NCBI GenBank assembly: GCA_021736785.1
Contig: JAIPFF010000001.1
Location: 1-64,000, forward strand
Direction of reading: 5' to 3'
DNA: 64,000 nt
Source of the DNA: Thiohalocapsa sp.
GTDB taxonomy: Bacteria > Pseudomonadota > Gammaproteobacteria > Chromatiales > Chromatiaceae
The notes under the pieces are model-generated. The model was not told the origin of the DNA and made no database searches. It saw only the letters and a program-made list of their open reading frames with translations. Positions 1-64,000 of this stretch are shown one piece after another (the stretch's first letter is position 1; each line of letters begins with the position of its first letter). Both the position numbers and the translations under genes were made by a program.

Positions 1-1327
<1,327 letters not shown>

Positions 1328-1618
1328 GTGGAGCGACAAGAAGCACTGCGCCTGCTCGCGCAAAGCAAGCCCGATCTGCAAGCCCGGTTCGGGATCACGC
1401 GGTTGGCGCTGTTCGGTTCCACGGCGCGAGATACGGCGAGGTCGGACAGCGACATCGATGTGCTCGTTGCGTTCGACGGTCCGGCGACTTCGGCGCGTTA
1501 CTTCGGCGTGCAGTTCTACCTGGAGGATCTTCTGGGGCGGGCGGTCGATTTGGTCACCGAGAAGGCGCTGCGCCCGGAGATGCGACCCTACATCGACAGG
1601 GAGCGGGTCGATGTCTGA
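1328..1618 (+). CDS. MNT-type nucleotidyltransferase domain protein (antitoxin-like)
   Basis: 96-residue minimal nucleotidyltransferase. Seen: the fold signature GSTAR at residues 30-34 followed by DSDID at 40-44, the metal-binding aspartates of DNA polymerase beta-type enzymes. The start chosen is GTG 1328 (protein begins VERQEAL), because family members begin there; the longer frame from 1235 has no homologous look. Known: such small MNT proteins usually pair with a HEPN RNase as a toxin-antitoxin module, the MNT protein AMPylating the HEPN toxin. Here the next frame (ATG 1610) codes only about 26 residues and shows no HEPN motif, so the partner seems lost and this is an orphan antitoxin. 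Function in this cell is inferred. Confidence 0.75.
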   Translation: MERQEALRLLAQSKPDLQARFGITRLALFGSTARDTARSDSDIDVLVAFDGPATSARYFGVQFYLEDLLGRAVDLVTEKALRPEMRPYIDRERVDV

Positions 1619-1660
1619 CCCCGCCGACAGGGACCGGCACGCCGACGAGCTGAGCGGCAC

Positions 1661-2152
1661 GTGGATGCATGCACGCCGCCGACGATCGTGAAGCTGGACA
1701 ACTACGACAAGCGCATCCTCGAGATCCTTCAGCAGGACGGGCGCATCAGCAACCAGGAGCTTGCCGACCGCATCGGCCTGTCGCCGTCGCCGTGCCTGCG
1801 GCGGGTGCGGGCGCTGGAGGAGAGCGGCATCATCGCCGGCTACCGGGCCATGCTCGATGCCCGCAAGCTCGGCCTGAACCTGATCGCCTTCGTCAGCATC
1901 TCCATGGACCGCCACACGCCGGAGCGCTTCGCCAACTTCGACGCGCTGGTCGGCGCGCTGCCGGAGGTGCTGGAGTGCTCGCTGATCACCGGCCGCGACG
2001 CCGACTACCAGCTCAAGATCGTCGTCCGCGACATGGATGCCTACCAAGACCTGCTGCTGAACAAGCTGACCCGCATCGAAGGGGTCAGCGGCGTGCACTC
2101 CAGCTTCGTGCTGCGGCAGATCGTCGAGCGGACAGTGCTGCCGTTGGGCTGA
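1661..2152 (+). CDS. Lrp/AsnC family transcriptional regulator
   Basis: 163 residues, the usual length of the family. Seen: an N-terminal winged helix-turn-helix (about residues 10-65, including LDNYDKRILEILQQDGR and a recognition helix near LSPSPCLRRVRAL) and a C-terminal RAM ligand-binding domain (about 80-150). Known: Lrp/AsnC proteins bind amino acids and assemble as octamers that wrap DNA. GTG 1688 (VKLDNYDKR) would match the typical family N-terminus better than ATG 1661; neither has a strong Shine-Dalgarno. It sits alone between an orphan MNT gene and a toxin-antitoxin pair, so its target cannot be read from context. Confidence 0.9.
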   Translation: MDACTPPTIVKLDNYDKRILEILQQDGRISNQELADRIGLSPSPCLRRVRALEESGIIAGYRAMLDARKLGLNLIAFVSISMDRHTPERFANFDALVGALPEVLECSLITGRDADYQLKIVVRDMDAYQDLLLNKLTRIEGVSGVHSSFVLRQIVERTVLPLG

Positions 2153-2284
2153 ATCGGGTTGCAACAGCAGCTTTCGCGGAGATGCTGCCGGCCCGCATCG
2201 GGGAGCACTTGCTCCGGGGTGTTACTCGGGCGCGCTTGCTCGACTAGACTCGGACAACGACGATCGCAACCGGTGGGTGGCATC

Positions 2285-2515
2285 ATGCGGAAACAGGTCT
2301 TGCAGTACGAATCGCCGATCGACGCGCTGATCGCTGTCGCCAAGCGGTTAAGCCGTTACGAGGCGGAGGCGGGGATGGATTCCGAGCAGTTTTTCGCCCG
2401 CTATCGCAACGGCGAAATGGGCGACGACGCACGCGCTGTCGAATGGGCGAACGACTATCGTCACTTTCTCGCGCTGCGCGAGGATCTGAGCAAACGGTTG
2501 CATGAGGCTGCATAG
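2285..2515 (+). CDS. TumA-like antitoxin of a toxin-antitoxin pair
   Basis: 76-residue protein starting at ATG 2285. It is charged and helical in character (RYEAEAGMDSEQFFARY, then a WANDYRHFLALREDL segment). Its stop overlaps the start of the next gene by 14 bases, typical of translationally coupled antitoxin-toxin pairs. I identify it mainly by position, immediately upstream of a DUF6516/TumE-like toxin, and by resemblance to the small partner normally found there. Confidence in coding is good; confidence in the antitoxin role is moderate and rests on the neighbour. Confidence 0.65.
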   Translation: MRKQVLQYESPIDALIAVAKRLSRYEAEAGMDSEQFFARYRNGEMGDDARAVEWANDYRHFLALREDLSKRLHEAA

Positions 2516-2885
2516 CCGCCTCGAGACCTACCTGAGCTCGGTTGAGTACGCGCTGGCCGCGCTCGCGGACGCCGACGTCGAGGTCTACACGGAAGAGTTG
2601 CTGACTCCGGAGCGGGCAAACCTGCAAGTGCGCATCCGCTTCGGGAACGGGCGGCTCTTGGAGATTTCCGAAGCCGTTGTGGTTGCGGACGGTGAGTTGC
2701 AACACCTTGACTATCGATACCACTGCCAACGGCGCGACAATCGCCTCGTGTTTCGGTACGACACGGCGCCGCATTTCCCGGAGCTACCGGGCTATCCGCG
2801 GCACAAGCACCTGCCGAACCGAACGGTCCCCGCCGAGCGTCCTACGCTGTCGATGCTTGTTGTCGAAGCGTCTGCAGTGCCATAG
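2502..2885 (+). CDS. TumE-like (DUF6516) toxin
   Basis: 127 residues. Seen: the family landmarks, an acidic hydrophobic N-terminus, RVRIRFGNGRLLEISEA-like strand region (residues ~45-60), then YRYHCQ, RYDTAPHFPEL and the basic PRHKH motif near the C-terminus. Known: DUF6516/TumE proteins are the toxin half of the TumE-TumA modules; the biochemical target is poorly known to me. It overlaps the upstream small gene by 14 bases on the same strand. The frame is intact to the end (TVPAERPTLSML resembles the family tail), so the toxin is probably functional. Confidence 0.75.
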   Translation: MRLHSRLETYLSSVEYALAALADADVEVYTEELLTPERANLQVRIRFGNGRLLEISEAVVVADGELQHLDYRYHCQRRDNRLVFRYDTAPHFPELPGYPRHKHLPNRTVPAERPTLSMLVVEASAVP

Positions 2886-2945
2886 CTGCTTCGGCCAGCC
2901 GGCCGTCTCCGCCGGCAGCGCGCAACAGACGGTGCTCGCTACACG

Positions 2946-4772
2946 TCATGCTACCGCCCCGTCCGCGATCGTCGCGCAGAACGCCCGCCAGCCCCCCAGC
3001 GCGCTGATGTCCCGCGCGCCTTCCGCCGCGAATCCCTCGCAGATGAACCCGGTCTCCCAGCTGCCGTCGTCGAGCTCGACGCGGCCGAGGCCGAGCGGCG
3101 CCGGGATGCCGGCGAGGAAGCTGCCGACTTGCTCGATGGGCAGGGACCAGACCTCGACCTGGATGGCGCTGCCGCCGTCCGGGGCGCGGATCAGGCCGGG
3201 CCGGTGGGGCGGGCCGCCGGGCAGTGCGTAGAAGCGGTAGCGCGGCGCGGTACGGGCGGCGCGGACCAGCCGGCCGCCGCGCTCGGTGAGCTGATGGTTC
3301 AGCGCCAGGCCGGACAGGTGGGCGCCGCAGACGACGATGTTGAGCGTCTGCGGTCGCGCGTCTTCGCCGGAAGCGGCTTGATCCAGAGCGGGCTCGGCGC
3401 GCCGGCCCGTGGCGCCCAGGGTCAGGCCCTGCGCCCGGTGCAGCCGATCCGCGATCCGCGCGAGCTTCGCATCGCTGAAGGCGGCGCCGAACAGTGTGAC
3501 GCCGAAGGGCAAGCCGTCCGCGCGGAAGCCGGCCGGGACGGCCACGGCGGCCAGGTCGAGCAGGTTCATGAAGTTGGTGTAGGTGCCGAGGCGGCTGTTC
3601 AGCGCGATGGGCTCGGCCTCGACTTCGGCGATGCGGTAGATGGTCGGCGCCGTCGGCGTCAGCACGCAGTCCAGGTCGGCGAGGATGGCATCGCAGCGGC
3701 GCCTCAGCGCGGCCAGCCGGTATTGGGCCTTGAACGCGTCCACGGCGCGGGCTTCCTTGGCCGGCGCGATGATTTGCCGCGTCACGTCCAGCAGCGCATC
3801 GGGCTCGGCCTCGATGAAGTCCTGGATTGCGGCATAGCGCTCGGCGACCCACGGACCCTCGTAGAGCAGCCGCGCGGCCTCGGCGAAGGGCGTGAAGTCG
3901 ATCTCGACCGGCGTGCCGCCGAGCGCGCGCAGCCGCGCGGCGGTGTCCGCGAACAGCCGGGCGCTAGCCTCGTCGCCGAAGCATTCGAGCTCCCGCGGCA
4001 CGCCGAAGCGGAAGCGCCCGTCGGGCGCTTGGCCGGCGCTGCTCGCCGGCGCGGGTCGCGCGTACGGGTCGTCGGCGTCGAAATCGGCGGCAACGGCCAT
4101 CACCGCCTGCGCATCGGCGACCCCCAGCGCGAAGATGCTCACGCAGTCGAGGGTCCGGCAGGCCGGAACGACACCCGCGGTCGACAGCAGCCCGCGCGTC
4201 GGCTTAATGCCGACGAGGTTATTGAACGCCGCCGGCACGCGCCCGGACCCGGCGGTGTCGGTGCCGAGTGAGAAGCTGGCCAGCCCTTGCGCGACGGCGA
4301 CCGCCGAGCCCGAGCTGGAGCCGCCGGCGATGAATGCCGGGTCGAAGGCGTTCGGCGTGGCGCCGAAGGGCGAGCGGGTGCCGACCAGCCCGGTCGCGAA
4401 CTGATCCAGGTTGGTCTTGCCGATCGGGATCGCGCCGGCCGCGATCAGCCGCTCGACCACGTGCGCCGAGCGCTCGGGCACATAGGCGAAGCGCGGGCAC
4501 GCGGCCGTGGTCGGGACGCCGGCCAAGTCGATATTGTCCTTGATCGCGAACGGGATACCGTACAGCGGCAGCGCGGCCGGGTCCGACGCCTCGAGCCGGG
4601 CCAGGTACGGCTCCAGCTCGGCGTCGCTCAGCACATGTAGCCAGATAGGTCCCGGCACGCCGGCGCCGATGCGCTTGCGAATGTCGTCGATCAAATCCCT
4701 CGGCAACACCTCACCCGCGAGATAGCGGCCTCGCAAATGGCGGATGGAGAGCGTCATGGTTTGCTTTGTCAT
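2946..4772 (-). CDS. atzF: allophanate hydrolase
   Basis: 608 residues, the usual size. Hydrolyses allophanate to two ammonia and two CO2, the last step of this operon's pathway. Seen: amidase-signature fold with catalytic Lys78 (PFAIKDN), the serine cluster GGSSSGS at 151-157 and nucleophile Ser176 in DTAGSGR, followed after residue ~480 by the C-terminal domain that begins LNIVVCGAHLSG and ends with the GFICEG and ALGGWRAF motifs. Start ATG 4772 (MTKQTMT) is preferred over the frame's first ATG 4931, whose added 53 residues are arginine-rich and unlike the family. Last gene of the guanidine operon, 178 bases after the carboxylase. Known: in guanidine pathways the same enzyme takes allophanate produced by carboxyguanidine deiminase. 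Confidence 0.95.
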   Translation of the reverse strand: MTKQTMTLSIRHLRGRYLAGEVLPRDLIDDIRKRIGAGVPGPIWLHVLSDAELEPYLARLEASDPAALPLYGIPFAIKDNIDLAGVPTTAACPRFAYVPERSAHVVERLIAAGAIPIGKTNLDQFATGLVGTRSPFGATPNAFDPAFIAGGSSSGSAVAVAQGLASFSLGTDTAGSGRVPAAFNNLVGIKPTRGLLSTAGVVPACRTLDCVSIFALGVADAQAVMAVAADFDADDPYARPAPASSAGQAPDGRFRFGVPRELECFGDEASARLFADTAARLRALGGTPVEIDFTPFAEAARLLYEGPWVAERYAAIQDFIEAEPDALLDVTRQIIAPAKEARAVDAFKAQYRLAALRRRCDAILADLDCVLTPTAPTIYRIAEVEAEPIALNSRLGTYTNFMNLLDLAAVAVPAGFRADGLPFGVTLFGAAFSDAKLARIADRLHRAQGLTLGATGRRAEPALDQAASGEDARPQTLNIVVCGAHLSGLALNHQLTERGGRLVRAARTAPRYRFYALPGGPPHRPGLIRAPDGGSAIQVEVWSLPIEQVGSFLAGIPAPLGLGRVELDDGSWETGFICEGFAAEGARDISALGGWRAFCATIADGAVA

Positions 4773-4950
4773 GGCTTGTCTTCGATGTTTACGCGGCGCC
4801 GGGCCGCCCGGCCGGGGAGCCCGACGCATGGCTTTCGGTGCTCGCAAGTCGCGCCCGCGGGGGGGCGGTCGAGCCCGATCCCTGCGCGCGATCACTGCCC
4901 TCTGCCGGCCTGTCCGAGCCGGCTTTGCCACCGCCCGGCAGGCGCCGTCC

Positions 4951-7900
4951 TCAACCGCCGACGTCGATCACCGCCAACGTCTGTCCCGGCGAGACTTGGG
5001 CGCCGGCCCGGCACAGCACGCGGGCGACGATGCCGGTGTCCACCGCGTGGATCGCGATCTCCATCTTCATGGACTCCAGCACCAGCAGCACCTGACCGGC
5101 CTCGACCCGGTCGCCGGGCTGAACGTCCAGCTGCCAGACGCTGCCGTGCACATGGCTTTCCACGGCGCGCTCGTGGTCGCCGAGGGCGGGCTCCTCGGGC
5201 TGCTCGTCGATGACCGCCGCGGCGCCGCTGCCGAGGTCCGCCTGGCCGGCGGCGGCCCAGCGCTCGCGCTCGGCGTCGAAGGCGGCCTGCTGGCGGCCCT
5301 TGAACGCGGCGATGGATTCCGCGTTTGCCGCCAGGAAGGCGTCGTAGTCGGCGAGCTCGAAGCGGGTCTCCTCGACGCGCAGCTTCAGCCCGCCGCGCGG
5401 GAAGGCCTCGCGCAGCTCCAGCAGTTCCTCCGCCGAGACCGGATAGAAACGGATCTGATCGAAGAAGCGCAGCAGCCAGGGCTGCTGGAAGTCCGCGGTC
5501 TTGCGGTAGCGGTTCCACATCTGCACCGTGCGGCCGACGAATTGGTAGCCGCCCGGGCCCTCCATGCCGTAGACGCAGAGATAGGAGCCGCCGATGCCCA
5601 CCGCGTTCTCCGGCGTCCAGGTCCGCGCCGGGTTGTACTTGGTGGTGACCAGCCGATGGCGCGGATCCAGCGGTGTCGCCACCGGCGCGCCCAGGTAGAC
5701 GTCGCCGAGGCCCATGACCAGATAACTGGCCTCGAAGACGATCCGGCGCACCTCGTCGATATTGTCGAGCCCGTTGATGCGGCGGATGAACTCGATATTG
5801 CTCGGGCACCAGGGCGCGTCCGGGCGCACCGACTGCATGTACTTGTCGATGGCCAGGCGCGTGGACGGGTCGTCCCAGGACAGGGGCAGGTGCACGATCC
5901 GGGCCGGCACGCCGGCGCCGTCGACGCCGCCGAGGTCCGCGTCCAGCGCGCGCAGGTGGTCGATCAGTCGCGTGAGCGGCAGCGCCTTGCTGTCGTAATG
6001 GACCTGCAGCGAGCGGATGCCCGGTGTCAGCTCCAAGACGCCTGAGATCGGATTCGCCTGCAGCGCCAGCATCAGCGCATGCACCCGAAAGCGCAGCCGG
6101 ATGTCGAGCACCTGGGGTCCGTATTCCACCAGCAGGTACTTGTCGCCCGAGGGGCGGTAGACGACGCCGGTCGGGTGTGCGTCGTCGTCGAGCACCAGCA
6201 CGCGCGGGTCGCCGGGGGGCACCGGCACGATGCTCGGGGCGCTGGCGGGTGCCGGAAGGCGCAGCGCATCGATCAGCGCCGTCTGCGCGCTCTCCAATGC
6301 CCGCGCAGCGGCCTGATCGATGGGGGCGAAGCGCACCCGATCACCGGGGCGCAGCTGGCCCAGCTTCCAGCGATCCGCCGCGACCACCGTGGCCGGGCAG
6401 ACGAAGCCGCCCAGGCTCGGCCCGTCGGGCCCCAGGATGACCGGCATATCGCCGGTGAAGTCGACGGTGCCGATGGCGTAGGCGTTGTCGTGGATGTTCG
6501 ACGGGTGCAGCCCGGCCTCGCCGCCGTCGGTCCGTGCCCAGGCGGGCTTGGGGCCGATCAGGCGCACGCCGGTGCGGCTGGAGTTGTAGTGCACTTCCCA
6601 GTCGGTGGCGAAGAAGGTCGCGATATCTTCGTCGGTGAAGAAGTCCGGCGCGCCGTGGGGGCCGTAGATGACGTGCAGCTGCCAGCGGTCGGTATAGACC
6701 GGCATCGCCTGCGGCGCCAAGCCGGGCGCGCCCGGCGCCGGCGCCTCGTCGGCGCACAGGTGCAGCACGTCGCCGACCTGCAGCGTGCGGCCGCCGTGGC
6801 CGCCGAATTGGCCCAGCGTAAAGGTCGCGCGGCTGCCCAGATAGGCCGGCACCTGGATGCCGCCGCGCACGGTCAGGTACGCCCGGGCGCCGGCGCCGGT
6901 CACTTGGCCGATGCGAAGCTCCGCGCCGGCGGGGACTTGGATGGGCCGCCACCAGGGCACCGGCGCGCCGTCCAGGGACGCGTCCATTTCGGCGCCGGTC
7001 AGGCAGACCCAGGCGCTGCCGCGAAAGCGCAGCGTCGGTCCGCTGACGGTCAGCTCCAAGCCCGCCGCGTCGGGCGGATTGCCGAGCAGCCGGTTGCCGA
7101 GCCGGAAGGCCAGGTCGTCCATGGGTCCGGACGGCGGTACGCCGACATCCCAATGGCCGACACGGCCCGGCCAGTCCTGCACCGTGGTCTGGGTGCCGGC
7201 CGCGAGTACGTCGATCGCGGGGCTTTTATAGCGGAAACCGTCCAGATAGCGGGTGCTGTGCGTTGCGGCCGCCAGCACCGGATCGGCCGCGACCTGTCGC
7301 AGCCAGGCCAGATTGGTCTCGATGCCGGCAAGCTCGGTGCGGGCCAGGGCGTCCGCGAGCTTGGCCAAGGCGCCGTCGCGGTCCGGCGCGCGCACGATCA
7401 GCTTCGCGAGCATGGGGTCGTAGAACGCGGGTACCTCGCTGCCGGCCTCGACCCAGGTGTCGCAGCGCACGCCGTCCGGCCAGACCACGCGGGTCAACAG
7501 CCCGGCGCTGGGCTGGAAGGCCTTGCCCGGGTCCTCGGCGTAGATGCGCGCCTGGATCGCGTGGCCGTCGGGGCGCGGTGCATGCAGCGCCAGATCCCGC
7601 AACTCGCCGGCACCGAGGCGCACCATCCATTCCACGAGATCGATGCCGGTGACGGCCTCGGTGACGCCGTGCTCCACCTGCAGCCGGGTGTTGACCTCGA
7701 GGAAGTAGAAGTCGCCGGTGTCCGGGTCGTAAATGAACTCCACGGTGCCGGCGGAGCGATAGCCCACCGACTCGCCGAGCCGGCGGGCGGTCTCCAGCAT
7801 CCGCTCACGCACGATCTCGCCGAGGCCCGGCGCCGGCGTCTCCTCGATGACCTTTTGGTTGCGCCGCTGCAGCGAGCAGTCGCGCTCGCCCAGCGCCAGC

Positions 7901-8559
7901 ACCCCGCCGGCGCCGTCGCCGAAGATCTGTACCTCTACGTGGCGGGCCTGCTCGACGAAGCGCTCGACGAAGATGCCGGCATTGGCGAAGTTGTTGCGCC
8001 CGAGCCGCTGCACGCTGTCGAAGGCATCGCCGAGCGTTCGCGGGTCGCGGCAGAGCTGCATGCCGATGCCGCCGCCGCCGGCCGTGCTTTTCAGCATCAC
8101 CGGATAGCCGATGCGCTCGGCGGCGCGGCGGGCGTCCTCGGCATCGCCGAGCAGACCGGAGCCCGGCAACAGCGGCAGGCCGGCGGCCTCGGCCAGCGCG
8201 CGGGCGCTGTGCTTGAGGCCGAAGTCGCGCATCTGTTGCGGTGTCGGGCCCAGGAAGACGATGCCGCGGGCCTCGCAGGCCTCGGCAAAGGAGGCGTTCT
8301 CGGACAAGAAGCCGTAGCCCGGATGGATCGCGTCGGCACCGCTGGCCTCGGCCGCGGCAAGCACCTTCTCGGTGTCGAGATAGGACGCGCTGGCGGGTGC
8401 CGGGCCGATGCAGTGGGCCTCGTCCGCCTGGCTCACATGCAGCGCATGGGCGTCGGCCTCGGAGAAGACCGCGACCGATCCGACCCCCATGGTCTTCAGC
8501 GTGCGGATGATGCGGCACGCGATGGCACCGCGGTTGGCGATCAGGACCTTATCGAACAT
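4951..8559 (-). CDS. guanidine carboxylase (usually annotated urea carboxylase), biotin-dependent
   Basis: 1202 residues, full length. Domains in order: biotin carboxylase with ATP-grasp fold (~1-450), carboxyltransferase made of a KipA-like half (~460-760) and a KipI-like half (~790-1000), and a C-terminal biotinyl domain with the biotinylated Lys1165 in ESMKME. It carboxylates its substrate with ATP and bicarbonate. Sequence alone would say urea carboxylase, but the operon has a guanidine-I riboswitch and two DUF1989 genes, and the active-site motif is DFTGD with Asp700; from memory, urea-specific enzymes have Asn in this position (NFTGD) and guanidine carboxylases Asp. Product would then be carboxyguanidine. 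The ATG 8559 start lies 85 bases after the preceding gene. Confidence 0.92.
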
Positions 8560-8644
8560 GAGACCGTCGCTGTCCGGGCGCGGGCCGTCCCGCGGTTGTC
8601 GGTTTCCCGCGGGGTCGTCCCCCCCGGGCTCTTGTCACAACGCC

Positions 8645-9286
8645 TCAATCCCAGATCAGCATCCGCGCCGGCGTCGGATTGTAGGCGTTGCAGGGATTGT
8701 TGAGCTGCGGGCAGTTGGACACCAGCACGATCACGTCCATCTCGGCGCGCAGTTCCACGTATTTGCCGGCGTCGGAGATGCCGTCTTCGAAGGTGAGCTT
8801 GCCCTCGGGCGTGACCGGCACGTTCATGAAGAAGTTGATGTTGCAGGTCAGGTCGCGCTTGCCCATGTCGTAGTCGGACTCCGCCAGCGCCAGCAGGTAG
8901 TTGTCGCGGCAATTGTGCATCGGGCGCTTTTCCAGCGCATAGCGCACCTGGTTCGACTCCGCCGCGCAGGCGCCGCCGAGGGTGTCGTGGCGTCCGCAGG
9001 TGTCGGCGACGATGGTCAGCATCACGTTGCCGTCCGTCGACAGCAGCCGCGAGCCGGTGGTCAGGTAGATGCTGCCCTGGGCGCGGATGGTGTCGGCGGC
9101 GCTGTAGCGCTCGGCCGGGTCGTGCGCGTTGTAGAACAGGGTGTCGACGGCTTGATTGCCCTCCAGATCCAGTATCCGAAGGGTCTGGCCCTTTCGAACC
9201 TCATGCAGCCAGGGGGCGCCGGCCGGTATCGTGTCGTCGTAGACGGCGCTCGCCGGGTCGAGGGTGCTTCGGGTCAGCTCGGTCAT
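8645..9286 (-). CDS. DUF1989 protein, putative carboxyguanidine deiminase subunit (urea carboxylase-associated protein 2)
   Basis: 213 residues. Seen: the DUF1989 landmarks [16 protein letters not shown] (~51-66), and DTCGRHD at 95-101 with Cys and His as probable metal ligands. Known: DUF1989 pairs next to urea carboxylase-like genes were shown to form a two-subunit carboxyguanidine deiminase (CgdA/CgdB) that converts carboxyguanidine to allophanate plus ammonia. I do not assign A or B. It follows the other DUF1989 gene by 10 bases on the same strand, consistent with a heteromeric enzyme. Enzymatic role is inferred from family and context. Confidence 0.9.
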
Positions 9287-9296
9287 GACGGGCTCC

Positions 9297-10034
9297 TCAG
9301 TACTGGCAGTGGTAGATAGCCGTGTTCGCGAAGCCGCGGGTGTTCTCCTCGCAGCTGATGCGGCAGGGGTCGTCGTCGGCGGCCGGGTCCATAAGGTGGA
9401 TGGTCAGCTCGATGGGCTTCGGCGACCACTCGAGGGCCGGGTCCAGCGGGTGCGGGCAGGTGTTCAGCACCACCAGGGTGTCCATCTCGGCGCGCAGATC
9501 CACGAAGGCGCCGGGCTTGGAGTTGGCCGGGTCGAAGATCATGCGTCCGCCGTCGTCGACGGTGACCTTGCTGAAGAAATTCACGTTGGGCACCAGGTCG
9601 CGCCGGCCGAGGCCCCATTTGCCGAGCTCGATCAGGAACAGCTCGCGGCCGTCGCGGTGGAAGGCGTTGCGGTGCTCCTGGTAGCGGGCCTCGCCGTAGC
9701 GCTCGCGCACCATGGCCGCGTTGCTGACCCCGCAGATCGGGTCATGCCAGCCGCAGCTGTCTTCGACCACGGACATCAGGATGCGGCCCATGTCGGAGTA
9801 GCAGACATGCCCCTTTGTCAGGAAGGCCGTGTGCTGGGCCTTCAGGGTGTCAGCCATGTTGTAGCGCTCGAGCTTTTCGTGGGCGTTGTAGAACAGCGCC
9901 GAGCAATTGCCGCCGCCGCGCAGGTCCGTCAGCCGCAGGCCGAAGCCGCGGCGGATGACGAAGGACCAGTTGCGGGCGCCGGGCAGGATGTCGCGGTGGA
10001 CGATATGTTCGGGCGACAGGGCGTCGTGGCTCAT
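9297..10034 (-). CDS. DUF1989 protein, putative carboxyguanidine deiminase subunit (urea carboxylase-associated protein 1)
   Basis: 245 residues, the longer member of the pair. Seen: [19 protein letters not shown] (~41-59), DSCGWHD at 92-98 and further cysteines near 101 and 199, candidate metal ligands. Its ATG overlaps the stop of the upstream ABC ATPase gene in an ATGA, so translation is coupled. Known and inferred role as for its partner: deimination of carboxyguanidine to allophanate. The two proteins share the DUF1989 core but differ in length and cysteine pattern, as expected for two non-identical subunits. Confidence 0.9.
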
Positions 10035-10918
10035 GGTGTGGTTGCTCCTTTTCGGGCTCCGGCGCCGGCGTCGGCGCCCGCGGTCGGTTGCGCTGCCGGC
10101 CTTGTTTCGGACGCCTGCTCGGCCTCCGCGGACTGCGGCGCCAAGGCTTCCGAGCGACTGACGTCGGCCTCGATCCGCTCGAGCGTGCGCTGGTCGGCGC
10201 GCGCCACGGGCAGGTCGTAGGTCACGCCGGCACCGTAGGCCCGGGGCGCATCCGGGTCATGGCGCAGCTTGTCGAAGACCAAAAGCCGCGTGCCGAGGTG
10301 GAAGCCCTCTTTCAGGTCATGGGTGATCATGAAGACGGTCAGGTCGTTCTCGCGCCAGAGCCGCCCGACCAGTTGGTGCATGTCGGCGCGGATGCCGGGG
10401 TCGAGTGCGCCGAAGGGCTCGTCCAGCAGCAGGATGCGCGGGTGCATCACCAGTGATTGGGCCAGCGCCAGGCGCTGCTGCATGCCGCCGGACAGGGCAT
10501 CCGGGTACTTCTCCAGCGCATGGCCGAGGCCGACGGCCTCGAGCATCGCCGCCGCCTCGTCGCGGGCGCGCCGGCGCTTGGCGCCGAATAGCCGCCCGCT
10601 CAGCGGCGCGCCGCGCAGTTCCAGGCCCAGCATCACGTTGCGCAGCGCGCTCAGATGCGGGAACACGGAGTAGCGCTGGAAGACGATGCCTCGATCCGGT
10701 CCGGGCTCCGCGGTCAGCGGCTCGCCGTCGAGCAGGATCTCGCCGCGGCTCGGGGACTCCTCGCCGAGCAGCAGCCGCAGGAAGGTGGTCTTGCCGCAGC
10801 CGGATGCGCCGACGATAGTGCAGAAATCGCCGGCGGCCACGGACAGATTGATGTGCTCCAGCACCACCTGCTCGCCGTACTCTTTCCATAGATTGCGAAT
10901 CTCGATGCGGGCGGTCAT
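10031..10918 (-). CDS. ABC transporter ATP-binding protein (guanidine import)
   Basis: 295 residues, NitT/TauT (SsuB) type ATPase. Seen: Walker A GASGCGKTT (~37-45), Q-loop VFQRYSVFPHL, signature LSGGMQQR, Walker B LLLDEP followed by FGALDP, and the switch histidine in ITHDL. After residue ~215 there is a family-specific tail that binds nothing obvious and ends in an A/P/G-rich stretch. Gene overlaps both neighbours by four bases (ATGA), so it is co-translated with permease and DUF1989 genes. Known: this transporter type accompanies guanidine carboxylase operons under guanidine-I riboswitches; substrate guanidine is inferred. Confidence 0.92.
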   Translation of the reverse strand: MTARIEIRNLWKEYGEQVVLEHINLSVAAGDFCTIVGASGCGKTTFLRLLLGEESPSRGEILLDGEPLTAEPGPDRGIVFQRYSVFPHLSALRNVMLGLELRGAPLSGRLFGAKRRRARDEAAAMLEAVGLGHALEKYPDALSGGMQQRLALAQSLVMHPRILLLDEPFGALDPGIRADMHQLVGRLWRENDLTVFMITHDLKEGFHLGTRLLVFDKLRHDPDAPRAYGAGVTYDLPVARADQRTLERIEADVSRSEALAPQSAEAEQASETRPAAQPTAGADAGAGARKGATTP

Positions 10919-11739
10919 GCATGCTCCTCCTTGCCGTGGTACCAGGGGAACAGCAGCCGCGAGAGCTGCTTCAGGCCCAGGTCGGTCAGGTACGCGAGCA
11001 GCGTGATCCAGGCCACGTAGGGCAGGATCACGTCCATGGCCAGGTAGCGGCGCACCAAAAAGATGCGGTAGCCGAGCCCCTCCGTGGAAGCGATGGCCTC
11101 GGCCGCGATCAGGAACAGCCAGGCGGCGCCGAGGGACAGGCGCACCGCATCGATCAGCCGCGGCAGCACCTGCGGCAGGATCACCCGCAGCATGATCTGC
11201 CAGGTGTTGCCGGCCAGGGTCTGGGCCTTGATCAGCTGCTCCCGCGGCAGTTCCTGTACCCGCTGCTGCAGGTCGCGGACGATGAAGGGCGCGATGCCGA
11301 ACACGATCAGCACCACCTTAGACAACTCGCCGAGGCCGAAGACGATGAACAGGATCGGCAGCAGCGCGAGCGGCGGGATCAGCGACAGGCTCGCGACAAA
11401 GGGTGCGAGCCCGGCGCGCAGATAGGGCAGTGCGCCGAGCAGCACACCGAAGGTCAGCCCGATCAGCGCGGCAATGCCGACACCGAGCGCCAGCCGCTGC
11501 AGGCTTGCCGCCGTGTCCTTCCACAATTCGATGTCTCCGGAGCGCTTGCTGGGCTCCGTGGCCAGGCGCGAGACCGTCTCGCCGAGCGTCGCGAACGACG
11601 GCAGCAGTTTGTCGTTCGGGTTCGCGGTGAGGCGCGCGTCGGAGGCAAACGCGTAGACGATCACCACCAGCACGAACGGCAGCAGGCCGAGCAGCAGTGC
11701 GGCGCCGCGGCGCGGACGCTGGTTGATGATGCGCTTCAT
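10915..11739 (-). CDS. ABC transporter permease (guanidine import)
   Basis: 274 residues with a membrane anchor near residue 15-35 and about five further membrane segments, the BPD_transp_1 layout of SsuC/TauC permeases. Seen: the cytoplasmic coupling loop around residues 160-190 (GNTWQIMLRVILPQVLPRL), the EAA-loop equivalent that contacts the ATPase. It overlaps the ATPase gene by ATGA and follows the binding-protein gene by 94 bases. Inner-membrane channel of the importer; substrate inferred from operon. Confidence 0.92.
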   Translation of the reverse strand: MKRIINQRPRRGAALLLGLLPFVLVVIVYAFASDARLTANPNDKLLPSFATLGETVSRLATEPSKRSGDIELWKDTAASLQRLALGVGIAALIGLTFGVLLGALPYLRAGLAPFVASLSLIPPLALLPILFIVFGLGELSKVVLIVFGIAPFIVRDLQQRVQELPREQLIKAQTLAGNTWQIMLRVILPQVLPRLIDAVRLSLGAAWLFLIAAEAIASTEGLGYRIFLVRRYLAMDVILPYVAWITLLAYLTDLGLKQLSRLLFPWYHGKEEHA

Positions 11740-11833
11740 GGGGTCGCCTGCGATGGTTGCGGAGCGAGGGTGGCCGGAACCGAGCCCGCGGCCGAGGCGT
11801 GCGTGGCACCCCGGCAGCAGGATGGTCTTGGCG

Positions 11834-12931
11834 TCAGAGTGCGCCGTCGGCCGCCATCTGCATGTAGCTCGAATCGAAGCGCAGCTTCACGTTATCGCCG
11901 CTGCCCTGGATGCTGTCGTCGGGGAAGGCGATGCCGACGAAGCCCGCGTCCGCCGCGCCCTCGCCGAGCAGCCCGTGGTCGAACGAGAACCGGGCGACCT
12001 TCTGCATGGTCGCCGGCAAGGCGTCGCTGTTGACGAAGGCGACCGCGTCGGCGGGCTCGTAGAACATCTTGGTGCTGGCGAGCTGGGCGTCGTAGCCGGC
12101 GAGATCGGTGCCGGAGGCCTTGCCCATCGCCGTGCGGGCGGCGATCCCGGCCTCGTCGTCCTTCGACATGATGGACATGATCTCGTACCAGGCGCCGACC
12201 AGCGCCTTGCCCAGGGCGGGGTTCTCTTGCAGCGTCTCGGTGTTGACCACCAGCAGGTCGATGATCTCGCCCGGGATTTGGCTGGAGTCGAACACCTTGG
12301 TCGTGCCGGACATGCCGAGGATCTCCGAGACCAGAGGATTCCAGGTGACCACCGCGCTGATGCCGCCGGCGCCGAAGGCCGCAACCAGGTCCGCATCGGA
12401 GGTATTGACGACGGTGACGTCGCGCTCGCGTAAGCCGACGCTGTCGAGCGCGCGGGCCAGCAGATAATGGGACACCGACAGCTCCACCAGATTGACCTCC
12501 TGGCCGGCGATGTCCTTGAGCTCGGTCTTGTCCTTCAGGATCACGGCATCGTTGCCGTTGGAGAAGTCGCCGGTGATCAGCGCCGTGGAGTCGACGCCGC
12601 CAGCGGCCGGGATGGTCAGCGCATCCATGTTGGTCATCACGCAGCCGTCGAAGCCACCCGCGGTGTACTGGTTGATGGACTCGACGTAGTCGTTGATCTG
12701 CACGACCTCGATGTCGATGCCGTACTTGTCGGCCCATTTGTCGACGATGCCGGATTCGGCGCCGAAGCCCCAGGGCATCCAGCCGACGTAGATGCTCCAG
12801 GCGATGCGAAAGCTGTCCTTGGCCATCGCGCCCGCCGGCGCCAGCAAAGCGACGAGCAGGAGCGTGAGAAGAGCGACGGGGGGCGTGCGCGAACCGCGGA
12901 CGGGCGGATGGGCTGTGCGGCGTTGAGACAT
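11834..12931 (-). CDS. ABC transporter substrate-binding protein (guanidine operon, NMT1/SsuA-like)
   Basis: 365 residues. Start ATG 12931 is chosen because it is preceded by a GGGAG Shine-Dalgarno and opens a classical signal peptide (hydrophobic core about residues 18-34, cleavage after AMA). The mature protein (FRIAWSIYVGWMPW...) is a periplasmic type II binding protein of the NitT/TauT class. First gene of the operon, 46 bases downstream of the guanidine-I riboswitch. The frame's earlier ATG (13051) would place the start inside the riboswitch and is rejected. Ligand guanidine is inferred from context. Confidence 0.92.
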   Translation of the reverse strand: MSQRRTAHPPVRGSRTPPVALLTLLLVALLAPAGAMAKDSFRIAWSIYVGWMPWGFGAESGIVDKWADKYGIDIEVVQINDYVESINQYTAGGFDGCVMTNMDALTIPAAGGVDSTALITGDFSNGNDAVILKDKTELKDIAGQEVNLVELSVSHYLLARALDSVGLRERDVTVVNTSDADLVAAFGAGGISAVVTWNPLVSEILGMSGTTKVFDSSQIPGEIIDLLVVNTETLQENPALGKALVGAWYEIMSIMSKDDEAGIAARTAMGKASGTDLAGYDAQLASTKMFYEPADAVAFVNSDALPATMQKVARFSFDHGLLGEGAADAGFVGIAFPDDSIQGSGDNVKLRFDSSYMQMAADGAL

Positions 12932-12976
12932 GGGGATCTCCCGTTGTCGGTTACTTGGGGAACGGCCGAGGAGAAC

Positions 12977-13130
12977 CTGGTGACAGGCGATCTCCCGGGC
13001 TTTTGTCCCGCCGTGTAACCTGTCGGGAGATGCGTGCCGACGCGGGTGCATCGGCGCGAAGCCGTCCGGGCAGGTCGGCAGCTCTCGGACCAGTCGCCCG
13101 CATCGTGCAGGCCGGAACCCTAGCCACCCA
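12977..13130 (-). promoter_or_regulatory. guanidine-I riboswitch (ykkC subtype 1)
   Basis: On the minus strand the leader contains all the conserved blocks of the ykkC class I aptamer in order and spacing: CTAGGGTTCCG (13123-13113), CTGGTCCGAGAG (~13093-13082), then ACACGGCGGGACAAAAGCC followed by CGGGAGA ending at 12991. Flanking GGTGGC and GTCACC segments can close the outer P1 stem. Known: this RNA binds guanidinium and switches on guanidine export or degradation genes. It sits 46-60 bases before the binding-protein start. No clear intrinsic terminator follows it; the GGGAGATC at the aptamer 3' end recurs at the gene's Shine-Dalgarno, so translational control is possible. Confidence 0.95.
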
Positions 13131-13201
13131 TTGAGCCGAATTGTAGCGTTGAGTCGACGGCAGACTCGGGTGCCGGTCGGTCTCCTCGTAAAGAAGCTGT
13201 A

Positions 13202-13217
13202 AGCAGCTTCCGCGCCA
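13202..13217 (-). promoter_or_regulatory. candidate sigma-54 promoter of the guanidine operon
   Basis: Minus strand reads TGGCGCGGAAGCTGCT, matching the sigma-54 consensus TGGCACGNNNNTTGCW at 10 of 12 defined positions, with the invariant GG and GC at exact spacing. It lies about 60 bases upstream of the riboswitch. A 7-bp inverted repeat (GAAGCTG-TAAG-CAGCTTC, 13193-13210) overlaps its -12 element. Nitrogen-dependent control is inferred. Confidence 0.5.
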
Positions 13218-13611
13218 GCTCATCCGGTCCGCAGTCGGCACCCGTCGCGCAGATGCGCCGGCGGCCGCGGCCGCGAACCGCCGAGATATTGAAGAAAGTC
13301 TTTTCAATCAAACATCTGGTGGTGACTGATCAGGCCGGATCGGCGCCTGCTTCTTCAGCTTTCCCGACGTCGCGGGCTGCCGCGTCGGCCCGCGTATACG
13401 CGCAGTGGTGCAGCTGCCGGATGCACCGGCGTGATGCGAAAGTCGGTTATTCGCCCTACACCGGTGCGCGGGAGGGCAGCATTGCCGCGGTCGCTTCCGC
13501 ATGCCGGCGCAGGCGCGTCCGCCATCGCGCGTCGGGCTACTGTCGTGCCGGCCGAGCCGTCCGCAGGCCTGGTGCACGAGGTGAGCGGGCAAGCGCGGAA
13601 GTCGCCCGGTG

Positions 13612-14017
13612 CTACGGCCAGATGCCGCGCTGCGTGACCATGTGCGCGAACCGCTCCAGTGCCTCTACCAGCGCCGCCGAACGGTACGCGCACCAACGCG
13701 CACTTCCATGTCATCAGGGCCGCCAGGGAAACGACCTCGGTCAGCGACACCTGCGGATGGAAGCGAATGCCGCCCTTGCCGGGGCCGAGCAGCCGGTTGG
13801 CCGCACACGGTAGCCGACGAAGCTCTCGACGTGACCATCGTCCATTTCGATCGGCACATTGACCGTGATCGTGCGCCGGGCACGCGGGGGAAGTCGACCA
13901 GCCCCGGCTCGAGCATGTTCAGGTGGCGGCGGGCGCGGACGAACTGCAGATCGATGACCCGCTGTGGCGCAAGCTCGCCGCCGCGGGGGCCGTCGGTGCC
14001 GCCGGCCGCGTCCGCGC

Positions 14018-14021
<4 letters not shown>
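13612..14021 (-). pseudogene. glutamate dehydrogenase remnant (frameshifted, internally deleted)
   Basis: Starts at ATG 14021 in an ATGA overlap with the glgP stop, so the ancestral gene was translationally coupled to it. Successive frames give: [10 protein letters not shown] (first frame), [23 protein letters not shown] (second), then [19 protein letters not shown] and [19 protein letters not shown] (third). These are the N-terminal landmarks of Glu/Leu/Phe/Val dehydrogenases, including the GGIRFHP and MTWKCA-PFGGA active-site segments. Right after PFGGA another frame reads a C-terminal-like [14 protein letters not shown] and stops at 13612. So at least two frameshifts and a deletion of most of the gene (roughly 270 or more codons relative to a ~420-residue enzyme) are visible. 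Confidence 0.85.
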
Positions 14022-16534
<2,513 letters not shown>

Positions 16535-16824
16535 GGTCTACCCCGAGATATTGATGATGAAAGCAACGGCGGGAGGCAACGGACTGCCGGGCATCCCGCT
16601 GGATGTTCGGATTGAGGGCTAAGATAACCCGCTCGGTGCGGCGGCGCGATAGGCCGGGACACCGTCAGCGCGTGTTTTTTTCAATGGGGTTCGAGAAAGG
16701 TCGGCAGCTTGCACGATGCTGGCGCGGCGACGGTGAACGATTCCCCGAACCGGTGCGCGAAACGCCTATTTCCTTCCTGTTGATCCGGGATCGGCTGATG
16801 GCCGTACCGGCGGCGCGTTGGGCA

Positions 16825-17339
16825 TCAGTAGTAGATCGCGGTCACGCGCCAGCCGAAGAGCGTCGGTTCCATGCGCAAGTGCAGCGGGCTCGTGCCGTCG
16901 GCGGCGATCCGGACGCGAAAGCCGTCCGGCGGATCATAAAACGCATAGCGTACGGCCGGCAGAAAGCCGCCTTCACCGCTGCTGCGCTCGCGCAGCAGGC
17001 CGTGCAGCCATTCGAGCGTCACCGTGCGCTGTAGGGTTTCGTTGCCGGGGCGGCGGATGCCCTGCTCGATCCATCCGATGAAGGCATCGGAGACCTCGCC
17101 GATGTCGCTGTTCGCTTCCTTGTTGAGGCGCCGGCGGATTTGGTCGCGAACGGCTTGGATGTCGACGCTGTGCTCGAGCGCCGACGGCGGTTCGCTCGTG
17201 ATCCGCTGGTTCAGTCGCCAGAGTCCGACATAGGGCCACAGCAGCAGGGCTGCCAGCACCAGCAGCAGCGACGGCCAGAGCCAGCGCGGAAGGCGCGGAT
17301 GGCGGATGTTGTCGAGCAGCAGGCGCCGGGGGGCTCGCG

Positions 17340-17343
<4 letters not shown>
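16825..17343 (-). CDS. DUF2939 family membrane-anchored protein
   Basis: 172 residues from GTG 17343, chosen because it forms a GTGA overlap with the stop of the upstream ABC-F gene. Seen: one membrane segment (~residues 20-40, WLWPSLLLVLAALLLWPYVGLW), then the DUF2939 pattern: YVGLWRLN, a VDIQAVRDQIRRRL segment and a C-terminal strand-rich part ending WRVTAIYY. Known: DUF2939 proteins are uncharacterised, with an N-terminal anchor and a small periplasmic domain. Function unknown; coupling to the ABC-F gene may be only transcriptional convenience. Confidence 0.85.
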
Positions 17344-19241
<1,898 letters not shown>

Positions 19242-20774
19242 TCAGCAGTCTCCGGGGGCGGCGGTCGGGTCGCTGTCGAGGCGTCGGTAGCCGATCGCTT
19301 CGCCCAGATGGGCCGTGCCGATGGCCTCGCTGCCGGCGAGATCGGCGATGGTGCGGCTCACCTTGAGCACCCGGTGATAGGCCCGCGCCGACAGACCGAG
19401 CTGCTTCAGAGCGCGGGTCAGCAGCGCGCGGCCGGCGGTATCCAACGCGCAGTCACGGTCGATTTCGGCGCCGGCCAGCGCGCTGTTGGGCTTGCCGGCC
19501 CGCTGCAGCTGCAGCTCCCGCGCGGTCTCCACCCGAGCGCGGACCGCATCGCTGGGCTCCGCGTGCGGGTCCGCCGGAGCGGCAACCTGATCCGGGGGCA
19601 GGCGCGGGACCTGCACTTGCAGGTCGATCCGATCGAGCAGAGGCCCCGAGATGCGGTTGCGATAACGCGCCACCTGCTCGGACGTGCAGCGGCAACGCCC
19701 GCTCTCGTCGCCCAAGTAGCCGCAAGGGCAGGGATTCATGGCCGCCACCAGCTGGAACCGGGCAGGGAAGTCCGCTTGCCGGGCGGCGCGCGAGATATGG
19801 ATGCGCCCGGACTCGAGTGGCTCGCGCAGGACCTCGAGGACACGGCGGTCGAATTCGGGCAATTCGTCCAGAAACAGCACGCCGAGATGGGCCAGCGAGA
19901 TCTCGCCCGGCCGGGGCACGCTGCCGCCGCCCACCAGGGCCACGCCGGACGCGGTGTGATGCGGGGAGCGGAACGGCCGTTCGCGCCAGCGCTCGGGATC
20001 GATGCCCGCACGGGAGCTGACGGATCTTACGGCGGCGCTCTGCAGGGCCTCGTCTTCGGTGAGCTCGGGCAGGATGCCGGGCAGGCGGTTCGCGAGCATG
20101 GACTTGCCGGTGCCCGGCGGGCCGACGAACAGCAGGCTGTGCGCCCCCGCCGCCGCGACCTCGAGCGCACGCTTGGCCTGCTGCTGGCCACGGACGTCGC
20201 CGAGGTCGGCGTAGCGCGGGCGCGCGCTGCGCAGCGCCGGCGCCGGCCGAGGCTCCAGGGGTGCACGGCCGTTCAGGTGCTCGCATACCTCGAGCAGGTG
20301 CTCGACCGGCAGCACGGTCAGGCCGTCCACCAGAGCCGCCTCGTCGGCGTTCGCGCGCGGCAGCACGAGCGCGCGCCCGGCGGCGCGTGCGGCGAGCGCT
20401 GCCGGCAGCACGCCGGTGACGGGGCGCAAGGCGCCGGTCAACGCCAGCTCGCCGAGAAACTCGTGGCGGGGGAGGGTGTCGGCGCGCACCTGATCGGACG
20501 CACCGAGGATACCGATGGCGATCGGAAGATCGAAGCGTCCGCCTTCCTTCGGCAGATCGGCAGGGGCCAGGTTGATGGTCACGCGGCCCGCCGGGAATCG
20601 GAAGTTGCCGTTGACGATGGCTCCGCGCACGCGATCCCTGCTCTCTTTGACGGCCATCTCCGGCAGACCGACGATGGACATGACGGGAAGTCCCGTGGCC
20701 GTCTGCACCTCGACGACCACTTCCGGTGCCTCGACGCCTTCACGGGCGCGGCTGTGCAGCACGCAGAGACCCAT
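19242..20774 (-). CDS. comM: ComM/YifB family AAA+ ATPase (Mg-chelatase-like)
   Basis: 510 residues. Seen: N-terminal ChlI-like domain (VEVQTATGLPVMSIVGLPEMAVKESRDRV, ~20-50), AAA+ domain with Walker A GPPGTGKSM (~218-226), the HTASGVALVGGG loop, Walker B GVLFLDELPEF, a Cys cluster CPCGYLGD with later CRC that is typical of the family, and a C-terminal lid. Known: ComM is a hexameric branch-migration helicase that helps integrate transformed DNA. Lies between ubiK and yheS on the same strand with 21 bases to ubiK. Confidence 0.95.
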   Translation of the reverse strand: MGLCVLHSRAREGVEAPEVVVEVQTATGLPVMSIVGLPEMAVKESRDRVRGAIVNGNFRFPAGRVTINLAPADLPKEGGRFDLPIAIGILGASDQVRADTLPRHEFLGELALTGALRPVTGVLPAALAARAAGRALVLPRANADEAALVDGLTVLPVEHLLEVCEHLNGRAPLEPRPAPALRSARPRYADLGDVRGQQQAKRALEVAAAGAHSLLFVGPPGTGKSMLANRLPGILPELTEDEALQSAAVRSVSSRAGIDPERWRERPFRSPHHTASGVALVGGGSVPRPGEISLAHLGVLFLDELPEFDRRVLEVLREPLESGRIHISRAARQADFPARFQLVAAMNPCPCGYLGDESGRCRCTSEQVARYRNRISGPLLDRIDLQVQVPRLPPDQVAAPADPHAEPSDAVRARVETARELQLQRAGKPNSALAGAEIDRDCALDTAGRALLTRALKQLGLSARAYHRVLKVSRTIADLAGSEAIGTAHLGEAIGYRRLDSDPTAAPGDC

Positions 20775-20795
20775 GCTGGCGGACCGGCGGCTGGC

Positions 20796-21128
20796 TCAGT
20801 CGGTCTGCTTCGGCTTTCGGTGCCCGGCACTGGCCGATCCCGTTCCGGCCGTTGCGGTCTTGGCCGATCGGGTTTTGGCCGCCGCCGGAGCAGCGGCCTC
20901 GAGCTCGGCGACTTTCGCCTCGAGGGCCTCGAGCTTCGAGCGCGTACGCGCAAGCACGGCCGCCTGGACGTCGAATTCATCGCGCGTCACCAGGTCGAGC
21001 TTATCCAGTCCGGATTCGAGCGTTGCTCGAAAGCTGCGAGTGACGTCTTCCTGCAACACTTGCACGCCTTTGGGCATGCTCGCCGCGAGTCGCCGTACGA
21101 GGTCGTCAAGTTGTTTCGGGTCGACCAT
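20796..21128 (-). CDS. ubiK: UbiK/BMFP family ubiquinone-biosynthesis accessory factor
   Basis: 110 residues. Seen: the family start MVDPKQLDDLVRRLA, the amphipathic segment LQEDVTRSFRATLESGLDKL and the LVTRDEFDVQ element leading into a coiled coil (~65-80), followed by a low-complexity Ala/Thr/Lys tail. Known: UbiK is needed for efficient aerobic ubiquinone synthesis and forms a complex with UbiJ; it interacts with membranes through the N-terminal helix. First gene of the ubiK-comM-yheS-DUF2939 unit, divergent from the nitrogen-regulated porin gene. Confidence 0.92.
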   Translation of the reverse strand: MVDPKQLDDLVRRLAASMPKGVQVLQEDVTRSFRATLESGLDKLDLVTRDEFDVQAAVLARTRSKLEALEAKVAELEAAAPAAAKTRSAKTATAGTGSASAGHRKPKQTD

Positions 21129-21206
21129 TTGCTGATCCCTGGGGTGCGGTGATGTCTTCTAACGCCATTATAAGGGTAGGCGTCCGGGCGCGTTGGAGCA
21201 ATTCTT

Positions 21207-21264
21207 TGCACCGTTCTAGTGCGCCCTACACCGTTTTTCCGTGTGCTATTGCACCGAATTTGCG
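21207..21264 (+). promoter_or_regulatory. two NtrC-like binding sites
   Basis: Site 1 (21208-21222) reads GCAC-7 bases-GTGC, the exact half-sites and spacing of the NtrC consensus TGCACCAAAATGGTGCA. Site 2 (21249-21263) reads GCAC-7 bases-GCGC, one mismatch. They are ~41 bases apart and roughly 100-150 bases upstream of the expected transcription start, the usual enhancer distance. Confidence 0.65.
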
Positions 21265-21331
21265 CGCTTGTGTGTTGTATGTGGGCAACAGCGACGTCGT
21301 GAAGCGTTGGTTTCCCGGTACATCCTCGTTT

Positions 21332-21347
21332 TGGCACGACGGATGCT
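21332..21347 (+). promoter_or_regulatory. sigma-54 promoter of the porin-glnK-amtB unit
   Basis: TGGCACGACGGATGCT matches the sigma-54 consensus TGGCACGNNNNTTGCW at all but one defined position with exact GG/GC spacing. Expected transcription start is near 21358, about 90 bases before the porin ATG. Together with the NtrC-like sites upstream it predicts induction by nitrogen limitation. Confidence 0.85.
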
Positions 21348-21450
21348 TGTCATCTAATCGCAATCCGCCCCCGCGGCGTATCACCCCAGCTAGGCGGTGC
21401 TGTCTCGAACGCCGCCCGCCACACGTGAAATAAGACAAGAGGTACAAAAA

Positions 21451-22206
21451 ATGGAAAGCAAATTTGCCCGCACGGCCGCCGCGGTCGGCGCTTTGATGAT
21501 CGGCACAACCTTGCTGCCGGTGTCTCCGGCCATGGCCCAAGAGCCGTGGTCGTTCTCCGCCAACATCGGCGCCGTTTCCAACTATATGTGGCGCGGCACC
21601 TCGCAAACCGGTGATCAACCGGCGATTCAGGGTGGCCTCGACGCCGGCCACGAGAGCGGCTTCTACGCCGGCACGTGGGTGTCCAATGTCGACTTCGGTG
21701 ACGACGGGGCGAGCTATGAGCTCGACCTGTATACCGGTTTCGGCGGTGCCATCAACGACGACTTCAGCTACGACATTTCAGCCATTTACTACGCCTACCC
21801 GGACGGGCGAGATTCCGACTTCGCCGAGCTCGGCGCGAGCGGCACCTTCAAGTGGTTCACGCTCGGTCTTGCCTACACGGTGTACGGCGAGAACGATGAC
21901 GGTCTCTTCGACGACGGGGACATCTACTACTACGCGGGGGTCGATCTTCCGCTGCCCTACGACTTCGGGTTCAGCCTGCGCGGCGGTTACTACGACTTCA
22001 CCAACGGCGACGTGGAGATCGGTGTCGACGACGCCGGCTTCGCCATCACCGAAAGTGCGGATTACTGGAACTACGGCGCTTCCATCAGCCGCGACGCCGG
22101 CGATTTCGGCACCTTCGCGCTGAACTGGGACCAGAACAACGGCGATCAAAACGTCGGCTTCGATCCGGACCCGAAGTTTTGGGTGAGCTGGCTCAAGGAA
22201 TTTTGA
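21451..22206 (+). CDS. TorF family putative outer-membrane porin (Gcw_chp)
   Basis: 251 residues. Start ATG 21451 has an AGAGG ribosome site and opens a signal peptide cleaved after AMA (~residue 28). The mature protein is acidic, strand-rich and ends in phenylalanine, as outer-membrane barrels do; SANIGAVSNYMWRGTSQT is the characteristic start of the Gcw_chp/TorF family. Known: the family is often found beside glnK-amtB. Here it is the first gene behind a sigma-54 promoter and 84 bases before glnK, so a role in letting a nitrogen source cross the outer membrane is a reasonable inference. Confidence 0.9.
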   Translation: MESKFARTAAAVGALMIGTTLLPVSPAMAQEPWSFSANIGAVSNYMWRGTSQTGDQPAIQGGLDAGHESGFYAGTWVSNVDFGDDGASYELDLYTGFGGAINDDFSYDISAIYYAYPDGRDSDFAELGASGTFKWFTLGLAYTVYGENDDGLFDDGDIYYYAGVDLPLPYDFGFSLRGGYYDFTNGDVEIGVDDAGFAITESADYWNYGASISRDAGDFGTFALNWDQNNGDQNVGFDPDPKFWVSWLKEF

Positions 22207-22230
22207 GCCGTCGCCGAGCGAGGCGCTTAA

Positions 22231-22629
<399 letters not shown>

Positions 22630-22654
22630 CGTATCCACCAGGAGGTAACTCGCA

Positions 22655-23920
22655 GTGGAAGACAGCATTGTCCAACTCGCGTATTCACTGGATACGTTTT
22701 ATTTTCTCATCTCCGGCGCCCTGGTCATGTGGATGGCCGCCGGGTTCGCGATGCTCGAGGCCGGCTTGGTCCGTGCCAAGAACACCGCCGAGATCCTGAC
22801 CAAAAATGTCGCGCTCTACTCGATCGCGAGCATCATGTACATGGTGATCGGCTACGGCATCATGTATCCGGCCGGCGGCAACGGCGTGATCCCCCAGATC
22901 AACTGGAGCTTCATGTTCGGTGGCGACAACAGCGTCGAAGATGTGCTGGCCAGCGACGGCGACATCTACTACTCCGGCATGTCCGACTTCTTCTTCCAGG
23001 TCGTGTTCGTGGCAACCGCCATGTCCATCGTGTCCGGCGCCGTGGCCGAGCGCATGAAGCTCTGGGCCTTCCTGTTGTTCGCCGTGATCATGACCGGCTT
23101 CATCTACCCGGTCCAGGGCTACTGGAAGTGGGGCGGCGGCTGGCTCGACGGCCTCGGCTTCAACGACTTCGCCGGCTCCGGCATTGTGCACCTCGCGGGC
23201 GCCTCTGCAGCCCTGGCCGGTGTGCTGCTGCTCGGCGCGCGCAAGGGTAAGTACGGCAAGGACGGCTCCATCAATGCCATCCCCGGCGCCAATCTGCCGC
23301 TGGCCACGCTCGGTACCTTTATCCTCTGGCTCGGCTGGTTCGGGTTCAACGGCGGCTCGCAACTGGTGGTGTCGAACATCAGCGACGCCAACTCCGTCGC
23401 CGCTGTCTTCGTCAACACCAACATGGCTGCCGCCGGCGGTCTGGTGCTGGCGCTGATCACCGCGCGCCTGCTGTTCGGCAAGGCCGACCTGACCATGGCC
23501 CTGAACGGTGCGCTGGCCGGCCTGGTCGCCATTACCGCCGAGCCGCTGACGCCGAGCCCGTTGGCCGCGACCCTGATCGGCGGTGTCGGCGGCGTCATCG
23601 TGGTCTTTGCCATCCTGTCGCTCGACAAGCTGCGGGTGGATGATCCGGTCGGTGCCATTTCGGTGCACGGCGTGGTGGGTATGTGGGGCCTGATGGCGGT
23701 GCCGATCACCAACACCGATGCCACCTTCGGCGCGCAGGCCATCGGTCTGGGTGCAATCCTCGCCTGGGTCTTCATCACCTCCTTCATCGTCTGGCTCCTG
23801 ATCAAATTGATCATGGGCATCCGCGTCAGCGAAGAAGAGGAGTACGAGGGCGTCGATGTCGGAGAGTGCGGCCTCGAGGCTTATCCGGAGTTCGTCGGAG
23901 CTCGAGGCGCCGGGAAGTAG
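22655..23920 (+). CDS. amtB: ammonium transporter
   Basis: 421 residues from GTG 22655, chosen because AGGAGG lies at the right distance. About eleven membrane segments; no cleaved signal is obvious. Seen: the twin pore histidines His179 (GIVHLAGASAAL) and His338 (ISVHGVVGMWG), phenylalanine gate region, and a cytosolic C-terminal tail (~395-421) that would contact GlnK. Conducts ammonia/ammonium across the inner membrane. Ends with a good terminator hairpin. Confidence 0.97.
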   Translation: MEDSIVQLAYSLDTFYFLISGALVMWMAAGFAMLEAGLVRAKNTAEILTKNVALYSIASIMYMVIGYGIMYPAGGNGVIPQINWSFMFGGDNSVEDVLASDGDIYYSGMSDFFFQVVFVATAMSIVSGAVAERMKLWAFLLFAVIMTGFIYPVQGYWKWGGGWLDGLGFNDFAGSGIVHLAGASAALAGVLLLGARKGKYGKDGSINAIPGANLPLATLGTFILWLGWFGFNGGSQLVVSNISDANSVAAVFVNTNMAAAGGLVLALITARLLFGKADLTMALNGALAGLVAITAEPLTPSPLAATLIGGVGGVIVVFAILSLDKLRVDDPVGAISVHGVVGMWGLMAVPITNTDATFGAQAIGLGAILAWVFITSFIVWLLIKLIMGIRVSEEEEYEGVDVGECGLEAYPEFVGARGAGK

Positions 23921-23951
23921 CGTCAGACCATCAGACGCGTCATGCTTGCAG

Positions 23952-23976
23952 CGGGGCCCTCGGGCCCCGTTTTCGT
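23952..23976 (+). terminator. rho-independent terminator after amtB
   Basis: Hairpin CGGGGCCC-TC-GGGCCCCG (8-bp perfect stem) followed by TTTTCG. Lies 32 bases past the amtB stop and between convergent genes. Confidence 0.85.
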
Positions 23977-23987
23977 TTGCGGGCGGG

Positions 23988-25397
23988 TCAGAACATGTAA
24001 GTTGCGATCAAGCGCACGTGACTCATCGTGGCGTCGGCCTTGTTGCCGCTGACCGGGTTCACGAAGCCGTCGTACTCGCTGGTACGGTTGACGTAAAACA
24101 GGCGCAGGCCCAGTCCCTTGATCTGCTTCGGTTTATAGTCCAGCACGAGATCGAGCTCCGTGGCATCGCTGGTCGGTCTCGCCAGCGGCGTCACGTTCGG
24201 CACCGCACCGAGCGTCTCCGACTGGCCGTAATCGAACCAAGCGGCCATAAAGCGCAGACCCGGGATGATCTCGTAGCTCCCGCGCACGCCCCATGCATCG
24301 ACATTTTCGCGGTAGGCGTTGCGGGAGAAGATCGAGCCGGTATAGGCCGGGTCGCCGCCGAAGGCGTTGAAGAACGCGGTGTCGCCGGATGAATGGTTGT
24401 ACATCGCGTGGGCGGTCCACTTCTTCTTCGGGCCGATCAGGCCCGCTTTGAGGCCGATCAGGTTGTAGTCGAGATCGCCGTCGCCGAAGTTGGCTCGGAT
24501 TGCCGTGCTGCTGGCGCCGTGGATGCCCCGCGTGCCGTCGCCGACGTCATCCTGGCGAAGGTACTGCGCGCCGAGATCGAGCTTCATACCCTCCAATGGA
24601 ATCTTGGCGTCGATATCCAGGTAGACGCTGTTGGCGATGTCGTCGGTGTAGAAATTCCAAAGCCCGACCTTGGTGTTGGGCAGGCCGCTGTAGACGACGG
24701 ATGCGACGGTCAGGCCGGCGATGTCGTCCGCATTCGGGCCCAGGGCGATCTGTCCGAGATTGAGGAACTCGGCTTGGCCGAGACCGTCCTGGCTCGGCAG
24801 CTGCGCCGCACCCGCCGTACCGGTCGCTTCGCCGATAAAACCGAAGTCGGTCATCGCCCGCGTGCCGAAGGACATCTGCGTGATCTGACTCAAAGAGATG
24901 TCCAAGCCCTTGATCGGCTTGGCGCCGACCCGTAACGCGGTGTAGGAGTTGGGGACGTGGTTGTAGGTGTTTTTCGTCAGCGGCGTGTCGATCTGATCCC
25001 GGCCCGCAAAGGCATAGACGTTCTCGCTCCGGTACGTGACACCCACGGCGTTGAGCTGTCCCTTTTGCTCGCCTTCGTCGGCCAGGAACATGCCCCGCGC
25101 GGTGCGTTCCTTGCCGACCTCGGGGTCGAAATCCGTCGTGCCGAAAATGTCCCCGTTCAGGTAGGCGGCAGCCGCGAAGCTGAACCCGTTCCAAGTCGGG
25201 CTTATATACCTGCCCATCAACGAATAAGAGTTGCCGCTGCTAGGGTCCCAGCCGTTCTCTTCGGCGGCGAGGATGCTCATGGCGCGCACCCGGCCAATAA
25301 ATGTCCCGTAGTCGGTGCCGGCATAGTTCAGGTCGAGCGCGACGGCGCTGCCGGCGGCCGTGAGTCCGACGCCGGCGATGAATAGTTTTCGTAGCAT
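23988..25397 (-). CDS. OprD-like outer-membrane porin
   Basis: 469 residues from ATG 25397 (MLRKLFIAG), where a signal peptide begins and is cleaved after AVA (~residue 22); ATG 25409, four codons earlier, is an equal alternative, and the long upstream extension of the frame is not protein-like. The mature part is strand-rich with alternating aromatic residues and ends in YMF, the terminal phenylalanine of outer-membrane proteins. It resembles the OprD/Campylobacter-type porin superfamily (GRVRAMSIL, SYSLMGRYISPTWNGFSFAAA). Substrate unknown. Convergent with amtB, divergent from znuA; a perfect palindrome lies in its promoter region. Confidence 0.8.
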   Translation of the reverse strand: MLRKLFIAGVGLTAAGSAVALDLNYAGTDYGTFIGRVRAMSILAAEENGWDPSSGNSYSLMGRYISPTWNGFSFAAAAYLNGDIFGTTDFDPEVGKERTARGMFLADEGEQKGQLNAVGVTYRSENVYAFAGRDQIDTPLTKNTYNHVPNSYTALRVGAKPIKGLDISLSQITQMSFGTRAMTDFGFIGEATGTAGAAQLPSQDGLGQAEFLNLGQIALGPNADDIAGLTVASVVYSGLPNTKVGLWNFYTDDIANSVYLDIDAKIPLEGMKLDLGAQYLRQDDVGDGTRGIHGASSTAIRANFGDGDLDYNLIGLKAGLIGPKKKWTAHAMYNHSSGDTAFFNAFGGDPAYTGSIFSRNAYRENVDAWGVRGSYEIIPGLRFMAAWFDYGQSETLGAVPNVTPLARPTSDATELDLVLDYKPKQIKGLGLRLFYVNRTSEYDGFVNPVSGNKADATMSHVRLIATYMF

Positions 25398-25537
25398 AGT
25401 TTCGTCCATCCTCGTTTTTGTCTTCGGAAAAAGGTCTGCCGAGCGGTGCTCCGATGGCCGTTGGCGGCATCGTGAGACCGTTGGGTAGCGCCCCCCCATT
25501 GATGCGTTGCGAGATTGCATCGCCGAGACAAGATTAA

Positions 25538-25552
25538 TACAACATTGTTGTA
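25538..25552. promoter_or_regulatory. perfect 15-bp palindrome, candidate operator
   Basis: TACAACA-T-TGTTGTA, a perfect 7-1-7 inverted repeat in an AT-rich patch about 140 bases upstream of the OprD-like porin start and about 290 bases from znuA. Looks like a dimeric repressor site; the cognate regulator is not identifiable from the sequence. Confidence 0.45.
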
Positions 25553-25817
25553 CCGGCGACTCGTTGTGGTCGAAAAAACGACGGATGACGACATTTTCAG
25601 CCGGTTGATTTACCTGGATCATGCGCCGAGCCGAAATCGAGTGCGGTGCAGTGTCCTCGGCGGCGCACTACCGCCGTCGGCGCTTGCCGCCGTCCGCTAC
25701 GGCCCGCGGCGGTCCGGTACGGTCCCCTCCAGGGGGGGGCGGTGCGGCATGCCGGGCGCGCGCCGCTGACGACCGCACCTACGGGGAACCCCCGAGCCGT
25801 TTCTCGGTCTTGTTTGC

Positions 25818-25840
25818 GGGACGTTATAAAGTTACTTTTG
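25818..25840 (+). promoter_or_regulatory. candidate Zur box upstream of znuA
   Basis: The 23 bases around ACGTTATAAAGTTAC match the E. coli-type Zur consensus (GAAATGTTATANTATAACATTTC) at about 14 of 22 defined positions, with the left half GTTATA intact. It ends 5 bases before the znuA ATG and overlaps a TATAAA-like -10, so binding would block transcription. Plausible because zur is in the same cluster. Confidence 0.5.
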
Positions 25841-25844
25841 ATTC

Positions 25845-26819
25845 ATGAGCGCACTATTTGTTTTGCAGACCGCGCGGCGCCGACTCGCGGCGGTGACACT
25901 GCTGTCTCTCGGTCTCTGCGGTGCACCGGCTCTGGCCGAGCCGCTGTCGGTGTTCGTCAGCGTGCTTCCGCTCGAAACCTTCGTCGAGCAGGTGGGCGGC
26001 GAGCGAGTCGACGTTCGCGTGATGGTGATGCCCGGACAGAGTCCCGCCACCTACGAGCCGTCGCCGAAGCAGATCGCGGCGCTCGCGGAGGCCGATCTCT
26101 ACATCCGCATCGGCGTTCCCTTCGAGCAGGCCTGGATGGATCGAATCCGCGCCGCGAATCCGGATATGCCGGTGCTGGATCTGCGCGAGGGCTTGCCGCT
26201 GCGTCGGTTGGAAAACCATACGCACGACGAGCATGGCCACGAGCATGGCCACGAGCACGCGCCGGATCATGCCCACGAAGGGGCCCACGATCATGCCGAG
26301 TCCGAAGCGGCTGATCCGATGGATCCGCATATCTGGACCAGTCCACGCATGGTTCGGCTGATGGCGGAGTCGATTCGCGATGCGCTGTCGCGGCTCGACC
26401 CGGCAGGGACGCAGGCCTATGCGGTCAATCAATCGGCATTCGACGAACGACTGCAGACGCTGGATGCCGAGCTCGCCGCGATGCTGAGCGAGATCCAAGA
26501 CCGAAGCTTCCTCGTTTATCACCCTGCCTGGGGCTATTTCGCCGATGCCTACGGCTTGGAGCAGGTGCCGATCGAGCTGAGCGGAAAAGAGCCGGGTCCG
26601 CGTCGTTTGGCGCAGCTCGTCGACCAGGCCAAGGAGGCCGGGGCGCGCGTCATCCTCGTACAGCCGCAGTTCGACCAGCGTGCCGCGAAACAGGTTGCCC
26701 GCGCCATCGGCGGCCGCGTCGAGGCCATGAATCCGCTGTCTGCGGACTATGCAGAGACGCTGCGTGCACTGGCGGCGCTGCTGGTCGAGGCCTACGCCGC
26801 TTCCGGAGACGCGCGGTGA
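25845..26819 (+). CDS. znuA: zinc ABC transporter substrate-binding protein
   Basis: 324 residues. Signal peptide with cleavage after LAE/ALA (~residue 31). Seen: the cluster A-I fold, a His/Asp-rich loop at residues 125-150 (many HEHGH repeats) typical of zinc-specific ZnuA, and the metal-site segment MDPHIWTSP at ~159-167, with further His near YHPAWGYF. Captures Zn2+ in the periplasm. No clear ribosome site precedes ATG 25845, suggesting a short-leader message. The stop overlaps the znuC start. Confidence 0.95.
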   Translation: MSALFVLQTARRRLAAVTLLSLGLCGAPALAEPLSVFVSVLPLETFVEQVGGERVDVRVMVMPGQSPATYEPSPKQIAALAEADLYIRIGVPFEQAWMDRIRAANPDMPVLDLREGLPLRRLENHTHDEHGHEHGHEHAPDHAHEGAHDHAESEAADPMDPHIWTSPRMVRLMAESIRDALSRLDPAGTQAYAVNQSAFDERLQTLDAELAAMLSEIQDRSFLVYHPAWGYFADAYGLEQVPIELSGKEPGPRRLAQLVDQAKEAGARVILVQPQFDQRAAKQVARAIGGRVEAMNPLSADYAETLRALAALLVEAYAASGDAR

Positions 26820-27580
26820 GGTCCGATGCAGGCACTGTCGTCGATATCGGACAGGTGCGCTTCTCTTATGGTGCCGCGCCGGTGCTCGAGGACGTTGACT
26901 TGCGCGTCGCCGACGGTGAGTTTCTGGGCTTGGTCGGGCCGAACGCCGGCGGCAAGAGTACGCTGCTGAAGCTCATTCTCGGCCTGCTGGAGCCGCAGGC
27001 GGGACGCATCTCCGTGCTCGGGCGCAGCCCCCGCCAGGCGAGGCGTGACGTCGGCTACGTGCCGCAGTATCCGGCCTTCCCGCGCGACTTTCCCATCAGC
27101 GTCGAGGACGTGGTCTTGATGGGGCGTCTCGGGCTCGGTCCGGTCGTGGGCCGCTATCGGGCGGAAGATCGCGCGGCGGCGGATGCCGCGCTGACCGAAG
27201 TCGAGGCACGCGATTTTCGACACCGGCAGATCGGCACGCTGTCGGGCGGACAGCTGCAACGCGTGCTGCTTGCCCGTGCGTTGGTGGGGGAGCCGTCCCT
27301 GCTGATCCTGGACGAGCCCACCGCCAACATCGACCAGCGGCTCGAGGGGGAGATTTTCGAACTGCTGGCCGAGCTCAATAAGCGTTTGACCATCGTCGTC
27401 GTCTCTCACGATATCGCCTTCATCTCCGGCTATGTCAGCCGCGTGGCGTGCCTGAACCGAACGCTGGTCTGCCATCGAACCGACGATATCGACGGGCAGA
27501 CGATCAGCGAGCTCTACGGCGAGGATGTCCGCCTCATCAGCCACAGCCACCTGCATGGTGCCGAGCACGTCGATGCCTGA
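26816..27580 (+). CDS. znuC: zinc ABC transporter ATP-binding protein
   Basis: 254 residues from GTG 26816, which overlaps the znuA stop (GTGA). Seen: Walker A GPNAGGKST (41-49), LSGGQLQRVLLARAL signature, Walker B LLILDEPTANID and the HDI switch. GPNAGGKS with Ala-Gly-Gly is the form common in ZnuC/MntB ATPases. The C-terminus is His-rich (SHSHLHGAEH), possibly binding zinc as a sensor; that is inference. Overlaps znuB by 8 bases. Confidence 0.95.
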   Translation: MRSDAGTVVDIGQVRFSYGAAPVLEDVDLRVADGEFLGLVGPNAGGKSTLLKLILGLLEPQAGRISVLGRSPRQARRDVGYVPQYPAFPRDFPISVEDVVLMGRLGLGPVVGRYRAEDRAAADAALTEVEARDFRHRQIGTLSGGQLQRVLLARALVGEPSLLILDEPTANIDQRLEGEIFELLAELNKRLTIVVVSHDIAFISGYVSRVACLNRTLVCHRTDDIDGQTISELYGEDVRLISHSHLHGAEHVDA

Positions 27581-28433
27581 GTTCTTCACCGCCTTGCTGG
27601 AGCACGCCTTCCTGCAGCAGGCGCTGCTGGCGGGGCTGCTGGCGAGTATCGGCTGCGGACTGATCGGACCGTTCGTCGTCGTCAAAAGGATCACATTCCT
27701 GGCCGGCGGTATTGCGCACTCGGTGCTCGGCGGTATGGGAGCGGCCGTCTACTTCGGGCTCGATCCGCTGTTGGGCGCCCTGCTCGCGGCGGTGGCCGCG
27801 GCGCTGCTGATCGGTTCCGTGCGCCTTGCCTGGCGAACCGGCGAGGACACCACCATCGGCGCGCTGTGGGCGATCGGCATGGCGGTCGGCGTCATTTTCA
27901 TCTCGCGCACGCCCGGTTACGCCACCGACCTCATGAGCTTCCTGTTCGGAAACATCCTGCTGGTGCCCACCCGCGAGCTCTGGTTCATGGCGGCACTGGA
28001 TCTGCTGTTGCTGCTCGCGGTGCTGATGTTCTTCCGTCAATTCGTCGCCGTCGCTTTCGACGAGGAGTTCGCTCGGCTGCGTGGTGTTCCGGTGACGTTC
28101 TTCTATCTGCTGCTGCTGGTCCTGGTGGCCGTGACCGTGGTGCTGATGATTCAAGTGGTCGGGCTGATCCTGGTCATCGCGCTGCTGACATTGCCCGCCG
28201 CCGTTGCCGGGCAGTGGACCCATTCATTGTCGGCGATGATGCTGACCGCAATGTTGCTGGGTACGGCGCTGACCGGCACCGGGCTCGGTCTCGCCTATGC
28301 GCCGGACCTGCCCGCGGGGCCGACCATTATCCTGCTGGCGGGCGGGCTCTATCTGCTGTCGGCTGCAGCGGTGCATATCCGTCAACGCCGCCGAGTCCGG
28401 CGTGCCTTACTGCAGCCGTCATCGACGCGATGA
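27573..28433 (+). CDS. znuB: zinc ABC transporter permease
   Basis: 286 residues, start ATG 27573 inside the end of znuC. Eight or nine hydrophobic segments in the ABC-3 permease pattern: GLIGPFVVVKRITFLAGGIAHSVLGG near the N-terminus, the FGNILLV motif, and the LLTLPAAVA segment. The frame's first ATG 27525 would add 16 residues that only shadow znuC. Inner-membrane channel for Zn2+; partner of ZnuA and ZnuC. Confidence 0.95.
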   Translation: MPEFFTALLEHAFLQQALLAGLLASIGCGLIGPFVVVKRITFLAGGIAHSVLGGMGAAVYFGLDPLLGALLAAVAAALLIGSVRLAWRTGEDTTIGALWAIGMAVGVIFISRTPGYATDLMSFLFGNILLVPTRELWFMAALDLLLLLAVLMFFRQFVAVAFDEEFARLRGVPVTFFYLLLLVLVAVTVVLMIQVVGLILVIALLTLPAAVAGQWTHSLSAMMLTAMLLGTALTGTGLGLAYAPDLPAGPTIILLAGGLYLLSAAAVHIRQRRRVRRALLQPSSTR

Positions 28434-28448
28434 AACCGGAGGCCTGTG

Positions 28449-28904
28449 ATGGACGAGCGCACGCTTGAGAAGGCGCTGGCCCGGGCGGAGGCACTGTGCG
28501 CCGAGCGCGGCGTCAGGCTCACGCCCCAGCGCCGGCGGGTGCTGGAACTGGTGTGCCGCGCCGGCCATCCCATCGGTGCCTACGATATTCTGAGCCAGAT
28601 CCGCGAGGGCGCCGCCGCGGCGCCGCCGACGGTGTACCGCGCGCTCGATTTCCTTCTGGAGCAAGGGCTGGTACATAAGCTGGAAACCCTGCACGCCTAT
28701 ATCGGCTGTACCCATCCGGAGCATCCCCACAGCAGTCAGTTTTTGATCTGTGCCGATTGCGGCGACGTCACCGAGCTGGAAGACGAATCCATTGTCGGCA
28801 GCCTGCGAACGGCGGCCGCCGAGACCGGATTCAAGCCAAGCCGGCCGATCGTCGAAGTAATCGGGACTTGCGCCAACTGTGCGCTGAAGCCGCCGCGCAA
28901 GTGA
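28449..28904 (+). CDS. zur: zinc uptake regulator, Fur family
   Basis: 151 residues from ATG 28449 (GGAGG-like site upstream; GTG 28446 is possible). Seen: winged-helix N-terminus with LTPQRRRVLELV and PTVYRALDFLLEQGLV, zinc-sensing His/Cys segment CTHPEHPHSSQF, and structural zinc cysteines in CADCGD and CANC. Identified as Zur by linkage to znuACB and by YDILSQIR and ICADCGD motifs. With zinc bound it represses the zinc-uptake genes; a Zur-like site precedes znuA. Confidence 0.94.
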   Translation: MDERTLEKALARAEALCAERGVRLTPQRRRVLELVCRAGHPIGAYDILSQIREGAAAAPPTVYRALDFLLEQGLVHKLETLHAYIGCTHPEHPHSSQFLICADCGDVTELEDESIVGSLRTAAAETGFKPSRPIVEVIGTCANCALKPPRK

Positions 28905-28972
28905 GTGGCCTCGGTGCCGAGCCGGCGTTCCGGTCGACGATACGACGAGCAACTTTGATCGAAGAGGTGCGC

Positions 28973-29623
28973 ATGAGAAAGGCAAATAACGGGACGATGG
29001 CTTACCTGCTGCTGACGGCGCTCGGGGTCGCCGGCGCCGCGGCGGCGGGCGAAGGGCACGATCACCAGCACCGCGAGCACGATGCCCATGTGCACGGTGT
29101 CGCAAGCCTCAATGTTGCCGTGGACGGCGACAAGCTGTTGATCGAGCTCGATAGCCCGGCTGTCAATCTAGTCGGTTTCGAGCACGCGCCGCGGGACGAC
29201 GCCCAGCGCGCGGCCGTCGCGAAGGTCAAGGAACAGCTCGCGGACGGTGCGGCATTATTTGTTGCCGACGCCGCCGCGGGATGCACGCTCGACACCCACG
29301 CGATCGACATGGCGTTGGCGAAGCACGACGAGGCAGCGCACGATCACGATCACGATCACGACCACGTCGAGGCCGGCGATGGTGACCATGCCCACGGAGA
29401 GGAGACCGCGCACGCCGATGCGCATGATCACGACGGCGACACGCATTCCGACGTCCACGTCGAGTACGCGTTTACCTGCGCGAATCCGCAGGCCTTGTCG
29501 ACCCTGGACGTGCGGCTGTTCGAGGTCTTTCCGGGTACGGAGCGCCTGCGCGTGCAGACCATCTCGGCGGCGGGCCAGAACGCGGCCGAGCTGACGTCCG
29601 CGAGCCACCGGCTGCCGCTCTGA
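28973..29623 (+). CDS. ZrgA-like (DUF2796) periplasmic zinc-binding protein
   Basis: 216 residues from ATG 28973 with GAAGAGG upstream. Signal peptide to ~residue 25 (cleavage after AAAA). Mature N-terminus EGHDHQHREHDAHVHGVASLNVAVDG and ELDSPAVNLVGFEHAP are the DUF2796 landmarks; a second His/Asp-rich region lies at ~123-155 (HDHDHDHDH, HAHGEE). Known: zrgA of Vibrio is a Zur-regulated periplasmic protein of the ZrgABCDE zinc importer. It follows zur by 68 bases here and precedes an ABC ATPase. Confidence 0.88.
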   Translation: MRKANNGTMAYLLLTALGVAGAAAAGEGHDHQHREHDAHVHGVASLNVAVDGDKLLIELDSPAVNLVGFEHAPRDDAQRAAVAKVKEQLADGAALFVADAAAGCTLDTHAIDMALAKHDEAAHDHDHDHDHVEAGDGDHAHGEETAHADAHDHDGDTHSDVHVEYAFTCANPQALSTLDVRLFEVFPGTERLRVQTISAAGQNAAELTSASHRLPL

Positions 29624-29628
29624 CGCCC

Positions 29629-30609
29629 ATGGCTCAAGCAAGGCTGCAGAGGCACGCAACGGGCTGTGGCGCGTCGGCGGTCGTCGCCGGGCCGCCGTCC
29701 GGCTCGGGCTCGGGCTCGGTCGCATTGTCCCGCGTCGAGCCCGACCCGGCGTCGGGCGCGGGACATGATCGGCGCTCGAGCGCCGAGCGTCGCTCGGGCG
29801 GTAGCCCGGTCCCCGTCTCGGAACAGGGCAACGCCCCGGGCGCGAAAGGTGACGCCGAATCCCGAGATGCCGGATCCGGCGATGCCCGATCTGCCGAACA
29901 GGCGGTCGTGGACCTGGAGGGGGTGCATTTCCGCTGGCGCGGGTCCGGGCCCGACGTGCTCGTTCTGGACAGGCTGCGGGTCGCGCGCGGCGAGCGGCTG
30001 TTCATCGAAGGCCCGAGCGGCAGCGGCAAGAGCACGCTGCTCGGGTTGCTCGCGGGGGTCACCGTGCCCCGGCTCGGCAGCGTGCGCGTGCTCGGCCAAT
30101 CGCTGGAGGCGCTGGACGGTCCCGGCCGGGACCATTTTCGCGCCCATCACATCGGCTACATCTTCCAGATGTTCAACCTGATCCCGTATCTGAGCATCAT
30201 CGAGAATGTCACCCTCCCTTGCCGTTTCTCGGTCAAGCGCCGCGAGCGGGCCCGGCGCCGCTCGGCGGATCTCGCCACGGAGGCGCGCCGCCTGCTCGGG
30301 CATCTGGACTTGGCCGACCCCGAATTGCTGGCGCGCCCGGTGAACGAGCTCAGCGTCGGCCAGCAGCAACGGGTCGCCGCAGCCCGCGCGCTGATGGGCT
30401 CACCGGAGATTCTGATCGCCGACGAGCCCACATCATCCCTGGATGCCGACCGCCGCCAAGCGTTTGTCCGGCTGCTGTTCGAGGAATGCGCCGAGGCCGG
30501 CTCGACGCTGATCTTCGTCAGCCACGACGCGAGCCTGGAACCCTTGTTCGATCGCACGCTGCGCTTGGCGGAAGTCAACGCTGCCGGCGCCGCAAAGCCT
30601 GCCGGCTGA
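29629..30609 (+). CDS. ABC transporter ATP-binding protein, LolD/MacB type (ZrgB-like), permease missing
   Basis: 326 residues. The ATPase core spans ~92-320: Walker A GPSGSGKST, QMFNLIPYLS Q-loop, signature LSVGQQQRVAAARAL, Walker B ILIADEPTSSLD and the SHD switch. Residues 1-90 are a Ser/Gly/Ala/Glu-rich low-complexity stretch absent from relatives; the true start may be internal, for example the GTG at VVDLEG (~29908). The gene starts 5 bases after the zrgA-like stop. In known zrg-type loci an FtsX-like permease follows; here the next gene is a convergent lysR, so no permease is encoded nearby. Confidence 0.8.
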   Translation: MAQARLQRHATGCGASAVVAGPPSGSGSGSVALSRVEPDPASGAGHDRRSSAERRSGGSPVPVSEQGNAPGAKGDAESRDAGSGDARSAEQAVVDLEGVHFRWRGSGPDVLVLDRLRVARGERLFIEGPSGSGKSTLLGLLAGVTVPRLGSVRVLGQSLEALDGPGRDHFRAHHIGYIFQMFNLIPYLSIIENVTLPCRFSVKRRERARRRSADLATEARRLLGHLDLADPELLARPVNELSVGQQQRVAAARALMGSPEILIADEPTSSLDADRRQAFVRLLFEECAEAGSTLIFVSHDASLEPLFDRTLRLAEVNAAGAAKPAG

Positions 30610-30825
30610 AGCCGCGGCAGGGCCGGGCGCGCCGCGCGGCACGGCGTCGGCGGGCGCCGGCAACGTTGTCCCGGCCGGCATGGCCGGCATGGCCGGCAGC
30701 CGCCTGGGTCGCTGGGCATCGATGTGTGTCCGAGCTCGAGGACGGCGCTCGGGACATGGCGTAGCCGGCGCTCGACGGGAGCTTCATGCCCATCCGGGGC
30801 CGCGAGCTTCGGCTGCCGACGCTTG

Positions 30826-31695
30826 TCACGCCGCCCGCGGCGGTGTCTCCACGAACAGCGCCTCCAACAGATCTCCGATGCGGGTCTGGCGGGCATGGCG
30901 CAGCACCACGTCCACCGGCGCCAGGTCGGGCAGGCCGGATTCGGCGCCGATCAGCGCGGCGCCCGCGGTCAGCGCGTGCTCGGTGCGGGCGGTGACGCCG
31001 AGGCCGTTTTTCACCGCTGCCATCAGGCCCGGCAGACTCGTGGTTGTGTAGGCCATGCGCCAGGGGATGCCGGCGCGGTTGAGCGCGTCGATCGCGGCCT
31101 GGCGGAAGGTGCAGGGCGGCGAGAACGTCGCCAGCGCAAGCGGCTTCTCGCGGTCGCGCTCGAAGCCCTCGGGGCCGATCCAGCGCAGCCGCGCCTGGCC
31201 CAGCACCCGGCTCGCCGTGCCCGTGCCGCTGCCGCCGCGCTGCACGGTCAGGATCAGGTCGTAGTCGCCGCGCTCGAAGGCGGCGGTGAGCTCTTGGGTG
31301 AAGCCCGTGTGCACGTCGAGCCGCACCCTGGGGTAGCTGCGCGCGAACTGGGCCAGCAATTCCGGGAACGGTCCTTCGGACAGGCCCTGGGCGACGCCGA
31401 GACGTACCTCCCCTTCGAGCGCGCTCTCGCTGACCGCGGCCACCGCGGCCTCGTGCATCGCCAGCAGGCGCTTGGCATGACCCATGAAACGCTCGCCGGC
31501 GGCAGTGAGCCGGCGCTTTCGTCCATCGGCCTCGAACAGCGCCGTGCCGAGCTCCTGCTCGAGTCGGTGGATCTGCTGACTGACCGTGGACTGGGTCTTG
31601 TGCAATCGGTGCGCGGCTCGGTTGAAGCCGTCGAGCTCGACAACGCTGACGAAGGTGCGCAGCAGATCGGTGGTCAGGTTCGGGGTGCGGGGCAT
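30826..31695 (-). CDS. LysR family transcriptional regulator
   Basis: 289 residues. Seen: N-terminal winged helix-turn-helix (LLRTFVSVVELDGFNRAAHRLHKTQSTVSQQIHRLE, ~11-46) and a periplasmic-binding-protein-like effector domain (~93-285) that starts GEVRLGVAQGL. Divergent from ilvD with 242 bases between; LysR regulators often control a divergent gene, but the effector is not evident and ilvD control is only an inference. A TCCAA-N9-TTGGA dyad lies 51 bases upstream of its start. Confidence 0.9.
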   Translation of the reverse strand: MPRTPNLTTDLLRTFVSVVELDGFNRAAHRLHKTQSTVSQQIHRLEQELGTALFEADGRKRRLTAAGERFMGHAKRLLAMHEAAVAAVSESALEGEVRLGVAQGLSEGPFPELLAQFARSYPRVRLDVHTGFTQELTAAFERGDYDLILTVQRGGSGTGTASRVLGQARLRWIGPEGFERDREKPLALATFSPPCTFRQAAIDALNRAGIPWRMAYTTTSLPGLMAAVKNGLGVTARTEHALTAGAALIGAESGLPDLAPVDVVLRHARQTRIGDLLEALFVETPPRAA

Positions 31696-31745
31696 CGCTC
31701 TCGCCGCACGTGCGGCCGGAATGTTCGTCGATCGCGATAGGTTAG

Positions 31746-31764
31746 TCCAAAAAACATCGTTGGA
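31746..31764. promoter_or_regulatory. LysR-type dyad upstream of lysR
   Basis: TCCAA-N9-TTGGA, a dyad with the length expected of a LysR recognition site (T-N11-A type), about 50 bases from the lysR start and 170 from ilvD. Position suggests autoregulation. Confidence 0.45.
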
Positions 31765-31937
31765 ACGAACAATCCCTGCGCCCTAGGCTTTGTCCACGGC
31801 GCCGTTCGCCGCACAATGGCGGCTTTGTTGCCGAGATCGCGACGAGCGCCGCCTGCCGTCCGCCCGAAACGCTTCGCAGTCCGTGCTTCATCGGCCCAGG
31901 CAGCCCGACGGACCGCACCACAGACCGAGGTTGACCG

Positions 31938-33620
31938 ATGACCCAAAAGCTCAATCGCTATAGTTCCCGCATCACCGAGCCCAAGTCCCAGGGCGCATCC
32001 CAGGCCATGCTCTACGCCACCGGCCTCACCGAGGCCGACCTGGGCAAGCCGCTGGTGGGCATCGCCGGCGTCTATCTGGAGGGCAATCCGTGCAACATGC
32101 ACGTGCTCGACCTGGCCGAGCGGATCAAGGCCGGCACCGACGAGGCGGATCTGATCGGCTATCGGTTCAACACCATCGGCGTCAGCGACGGCATCCCGAT
32201 GGGCACCGAGGGTATGAGCTATTCGCTGCAGTCGCGCGACATCATCGCCGACTCGGTGGAAACCGTCATGGGTGCGCTCTGGTACGACGGCCTGATCGCC
32301 ATCCCCGGCTGCGACAAGAACATGCCGGGCGTCGTGATGGCCATGGGCCGGCTGAACCGCCCGGGCATCGTTGTGTACGGCGGCACCATCCGCGCCGGCC
32401 ACGGCAAGAACGGCGAGCCGCTGGACATCGTCTCCGCGTTTCAGAGCTACGGCCAGTTCATCGCCGGCAAGATCGACGAGGAAGAGCGCCAAGACATCGT
32501 CCGCCACGCCTGCCCCGGCCCCGGGGCCTGCGGCGGTATGTACACGGCCAACACCATGGCCTCGGCCATCGAGGCGCTGGGCATGTCGCTGCCCTACAGC
32601 GCGTCGCTGCCCGCCAATGATCCGGGCAAGCTCGACGAGTGCCGCCGCGCCGGCATCGCGATGCGCACCCTGCTGGAGCGCGACATCAAGCCGCGGGACG
32701 TCATGACCCGGGCGGCGTTCGACAACGCGCTTGCGATCGTCATGGCGCTGGGCGGTTCCACCAATGCCGTGCTGCACCTGATCGCGATGTCGCGCTCAGT
32801 GGGGGTCGATCTGACCCTCGAAGACGTCCAGGCCGCGAGCGACCGCACCCCTTTCCTGGCCGACCTGAAGCCCAGCGGCCGCTACGTGATGGAGGACCTG
32901 CACGCGGTGGGCGGCACGCCGGCGGTGATGAAATACCTGCTCGAGCAGGGCCTGATGACGGGCGACTGTCTGACGATCACCGGCCGCACGCTGGCGGAGA
33001 ACCTGGACGAGCTGCCGGGTCTCGCCGAGGGGCAGCAGATCATCATGCCGGTGGACAAGCCGATCAAGGAGACCGCGCACATCCAGATTCTGGCGGGCAA
33101 TCTCGCCCCAGAGGGCGCCGTCGCCAAGATCACCGGCAAGGAGGGCCTGCGCTTCCAAGGTCCGGCGCGGGTGTTCGACGCCGAGGAAGACATGCTGCAT
33201 GCGCTGGAAGACGGCAAGATTCGGAAGGGCGACGTCGTCGTGATCCGCTACGAGGGCCCGAAGGGCGGCCCCGGCATGCCGGAGATGCTGACCCCGACCT
33301 CCGCGATCATGGGCGCAGGCCTCGGCAAGGACGTCGCGCTGATCACCGACGGGCGCTTCTCGGGCGGCTCCCACGGCTTCATCATCGGCCACGTCTGCCC
33401 CGAGGCCCAGGAAGGCGGCCCCATCGCGCTGATCCAAGACGGGGACATGGTCACGATCGACGCCGGCGAGCGGCTGCTCGGCGTCGACGTGGACGACGCC
33501 GAAATGCAACGCCGTCGAGACGCCTGGAGCATGCCCCCGTACGAGGCCGAGCGCGGGACCCTCTACAAGTACATCAAAAACGTGAAGTCCGCGTCCGAGG
33601 GCTGCGTGACGGACGAATAG
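31938..33620 (+). CDS. ilvD: dihydroxy-acid dehydratase
   Basis: 560 residues. Dehydrates dihydroxy-isovalerate and -methylvalerate in valine/isoleucine and, through 2-oxoisovalerate, leucine synthesis. Seen: iron-sulfur cysteines Cys52 (EGNPCNMH), Cys125 (PGCDKNMPG) and Cys198 ([12 protein letters not shown]), plus the C-terminal [14 protein letters not shown] substrate motif. The three-cysteine layout suggests a [2Fe-2S] enzyme of the shorter type rather than the 610-residue E. coli type. Start ATG 31938 follows a weak GAGG site. Confidence 0.96.
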
Positions 33621-33907
33621 CCTCCGCGAATCGCACCGCGGGCAGCCGGCGCAGGGGAACCGCTCCCTTGTGCGGCCGGCTGCCGCGGGCCGCGGTTGGC
33701 GCGCGCGACCCGCGCCGTCGTTTTTGGCTCGGTGCCCGGCTCCGTACGCACGCGACGATGGCCGATACGGGCCCGATACGCGACCGTCGAGACGCGCTGA
33801 TACCGCCATCGCGAAATTTTCTGTGCGGCGGACACGGCCTTTATGTACCCTATTGCACCGCCTGAGCGCAGACTTCTTTGCGTGCCGTCCAGTTCGTATT
33901 GCAGCAG

Positions 33908-34279
33908 ATGGCCAACATCCCCGAATACCGCATTCCCGATATCACAGAGACCGAGCCGCGGGTCTTGAGCGCGACCCGTAAGCAACGCGACGGCCGAAAC
34001 ATCGCGGCTCGACCGGCCGATGCCGAGGCGCGCATCAATTCGTCCGACCGCGAGCTGACCCCCCGCCCGGTGATTGTCCGGCGGTCGGAGGACGGCTTTA
34101 CCTTCGTGATCATCAAGACCGGCCAGCGCAATGACCGCTGCCGATTCGTCTACAAGCCCTGCAAGCAGATTGACACCGGCACCCGCGAGTACCATGACCT
34201 CGCCGAATGCACGGTGGCGCTGCGGCAGGTCCGGGCCGACCATGTGGCCGAGGAGCACGGAGACCTGCCTGCACGCTGA
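33908..34279 (+). CDS. conserved hypothetical protein
   Basis: 123 residues from ATG 33908 (MANIPEYRIPDITETEPRVL). Hydrophilic, no signal or membrane segment. A basic, likely disordered first half (~20-50, RKQRDGRNIAARPADAEAR) is followed by a compact strand-like part (VIVRRSEDGFTFVIIKTGQRNDRCRFVYKPCKQ). I do not recognise a family. Its stop is 75 bases before pfp on the same strand, so it may be co-transcribed with the pyrophosphate cluster. Confidence 0.55.
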   Translation: MANIPEYRIPDITETEPRVLSATRKQRDGRNIAARPADAEARINSSDRELTPRPVIVRRSEDGFTFVIIKTGQRNDRCRFVYKPCKQIDTGTREYHDLAECTVALRQVRADHVAEEHGDLPAR

Positions 34280-34353
34280 GTCCCGTGCGCGCACGACGTG
34301 CGCCGGGGCCGCTCGAGACGCCGATTCCGACACAACGTACGAGGGGACCTCCC

Positions 34354-35607
34354 ATGACCGCGAAGAATGCCTTCTATGCCCAGTCCGGCGGCGTGACAGC
34401 CGTCATCAATGCATCGGCCTGCGGCGTCATCGAGACCGCGCGTCGGCATCCGGAAAAGATCGCCAACGTTTACGCCGGACGCAACGGCATTATCGGTGCG
34501 CTGACGGAGGATCTGATCGACACCGGCAAGGAGTCCGCCGAGAACATCGCGGCGCTCCGCCATACGCCGTCGGGCGGCTTCGGCTCTTGTCGCTACAAGC
34601 TGAAGAGCTTGGAGGCCAACAGGCGCGAATACGAGCGCCTGATCGAGGTCTTCAAGGCGCACGACATCGGCTACTTTTTCTACAATGGCGGCGGCGACTC
34701 CGCCGACACCTGCTACAAGGTCTCCCAGCTATCGGAGAAGATGGGCTTTCCGGTACAAGCCATTCATGTACCGAAAACCGTCGACAACGACCTGCCCATC
34801 ACCGACAACTGCCCCGGCTTCGGCTCGGTGGCCAAGTACATCGCCACCTCCACGCTGGAGGCCTCGTTCGACGTACGCTCCATGTGCGCGACGTCCACCA
34901 AGCTCTTCGTCATCGAGGTCATGGGCCGCCATGCGGGCTGGATCGCGGCCGCCGGTGCGCTGGTCGCGGATCAAGGCATCCCGGTCGTGACGCTGTTCCC
35001 GGAGGTCGAGTTCGATCAGGAGAAATTCCTGGCCGCGGTCAAGGCCAAGGTCGAGCAGCACGGCTATTGCACCGTCTGCGTTTCCGAGGGCTGCCACTGG
35101 CCGGACGGCCGCTTCCTGGCCGAGCAGGGTACCCGGGACGCGTTCGGCCATGCCCAGTTGGGCGGCGCCGCGCCCGTGGTGGCCAATATCGTCAAGGAAG
35201 CCCTGGGCTATAAGTTCCACTGGGCGGTTGCGGACTATCTGCAGCGCGCCGCGCGCCACTTGGCCTCCAAGTCCGACGTCGAGCAAGCCTATGCGTTGGG
35301 CAAGGCCGCGGTGGAGTACGCGGTCGCGGGCCACAACGCGATCATGCCGACCGTGGTGCGTAAGTCATCCGACCCCTATGTCTGGGAGATCGGCGAAGCG
35401 CAGCTTTCCGAAGTGGCCAATGTCGAGAAGTTCATGCCCAAGGATTTCATCACCGAGGACGGTTTCGGCATCACCGACAAGTGCCGCGAATACCTCTATC
35501 CGCTGATCAGCGGCGAAGACTATCCGCCCTATGAGAACGGACTGCCCAAATACGTGACGCTGGACAATGCCGGCGTCGAGAAGAAGCTCGGACCCTTCGA
35601 GGTCTGA
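34354..35607 (+). CDS. pfp: pyrophosphate-dependent 6-phosphofructokinase
   Basis: 417 residues from ATG 34354, preceded by GAGGGGA. Reversibly phosphorylates fructose-6-phosphate with PPi. Seen: GGGDS at 112-116 with Asp115 where ATP enzymes have Gly, and PKTVDND at 140-146 with Lys141 where ATP enzymes have Gly; both are hallmarks of PPi use. MGRHAGWIA (substrate loop) is intact. Clustered with a proton-pumping pyrophosphatase and a soluble pyrophosphatase, an arrangement known from methanotrophs and sulfur bacteria. Followed by a strong terminator. Confidence 0.96.
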   Translation: MTAKNAFYAQSGGVTAVINASACGVIETARRHPEKIANVYAGRNGIIGALTEDLIDTGKESAENIAALRHTPSGGFGSCRYKLKSLEANRREYERLIEVFKAHDIGYFFYNGGGDSADTCYKVSQLSEKMGFPVQAIHVPKTVDNDLPITDNCPGFGSVAKYIATSTLEASFDVRSMCATSTKLFVIEVMGRHAGWIAAAGALVADQGIPVVTLFPEVEFDQEKFLAAVKAKVEQHGYCTVCVSEGCHWPDGRFLAEQGTRDAFGHAQLGGAAPVVANIVKEALGYKFHWAVADYLQRAARHLASKSDVEQAYALGKAAVEYAVAGHNAIMPTVVRKSSDPYVWEIGEAQLSEVANVEKFMPKDFITEDGFGITDKCREYLYPLISGEDYPPYENGLPKYVTLDNAGVEKKLGPFEV

Positions 35608-35620
35608 CGAGATCGACGAG

Positions 35621-35648
35621 AAAAAGGGGCCGCTCGCGGCCCCTTTTT
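35621..35648 (+). terminator. rho-independent terminator after pfp
   Basis: AAAAAGGGGCCGC-TC-GCGGCCCCTTTTT, a 13-bp A-tract/GC stem with T-run, starting 13 bases after the pfp stop. Confidence 0.93.
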
Positions 35649-35684
35649 GCGTCTTGCCTATTGCGTTTCGAGTGAGGAGGGGGG

Positions 35685-35888
35685 ATGACGCTGGATCGCG
35701 CACGCGAACTGATCGGCACGCAACGGCCGTTCGGCGGCAGGTATGACCGCAATGCCTTGCGGCTGTTGCTCGGGGAAGTTCAGCGCGAGCATGGACGAGA
35801 GGCCGCAGAAGGCCTGATCAGGGAATTCGATCCGGAGCAGGCGTTCGACCTGAAGCCCGGCGCCGATTTTTCGGGCGTCGGGCGGTGA
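35685..35888 (+). CDS. small conserved hypothetical protein in the PPi cluster
   Basis: 67 residues from ATG 35685 with a strong GAGGAGGGG ribosome site. Mostly helical and soluble: [42 protein letters not shown], then [10 protein letters not shown] believe similar short proteins occur in purple sulfur bacteria next to pfp/hppA genes, but I cannot name a family or function. It lies between the pfp terminator and hppA (166 bases before the hppA ATG), so it could be a separate small transcript. Confidence 0.7.
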
Positions 35889-36054
35889 CGATATCGGTCG
35901 GCGTCTGCCGGCCGACATCGTCGAGCGCGATCGTTTCTGCTCGCACCGGCCCGCGGTCGCGGGGAGCCGGTATCGGTTGTGCCGGCTGCCGTTTGTCGCG
36001 GCACCGAATTCAACCAAGCCACCTGTCAACAACACAACGCAGGAGTCAGTCCTC

Positions 36055-38067
<2,013 letters not shown>

Positions 38068-38068
38068 A

Positions 38069-38088
38069 GCGGCCCCTTCCGGGGCCGC
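38069..38088 (+). terminator. hairpin after hppA
   Basis: GCGGCCCC-TTCC-GGGGCCGC, 8-bp perfect stem directly after the stop codon, but without a T-run. Possible weak or Rho-assisted terminator. Confidence 0.5.
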
Positions 38089-38100
38089 CACTCGGCGGCC

Positions 38101-38160
38101 CCGGTGTCCGCCCCGGTGTCCGCCCCGGTGTCCGCCCCGGTGTCCGCCCCGGTGTCCGCC
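38101..38160. repeat. five tandem copies of a 12-bp repeat
   Basis: CCGGTGTCCGCC repeated exactly five times, 60 bases, without spacers, in the hppA-ppa spacer. A simple minisatellite likely to vary in copy number. Confidence 0.95.
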
Positions 38161-38486
38161 ACTCGGACCGTCGGCGCCGGCGGCTCCCGCTCGCGCCTAT
38201 TGGCCTTCGCCCGTCGCGTTCGCGCGCTGCCTTGCGGCCCCGTCATGCGTCGAATCCGACGCCGTATTCGCGCACCGGTCCGGACGTGGTAGGGTTCGCC
38301 GCGCTATCATGCGCGCCATCTCGACGACGTTGGCGACGTGCCGGCGTTGCGTGCCTGCTGTAGTGGGATCGCCGGGATCGCTACTGTCGGCGTTCCGCGC
38401 GGCGTGGGTCCGGACGTACCCTTGTCGGCCGAGCAATACCAATCGGACTCACATCACCCTTATAACCATTGCCTCAGGAGGCGACC
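38161..38486. other. intergenic region upstream of ppa
   Basis: 326 bases between the 12-bp repeat array and ppa with no recognisable gene; it should hold the ppa promoter. Confidence 0.5.
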
Positions 38487-39035
38487 ATGGATTTGCAACG
38501 TGTCCCGCGCGGGGACAATCTGCCAAACGAAATCAATGTCATCATCGAAATTCCTTCCCATGCGGAGCCGGTGAAGTACGAGATGGACAAGGCGACCGGC
38601 GCAATGTTCGTCGACCGCTTCATGTCCACCGCAATGCACTATCCGTGCAATTACGGCTATGTGCCGCACACCCTGTCCTCGGACGGTGATCCCGTGGACG
38701 TGATGGTCGTGACGCCGTATCCCCTGATCTCCGGCTCGGTCATCAAATGCCGGCCGATCGGTGTCTTGAAGATGACCGACGAGTCGGGCGACGATGCGAA
38801 GATCCTGGCGTTGCCGATCGACAGCCTCTTCAAGGGGTATCGCAATATCACCAGTTTCCGGGACATGCCGGTGCATCTACTGGATCAGATCGCGCACTTC
38901 TTCGAGCACTACAAGGATTTGGACGAGGGGAAGTGGGTGCGTGTCGGTGGTTGGGGCGGACGCGAAGAGGCCCGCGAGGAGATCATGGCCAGCGTCAAGA
39001 TGTTCGAAGAGGCGCCGGAGAAGCCGAACTTCTGA
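38487..39035 (+). CDS. ppa: inorganic pyrophosphatase
   Basis: 182 residues from ATG 38487 preceded by AGGAGG. Family I soluble pyrophosphatase: hydrolyses PPi to phosphate. Seen: [26 protein letters not shown] and the acidic metal site DGDPVDVMV. Having a soluble enzyme next to a membrane pump and a PPi-dependent kinase means PPi can be either spent or conserved; how the cell keeps the soluble enzyme from draining the pool is not visible. Confidence 0.96.
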
Positions 39036-39102
39036 GTGCCGGGCGGCGGCGGGCTGCTCGGCTCGCCTCGCATCGCGGTCGGTGCTTCGGTAACGCTGCG
39101 CC

Positions 39103-39126
39103 AAAAAAAACCCGCCGATCGGCGGG
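39103..39126 (-). terminator. rho-independent terminator of soxYZ
   Basis: On the minus strand, the perfect palindrome CCCGCCGATCGGCGGG is followed by eight T. It lies ~70 bases past the soxZ stop, between convergent ppa and soxZ. Confidence 0.92.
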
Positions 39127-39194
39127 TTCCAGAGCCGAAGCCGGCCGGTTTGCGCCGGCGCCGCTTCGGGATTCAGGTCGTCTTGACGGACCCG

Positions 39195-39506
39195 TTAACT
39201 GATCTCGGACGTACCGGTCTCGCTCTCACCCTTGTTGTCGACCCAGGTGATTTCGATGGTGTCGCCGGCCTCTCCGCCGTTGAACTTGAACGACAGATAG
39301 GGGTTCTTGGAGACGCCGCCGCTCCACAAGGCGGTCATGACCACTTGGTCTTTCCACTTTGCGGTTACTTCCTGGATGAAATGGGCCGGGATCGGCTCGC
39401 CGGTCTTTTTGTCTTTACGCAGACCGGTCTCCATCTCGTGGCTCATCAGCGATTTGACGGTGGTGACGCCGTTGCTGGATTTCGCGCGGATCTTGATGTT
39501 GCTCAT
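39195..39506 (-). CDS. soxZ: thiosulfate oxidation carrier complex protein SoxZ
   Basis: 103 residues, no signal peptide; it is exported bound to SoxY. Seen: the family pattern IKIRAKSSNGVTTVKSLMSHEMETG and the C-terminal beta-sandwich strands ending VDNKGESET. Forms the SoxYZ heterodimer that carries sulfur intermediates in the periplasm. Follows soxY by 55 bases. No soxA, soxX or soxB in this window, as in many purple sulfur bacteria whose sox genes are dispersed. Confidence 0.96.
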   Translation of the reverse strand: MSNIKIRAKSSNGVTTVKSLMSHEMETGLRKDKKTGEPIPAHFIQEVTAKWKDQVVMTALWSGGVSKNPYLSFKFNGGEAGDTIEITWVDNKGESETGTSEIS

Positions 39507-39561
39507 CGTCTGTTCTTACCTCAAAGCTTGAATCGGGCCTGGCAATGCCGGGAGCGGGCGA

Positions 39562-40035
39562 TCAGCCGCCGCAGCCGCCGATCGTGACCTTGACGGGCTT
39601 CGCGGCACTGAGCAGACCGGCGTCGGTCTGGACGACAGCGACGACGTCGGAGGTCTTGGCCATCTTGATGCGCGTGGACACGAACGGTACCGCCGTGTCG
39701 CCGAGCTCGAAGGAGGCGATCAGAGGGGTGCCGTTGCCGGACGCGATGATGGAGATGGACTTTGCACCCTCGACGTCGCTTTCGACCGTCACCGGCACGA
39801 CGGCGCCGTTCTCGGCGATGTCGGGGGCCTTGATGGTGACCTTGTCGCTGGTTTCGGTGGCGTCGGAGCCGAGCAGATCCTTCAGAGCGGCGGACGAGTC
39901 GGTCGCTTTGAAGGCCGCTTCGGGCCACGCGGCCAGGATGGTGCTCGGGGTCAGCAGGCCGGCACTTACGGCAACGCCTACGGCGCCCGCGCCGAGCGAG
40001 CCTTTCAGCAGAACTCTGCGTTTTGCGTCGATCAT
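39562..40035 (-). CDS. soxY: thiosulfate oxidation carrier protein SoxY
   Basis: 157 residues from ATG 40035, with AGGAG 9 bases upstream. N-terminal twin-arginine signal (RRVLLK at 6-11, then a hydrophobic run to ~33). Ends in IGGCGG, the swinging arm with Cys155 that carries the sulfur substrate. The earlier ATG in frame adds 36 residues that break the Tat signal and is rejected. With SoxZ it forms the sulfur-carrying complex in thiosulfate oxidation. Confidence 0.96.
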   Translation of the reverse strand: MIDAKRRVLLKGSLGAGAVGVAVSAGLLTPSTILAAWPEAAFKATDSSAALKDLLGSDATETSDKVTIKAPDIAENGAVVPVTVESDVEGAKSISIIASGNGTPLIASFELGDTAVPFVSTRIKMAKTSDVVAVVQTDAGLLSAAKPVKVTIGGCGG

Positions 40036-40687
40036 CGAGTCTTCTCCTATCGAGCGGGGTTGGCTGATTATCAGCGATCGGTGGATTGCGTCACTCGCAT
40101 CGCGGCCAAGGCGTGTCGCGCAACCACATGCGGCGGCAGACACCCGAGACCGGTTTCGAGGCGGGGACGCGAGTCAACACCCAGTGATGACCAGATCCGG
40201 CCGTTTCCGGAGCGCGAATGCCGTAAGGGCCTGCCGCGGCGGCGCGAATAGCGGCCGTCAGCGGGCGGGCCGCCGCAACATGCGCAGCGTCTGGTGGGCC
40301 CAACCTGATGCCTCCTGGTGTGTTCTTCGTAGCCGTCGATCGTACACCCCTGTCACCGGGGCTTAGCCGTCTTGCCGTTGGTTGCGGCGGAGCTGCTGTC
40401 GTGTCGACGATTGACTTAGCTTAACTGATCCGGAGCGGGCTGGAAACCAGGTTAATTCCTTGGGGAATGCGGTGTAGGTCCGAATTGTCCGGGTGCATGG
40501 GGTGGCCGCTGCCGCGCCCCTCGCCACGCGCCGAACCTCGGGCATCGATCGGGCAGGCGTGAGGCAGCAGCGGCGGACGCATCGCCCATGCGCGGTTCTC
40601 GCCGAGCGCGGACCCGTCGGGGGAGCGGCGCTGGCAGCCATATCGAGGCCGGCAAGTCCCTGCTGCGGGATGCGGCGCGAGCCATCG
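40036..40687. other. intergenic region upstream of soxY and downstream of the M48 protease
   Basis: 652 bases without a gene I can support. It includes a GCTGAT-T-ATCAGC palindrome (40063-40075) in the soxY leader, a possible regulator site, and otherwise GC-rich sequence whose open frames look like shadows. Confidence 0.5.
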
Positions 40688-42181
40688 TCATTCGCGGCGC
40701 CGGTCGGAGCGTTTGCGGCCGCTTTCCTCGCGCCGGAGCTCGGCGAGTCGCACCTGCATCTTCGAGGCAAGGTGGAAGTCGATATCCGGCTGGCGCAGCG
40801 CCAGCTCGAGCTGGCGAATGGCCGGCTCCAAGTCGCCGCTGCGATAAAGATATTCCGCGCGCCAACGCATGGACTGGACGCGCTTGCCGGCCTTGCCCGC
40901 CGCATCCGCCATTGCCGAGTAGGCAGGCGTGATGTCCGGGCGCAGTGCCACCAGTCCCTCCAGCGTGGAGAGCGCCGCGGCTGGCTGTCCCGCTTCCATC
41001 AATGCCTCGGCGTAAGCCTCGCGCATCGGCCAACTGCCGGGAGACAGACCGACGGGACCCTTCAAGTCACTAACAGCCTGATCCGGCGAACCACGGCGAC
41101 GGTCGATTTTTGCCTGCAGCACGATCAGTTCCATTTGGCTGGGGTGCGCCTCGAGGAGACGTTTCGTCTGCTCGGCCGCGTCCTCGGTTCGTCCGGCACG
41201 CAGCAGCGCCAGCGCATATCCGTAGCGCTCTCCGGCCTCGCTACGGTAGCGCCCCTGACTCAGTGTCTTCTTGAAATGGTCCAATGCCTGCTCGGCACGG
41301 GAGTAGCTGCTCTCGCGCAGCCGCGCCCTGATCAGATGAAACCGCAGGCTGTCCGGTCGCTGCCGGTGGCCGTATCGCTCTGCCCTGGCCATCGCGTCCG
41401 CGATTCGGTCGGTCGTCACCGGATGGGTGCGCAGGAACTCCGGGGCGCCGCTCTCGTAAATGCGGTTGGCTTGGGTCAGCTTCTGGAAGAAGCCCGGCAT
41501 CGCGAACGGGTCATGTCCGGCGCGGGCGAGGGTGTCGATGCCGATGCGGTCGGCCTCTTCTTCGTTGGCCCGGGTAAAGTTGATCTGGCGTTGTACGGCG
41601 GCCCCTTGCAGGCCGGCCAGCGCGGCAGCACCCGCATTGGCATCCACGGTCGCACCGAGGACGGCAGCGGCGAGCAGCAGGGCAACGGTCGGGACCGACA
41701 TCTGCCGCTGGGCCTCGAACGCACGCAGCAGGTGCGCCTGACTGACATGGGCGATTTCGTGCGCGACCACGGCCGCCAATTCGGCTTCGGTCTCGGCGGC
41801 CAGGATCAGTCCCGAGTTGATGCCGATGTGACCAGCCGGTCCGGCGAAGGCATTGATGGTAACGGCGTCGACGATGAAGAAATCATAGTTGCCGCCGCCG
41901 GCACGGCTGGCGCCGAGCAACTGCTGGCCCAGGCTCTCGACGTAGTCCGTGGCGAGGGCGTCGTCACTGACCGGAAGCGTTTTGCGCACCCATTTCATGA
42001 ATTCCCGGCCGAGCTCGCGTTGCTCGGTTGTGCTCATCACATTGTCGGCGCTGCTGCCGAAATCCGGCAGATCGAGCGGGTCCGCCGGCGATGCGGCCGC
42101 CAGGCTCAGCGATGCGCCGCAAATCAGCGCTGCGAGGCAGGCGACCGGGCGACGGCGCGTTGAATGTGCTCGAGAAGTCAT
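40688..42181 (-). CDS. bepA: BepA-like M48 metalloprotease with TPR domain
   Basis: 497 residues from ATG 42181, where a signal peptide starts (cleavage after AAA ~30). Seen: HEIAHVSQAH (zinc motif His141-Glu142-His145), third ligand region NEEEADRIGID (~203), an AAALAGLQGAA membrane-associated loop, and a C-terminal TPR-like helical half (~260-480). Known: BepA in the periplasm degrades or assembles LptD and BAM complexes. The 85 residues before ATG 42181 in the same frame are basic and unlike the family. Upstream 330 bases (42182-42513) show no gene. Confidence 0.92.
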   Translation of the reverse strand: MTSRAHSTRRRPVACLAALICGASLSLAAASPADPLDLPDFGSSADNVMSTTEQRELGREFMKWVRKTLPVSDDALATDYVESLGQQLLGASRAGGGNYDFFIVDAVTINAFAGPAGHIGINSGLILAAETEAELAAVVAHEIAHVSQAHLLRAFEAQRQMSVPTVALLLAAAVLGATVDANAGAAALAGLQGAAVQRQINFTRANEEEADRIGIDTLARAGHDPFAMPGFFQKLTQANRIYESGAPEFLRTHPVTTDRIADAMARAERYGHRQRPDSLRFHLIRARLRESSYSRAEQALDHFKKTLSQGRYRSEAGERYGYALALLRAGRTEDAAEQTKRLLEAHPSQMELIVLQAKIDRRRGSPDQAVSDLKGPVGLSPGSWPMREAYAEALMEAGQPAAALSTLEGLVALRPDITPAYSAMADAAGKAGKRVQSMRWRAEYLYRSGDLEPAIRQLELALRQPDIDFHLASKMQVRLAELRREESGRKRSDRRRE

Positions 42182-42513
42182 CGGTATTGCTTCGGACTGC
42201 CTGCGGTGGTGTCCCCAGTATGGATGCCGTCGACGGCGTTGGCGTGCAAACATTTCGCAAATCGGCCGCGGTGCGCAGTTTGCCGAACGCTTGCACGGGG
42301 CGGCAGCCGGGGCGCGGATTCGCTCTGCGGAGCTCGCTCTCTTGGGACCGCTTCGGCTGTTGTGGGTTCGGTTGTGTCGCGCCGTCGCGCTGATGCGGGA
42401 CGCCATGGCGTTGCCGGACGCCCGGGCGCTTTTCATGGCATGCGACGCCGACGCCGTTATCGCGCTGCCGGCGCCGGCCGCTTGCCGGACTCACCCGGCA
42501 CTCGGCGACATTA
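42182..42513. other. intergenic region, no gene recognised
   Basis: 332 bases between the VWA-type gene (ending at 42514, same strand) and the protease gene. Open frames here are shadows; it should hold the protease promoter. Confidence 0.5.
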
Positions 42514-43869
42514 TCAGTTCAGCTGGATGCGCTGGCCCCAGGGGACTTGTGCGCGTCCCTTGACCAGCCAAATGACCGGGTAGTATGGCTCGCGCTCGGG
42601 AAACGCGCCGTCCGCGTCGGTGAAGTAGACCAACAGATCCGGGCGTAGACCGGTCCGCTCGATCCAGTCGAAGACGGGTCGGAAACTTGTGCCGCCGCCA
42701 CCGACAAGGTCCTTCGGGCGTTGAAACTGCTCCCAGGGCTCGAAGTGAAACGGCGCCCCCGCGCAGAGCGCGGCATCGCAGGGCAGCAGCGTGACGCGGG
42801 CGCGCACCTGGCCCTTCAGCGCATCGATCTCGTCGATGAACTGCTGCACCTCGTCGTCCTTGATGGAGCCGGAAGTGTCGAGCCCGATCACCAGCTCCAT
42901 TTGCGGGCTGCGAAGGCTCGGCATTAAATAGTCGCCCTCGCGCCGCGACGGCCGCGACCAGCTGTAGTCGTCGCGGGAAATGCTGCTCATATAGCGCGCC
43001 AGCAGCATACGCCAAGGCAGTTGCGGCTGCAGTAAATGGTCGATCATGCGACGCAGCTCGCCACCGAGCTTGCCCGCCTGCATCGCCTGCTGGGCTGCGC
43101 CCGCCATGCGCTGCTGCCACTGCACCTGGAGCGTTTCGCGCTCGTCCGGCGTCAGCGGCTGCGGTTGGGCGTTGCCATCCTGTGACGGCTGCGTGTCGGG
43201 TTGCTCCTTTCCGCCGTCCGATGCATCTTCGCGGGGCTCGCCCCGTCGAGGCTCGCCCTGACCGCGCTCGCCTTCCTGCGCCGTGCCCTGCGATTTCTGC
43301 CGTTTCTGCATGTCGCGCTCGTCCATGCCCGACTGCTTGCCCTGCCCATCGCTGTCGCTGTCGTAGGCATGCGTGTCCAGCGTCTCGGACTGATCGTTGT
43401 CGTCGATCAGCGGATAGATCTCTTCCGCCGTCATACCCTTGTACATGGGCATGATCAGCGCGTTGGGCGGCGGCTTCAGGCCGTCATCCAGCAGTAGCGG
43501 GTTGATCGCGTAGTCGCAGGCGAGATCCCATTTATGCTTGACCCGGTGCTGGCGCCGGGCAAAGTGGGACAGGGCGCAGTGCAACGCCTCGTGGGCGAGC
43601 ATGAACTGTGTCTCGTCCAGTGACAGGGCGTCGATGTAGTCGGGGTTGTAGTAGAACACGCGGGCGTCGGTGGCGGTGGTGGGGCACCAGTCCGCCTTGG
43701 CCGGCTGCATCGGCAGGCGCAGCACCAACGCGCCGAGGAATGGCTTATCCAGGATCAGGCGGGTCCTCGCCGACGACAGCTTGGTCTCGATGGCGTCGAT
43801 GTCCGCACGCCAGCCGTCGTTTGCGCTCGCCGTTGTCGTCTCAGCGGCCATGTCGGGCAATCGACTCAT
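42514..43869 (-). CDS. VWA-like protein with metallopeptidase-like N-terminal domain (DUF2201 type)
   Basis: 451 residues from ATG 43869, overlapping the MoxR stop by ATGA. Seen: N-terminal domain with HEALHCALSHF (His93, His97, His102), a zinc-peptidase-like signature; an acidic Gln/Asp/Gly-rich linker (~130-235); and a C-terminal VWA-like domain with the MIDAS start DTSGSI (~320) and FTDAD. Known: such proteins accompany MoxR AAA+ ATPases as chaperone-type partners for inserting metals or assembling enzymes. Its client here is unknown. Confidence 0.85.
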   Translation of the reverse strand: MSRLPDMAAETTTASANDGWRADIDAIETKLSSARTRLILDKPFLGALVLRLPMQPAKADWCPTTATDARVFYYNPDYIDALSLDETQFMLAHEALHCALSHFARRQHRVKHKWDLACDYAINPLLLDDGLKPPPNALIMPMYKGMTAEEIYPLIDDNDQSETLDTHAYDSDSDGQGKQSGMDERDMQKRQKSQGTAQEGERGQGEPRRGEPREDASDGGKEQPDTQPSQDGNAQPQPLTPDERETLQVQWQQRMAGAAQQAMQAGKLGGELRRMIDHLLQPQLPWRMLLARYMSSISRDDYSWSRPSRREGDYLMPSLRSPQMELVIGLDTSGSIKDDEVQQFIDEIDALKGQVRARVTLLPCDAALCAGAPFHFEPWEQFQRPKDLVGGGGTSFRPVFDWIERTGLRPDLLVYFTDADGAFPEREPYYPVIWLVKGRAQVPWGQRIQLN

Positions 43870-44909
43870 TCGTACAGCATGACGTCTGCGACGGCGCTGG
43901 CCCAATCGGCGAAGGCCGGCACGTCGAACAGGTCGTTGCCCACGGCACGGTGCAGATCCGACACCAGCATCACGCCCATCTCCCGCTGCGGGAAACGTCC
44001 GGCGTAGGCGAGGATATTACCGATCACGCGGTTGGCGTCGTCGCCGTCGCGGGAACGGATCGCGCGGCCCACAAGGGCCGCGGCGACGGCGTATTGGAGG
44101 TCGATCTCGCTCGGCACCGAGACGTCTTCGCCGTTGCAGATCGCGTCCAGGTCGGGCATCTCATCGAGGCTGTTGACGAATGCCGTTACCTCGATACCGG
44201 CCGCGGGGCCGACACAGGCCTGCAATGTGCCCTGCAGGAGCTCCGCCTCGTCATGGAACTTGCGCAGTGCCCTGTGCGCGAACTCCCAGGAGCGGGGTGA
44301 CGGGAAGGCCACCGGGTTATGGGCCGGGTCGAAGTCGAACAACAGCTCGGGGCGAAAGCGCAGGAAGCCGATGATGCGCTCGTCGATGCCGGTGGCGTAG
44401 GCCCAGGCGACCCAGTCATCGAGGTTGGTGTCGACCTCGAAGTGGGAGAATCGGTTGGCGAGCGGCGAGGGCATGCTATAGGTGACGCCCCGATCGCCTT
44501 GGCGATTGCCGGCGGCGAAGATGGCCCAATGGTCCGGAACCTCGTACTCGCCGAGCCGTCGGTCGAGGATAAGTTGGTACGCCGCCGCCGAGACCGCGGG
44601 CGGCGCAGACGTGATCTCGTCCAGGAACAAGACGCCGGCGACGCCGTGGCGCTCGACATCGGGCAGTATTGCCGGCACCGCCCACTCGACCCGCTGATCG
44701 ACCCGGAACGGGATACCGCGTAAGTCGCTCGGCTCCATCTGCGACAGCCGGATGTCGATCACCGGGGCTCGGTGGCGCTTGGCGATGTGCGCGACCATCT
44801 GCGACTTGCCGACGCCGGGCGGCCCCCACAGCATGACCGGTGTGTGATGGCCTTCTGCGGCACTGACGAACTCGCGGTCCAAGACACGTAGCAGCTGGGC
44901 TGGGCGCAT
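43866..44909 (-). CDS. MoxR-type AAA+ ATPase
   Basis: 347 residues. Seen: Walker A GPPGVGKS (29-36), Walker B GVLFLDEI (~92-99) with sensor-1 AAGNRQGDRG and the MoxR-like PSPLANRFSHFEVD arginine-finger region. Paired with and overlapping the VWA-type gene, so the two form a chaperone module. Start ATG 44909 follows AGGAG. Client unknown. Confidence 0.9.
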   Translation of the reverse strand: MRPAQLLRVLDREFVSAAEGHHTPVMLWGPPGVGKSQMVAHIAKRHRAPVIDIRLSQMEPSDLRGIPFRVDQRVEWAVPAILPDVERHGVAGVLFLDEITSAPPAVSAAAYQLILDRRLGEYEVPDHWAIFAAGNRQGDRGVTYSMPSPLANRFSHFEVDTNLDDWVAWAYATGIDERIIGFLRFRPELLFDFDPAHNPVAFPSPRSWEFAHRALRKFHDEAELLQGTLQACVGPAAGIEVTAFVNSLDEMPDLDAICNGEDVSVPSEIDLQYAVAAALVGRAIRSRDGDDANRVIGNILAYAGRFPQREMGVMLVSDLHRAVGNDLFDVPAFADWASAVADVMLYE

Positions 44910-45372
44910 CGTCGGCGGGACTCCTCGTGGTTGTTCTGACTTCGGTGCCGGTCAAGGCCGGCGGCGGCTGCGGCCGTGGGCTGCGCCCGTATTACGGGGA
45001 ACAATGGGATGCCCGTGGTCGTTAAACAAGCCCGCGGCGCGTGTCGCGCTCCACTGTGGCCGGCGCCGCGGGAGGCCGGATTTGTGCCGCAAGCAGCTGC
45101 CGGAGCCGCGCTCGGAGACAGCGCGAGCATGCACGGGCTGGCGCCCATTAGAAAAAAGCGGTATTCTTATGTGTTGTTCCGCCCGAGTGCGCCGGTCCGG
45201 TGACAGACGACGCGCAGGCGTTCGGGCCGTTGATCGATGGCCGCAGAAGCCCCGCAAGGCTGAACAATAACGGCCGATCGGATAGCGGCCGCGACAACAA
45301 CGTCACTGAATGAGCGCGAGAGACGCGAAAACCTGCTTCAGCAACCCGCAAGAATCGATCGGAGATGAGGAT
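44910..45372. other. intergenic region, no gene recognised
   Basis: 463 bases between the divergent MoxR gene and a 65-residue ORF. No supported gene; the AT-rich patch near 45145-45185 is the likely promoter area for the small gene. Confidence 0.5.
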
Positions 45373-45570
45373 ATGAACCAATTCTACTATGACGCCGTGA
45401 CCAAGATGGAGCAGCTCGGTGTCGACGACGAGTACATCCAGGGCTGGCAGTGCGGCTTCCTGCAGAACCCGAAACGCGAGGAGCAGCGTCTGACCGAGGC
45501 CTACGAGGCCGGTTATGCGGATGGCGAGGAGAAGACCACCGATAACTTCTCCAAGTGGGCCAAGAGTTGA
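45373..45570 (+). CDS. small conserved hypothetical protein
   Basis: 65 residues from ATG 45373 with GATGAGG upstream. Acidic and helical: NQFYYDAVTKMEQLGVDDEYIQGWQCGFL, then EEQRLTEAYEAGYADGEEKTTDNFSKW. The AYEAGYADG stretch resembles the AY-x-x-GY-x-x-G element of ribosome modulation factor, but the rest does not match RMF. I recall similar small proteins in sulfur-oxidising gammaproteobacteria without a known role. Followed by a terminator. Confidence 0.7.
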   Translation: MNQFYYDAVTKMEQLGVDDEYIQGWQCGFLQNPKREEQRLTEAYEAGYADGEEKTTDNFSKWAKS

Positions 45571-45650
45571 GGGCCATGAGCCCGAGCTGACGGGCCGGTC
45601 AACGGCCTCGCCTGCCGGAGTGTCGATCGGCTCGGGCAGGCTGCACGAGA

Positions 45651-45677
45651 AAGGGCGGGCGAACCCCGCCTTTTTTT
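45651..45677 (+). terminator. terminator after the 65-residue gene
   Basis: GGGCGGG-CGAA-CCCCGCC with a one-base bulge, followed by seven T. Confidence 0.8.
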
Positions 45678-45706
45678 ATGCCCGCCGTCGGCAGGTACAC
45701 TGTCGC

Positions 45707-45769
45707 GAGCCGAACGAGCCGAACGAGCCGAACGAGCCGAACGAGCCGAACGAGCCGAACGAGCCGAAC
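45707..45769. repeat. seven tandem copies of a 9-bp repeat
   Basis: GAGCCGAAC repeated seven times without spacers (63 bases). Minisatellite in a gene-free stretch. Confidence 0.95.
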
Positions 45770-45889
45770 GAGCTGCAGAATATGATTGCCGGCCGGGACG
45801 GCGCATCCATGCGCCGTTTGCCGCGCCGGTCTAGAAGGCGCGGCGCCGGGGCGCGCGCCGGGTCGATTCCCTGCATGCTGCTGAAGCTT

Positions 45890-45966
45890 TGAGCCCTGAG
45901 CCCTGAGCCCTGAGCCCGAAGCCCGAAGCCCGAAGCCCGAAGCCCGAAGCCCGAAGCCCGAAGCCC
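45890..45966. repeat. heptamer array: four TGAGCCC then seven GAAGCCC
   Basis: Eleven contiguous 7-bp units, the unit changing by two bases between the fourth and fifth copy. Shorter imperfect repeats (CCGACAC, TGACCAA) continue to ~46020, up to the start of the next gene. Confidence 0.95.
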
Positions 45967-46009
45967 GATGCGCTGTGGCCGACACCCGACACCCGACGCC
46001 CGATGACCA

Positions 46010-46984
46010 ATGACCAATGACCGATCCTCGATAACCGATGACGACGCGGCGGTCGCGTTTTCGTCCCCCTCCCGCACGGTTGCGGGCGACGGCGTTGCGC
46101 GTTTACGCGCGCTGTTGCAGCGCGACGGCTGCCTGATTATGCCTTGCTGCTTCGACGCGTTGTCGGCACGCCTGATCGAGCAGGCCGGCTTCCCGCTGAC
46201 GTTTATGAGTGGCTTTGGGGTCTCGGCCGCCCGCGCCGGCCTGCCCGACACGGGGCTGCTTTCGGTGGACGAGATGTTGGACCAGGGGCGCTCGATCTGC
46301 GACGCCGTGTCCATCCCCGTCATCGGCGACGGCGACACGGGGCACGGCAATCCGGCCAACGTTCGGCGTACGGTCGAGCGTTATGCCCGAGCCGGCTTTG
46401 CCGGCATCATGATCGAGGATCAGGTGTCGCCGAAGCGCTGCGGCCACACCGGCGTCAAGGAGGTGGTCGATCGCGCGGAGGCGGTGCGCCGCATCCGTGC
46501 CGCCGTCGATGCGCGCGACGCCGGCGGCGGTCCGATCATCGTTGCCCGCACCGACGCACGCAGCGCCCTTGACGCCGTTGCCGGCCCGCGGACTGCGATG
46601 GACGAGGCACTTTGGCGGATGCGGGCGTTCGCCGATCTCGGTGTCGACGTGTTGTTCTTGGAGGCGCCCCGCGACGAGACGGAGATGGAGCGTTTCTGCC
46701 GCGAAGTGCCCGGCGTTAAAATGGCGAATATGCTCGAGGAAGGCATCACCCCGATCCTGCCGCCCGAGCGACTCGCCGCGCTCGGTTATCGCATTGCCGC
46801 CTATCCGCTCACCCTGCTGGCTACGGCTGTCCACGCGATGCGCCATGCCTTGACCGAGCTCGCCGCCGGGCGGACGCCGACGCAGCGGGTCGATTTCGCG
46901 GCGCTGCGCGGGATCGTCGGCTTCGAGGCGTATGACGATTTGCTCGTCCGTTACTCGGACGACCCGCTCGGCCGGGGAGACTGA
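46010..46984 (+). CDS. isocitrate lyase/PEP mutase superfamily enzyme
   Basis: 324 residues. Seen: the (beta/alpha)8 landmarks of the family: MPCCFDALSARLIEQAGFP (~44-62), MSGFGVSAARAGLPDTGLL, Mg-binding DGDTGHGNPANV (~107-118), IEDQVSPKRCGH (~141-152) and ARTDAR. This pattern fits carboxyvinyl-carboxyphosphonate phosphorylmutase/oxaloacetate decarboxylase-like members; the KRCGH motif is shared with methylisocitrate lyases. Exact substrate cannot be set. The first ATG 46010 lies in the edge of a repeat array, and the first ~28 residues look non-native, but no better ATG/GTG exists before ARLRALL. Confidence 0.85.
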   Translation: MTNDRSSITDDDAAVAFSSPSRTVAGDGVARLRALLQRDGCLIMPCCFDALSARLIEQAGFPLTFMSGFGVSAARAGLPDTGLLSVDEMLDQGRSICDAVSIPVIGDGDTGHGNPANVRRTVERYARAGFAGIMIEDQVSPKRCGHTGVKEVVDRAEAVRRIRAAVDARDAGGGPIIVARTDARSALDAVAGPRTAMDEALWRMRAFADLGVDVLFLEAPRDETEMERFCREVPGVKMANMLEEGITPILPPERLAALGYRIAAYPLTLLATAVHAMRHALTELAAGRTPTQRVDFAALRGIVGFEAYDDLLVRYSDDPLGRGD

Positions 46985-47339
46985 TTGAAAGGCCATCCCG
47001 GCCAAAAGTCTGACGGAACGCGAAAACGCAGTTTTCGGGTTTCTCCATTTTCGCGCGCTTCGGCGCTTGAGCATGTCGGGGCGTGCCGCCCCGCACGTTA
47101 AGCGCTGAACGGTTCGGCGTTTACCCGGGCTGCGGCGGCGCCGGAAGAGGGCTGAATGCACGCCGCCGGCAACCTTGCCGCGCCGCGCGGGTCGAAGTTG
47201 CGACGGATGGTGCGCAAGCGCGCTCCGGCCGGCCTCGAATCCGGACCCGATGCCGACCCGAAATCCGGCCCGAGATGAAGATCGCCCCATGCTGCCCGGG
47301 CGACGGCCAAGACGTTCAATACAATCGGAGGAACGGCCG
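46985..47339. other. intergenic region
   Basis: 355 bases, no gene. Contains the hairpin CGAAAAC-GCA-GTTTTCG (47021-47037) shortly after the lyase stop and a second GGGGCG-TGC-CGCCCC hairpin near 47080; neither has a T-run. Confidence 0.5.
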
Positions 47340-47666
47340 ATGGCCGACAACAGTTATCTGAAGGACCTGATCCTTCTGCGCAACGATCCGAGCAAGGTCC
47401 CCGTCGTGCGCGAGGCCGCGGCGCGCGGTGAAGTGGACGCCCTGTATGCGATGGGGCTTATCTATGCCGAGGGTCGCGGTGTCGGTATCGACTTGGCCCA
47501 AGCCCACTACTGGCTATCGCTCGCCGTAGAACAGGGCGATCGGGATGCGGAACTGCTGCGCAATATCGTCGGCAGCCGGATGACGGACACCGAATACGCG
47601 GCGGCCAAGCGGCTGCGCGCGGGTGCGTCGCTGCAAATCGTCGGCGCGGGCGAGCCGGACGGTTGA
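47340..47666 (+). CDS. Sel1-like repeat protein
   Basis: 108 residues from ATG 47340 with CGGAGGA upstream. Soluble helical protein. Seen: a Sel1-type repeat VDALYAMGLIYAEGRGVGIDLAQAHYWLSLAVEQGDRDA (split here as two parts: ALYAMGLIYAEGRGV and AQAHYWLSLAVEQGD), flanked by partial repeats. Sel1 repeats mediate protein contacts; target unknown. Isolated gene. Confidence 0.8.
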   Translation: MADNSYLKDLILLRNDPSKVPVVREAAARGEVDALYAMGLIYAEGRGVGIDLAQAHYWLSLAVEQGDRDAELLRNIVGSRMTDTEYAAAKRLRAGASLQIVGAGEPDG

Positions 47667-47727
47667 GCGCCGATCGTTCGCTGCCCGGCGCAACGGTCGG
47701 CGCCGGCCAGCCCGCGCAGGCGACGGA

Positions 47728-48117
47728 TCAGGGCTGCAAGGCGGCGGCTACCCGGTCAAGTCGCTCCCGCACCTCGGCCGCGAGACCCGGTACCTGCGGG
47801 TTGTCTACCAGATCAAGCACCGTCAGCGGATCCATGAACAGCACGCTGACGCCGCCATCCTCGTCTTCGCGGACCACGACGTTGCAAGGCAGCAGCAGAC
47901 CGATATCGGGCTCGGCGCGGAGGGCTTGGTAGGCGTACTGCGGATTGCAGGCGCCGAGGATTCGATACGGGCGCTGGTCGACGCCGAGCTTGCTGCGCAG
48001 TGTGGCGCTGACGTCGATATCGCTGAGCACGCCGAAGCCCTCGGCCTTCAGCGCTTCGTGCACGCGGTCGATCGTTTCGTCGAAGCCGGTGTTTACTTTC
48101 GTGGAAAAGCCGTACAT
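47728..48117 (-). CDS. DUF302 family protein
   Basis: 129 residues, no signal peptide. Seen: the DUF302 pattern [30 protein letters not shown], then [13 protein letters not shown] and [10 protein letters not shown], with [13 protein letters not shown] near the C-terminus. Known: DUF302 proteins are dimeric alpha/beta proteins often near sulfur or redox genes; function unsettled. The cysteines of NPQ and LLPC motifs are conserved in the family. Confidence 0.9.
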
Positions 48118-48362
48118 CTTCAGACCTCCGGAGCGGGTGTGAAAAAGCGCGAGGGATCACGAGCTTCCCTGTGTCGGGCGCCGAGCAGGGCGCGCATTGC
48201 CCCGGTCCGTGCGCGTGGCGGCAGTCTGATCGGTCGCGGGAGGCTTTTCAACCCGAGCGCACCCGCGCGGCCGTATCGCGCTGTTATCGAAGGTTTGCGG
48301 CCCGCGCCCATATCCGAGGGAACGCCATCCGCGGGCGGTAAACGCCCTGTACGGACGACTGA

Positions 48363-48947
48363 ATGACCAGATCAACGCTGCTTTTATCGCTGATGATGTC
48401 CATGGCAAGCAACACGGGAGCCGGCTCGGACACGGGCCTGATCGACGACTTTTCATCCGCAGACGGTTCTTCCCGGACGGGTAGTCCGTGGCGCGTCGTC
48501 AGCGACCGAGTGATGGGCGGCGTGTCGGCCGCACGCATGGCTTACCGCAAGATCGATGGCCGCCCTGCGCTGTGCCTGAGCGGTGAGGTCAGCCTGGCGA
48601 ACAACGGCGGCTTCGTGCAAGTTACCCTGGACCTCGCTGCCGAGGGCGAATACTTCGATGCCGGGCGCTTCGACGGCCTGCGCTTGATCGTGCGCGGCAA
48701 CGGCGAGCGTTACAATGTCCACCTGAAAACCGCGGCGACATCGCTGCCGTGGCAGTCCTACCGCGCCGAGCTCGAGGCTGGCGGGGATTGGCGGGAGGTG
48801 CGCTTGCCGTTCGCTCGGTTCACGCCGCATCGCCTGGTGCCGGCGCTCGACACCCGAAGGCTCAAGCGCCTCGGCCTCGTTGCGATCGGCCGGGCGATGC
48901 AGGCGGATCTATGCGTTGCCGAGATCGCCTTTTACGCAGACGACTGA
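48363..48947 (+). CDS. CIA30 family protein
   Basis: 194 residues. N-terminal hydrophobic stretch (residues 5-20, LLLSLMMSMASN) looks like a signal peptide. Seen: CIA30 landmarks DDFSSADGSSRTGSPWRVVSDRVMGGVS, GEVSLANNGGFVQVTL, FDGLRLIVRGNGERYNVHLKT and WQSYRAE. Known: CIA30 is a complex I assembly factor in mitochondria; bacterial relatives form a galactose-binding-like beta sandwich of unknown role. Confidence 0.85.
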   Translation: MTRSTLLLSLMMSMASNTGAGSDTGLIDDFSSADGSSRTGSPWRVVSDRVMGGVSAARMAYRKIDGRPALCLSGEVSLANNGGFVQVTLDLAAEGEYFDAGRFDGLRLIVRGNGERYNVHLKTAATSLPWQSYRAELEAGGDWREVRLPFARFTPHRLVPALDTRRLKRLGLVAIGRAMQADLCVAEIAFYADD

Positions 48948-49176
48948 CGCCCGCTCCGCATCCTGCGACGTCCACCCCTCGACCGCCCTCGCGCATTCAG
49001 GCATCGACCTCGGTGCTGTTGTCGCCTTGCGCCTGCACCTGCCCGTGCCGTCTGCAGCTCGACGCTCGGGCGCCACGCAGGCGAAGGCCGCGCCGCGTCC
49101 GCGGCGCTGGCATTTGTGGCCGGGAGCGCTAAGTTAAAAGATGACATCAGCCGAAATCCGAGCGAGGAGGCTCATC

Positions 49177-49410
49177 ATGTACCTGAAACATCGTGATAAC
49201 GGAAGAATGGTCGAGGTCCTGGGTGTCGGCGACCTCTACAACCCCATGCACCAGTCGCTGATCGGGCGCTATCACTACGGCGAGGAACAGCAGGAGCCGG
49301 AGCGCTTCGACAAAAGCGCCTTGGTGTTCCTGTCGGACGAAGACCTGCCGCGCTGCTGGACCGATGTGCATTATCGGGACGCGGAGGCCCGCCACCACTA
49401 CGCTGACTGA
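49177..49410 (+). CDS. small conserved hypothetical protein
   Basis: 77 residues from ATG 49177, chosen for its GAGGAGG site rather than ATG 49141. Soluble; YLKHRDNGRMVEVLGVGDLYNP then GRYHYGEEQQEPERFDKSALVF and PRCWTDVHY. I recognise the type as a conserved acidic protein of sulfur bacteria but know no function. Divergent relationship: the next gene is convergent. Confidence 0.7.
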   Translation: MYLKHRDNGRMVEVLGVGDLYNPMHQSLIGRYHYGEEQQEPERFDKSALVFLSDEDLPRCWTDVHYRDAEARHHYAD

Positions 49411-49428
49411 GACCCCGCCCGTGGATGC

Positions 49429-50028
49429 TCAGGCAAGTTTCGGCGGCTCCCGATAGGGCGCGTGCGCGTAGTATTTGGGGCGCGAGTCCAAGCGCACATG
49501 CAGCCAGGCGACGCCGCCGCCCGCGGTGCCGAGCCAGATGGGCGCGGATCCCACGCGCCGGCGCATCGTGCGCCCGACCATGGCCCAAAGCCCCTGCTGG
49601 CGGTGCGCCGGGGCCAGCCGGGCGAAAGCGCCGAGGTGCGCGTAGGCATCCTCCGCACCCGCCGGCAACGGGACGATCATCAGCGCGTCGCCACCGAGGT
49701 TTTCGAACGCGACGGCGTCCGCCCCATTGCCGGCGGCATGCAGATGTGTCGCGAAAGGCGTCGGGTCCGGAGCCGTGTCGAGCTCCGGGCTATCCAGCAG
49801 CACGCATTCGAACGCTTGCTCGAGCGTCGCCGCCGTTACGGGCGGCGTTTCCCATTTGTAGGCCGCGTAGGGGGCCTCGGCCAGGGCTTCGCTGAAGCTC
49901 GCCCGAAAGTCCGCATCGTCGGTCAGTAACTCGATAAACGCCGCGTAGCTCAGTGCGCCCTGCTCATCCATAACGTGCAGTTTTAGCGCGCGGCCGCCGG
50001 CAAGCGGTTGAGTGGGAAACCGCCACAT
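49429..50028 (-). CDS. DUF6940-like protein
   Basis: 199 residues from ATG 50028 with AGGAG upstream; the frame continues 187 codons further but that part is arginine-rich shadow. Seen: LSYAAFIELLTDDADFRASF, PYAAYKWETPPVT, AFECVLLDSPEL, VAFENLGGDALMIVPLP, then GTAGGGVAWLHVRLDSRPKYY near the C-terminus. I match this to the uncharacterised DUF6940 family, also in cyanobacteria, from memory. Function unknown. Confidence 0.75.
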   Translation of the reverse strand: MWRFPTQPLAGGRALKLHVMDEQGALSYAAFIELLTDDADFRASFSEALAEAPYAAYKWETPPVTAATLEQAFECVLLDSPELDTAPDPTPFATHLHAAGNGADAVAFENLGGDALMIVPLPAGAEDAYAHLGAFARLAPAHRQQGLWAMVGRTMRRRVGSAPIWLGTAGGGVAWLHVRLDSRPKYYAHAPYREPPKLA

Positions 50029-50179
50029 AGTGCGCTCCTGTGTCGAAGTTCGGTCGAGGCCGGAATATCGGAGCCGGCATATCGGAGCCGGCATATCGAG
50101 ACCAAAATAGCGCGCCGGCTGCCGACGTGGGCCGATCGGACCGGATACCCCCGAATGGATCGGCCGGCGCCGTGGCGTG

Positions 50180-50875
50180 TCAGCGGATACGCAAGCGCGG
50201 CGTGCCGCCGAGGTTGGCGGGGCGCTCCGCGTGCAACTGCCGAGGGGTTGAGCGCGCCGGCGCGAGCATGTGCTCGGAGCGGCACTGTTGCAGCACCCAG
50301 TCGGTGACGCCTTCCTCTGCCAATGCGCGCGAGAGCCGGTCCAGGTAGGCGTCATCGTCGAGCCCCGGCGGCGGAGTGGTGCGCACCTCCAGCTCGACGT
50401 CGGCTGCAAGCAGACGGCGCAGGCTTTCCCATGCCGGCACGCCGGAGCCCGGCCTGCCCGTGACCGATGGGTAGTCTTCGGGTAATGCCTTGATGTCGAG
50501 GCCGACCCAATCGACCAACGGTACCAGCCGACCAAGGCGATCCGGATACGGGCCACCGGTATGTAGGCCGACCTTGAATCCGAGCCCACGCACGGCCTCG
50601 ACGGCTGCCGTCAGCGCCGCCTGTGCCGTCGGCTCGCCGCCGCTGAAGACCACCGCGTCGAGCAGGCCGCGCCGGTTTTCGAGGAAGGCGAGCACCTGAT
50701 CCCAATCGAGTATGTCGCCGTCAGTCTCCACCAGATGAGCGTTGTGGCAATAGCCGCAACGCCAGGGGCAGCCTCGGCAGTAGATCACGGCGGCCAGCTC
50801 GCCGGGGAAATCGACCGTCGTCAACGGAGTCAGGCCGCCGATGCGCAGAATGGTTTCGGGCGCGGTTGCTGTCAC
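50180..50875 (-). CDS. nrdG: anaerobic ribonucleotide reductase activating protein
   Basis: 231 residues from GTG 50875. Radical SAM enzyme that installs the glycyl radical on the anaerobic reductase. Seen: the cluster-binding CPWRCGYC (CxxxCxxC) near residue 40, GGEPTAQ SAM site and LHTGGPYPDRL. The start at GTG (VTATAPETILRIG) gives the family N-terminus; the ATG 50962 alternative adds an Arg-rich segment. Next to the split nrdD genes on the same strand, so likely one operon. Confidence 0.9.
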   Translation of the reverse strand: MTATAPETILRIGGLTPLTTVDFPGELAAVIYCRGCPWRCGYCHNAHLVETDGDILDWDQVLAFLENRRGLLDAVVFSGGEPTAQAALTAAVEAVRGLGFKVGLHTGGPYPDRLGRLVPLVDWVGLDIKALPEDYPSVTGRPGSGVPAWESLRRLLAADVELEVRTTPPPGLDDDAYLDRLSRALAEEGVTDWVLQQCRSEHMLAPARSTPRQLHAERPANLGGTPRLRIR

Positions 50876-50968
50876 GAGCGGGCGGATCGTCGTGTGCGAG
50901 GGGCGGCGGCCGCGCGGGCGGCAGGCGCGGCCCCGCGAGGTCCGGGCAGGCCGACCTGCCATCGCCGA

Positions 50969-51163
50969 TCAGGCCGCGGCACGGCGACGTCGGGCCTGAC
51001 TTTGCGAGCCGCTCGGCGCCTCGCGGAAATAGGTGCGCTCCGCGTGCTCCGAGCGCTTGCCGGCATTGAAGGCCGAGACCGGGCGGTGGTAGCCCATGAC
51101 GCGCGTCCAGACCTCGCACCGCGTGCGCTCTGCGTCGTCGAGGATGATGTCTTGGTTGGGCAT
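50969..51163 (-). CDS. separate glycyl-radical domain of class III ribonucleotide reductase
   Basis: 64 residues from ATG 51163, chosen over ATG 51208 because AGGAG lies 9 bases upstream of it. The sequence RTRCEVWTRVMGYHRPVSAFNAGKRSEHAERTYF (here split: TRVMGYHRPVSAFNAGK, then RSEHAERTYF) is what normally ends NrdD after its zinc site; Gly24 in RVMGY would hold the radical. It is in a different frame from nrdD and follows its stop by 58 bases. The tail (SQSQARRRRAAA) is basic. Interpretation as a functional separate subunit is inference; the alternative is a frameshift-split nrdD. Confidence 0.8.
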   Translation of the reverse strand: MPNQDIILDDAERTRCEVWTRVMGYHRPVSAFNAGKRSEHAERTYFREAPSGSQSQARRRRAAA

Positions 51164-51221
51164 GGAGAGTGCTCCTGTCTGTGTCTTGATAAGTGTCGTG
51201 TCGGTCATGCGGCAGCGCCGG

Positions 51222-53321
51222 TCAGCCGGCAGTCGCCGTTGCCTGCGCCGATGAGTCGTTTGCGGGCTCGCCTTCGGCCCGGATGCCCGGACGCCGTGCG
51301 GCCTCGGCCTGTTTCCGTGCCCGGAGCTCATCGTCGCAGATCGGACAGAACTCGTGCTCGCCGGCGATGTAGCCGTGGTGCGGGCAGATCGAGAACACGG
51401 GTGTCACCGTGATGTAGGGCAGCCGGAAGTTCGTCAGCGAGCGGCGCACCAAGCGCTTGCAGGCCTCGGTGGAGCTGATGTGCTCGCTCATGTAGAGGTG
51501 CAGCACGGTGCCGCCGGTGTACTTGGACTGCAAGGCGTGCTGCATCTCCAGTGCCTGGTACGGATCATCGGTGTAGCCCGCCGGCAGCTGGGACGAGTTC
51601 GTGTAGTACGGCGCCTCGTCGGAGCCGGACTGGATGATGCCGGGGAAGCGCTTCTTGTCCTCGCGGGCAAAGCGGTAGGTGGTGCCCTCGGCCGGCGTCG
51701 CCTCGAGGTTGTACATGTGGCCGGTTTCTTCCTGGAAGGTCACCATGCGCGTGCGCACGTGGTCCAGGAAGCGCTCGGCGAAGGCGTGCCCCCACTCGGT
51801 GGTGATGTCTTCGGCATCGTCGGTGAAGTTGCGGATCAGCTCATTGATGCCGTTGACGCCGATGGTGCTGAAGTGGTTACGCAGCGTACCGAGGTAGCGC
51901 TTGGTATAGGGGAAGAGCCCGGCGTCCATGTGGCGCTGGATCACCTTGCGCTTGAGCTCCAGGCTCTTGCGGGCCAGTTCCAGCAGCCGGTCGAGCTGCG
52001 CGAGCAGACCGGCCTCGTCGCCGCGGTGGGTGTGGCCGAGGCGCGCGCAGTTGACGGTGACGACGCCGAGGGACCCGGTCTGCTCGGCGGAGCCGAACAG
52101 CCCGTTGCCGCGCTTGAGCAGCTCGCGCAGGTCCAACTGCAGGCGGCAGCACATGGAGCGCACCATGTTCGGCGAGAGCTCCGAGTTGATGAAGTTCTGG
52201 AAGTAGGGCAGGCCGTACTTGGCCGTCATCGCGAACAGCAGCTCGGCGTTCTCGCTCTCCCAGGGGAAGTCCGGCGTGATGTTGTAGGTCGGAATCGGGA
52301 ACGTGAAGATACGGCCCTTGGCGTCGCCCTCGGTCATCACCTCGATGTAGGCGCGGTTGATCAGGTCCATTTCGGCCTGCAGGTCGCCGTAGGTGAAGGG
52401 CTGCTCGACGCCGCCGATCAACGGCACCTGCTCGCGCAGGTCCTCCGGGCAGACCCAGTCGAAGGTCAGGTTCGTGAACGGCGTCTGGCAGCCCCAGCGC
52501 GAGGGCACGTTGAGGTTGTAGATCAGCTCCTGGATGTACTGCTTGACCTGCTTATAGCTCAGACCGTCGATGCGCACGTATGGCGCCATGTAGGTATCGA
52601 AGCTGGAGAAGGCCTGGGCGCCGGCCCATTCGTTCTGCAGCGTGCCGAGGAAATTGACGATCTGCCCGATGGCCGACGACATATGCTTCGGCGGGCCGGC
52701 CTCCACCTTGCCGGGTACGCCGTTCAGCCCCTCGTTGAGCAGGGTGCGCAGGGACCATCCGGCGCAATAACCCGCGAGCATGTCGAGATCGTGGATATGC
52801 ATGTCGCCGTCGCGATGGGCCTGGCCGACCTCGGGCGGGTAGACGTGGCTCAGCCAGTAGTTGGCGATCATCTTGCCCGAGGTGTTCAGAATCAGCCCGC
52901 CCAGGGAGTAGCCCTGGTTGGCGTTGGCGGCGACGCGCCAATCGGAGCGGTCCAGATATTCGTTGATGGACGAGGCGACATCCACCAGCGTGTGCCGGTC
53001 CGCGCGCAGCTTGGCGCGCTGCTCGCGGTAGACGATGTAGGAGCGGGCGGTCTCGAAGTGGTTGGCGCTGATCAGCGTCTGCTCGACGATGTCCTGGATG
53101 CCCTCGATGTCGGGCACCCGGCCGCTGTTGCAGCGGTGGGCGATGACCTTGACCACCTGAGCGCACAGCAGCGCCGCTTCCAGCTCGGCGTACTCGCCGG
53201 TGGCGCGCCCGGCGCGCAGGATGGCGGATTCGATTTTGGCGCCGTCGAAGGGGACTTCCTCGCCGCTGCGCTTGCGAACCCGTGTCGGCAGTGTGGCGAG
53301 TGCCGGCGGTATCTTATCCAT
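51222..53321 (-). CDS. nrdD: anaerobic ribonucleoside-triphosphate reductase, large subunit without its glycyl-radical tail
   Basis: 699 residues. Seen: N-terminal ATP cone (~12-105), the class III ten-stranded barrel with conserved VFTFPIPTYNIT-like and MCCRLQLDL segments, and the zinc site CPHHGYIAGEHEFCPICDDE near residue 660. After this the protein ends in an Ala/Glu-rich tail (~30 residues) with no RVxGY motif; that motif is on the next small ORF. Upstream lie an NrdR-like box and a perfect FNR-like box, consistent with anaerobic use. Confidence 0.93.
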   Translation of the reverse strand: MDKIPPALATLPTRVRKRSGEEVPFDGAKIESAILRAGRATGEYAELEAALLCAQVVKVIAHRCNSGRVPDIEGIQDIVEQTLISANHFETARSYIVYREQRAKLRADRHTLVDVASSINEYLDRSDWRVAANANQGYSLGGLILNTSGKMIANYWLSHVYPPEVGQAHRDGDMHIHDLDMLAGYCAGWSLRTLLNEGLNGVPGKVEAGPPKHMSSAIGQIVNFLGTLQNEWAGAQAFSSFDTYMAPYVRIDGLSYKQVKQYIQELIYNLNVPSRWGCQTPFTNLTFDWVCPEDLREQVPLIGGVEQPFTYGDLQAEMDLINRAYIEVMTEGDAKGRIFTFPIPTYNITPDFPWESENAELLFAMTAKYGLPYFQNFINSELSPNMVRSMCCRLQLDLRELLKRGNGLFGSAEQTGSLGVVTVNCARLGHTHRGDEAGLLAQLDRLLELARKSLELKRKVIQRHMDAGLFPYTKRYLGTLRNHFSTIGVNGINELIRNFTDDAEDITTEWGHAFAERFLDHVRTRMVTFQEETGHMYNLEATPAEGTTYRFAREDKKRFPGIIQSGSDEAPYYTNSSQLPAGYTDDPYQALEMQHALQSKYTGGTVLHLYMSEHISSTEACKRLVRRSLTNFRLPYITVTPVFSICPHHGYIAGEHEFCPICDDELRARKQAEAARRPGIRAEGEPANDSSAQATATAG

Positions 53322-53343
53322 CTTGTCTCCCCCTCCCCTGAAG

Positions 53344-53359
53344 GCGCTATATATTGTGC
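53344..53359. promoter_or_regulatory. NrdR box upstream of nrdD
   Basis: GCGCTATATATTGTGC matches the NrdR consensus (acaCwAtATaTwGwgt) at the central ten positions. A weaker TATATA element follows at 53367-53372, and another CCTATATGTGG lies near 53437. Confidence 0.65.
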
Positions 53360-53410
53360 TGGCGAGTATATAGGCGCCTAGATGTAGTTTCTGGGTGGGC
53401 TGGGGTGTTT

Positions 53411-53424
53411 TTGATCTCGATCAA
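53411..53424. promoter_or_regulatory. FNR/Dnr-like box
   Basis: TTGATCTCGATCAA, a perfect match to TTGAT-N4-ATCAA, 90 bases upstream of nrdD. Predicts oxygen-dependent activation of the nrdD operon. Confidence 0.8.
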
Positions 53425-53753
53425 TAAAGCACCCTATATGTGGGGTCATTGACCGGTGCCGGCACACTCCCTAGCGTTTGCGTGCATCTCGGGCCGTGTC
53501 CGGCTGTCGATCCACGCCGATGCCGCCCTGTCCGGCGAGGCGGCGCCGCTTTTCGGAAGGCGGCGGGAGGCGGCAAGAAGCCCGGCCGGACGTCGGCGGC
53601 GACTGCTACCATTGTCGACGCCGGGTGGTAACGGTGATGCGGTTGCACGGCGTTCGACGAGAAGACGTTCGGCGCGGCGCGGCGCCCGGCCGCGGGCGAT
53701 TCCGGCGGGGCAAGAGAGCTCAGTATCCAAGCGATCGGGCGGGGAGCGAGACA
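53425..53753. other. intergenic region
   Basis: 329 bases upstream of the dehydrogenase gene, GC-rich, no supported gene. Confidence 0.5.
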
Positions 53754-54638
53754 ATGGCAGAAACAATCGGCTTCATCGGCCTCGGGATCATGGGGTTGCC
53801 CATGGCCATCAACCTCATCGGCGCCGGTCATCGCCTGGTCGTGCACGCGCGGCGCGCCGAGTCCATGGCGCCGCTGGTGCAGGCCGGCGCGAAGGCTTGC
53901 GACAGTCCGGCCGCGGTGGCTTGGCAATCCACGGTGATCTTCACGATGGTTGCCGACACGCCCGACGTGGAGCAGGTCATGCTCGGCGAGCGCGGCGTGA
54001 TCGACGGCATTCAGGCCGGCAGTATCGCCGTCGATATGAGCACGATCTCGCCGTCGGCCACGCGGCACGTCTCCGCGCGCCTGTCCGAGCGGGGCGCCGA
54101 GATGCTCGATGCGCCGGTGTCCGGCGGCGATATCGGCGCAATCAACGGTACGCTGTCGATCATGGTGGGCGGCAACGAGACAGCCTTCGAGCGGGTACTG
54201 CCGTTGTTCGAGGTCTTGGGGCGCAATATCGTCCATGTCGGCCCGAGCGGGGCGGGGCAGGTCTGCAAGGCCTGCAACCAAATCGTCGTCGCGCAGACCA
54301 TCGCCGCGGTGGGCGAGGCGCTGCTGCTGGCCGAGGCGTCCGGCGTCGATGGCGCCAAGGTGCGTGAGTCTCTGCTCGGGGGCTTCGCCGGTAGCCGCAT
54401 TCTCGAAGTTCATGGCCAACGGATGCTCGACGCCAACTATGCGCCGGGGTTCAAGGCGAGTCTGCATCAGAAAGATATGCGCATCGTCCAAGAGGCGGCC
54501 CAGGAGCTCGGCATCGCATTGCCGGGTGCCTCGCAGGTGGCCCAGTATCTAAACGCCCTGGTCGGGCAGGGCTTCGGCGAGTTGGATTCGGCGTCCGTGT
54601 ATCGCATGCAGCGGCAGCTGAACGGGCGCTCGGATTGA
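53754..54638 (+). CDS. beta-hydroxyacid dehydrogenase (tartronate semialdehyde reductase-like)
   Basis: 294 residues from ATG 53754 with GGGGAG upstream. NADP-dependent reductase of the GarR/GlxR type. Seen: GFIGLGIMGLPMAINL nucleotide fold (5-20), the substrate-binding signature DAPVSGGDIGAINGTL (~118-133), catalytic Lys in GPSGAGQVCKACNQ and the KD segment LHQKDMRI. Reduces tartronate semialdehyde to glycerate or a related 3-hydroxyacid; exact substrate uncertain. Isolated gene. Confidence 0.9.
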   Translation: MAETIGFIGLGIMGLPMAINLIGAGHRLVVHARRAESMAPLVQAGAKACDSPAAVAWQSTVIFTMVADTPDVEQVMLGERGVIDGIQAGSIAVDMSTISPSATRHVSARLSERGAEMLDAPVSGGDIGAINGTLSIMVGGNETAFERVLPLFEVLGRNIVHVGPSGAGQVCKACNQIVVAQTIAAVGEALLLAEASGVDGAKVRESLLGGFAGSRILEVHGQRMLDANYAPGFKASLHQKDMRIVQEAAQELGIALPGASQVAQYLNALVGQGFGELDSASVYRMQRQLNGRSD

Positions 54639-54734
54639 TGCGAGGCTCGGCCCGCGCCGCGGCGCCTGCGCCCGTTTGCCCGCGGATCGCGGCCCCGGCG
54701 GCTGTGCCCCCGACCGGTCGGGCGCGGCCCCTGT

Positions 54735-54779
54735 GCGACTGCCTCAGCTGCGACTGCCTCAGCTGCGACTGCCTCAGCC
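54735..54779. repeat. three tandem copies of a 15-bp repeat
   Basis: GCGACTGCCTCAGCT twice and GCGACTGCCTCAGCC once. The third copy contains the marC stop codon. Confidence 0.9.
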
Positions 54780-55433
54780 GCCGCTCAGCTTGAATGCCCC
54801 GTTGATGCCGTCGACCAGCATCTGAACGCCGATCACCGCCAGTATTAGCCCCATCAACCGGGTAATGACATTGAGGCCGCTCTTGCCCAGAAAACGGGTC
54901 AGCCCCTCGCCGAAGACGAAGAACAGGAACGTGATCAGGCACAGCACGGCGAACGCCGAGATCGTGACCAGCATTTCGGCGGCGCCGCCGGTGGAGGCGA
55001 AATTCATCGCAGTCGCGATCGTGCCCGGCCCCGCCAAGATCGGGATCGCAAGCGGCGTAATGGCGACGCCGAGGGCCGCTTCGCGGCTGTCGCGCTGATC
55101 CGCCTCGCTCGGGTGATGCACGCTCGACGGGCTGCCGTGAAGCATCTGGTAGCCGATCAGCGCCACCAGCACCCCCCCGGTGATGCGGAAAGCCGGCAGC
55201 GTGATGCCGAACAGCGTGAAGATCAACGAGCCAAGCAGGCAGAACACGGTGACGATCGCAAACGTCGTCAGTGTCGCTTGCAGCGCGACACGCCGGCGCA
55301 AGCCCCGCTCGTCGCTGGCGGTGAGTCCGAGAAACACCGTTGTGTTGGCGATCGGATTCATGATGGCGAAAAAGCCCATGAACACCGACAGCGCGTGGCC
55401 GACGGCTGCTTTATCTACAACGATCCCTTCCAA
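54774..55433 (-). CDS. MarC family integral membrane protein
   Basis: 219 residues with six membrane segments. Seen: the MarC pattern FMGFFAIMNPIANTTVFLGLT, GITLPAFRITGGVLV and the LAIPILAGPGTIATAM segment. Known: MarC proteins are uncharacterised; earlier linked by name to multiple antibiotic resistance, but no transport activity is proven. Its stop codon lies in a 15-bp tandem repeat. Confidence 0.92.
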   Translation of the reverse strand: MEGIVVDKAAVGHALSVFMGFFAIMNPIANTTVFLGLTASDERGLRRRVALQATLTTFAIVTVFCLLGSLIFTLFGITLPAFRITGGVLVALIGYQMLHGSPSSVHHPSEADQRDSREAALGVAITPLAIPILAGPGTIATAMNFASTGGAAEMLVTISAFAVLCLITFLFFVFGEGLTRFLGKSGLNVITRLMGLILAVIGVQMLVDGINGAFKLSGG

Positions 55434-55490
55434 TTTCCGACTCCCATGACGAATCCCGGCGTGGAGTTTGACGCGCCGTCCGCCTACTGC

Positions 55491-55880
55491 TCAGCGATAA
55501 ACGCGATCGGCGACGCCGTTGACGACCGAAACGATCGCGATGCCCTCTTTGCCGAGCGGGCAGATGTAATTGACGATAATGACGGATTGAGTGTCGGCGC
55601 CGGCCCGCGAGCGCGAGACCGGAGCGAGCGCCAAGCCGCCTTGATCGTGCAAAAGGCAGCCGCAGGCGACTAGCTGCTCGCTCGTCATGCCGGGCTTCGG
55701 CGTGCAGTTGCGCTTGCTCGACTGCGGCCCCGTCTGACAGCCGGCCAGCGCGCTGCCGAGCACGACGAGCGAGACAGCGGCCGCTGCTAGCGCGGCGGGC
55801 CGGGGCAACAGCCTGAGGCTCTTGGATCTGTCGGATGCCCGGGGCCGACTTCCTTGGCCGGGGCTAAGCCTGCTCGACAT
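55491..55880 (-). CDS. putative lipoprotein
   Basis: 129 residues. Seen: hydrophobic segment ending in lipobox LGSALAGC (Cys ~48), then a small cysteine-bearing domain (CTPKPGMTSEQLVACGCLLHD) and strand-rich C-terminus. No family recognised. It overlaps the upstream small gene by 17 bases. The N-terminus before the lipobox is unusually long, so the true start may be later. Confidence 0.6.
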   Translation of the reverse strand: MSSRLSPGQGSRPRASDRSKSLRLLPRPAALAAAAVSLVVLGSALAGCQTGPQSSKRNCTPKPGMTSEQLVACGCLLHDQGGLALAPVSRSRAGADTQSVIIVNYICPLGKEGIAIVSVVNGVADRVYR

Positions 55881-56049
55881 CGGCGAGCGCGGCCTTCAGG
55901 GCCTGAAAGATCAGCGCCCTGGCCTGCTGCTCGTCGATTTCCGGAACTTCCCACCCCATGATCCGGCAATACTTTTTCACCAGGTGCTGCACGTCGTGCT
56001 CCAGTTCCGCGCGGTAGCGCTCGATCTCGACTCGTTCCAAATCGGCCAT
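55864..56049 (-). CDS. small conserved hypothetical protein
   Basis: 61 residues, helical and acidic (LERVEIERYRAELEHDVQHLVKKYCRIMGWEVPEIDEQQARALIFQALKAAL, shown as segments LERVEIERYRAEL and ARALIFQALKAALADV). No family recognised. ATG 56049 follows CGGAGCAAAT. Possibly co-transcribed with the lipoprotein gene. Confidence 0.6.
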   Translation of the reverse strand: MADLERVEIERYRAELEHDVQHLVKKYCRIMGWEVPEIDEQQARALIFQALKAALADVEQA

Positions 56050-56283
56050 GGCATTTGCTCCGGTTGTTGCGCTGGAAAAACCAGCCCTGCCGCCTACACA
56101 TGATAGGAGATTCCGTTACGCCGCGGCGCGCCGTGGCGAATCCGGGCCTTACGGAAAGTTAATGCGCCGGCAATCGCCGGGTAACTGCGCCGACTCGATG
56201 ATATCCGACGACGCGAAGGGGCCGCGACGGCGAGCACAGAGCCGCCCGCGAGCTGCCCGACAACGATTGCGAGGAGATTTGCC

Positions 56284-57783
56284 ATGACTCATTTATTCCC
56301 TGCCTCGGTAATGCGCCTCCCTGTGCGCCGCTCGGCCGTCGCCGGTGCCGTTGCCCTTGCCCTTGCCGCCGGGTGGCAGCTTGCTCCGCCGGTTGCCGCG
56401 GCACCGTCGGACGATCTCGTCCGGGCGCCGTTGGCGGCCCCCGTCGGCCCGCCCGGCTTTGCCGATGTGGCCGAGCGGGTCACGCCGGCCGTGGTCAACG
56501 TCACCGTCAAGCAAAAGCCGATGCAGCGCATGTCGATGAACGGCCGCAGCCTGCCCGAGGGCTCGCCGCTGCAGGAATTCTTCGAGCAGTTCGGCATGTC
56601 GCCGGAGCTGCCGATGCCCCACGCGCGCCAAGGCGAAGGCTCCGGCTTCATCGTCGACCCGGAGGGATACATCGTCACCAATAACCACGTCATCGAGGGC
56701 GCGGAAGCGATCGAGGTCACACTCAACGACGGCACGAGTCTGGAAGCCCGCATCATCGGTCGCGATCCGAAGACCGACCTGGCTCTGGTCAAGGTCGACG
56801 TCGCCGAGGGGCTGCCCTATGTCGAGCTCGGCAACAGTGCCGAGGCGCGCGTCGGCGACTGGGTGCTGGCGGTCGGCAATCCCTTCGGCCTCGGAGGGTC
56901 CGTCAACGCCGGCATCATCTCGGCACGCGGGCGCGACATCCAGTCCGGTCCCTACGACGACTATCTGCAAATCGATGCGCCGATCAACCGCGGTAATTCC
57001 GGCGGACCGTTGTTCGATGCGCGCGGACGGGTCATCGGCGTCAATACCGCCATCTATTCGCCGAGCGGCGGCAACATCGGCATCGGCTTTGCCATCCCCG
57101 CCGAGACCGCGGCGGACATCGTGGCGGACCTGCGCGCGGACGGGCGCGTCGAGCGCGGCTGGCTCGGCGTGCAGATTCAGCCGGTGACCGAACAGGTTGC
57201 CGAGAGTCTCGGTCTCGACCAGGCCGAAGGGGTGCTGGTGGCGGATGTCCTCGACAACGGTCCCGCGAAGGGGGCCGGCGTGCGCAGCGGCGACGTCATC
57301 GTCCGCGCCGCGGGCCAACCGATGAAAGAGTACCGAGATCTGACCAAGTTGGTCGCCGGCATCGAGGCCGGTACCGAGATCGAGCTTAAGGTGATCCGCG
57401 ACGGCAAGACCCTCGATATCGGCGTGACGATCGGGCGCATGCCGACCGACGACGTTGCCCGCGTCGCACCTGCGGCACCGGAGGAGGACCAAGCCCGCAT
57501 CGGACTTTTCTTGGCGCCGCTGACGCCGGAAGTGCGCGCCGAACGCGGTTTGGATGCCGACGCCGCCGGCGTGCTGGTGGCGCAAGTCGAGGCCGGCAGC
57601 CCCGCCCAGCAGGCCGGAATCCGTGCCGGCAATTTGATCTCGATGGTCGGGCAGCAGCAGGTTTCGACGCCGGACGAGGTGGCCGACGCCGTGCGCGAGG
57701 CGGCCAAGCAGGATCGCCCGTCGGTGCTGCTGCGGGTGGAGGCCGACGGCGAACAGCGCTTCGTGGCCGTGCCGTTCGCTTGA
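56284..57783 (+). CDS. degP: DegP/MucD-type periplasmic serine protease
   Basis: 499 residues from ATG 56284 with GAGGAGA upstream. Signal peptide to ~residue 40. Catalytic triad visible: His135 (TNNHVIEG), Asp165 (DPKTDLALV) and Ser239 (RGNSGGPLFD). Two PDZ domains follow (~275-370 and ~400-490). Degrades misfolded envelope proteins. Followed by a two-component system 170 bases on, a combination that suggests envelope-stress sensing, though no direct regulator of degP can be read. Confidence 0.95.
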   Translation: MTHLFPASVMRLPVRRSAVAGAVALALAAGWQLAPPVAAAPSDDLVRAPLAAPVGPPGFADVAERVTPAVVNVTVKQKPMQRMSMNGRSLPEGSPLQEFFEQFGMSPELPMPHARQGEGSGFIVDPEGYIVTNNHVIEGAEAIEVTLNDGTSLEARIIGRDPKTDLALVKVDVAEGLPYVELGNSAEARVGDWVLAVGNPFGLGGSVNAGIISARGRDIQSGPYDDYLQIDAPINRGNSGGPLFDARGRVIGVNTAIYSPSGGNIGIGFAIPAETAADIVADLRADGRVERGWLGVQIQPVTEQVAESLGLDQAEGVLVADVLDNGPAKGAGVRSGDVIVRAAGQPMKEYRDLTKLVAGIEAGTEIELKVIRDGKTLDIGVTIGRMPTDDVARVAPAAPEEDQARIGLFLAPLTPEVRAERGLDADAAGVLVAQVEAGSPAQQAGIRAGNLISMVGQQQVSTPDEVADAVREAAKQDRPSVLLRVEADGEQRFVAVPFA

Positions 57784-57955
57784 TGCTCGTCAAGCGGTTC
57801 CGTGCTCCGGGCGCCGAGGCGGCCTGATCTGCAACCGGGATTCCAGACCGGGGTCCGCGACCGAGATCGGCAGCCGGCAGCAAACACCCCGCGGCGCCGC
57901 AACAGCGCAGCGGGGGCAGCGCCGGCGCCGAACCGCAACAACGCCTCTTATCACT

Positions 57956-58636
57956 ATGCGCGTGCTCGTTATCGAAGATGATGCGCAACTCGGCGCCTAC
58001 CTGACCAAGGCCCTCGGCGAGACGGGGGCCGTGGTCGATCACTGCGCCGACGGTCGTGAAGGGCTGTTCCTCGCCGCCGGCAACGATTACGACGTGCTGG
58101 TGATCGACCGCATGCTGCCGTCGCTGGACGGTCTCGGTATTCTGCGCACGCTGCGCGCGGCCGGCGACAAAACGCCGGTGCTCATTCTCAGTGCTTTGGG
58201 CGAAGTCGATGACCGCGTCGACGGTCTGCGCGCCGGCGGCGACGATTATCTGGTCAAGCCGTTCGCGTTCTCCGAGCTGCATGCCCGGATCGAGGCGCTA
58301 CTGCGCCGCGCCGCTCCGGCGGGCGACTTGCCGGAGACACGTCTCAAGGTGGCCGACCTGGAAATGGACCTCCTCACGCGGGCGGTCACGCGCGAAGGCA
58401 AGCCCGTGTCGCTGCAGCCGCGCGAGTTCCGGCTGTTGGAGTACTTGATGCGCCATGCCGGGCAGGTGGTCACACGCACGATGCTGCTGGAGCATGTGTG
58501 GGACTACAATTTCGACCCGCAGACCAACGTCATCGATGTCCACATCAGCCGGCTGCGTGGCAAGATCGACCGCGACTTCGCGCATCCGCTGCTGCACACG
58601 GTGCGCGGTGCCGGCTATGTGATTCGTGAGCCCTGA
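57956..58636 (+). CDS. OmpR-family response regulator
   Basis: 226 residues. Receiver domain with phospho-acceptor Asp51 (DVLVIDRMLP) and acidic pocket IEDD (6-9), Lys in VKPF, then a winged-helix DNA-binding domain (~130-225, ending RTVRGAGYVIRE-like). Four bases separate its stop from the kinase start, so the pair is one transcript. Target genes not evident; degP immediately upstream is a candidate. Confidence 0.94.
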   Translation: MRVLVIEDDAQLGAYLTKALGETGAVVDHCADGREGLFLAAGNDYDVLVIDRMLPSLDGLGILRTLRAAGDKTPVLILSALGEVDDRVDGLRAGGDDYLVKPFAFSELHARIEALLRRAAPAGDLPETRLKVADLEMDLLTRAVTREGKPVSLQPREFRLLEYLMRHAGQVVTRTMLLEHVWDYNFDPQTNVIDVHISRLRGKIDRDFAHPLLHTVRGAGYVIREP

Positions 58637-58639
58637 TTC

Positions 58640-60232
58640 GTGAGTCCGGAGCCGCGGGCGCAAAGACCGTCCGTCGCGCCGGTCCCGGCGGCCGAGCGGC
58701 CGGTCAAGGCGACAGCCGCCTCCGCTCCCGCCGGCCACCGGACGGGGGTGTTGAGCCGGCTTGCCTCGGCCAAGACCCGTTTTATTCTCTCCAGCTTCAC
58801 GTTCCGCCTTGCGCTGCTCTATGTGCTGCTGCTGGGTGCTTCGGTCGCGATTCTGCTCGGCTTCATTTATTGGTCGACGGCCGGTTATATGACCCGGCAG
58901 ATCGACGCCACCATCGGCGCCGAGATACAGGGCCTGGCCGAACAGTACCGTCGACGCGGCATCAACGGCTTGTCTTCTTTGATCAGCGAGCGCATCGCGC
59001 GCGACCCGGCCGGCGCCGGCGTCTACCTGCTGACGGATAGTGATTTGCAGCCCGTGATCGGTAATCTCGACGCTTGGCCGCGCGCGGAGCCGGACCGCGA
59101 CGGCTGGATCGACTTTCGCTTGCGCGAGGAGCACTCGGGGGACGACGGCGTGGAGCTTCGCGAGCACGCCGCACGTGCAAAAGTGTTCCGCTTGCGCGGC
59201 GGTTTGCGGCTGTTGGTGGGCCGCGACGTGCGCGAGCTCACCGCGACGCGCCGGCTGATCCAGGATGCGCTGGGCTGGGGGCTCGCCATCACCGCGGCGC
59301 TGGCACTGCTCGGCGGCTGGCTGCTCAGCGCAGGCGTGGTGCGTCGCTTGGAGGGCATCAATCAGGTCAGCCGCGAGATCATGGAGGGGGACCTGTCGCG
59401 GCGGGTTCCCACCAACGGCAGCGACGACGAGCTCGACCGGCTGGCGGTCAATCTCAACCGAATGCTGGAGCGCATCGAGACGCTGATGGCAAGTGTTCGC
59501 CAAGTCTCAGACAACATCGCGCACGACCTGCGAACGCCTCTCAGCCGGCTTCACACCAAGCTCGCGGAGCTGCGCGATGCGGGGCTGAGCGACGCGCTGG
59601 CGGTTCGTGTCGAGGCGGCGATGTCGGATGCGGAGGAGTTGCTGGGCGCCTTCAGTGCGCTGCTGCGAATTGCCCGGGTCGAGTCCGGCAGCCGCCGCGC
59701 CGCCTTCGCCGATCTCGATTTGTTGCCGCTGCTGCTCGATGTTGCCGAGCTGTACGAGCCGCTGGCCGCCGATCGGCTGCAGGCTCTGGAGGTGCTTCCG
59801 CCCGCGCCGGGCGATGCCGGCGAGGGCGCGGCACGGGGCCGGCTGCAGGTGCATGGAGACCGCGATCTGCTGTTTCAGGCCATCGCCAACCTGCTCGACA
59901 ACGCCATCAAGTACACCCCGCCCGGCGGACGCATCCGGCTCGACGCCGAGCGGCGCGGCGAGAGCGTGGTGGTGCGCGTCTCGGACTCCGGGCCAGGCAT
60001 TCCGGCGGCGCTGCGCGACAAGGTCCTGCAGCGCTTTTATCGGGTCGACCAAAGCCGCTCGGCGCCGGGCCACGGACTCGGGCTTAGCCTGGTGCGCGCC
60101 GTCGCGCAACTGCACGGCGCCGAGCTCGAGTTGGAGGATGCGGCGCCGGGACTGCGCGTCACGCTGCGCTTGCCGGTGCACGCCGACGGCCAGCGTCCGA
60201 GCGCTCAAGGCGGACAAACCTCGGCTTCGTGA
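58640..60232 (+). CDS. sensor histidine kinase
   Basis: 530 residues from GTG 58640. Two membrane segments (~57-78 and ~214-233) flank a periplasmic sensor loop of ~130 residues; then HAMP (~232-285), DHp with phospho-acceptor His295 in DNIAHDLRTPL, and HATPase with N-box NLLDNAIKYT, DSGPGIP and GHGLGLSLV. Partner of the response regulator. The first ~45 residues are Arg/Pro/Ala-rich and may be an overlong start. Confidence 0.94.
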   Translation: MSPEPRAQRPSVAPVPAAERPVKATAASAPAGHRTGVLSRLASAKTRFILSSFTFRLALLYVLLLGASVAILLGFIYWSTAGYMTRQIDATIGAEIQGLAEQYRRRGINGLSSLISERIARDPAGAGVYLLTDSDLQPVIGNLDAWPRAEPDRDGWIDFRLREEHSGDDGVELREHAARAKVFRLRGGLRLLVGRDVRELTATRRLIQDALGWGLAITAALALLGGWLLSAGVVRRLEGINQVSREIMEGDLSRRVPTNGSDDELDRLAVNLNRMLERIETLMASVRQVSDNIAHDLRTPLSRLHTKLAELRDAGLSDALAVRVEAAMSDAEELLGAFSALLRIARVESGSRRAAFADLDLLPLLLDVAELYEPLAADRLQALEVLPPAPGDAGEGAARGRLQVHGDRDLLFQAIANLLDNAIKYTPPGGRIRLDAERRGESVVVRVSDSGPGIPAALRDKVLQRFYRVDQSRSAPGHGLGLSLVRAVAQLHGAELELEDAAPGLRVTLRLPVHADGQRPSAQGGQTSAS

Positions 60233-60661
60233 GCGCGAGTGTGACGGACCCGGCAAGTGTGGCGCCGCGCATCCGCTATCGTGCGCTTCGGCGCAGGCCG
60301 ATCGATCGGTGCCCGCCGCCGAGAGGCGAGGCGGAAACCGTTCTGTTCGCTATCGCCGGGCGATTGTTATTGTTGAACGAGGTGCAGGCGCAAGGCCGCT
60401 CGAGCACGCCGGTGCAAGCCGCGCGGCTCGTGAAACGCCAAGTGCGTTGGCCGTTTCTCGGCACGGCTCGCGTCGCATTGCAATAGCCGAGCATTGTGGC
60501 GATACTCGATTCAGCCCACCAAGGAAAGGTTGCCGGACGCGACAACTGCATCGACATCATTCGCAGGCGCTCTAGCGGCCCTCTGTTTCCGGTCCCTCGC
60601 CACGAAAAGCGATCCTTGCCGATCGCGTCATTCACGCGCTCGCTGTCGAAGGAGCCAGCAC
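60233..60661. other. intergenic region, no convincing gene
   Basis: 429 bases between the kinase and the cupin gene. An 85-codon frame from GTG 60229 overlaps the kinase stop but has Arg/Pro-biased, unrecognisable content; I do not call it. Confidence 0.5.
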
Positions 60662-61030
60662 ATGCCGAAACTCGTCGATGCCCCCAGCCTGATCCCGCCG
60701 GTCGGCAACAAGCCGAAGTGGATCGAGGAATACGTGGGGCGCGTCAACAGCGGTAACGAGGAGGTCTCGGTGGCGCGGATGCGCTCGCCCGAGGGCTGGC
60801 GCGAGCCCGGCCAGCGCCCGGACTTCGAGGAAGTGAGTGTCGTGCTCTCGGGCATGCTGCGGGTAGAGCACGCCGGCGGCGTCTTGGACATCCGCGCCGG
60901 GCAGGCAGTCGTGGCAAGCCCCGGCGAATGGGTGCGCTACAGCACGCCCGAGCCCGGTGGCGCCGAGTACATCGCGGTCTGCCTGCCTGCCTTTTCACCC
61001 GACAGCGTCCACCGCGACAGCGAAGCCTGA
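60662..61030 (+). CDS. cupin-domain protein
   Basis: 122 residues from ATG 60662 with AAGGAG upstream. Seen: a single conserved beta-barrel of the cupin fold: EVSVVLSGMLRVEHAGGVLDIRAGQAVVASPGEWVRY (segments EVSVVLSGMLRVEH and GQAVVASPGEWVRY). The first cupin motif has the EVSVVL and late G, but metal-ligand histidines are incomplete, so it may not bind a metal. Resembles EutQ/RmlC-like small cupins. Role unknown. Confidence 0.8.
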   Translation: MPKLVDAPSLIPPVGNKPKWIEEYVGRVNSGNEEVSVARMRSPEGWREPGQRPDFEEVSVVLSGMLRVEHAGGVLDIRAGQAVVASPGEWVRYSTPEPGGAEYIAVCLPAFSPDSVHRDSEA

Positions 61031-61308
61031 GTCCGTCGGCGGGTTGCGGTTCGGTTTCGGTTGGCGCGCCGGGTGTCCCCCGCTTTTCGTCCCGACGGCC
61101 GACTCGACGATTCGGGCCGCCCGCTCCAGACTCCGCTGCCGGCCGAGCGCCGCTCCGTCGTCTGCCCGCGCGCTATTCGGCGGTACGCATGGCATGGGGC
61201 AGCCGCCGGTCGTTGCCGCAGGGACAGCCGTCGGCGGCTTCCCGCCAGCGAGGGGCGCAGCGGCGCCGACCGGACCTCGCTCACCGCGACCCGATCGGCG
61301 CCTCGCGG

Positions 61309-62328
61309 TCATTGGGCCGCGGCTTTCGCCTCGTCCAGCCATTGGTCGACTTTGGCGCGGTTCGCCGCGATCCACGCATCGGCATGGCGCTCGATATCTT
61401 TCGGGCTGTCCTCGCCGTCACGCATACGCAGGTTCTGCGCGCTGATGTCGTTGTTGCTCACTTTCATGATCGAGAACAGCTTGGCCGCGGCGGGGTTGGC
61501 TTCGGCCCAGGCGCGATTGGCGATGATGCGCTGATCGTTGGCCTGGAAACCGTAGTTGGAACCGTCCGGCAGCGTCGTGTCCACGTCGGCGCGCTCGCCG
61601 GGCAAGGCGCTGAACGGCACCTGCAGCCAGACCACGTCCTCGCCCGGCACGAGAACCCCGCTGACCCAGTAAGGCGTCCAGGTGTAGTAGAGGATCGGCT
61701 TGTCCTGGTTATAGCGGGCGATGGTGTCGGCGATGATCGCGGAATAGCTGCCCTGGTTGTGGGTGACGGTATCGCGCAGTCCATAGGCGTCCAGATGGTG
61801 CTCGATGACCTTCTCGCAGCCCCAGCCCGGCGTGCATCCCGCCAGGTCGGCCGTGCCGTCGCCGTTGCTGTCGAAGAGCTCGGCGATTTGCGGATCTTTC
61901 AACTGCTCGATGTTGGTGATGCCGTGCTCCTCGGCAGTCGCCTTGTCGATCAAGTAGCCTTGCAGCGCGCCGGACGAATAGACGCCTTCGCGGTATAGCT
62001 TCTCGTCACCGCCGGCCTCGACGTAGAAATCCACGTGCAGCGGATCCCAGTGGTCGGCCATGAAGGTGGCATCGCCGTTGCCGAGTGCCACGTGCCCGGT
62101 GGCGTATTCGATCTCTTGGATGGGTTTCACCTCGTAGCCGAGTTCTTCGAGTGCCTTGACCACGAGCAGCGTCTGGAAGGTCTCTTCGGCAATCGAGCTC
62201 TGTAGCGGTTGTACTTCGATGCCCTCGCCCGGCAGCTCGGCGGCGAGCGCGCCTGCGCTCGCGAAGACCGCTGCCGAGAAGAGGAACGCGCGCAGGCCGG
62301 GCTTCGGATCCGATGTCGGCTGAATCAT
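61309..62328 (-). CDS. proX: glycine betaine/proline ABC transporter substrate-binding protein
   Basis: 339 residues from ATG 62328, where a signal peptide begins (cleavage after ALAA ~residue 30). Seen: [23 protein letters not shown] at the mature N-terminus, MADHWDPLH with ligand-site Trp, and the disulfide motif [16 protein letters not shown] as in E. coli ProX. Binds betaine in the periplasm. Last of three genes; a longer frame upstream is a shadow of proW. Confidence 0.93.
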
Positions 62329-62387
62329 GGTTTCTCCGGTGGGTTGGTGAATGAGAGCGGGCCGTCGGCGCCGCTTTTCGCGGAGGC

Positions 62388-63518
62388 TCAGTGGCCGCGG
62401 CGCCCGAATAAACCGGTGACCAGTCCGGCCGGGCCGGACTCGTACCAGTGTCGTGTGGGCTTGTCCCGGTCGGACTGCCCGAAGGCCTGGGTCATTCGGT
62501 CGAGAATGATCGCCAGCAGCACGATGCCGACGCCGCCGATGGTGGCCAAGCCCATATCGAGCCGGCCGATACCGCGCAGCACCATCTGGCCGAGGCCGCC
62601 GACGGCGATCATGGAGGCGATCACGACCATCGATAGCGCCAGCATCAGCGTCTGATTGACGCCGGCCATGATGGTCGGCATCGCCAGCGGCAACTGCACT
62701 TTGAACAGCAACTGCTTCGGCGACGCCCCGAATGAGCGCGCCGCCTCGACCAGATCGCCCGGAACCTGGCGGATGCCGAGGTTGGTGAGCCGGATCAGGG
62801 GCGGCAGCGCGAAGATGATGGTCACGACGACACCCGGCACGTTGCCGATGCCGAACAGCATCACGACCGGCACCAGGTAGACGAACGCGGGTGTCGTCTG
62901 CATGGCATCGAGGATCGGCCGGATCAAGGATGCCGCGCGGTCGCTGCGCGCCAGCCAAATGCCCGTGGGCAGGCCGATGACCACGCAGAAGAAGACCGAG
63001 GTGAGCACCAGCGACAGTGTGACCATCGCCTCGGACCAGGCGCCGATCAGCCCGATGGCGGTCATCGACAAGACTGCGCCGATGCCCAGCGCCCGCCCGC
63101 CTGCCTGCCAGGCGAGCAGGCCCACGATGGCGAGCATGGCGATATCGGGCGTTGCCAGCAGCGCCGACTCGATGCCGCTGAGCGTGGTGTCGATGGGCCA
63201 GCGTACGGCCTGGAACACCGGACGGAAATTGTCCACCAGCCAGTCCAGGCCCTGATCCACCCAGATGCCGAGCGGAATGACCGGCTCCTGGAACGGGTGC
63301 AGCAGGTCCAGCGGGGTTTCGGGTACCGTGTCCGCGCCGGCGGAGAGCCAGTCGCCGGGCGTTGTCTCAGCGACGCCGCCGCCGCCGCCCCAGGGATCGG
63401 CGGTGTCCGTGCCCGCCGCCGACTCCGCGGGGCGGGGTGCCGGTTCGGCGGCACCTGCGGGCTCGGGGACCTCGGGCTCGATGCCGCTGGCCCAGGGGTT
63501 GCTGTGCTCGTTCGACAT
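62388..63518 (-). CDS. proW: glycine betaine/proline ABC transporter permease
   Basis: 376 residues from ATG 63518. Long, Pro/Ala/Gly-rich N-terminal cytosolic region (~1-75), then [22 protein letters not shown] and about six or seven membrane segments of the ProW type, with the EAA loop [26 protein letters not shown] (as [16 protein letters not shown]). Inner-membrane part of ProU. Start lies 2 bases after the proV stop. Confidence 0.93.
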
Positions 63519-63519
63519 A

Positions 63520-64000
63520 TCAGCTCTCGCGGTCCAGGGTTTCCAGCAGGCAGGCCTTGGTGATGACGCCGCGATAGCGGTTGTCGGTGTCCACGACCGG
63601 CACCCCGCAGGCACTGCCGGCGACGGTGCCGAGCAGCTCGCTGACAGGCGTCTCGGCGTCGAGGGCCGGAACGTCGGCGATGAATGCGTGGCTCAGGCGC
63701 GGCTCGGGGCGGCGCAGCTCCTGCTGCAAAGAGTCCAGCGAGACCACTCCGTGGAAATGCTGGCCCTTGTCGATCACGTAGCCGTAATCGCGGTCGTGGT
63801 CGCGCAGGCGCTGCAGCGCGGCGCGGATGCCGTCGTCGTGGCGCTCGATCACGGTGACCTGAGTCCTGCGGGCAATGTCGCCGGCTTTGAACACGTTGGC
63901 CACGTCCACCCCGCGGAAGAAGGAGCGGACGTAGTCGTCGGCCGGGTTGCGCAGAATCTCGTCCGGCGTGCCCACCTGCACGACGCGCCCGCCTTCCATG
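63520..64000 (-). CDS. proV: glycine betaine/proline ABC transporter ATP-binding protein (C-terminal part)
   Basis: Only the last ~160 codons are in the window; the gene continues past the edge. Seen: the end of the ATPase ([30 protein letters not shown]) and two CBS domains (~[16 protein letters not shown] and [27 protein letters not shown]), which in ProV-type ATPases gate transport by ionic strength. Partner of proW and proX. Confidence 0.92.

Follow-up and report, generated by a model that had tools for sequence, protein, structure and literature searches.

The window, that is, the whole stretch of 64,000 nucleotides of Thiohalocapsa sp. DNA analysed here, carries on its minus strand the genes of a class III ribonucleotide reductase (RNR) in the order nrdD, a 64-residue open reading frame (ORF) and nrdG. 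The small ORF begins 58 bases after nrdD in a different frame (offset 1) and encodes a stand-alone glycyl-radical domain (GRD). The features of the locus are the following:

50180..50962, minus strand: nrdG, radical SAM activase, 260 aa counted from the first ATG (the real start may be further in)
50969..51163, minus strand: stand-alone GRD, 64 aa, ATG start, Gly24 codon at 51092-51094
51172..51176, minus strand: AGGAG ahead of the small ORF, resembling a ribosome-binding site, position read off the sequence, context GACAGGAGCACTCTCC-ATG
51222..53321, minus strand: nrdD, class III RNR catalytic subunit without a glycyl-radical segment, 699 aa, stop TGA
51336..51386, minus strand: CPHHGYIAGEHEFCPIC, presumed zinc site, NrdD residues 646-662, the final conserved part of NrdD
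52143..52154, minus strand: MCCR finger-loop motif, NrdD residues 390-393
52755..52772, minus strand: GYCAGW, conserved segment of the putative beta-A cysteine, NrdD residues 184-189
53411..53424, no strand assigned: palindrome TTGATCTCGATCAA, 90 bases upstream of nrdD

In the profile search, NrdD scores 1127 bits against NF006126 (cut-off 548) and 575 bits against Pfam NRDD (PF13597), where it spans profile positions 2-530 of 562. An ATP-cone (PF03477, 75.5 bits) occupies residues 14-103, and the protein shares 83-87% identity with the ten best genome loci (L001-L010). CPHHGYIAGEHEFCPIC is the putative zinc ligand site; 80 of 81 NrdD rows show its C-x2-H...C-x2-C pattern, the remaining row (L072) being masked at that spot. 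The GYCAGW segment is invariant across alignment A3 (45 rows) and probably holds the beta-A cysteine, the role of which in class III RNR is treated in section 2.5 of PMC9669993, and the same section names MCCR and MGCR as the two dominant class III finger-loop motifs. From the zinc site to the C-terminus NrdD has 37 residues, and the glycyl-radical motif [RKT][VIT]xG[YF] occurs nowhere in the 699 residues. The first-pass annotation had read NrdD as ending past its zinc site with no radical motif; the motif scan and the NRDD match, which stops at 530, bear this out.

The sequence of the small ORF is CEVWTRVMGYHRP, with Gly24 lying within TRVMGYHRP. With 32.9 bits (gathering score 26.2), residues 14-46 align to NRDD positions 532-562, the portion missing from NrdD, and the profile is accordingly cut at one point between the two proteins. 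NRDD is the sole Pfam match of the small ORF at E<=0.001, its five NCBIfam matches are all NrdD models, each below its cut-off, and a PDB search with the 64-residue protein gave no match up to E 10. The source genome has a single GRD match at E up to 1. The neighbouring NrdG matches TIGR02495 (NrdG2) with 186 bits (cut-off 131) and also PF04055. The size, distance, frame, AGGAG site and radical glycine that the first-pass annotation gave for this ORF are all confirmed on the sequence.

The TTGAT-N4-ATCAA palindrome upstream of nrdD is the sole exact match within the 64-kb window, with 0.03 expected. Presumably it is an FNR/ANR-type site, and it fits anaerobic control. Collectively, the catalytic domain, ATP-cone, finger loop, putative beta-A cysteine and zinc pattern of class III enzymes are all present in NrdD and the NrdG activase gene lies beside the nrdD/GRD pair, while the same-chain glycyl-radical motif is absent from NrdD and located in the adjacent ORF instead.

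Separate and fused arrangements among relatives

A scan of bacterial and archaeal genomes returned 565 NrdD loci, and we examined the best 80 of these. We found a separate downstream GRD ORF in 77, a fused gene in one (L068) and an end at the contig edge in two (L011, L062). Among the 77 split loci the relative frame offsets are distributed 28/25/24 over the three frames, and the gap between NrdD and GRD ranges from -23 to 376 bases (median 27), with overlap in 15. A Shine-Dalgarno-like stretch precedes the chosen GRD start in 76 of the 77, a figure that is biased upward because starts were picked to favour such a stretch. NrdG lies within the examined flank of 75 of the 80 loci. Most of the 80 are from Pseudomonadota, and a few records bear the names Acidobacteria, Verrucomicrobia, Deltaproteobacteria or Geobacteraceae, and Hydrogenedentota. 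Of these, the locus from Deltaproteobacteria is the fused L068, and that from Hydrogenedentota belongs to the pair ending at a contig edge.

We compared the GRD core of the window with those of 77 relatives, the fused L068 among them, and found pN below pS in 77 of 77 comparisons (mean pN 0.172, mean pS 0.586), by which measure the core of the small ORF is under purifying selection. With the split present at 77 of the nearest 80 loci and the core constrained in every comparison, the small ORF goes beyond chance. Furthermore, in a 398-genome phylum sample NrdD scored over the family cut-off in 16 genomes, the source genome included, all 16 of which have a GRD match, with 13 separate and 3 fused as judged by open frames.

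The small ORF is also a named gene elsewhere. On several plasmids of other genera RefSeq labels it 'nrdD', anaerobic ribonucleoside-triphosphate reductase, so annotators have already met it. In Cupriavidus necator H16, plasmid pHG1 encodes a 676-aa NrdD, a 66-aa small ORF (H16_RS32675) and then NrdG, an arrangement that does not differ in kind from that of the window and in which the small ORF is annotated by name only. According to work cited in PMC2864759, NrdDG of C. necator H16 is reported to be indispensable for complete denitrification, which supports the C. necator nrdDG locus as a whole and not the small ORF alone.

These comparisons leave practically no room for a local frameshift, pseudogene or sequencing error that broke a fused NrdD: the few fused relatives (L068, L174) make fusion possible in the family, but the split is conserved in 77 of the best 80 of 565 loci, in all three frames and with widely different gaps, the small ORF is under purifying selection, and plasmids of other genera carry it as a gene named in RefSeq, so that we reject this reading. 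By the gene comparisons, the split of NrdD and GRD is a lineage feature and not a local break, as the first-pass annotation had suspected.

Fused relatives were identified at L068, L085, L120, L123, L174, L084, L088 and L124 and at the distant L106-L108. The radical loop comes immediately after the zinc site in L120 and L123; in L068 and L174 the linker is longer and looks like the beginning of the small ORF, and in these two natural fusions the parts are joined in the expected order. On a tree built quickly from 105 NrdD bodies (L121, the same gene as L173, and L125 omitted), the split/fused label needs 6 changes, counting L011 and L062, whose GRD would lie past the contig end, as split and L088, with a GF motif variant, as fused by eye. 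L068 and L174 are placed among split rows, which gives no indication of a frameshift here, and together with the 6 changes this makes several changes between the two states, in one or both directions, likely. The tree is unrooted and has long branches, and so gives no direction (split or re-fusion) for the changes.

We also predicted the structure of the fused homologue L068 with AlphaFold, which gave a pLDDT of 67.5 with alignment A3 (45 rows) and 77.9 with alignment A4 (50 rows), in which the radical loops of viral fusions are not aligned to that of L068. In both runs the GRD is unplaced, at a pLDDT of about 25-42. In another alignment (A2), which included small GRDs as rows, MAFFT scattered the GRDs across NrdD. 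A Foldseek search with the first L068 model ranks class III RNRs first and adds little to the sequence result.

Radical domains away from nrdD in hosts and viruses

The GRD gene is not confined to the position behind nrdD. In one genome (G312) it adjoins nrdG, with nrdD about 9.1 kb off on the same strand. Of 195 genomes of the window's order, Chromatiales, 139 have an NrdD match and 136 a GRD match, and all of these 136 also have NrdD; G470, G534 and G545 have an NrdD match and no GRD match. The A. vinosum plasmid is within this sample, and the nearest named NrdDs belong to Chromatiaceae. Furthermore, 12 of the 136 genomes hold a total of 20 extra GRD copies that are not beside NrdD. This count leaves aside the second match in G494 (part of one and the same gene), the two neighbouring fragments of a single broken copy in G410, a weak match (3.7e-7) in G523 and weak additional pieces in G479 and G505.

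Sixteen of the 20 extra copies were examined in sequence (all except G413 C208, G422 C1:94044, G479 3849730 and G540 C234). An early stop interrupts one of them (L166), and the start is unclear in two (L161, L169). No NrdD or NrdG match was found in the 16 stretches, some of which are just 3-4 kb long. Two extra copies belong to named plasmids, the A. vinosum plasmid pALVIN01 and the A. tepidum plasmid pAt1, with no nrdD or nrdG alongside, and in both organisms NrdD was found on another contig (C1) than the plasmid copy. Five copies (L157, L158, L161, L162, L170) have genes for tape-measure, portal, major head, tail or lysis proteins as neighbours and are probably prophage-borne.

This dispersal bears on programmed frameshifting or stop readthrough, by which both ORFs would be fused into one chain. 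In 24 of the 77 split loci the two ORFs do share a frame, as such a reading would have it, but the frames are evenly spread, the gap varies widely with overlap in 15 of 77, and 76 offer a start preceded by a Shine-Dalgarno-like stretch. With, in addition, a GRD about 9.1 kb from NrdD in one genome and orphan copies in others, we regard a single translated chain as very improbable and reject it.

Next to the host genomes, IMG/VR was scanned with the GRD alignment, which yielded 196 contigs encoding a relative. In the best 80 of these 196, the GRD is a stand-alone ORF in 80 of 80 cases, with no NrdD or NrdG match in the examined flanks of any. Scans of the whole records for NRDD found the last part alone (start at least at 513 of 562) in all 80, with one sub-threshold extra NRDD piece (G643) as the exception; since none of these records has a completeness value of at least 90%, an NrdD body could be in unsequenced parts of the viruses. 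The radical glycine is retained in 80 of the 80 copies, although the search patterns did not require it, and the other residues invariant in hosts are retained in 99-100% of viral copies where covered. Among viral pairs with pS > 0.1, pN is below pS in 3112 of 3112 (means 0.22 and 0.86), the pairs being not independent and pS close to saturation.

PHROG matches were used to check the neighbours in 16 of the 80 viral cases. In four (L230, L232, L239, L240) the GRD lies near genes for replication initiation, helicase, SSB, DNA polymerase or clamp loader, and in five (L186, L191, L203, L205, L214) near head or tail genes, L254 has an integrase nearby and a neighbour in L251 matches a DNA transposition family. 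The neighbours in L179, L184 and L250 have no PHROG match, and those in L227 and L237 match unknown-function families alone. A Cys-rich, mostly Cys/His-rich, extension precedes the GRD in 12 of the best 80 of 196 viral copies and may mimic the NrdD zinc site that precedes the radical loop.

A separate viral scan with the NrdD alignment gave 29 contigs with a related NrdD body, of which 19 have an in-frame fused GRD. Among the other 10, the motif shows a separate GRD ORF in 4, and in L261 and L264 the query match reaches residue 731, making a GRD missed by the motif likely. The two viral scans used different patterns, and their counts do not form a rate. In the GenBank phage collection the small protein found four weak matches, two of them unannotated long NrdD-like frames and two annotated as anaerobic ribonucleoside triphosphate reductase; at that search setting no stand-alone GRD was found among these records. 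All seven GRD queries used matched phrog_4132 (179 positions) within positions 111-155; this family shares the GRD match and has no function recorded.

A putative exchangeable radical subunit and its known counterparts

We consider it likely, from the genomic analysis, that these genes encode a two-polypeptide class III RNR in which the GRD is a separate, exchangeable subunit, replaced in the manner of GrcA/YfiD, and for which mobile elements supply further copies in trans. Such an enzyme would consist of an NrdD with ATP-cone, catalytic barrel, finger-loop cysteines and zinc site, a GRD of about 60 residues made from its own start, and NrdG. The GRD would bind NrdD, most likely at the seat of the C-terminal radical loop of fused enzymes, NrdG would make the radical on Gly24, and the radical would pass from there to the finger-loop cysteine of NrdD. 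According to passages of PMC12288474 and section 2.5 of PMC9669993, NrdG forms a glycyl radical, an active-site cysteine receives the radical from the glycine, and oxygen cuts the chain at the radical glycine. With a separate GRD such cleavage would cost just the small piece, the damage being confined to the 64-residue protein, and a fresh GRD would replace the cleaved one, as GrcA/YfiD does for damaged pyruvate formate-lyase (PFL).

The small T4 protein goes by two names, vs.6 and Y06I, which we take to be the same. GrcA/YfiD swaps in for the cleaved end of PFL, and phage T4 has its own PFL spare part, Y06I (text of PMC8683613 and PMC12338860); a glycyl-radical match for T4 vs.6 is given in PMC1524935. 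In the text of Andorfer et al. 2021 (PMC8683613), YfiD and Y06I are the sole validated spare parts, and repair of other enzymes by others is called "tempting to speculate".

Like GrcA of Escherichia coli and Y06I of T4, the GRD is a small autonomous glycyl-radical protein, also phage-borne, that would complete a large glycyl-radical enzyme together with a radical SAM activase. GrcA, however, serves PFL and backs up a complete fused enzyme, whereas the partner of the GRD is an NrdD without a radical segment, its domain is of the NRDD type and its gene lies between nrdD and nrdG. Judged by the genes alone, the free-standing small ORF with a radical glycine is there and the PFL-type sequence is not. 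The likeness to YfiD/GrcA drawn by the first-pass annotation thus holds for the working principle and fails for the sequence, by which the GRD belongs to the NRDD family.

The canonical fused class III enzymes (NrdD of T. maritima, T4, P. copri and S. thermophilus) have in common with the present one the NRDD fold, finger-loop cysteines, C-terminal zinc site, NrdG and, in some of them, the ATP-cone. In those enzymes the glycyl loop follows the zinc site on the same chain, whereas here the chain is interrupted between the two and the loop is a second gene. The split class II RNR NrdJa/NrdJb, as far as its published description goes, likewise has its C-terminal part as a separate polypeptide, but differs in class and chemistry. 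The split phage nrdD genes in the text of PMC3653736 are attributed, where causes are given, to introns, inteins or endonucleases and are a different matter. In the literature searched, to which most subscription papers and all supplements do not belong, we found neither a split NrdD whose radical domain is a separate protein nor phages with an NrdD radical domain standing alone.

Could the small protein be a mere accessory spare, with the enzyme using another radical source? GrcA, in the accounts of the E. coli system cited above, is such an optional spare. NrdD of the window, however, has no radical motif of its own and the source genome has a single GRD match (E up to 1), and we hold a purely accessory role to be highly doubtful.

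Less remote, and still improbable, is that the phage GRDs act against the host, as decoys or inhibitors of its NrdD or NrdG. Competition of a free GRD for NrdG or the pocket of NrdD is conceivable, and the missing NrdD and NrdG matches in the flanks of the best 80 of 196 viral loci would agree with such a role. Against this, the radical glycine is kept in all 80 and the other host-invariant residues nearly throughout, 4 of the 16 viral GRDs checked lie near replication genes, where extra dNTP would help the phage, and T4, in the text of the papers on Y06I, has a comparable spare part for PFL.

Returning to the exchangeable subunit, GRD copies of plasmids, prophages and phages could serve host NrdD in trans because the GRD is a diffusible gene product, and would thereby sustain dNTP synthesis, to the benefit of the phage. 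That the radical subunit may be supplied or replaced in trans was also proposed in the first-pass annotation. The distant GRD of G312, the 20 extra host copies and the 80 stand-alone copies in the best 80 of 196 viral contigs lend this genomic support; the exchange on the enzyme itself we infer. The split of the host enzyme would make a mobile pool of spare GRDs possible, and we lean slightly towards the view that phages, prophages and plasmids carry the domain of about 60 residues alone, in some cases with a Cys/His-rich module, and plug it into host NrdD while infecting or replicating at low oxygen.

Taken together, many bacteria appear to have a DNA-precursor enzyme in which the radical piece is permanently a subunit of its own, and this piece travels alone on mobile elements. 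Its presence by itself on phages and plasmids suggests a spare part that can be replaced and that a virus can deliver to its host cell, and the spare-part question for class III RNR becomes directly testable with three purified proteins. If the proposal is true, NrdD assays from which the small protein is absent may lack the radical subunit, and a phage auxiliary gene now filed as unknown function in PHROGs would be defined.

An insert within NrdD of a relative

Reading the sequence of NrdD in G501, a genome of the window's order (Chromatiales; locus L175), we found that about 313 residues are inserted in frame between the equivalents of Q279 and T280 of the window NrdD, which itself lacks this insert when the two proteins are compared. 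The ends of the insert are intein-like, and it is a probable intein. Among the matches listed, NrdD was matched as a piece starting at residue 279 in 30 genomes, and the frames that hold these pieces are mostly about 1000 aa or longer.

Host loci with duplicated or apparently NrdD-less radical domains

The stand-alone glycyl-radical domain (GRD) occurs twice at one locus (L055) of a Geobacteraceae MAG, the second copy lying about 1.3 kb downstream of the first with a nearly identical core:

4251-4427, first GRD
5589-5804, second GRD (start provisional)

In Bradyrhizobium japonicum pS11L-3 (L089, 3459-4260), the gene table, which is incomplete, has GRD and NrdG genes and, upstream of them, an IS3-like transposase in the place of NrdD. 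Furthermore, orphan GRDs, extra copies located away from NrdD, sit in apparent repeated copies of one element (L163-L166 in G501; L168 in G515, also Chromatiales), and the large neighbour of the L163 GRD matches phrog_1576, a PHROG of unknown function.

Viral GRD and NrdD variants

An N-terminal Cys-rich extension was observed in 12 of the 80 viral GRDs, taken from the best 80 of 196 IMG/VR contigs, and a similar extension is carried by five host copies.

GRDs with a Cys-rich extension
Viral: L181, L192, L194, L195, L205, L216, L218, L221, L225, L228, L241, L256
Host: L158, L162, L167, L170, L171

Some IMG/VR contigs (L263, L282, L284, L288) have their own split pair, in which NrdD is without the glycyl loop and a separate GRD motif follows roughly 60 to 2070 bases past its stop.

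These contigs come from a second IMG/VR scan, with an NrdD alignment, which gave 29 viral NrdDs; 16 of the 29, judged by eye, have a C-terminal thioredoxin- or glutaredoxin-like stretch after the glycyl loop.

Viral NrdDs (IMG/VR) with a thioredoxin- or glutaredoxin-like end
L265-L268, L270-L274, L276-L281, L286

The motif in this stretch, likewise read by eye, is CPNCK and variants of it, and the stretch is perhaps a built-in reductant.
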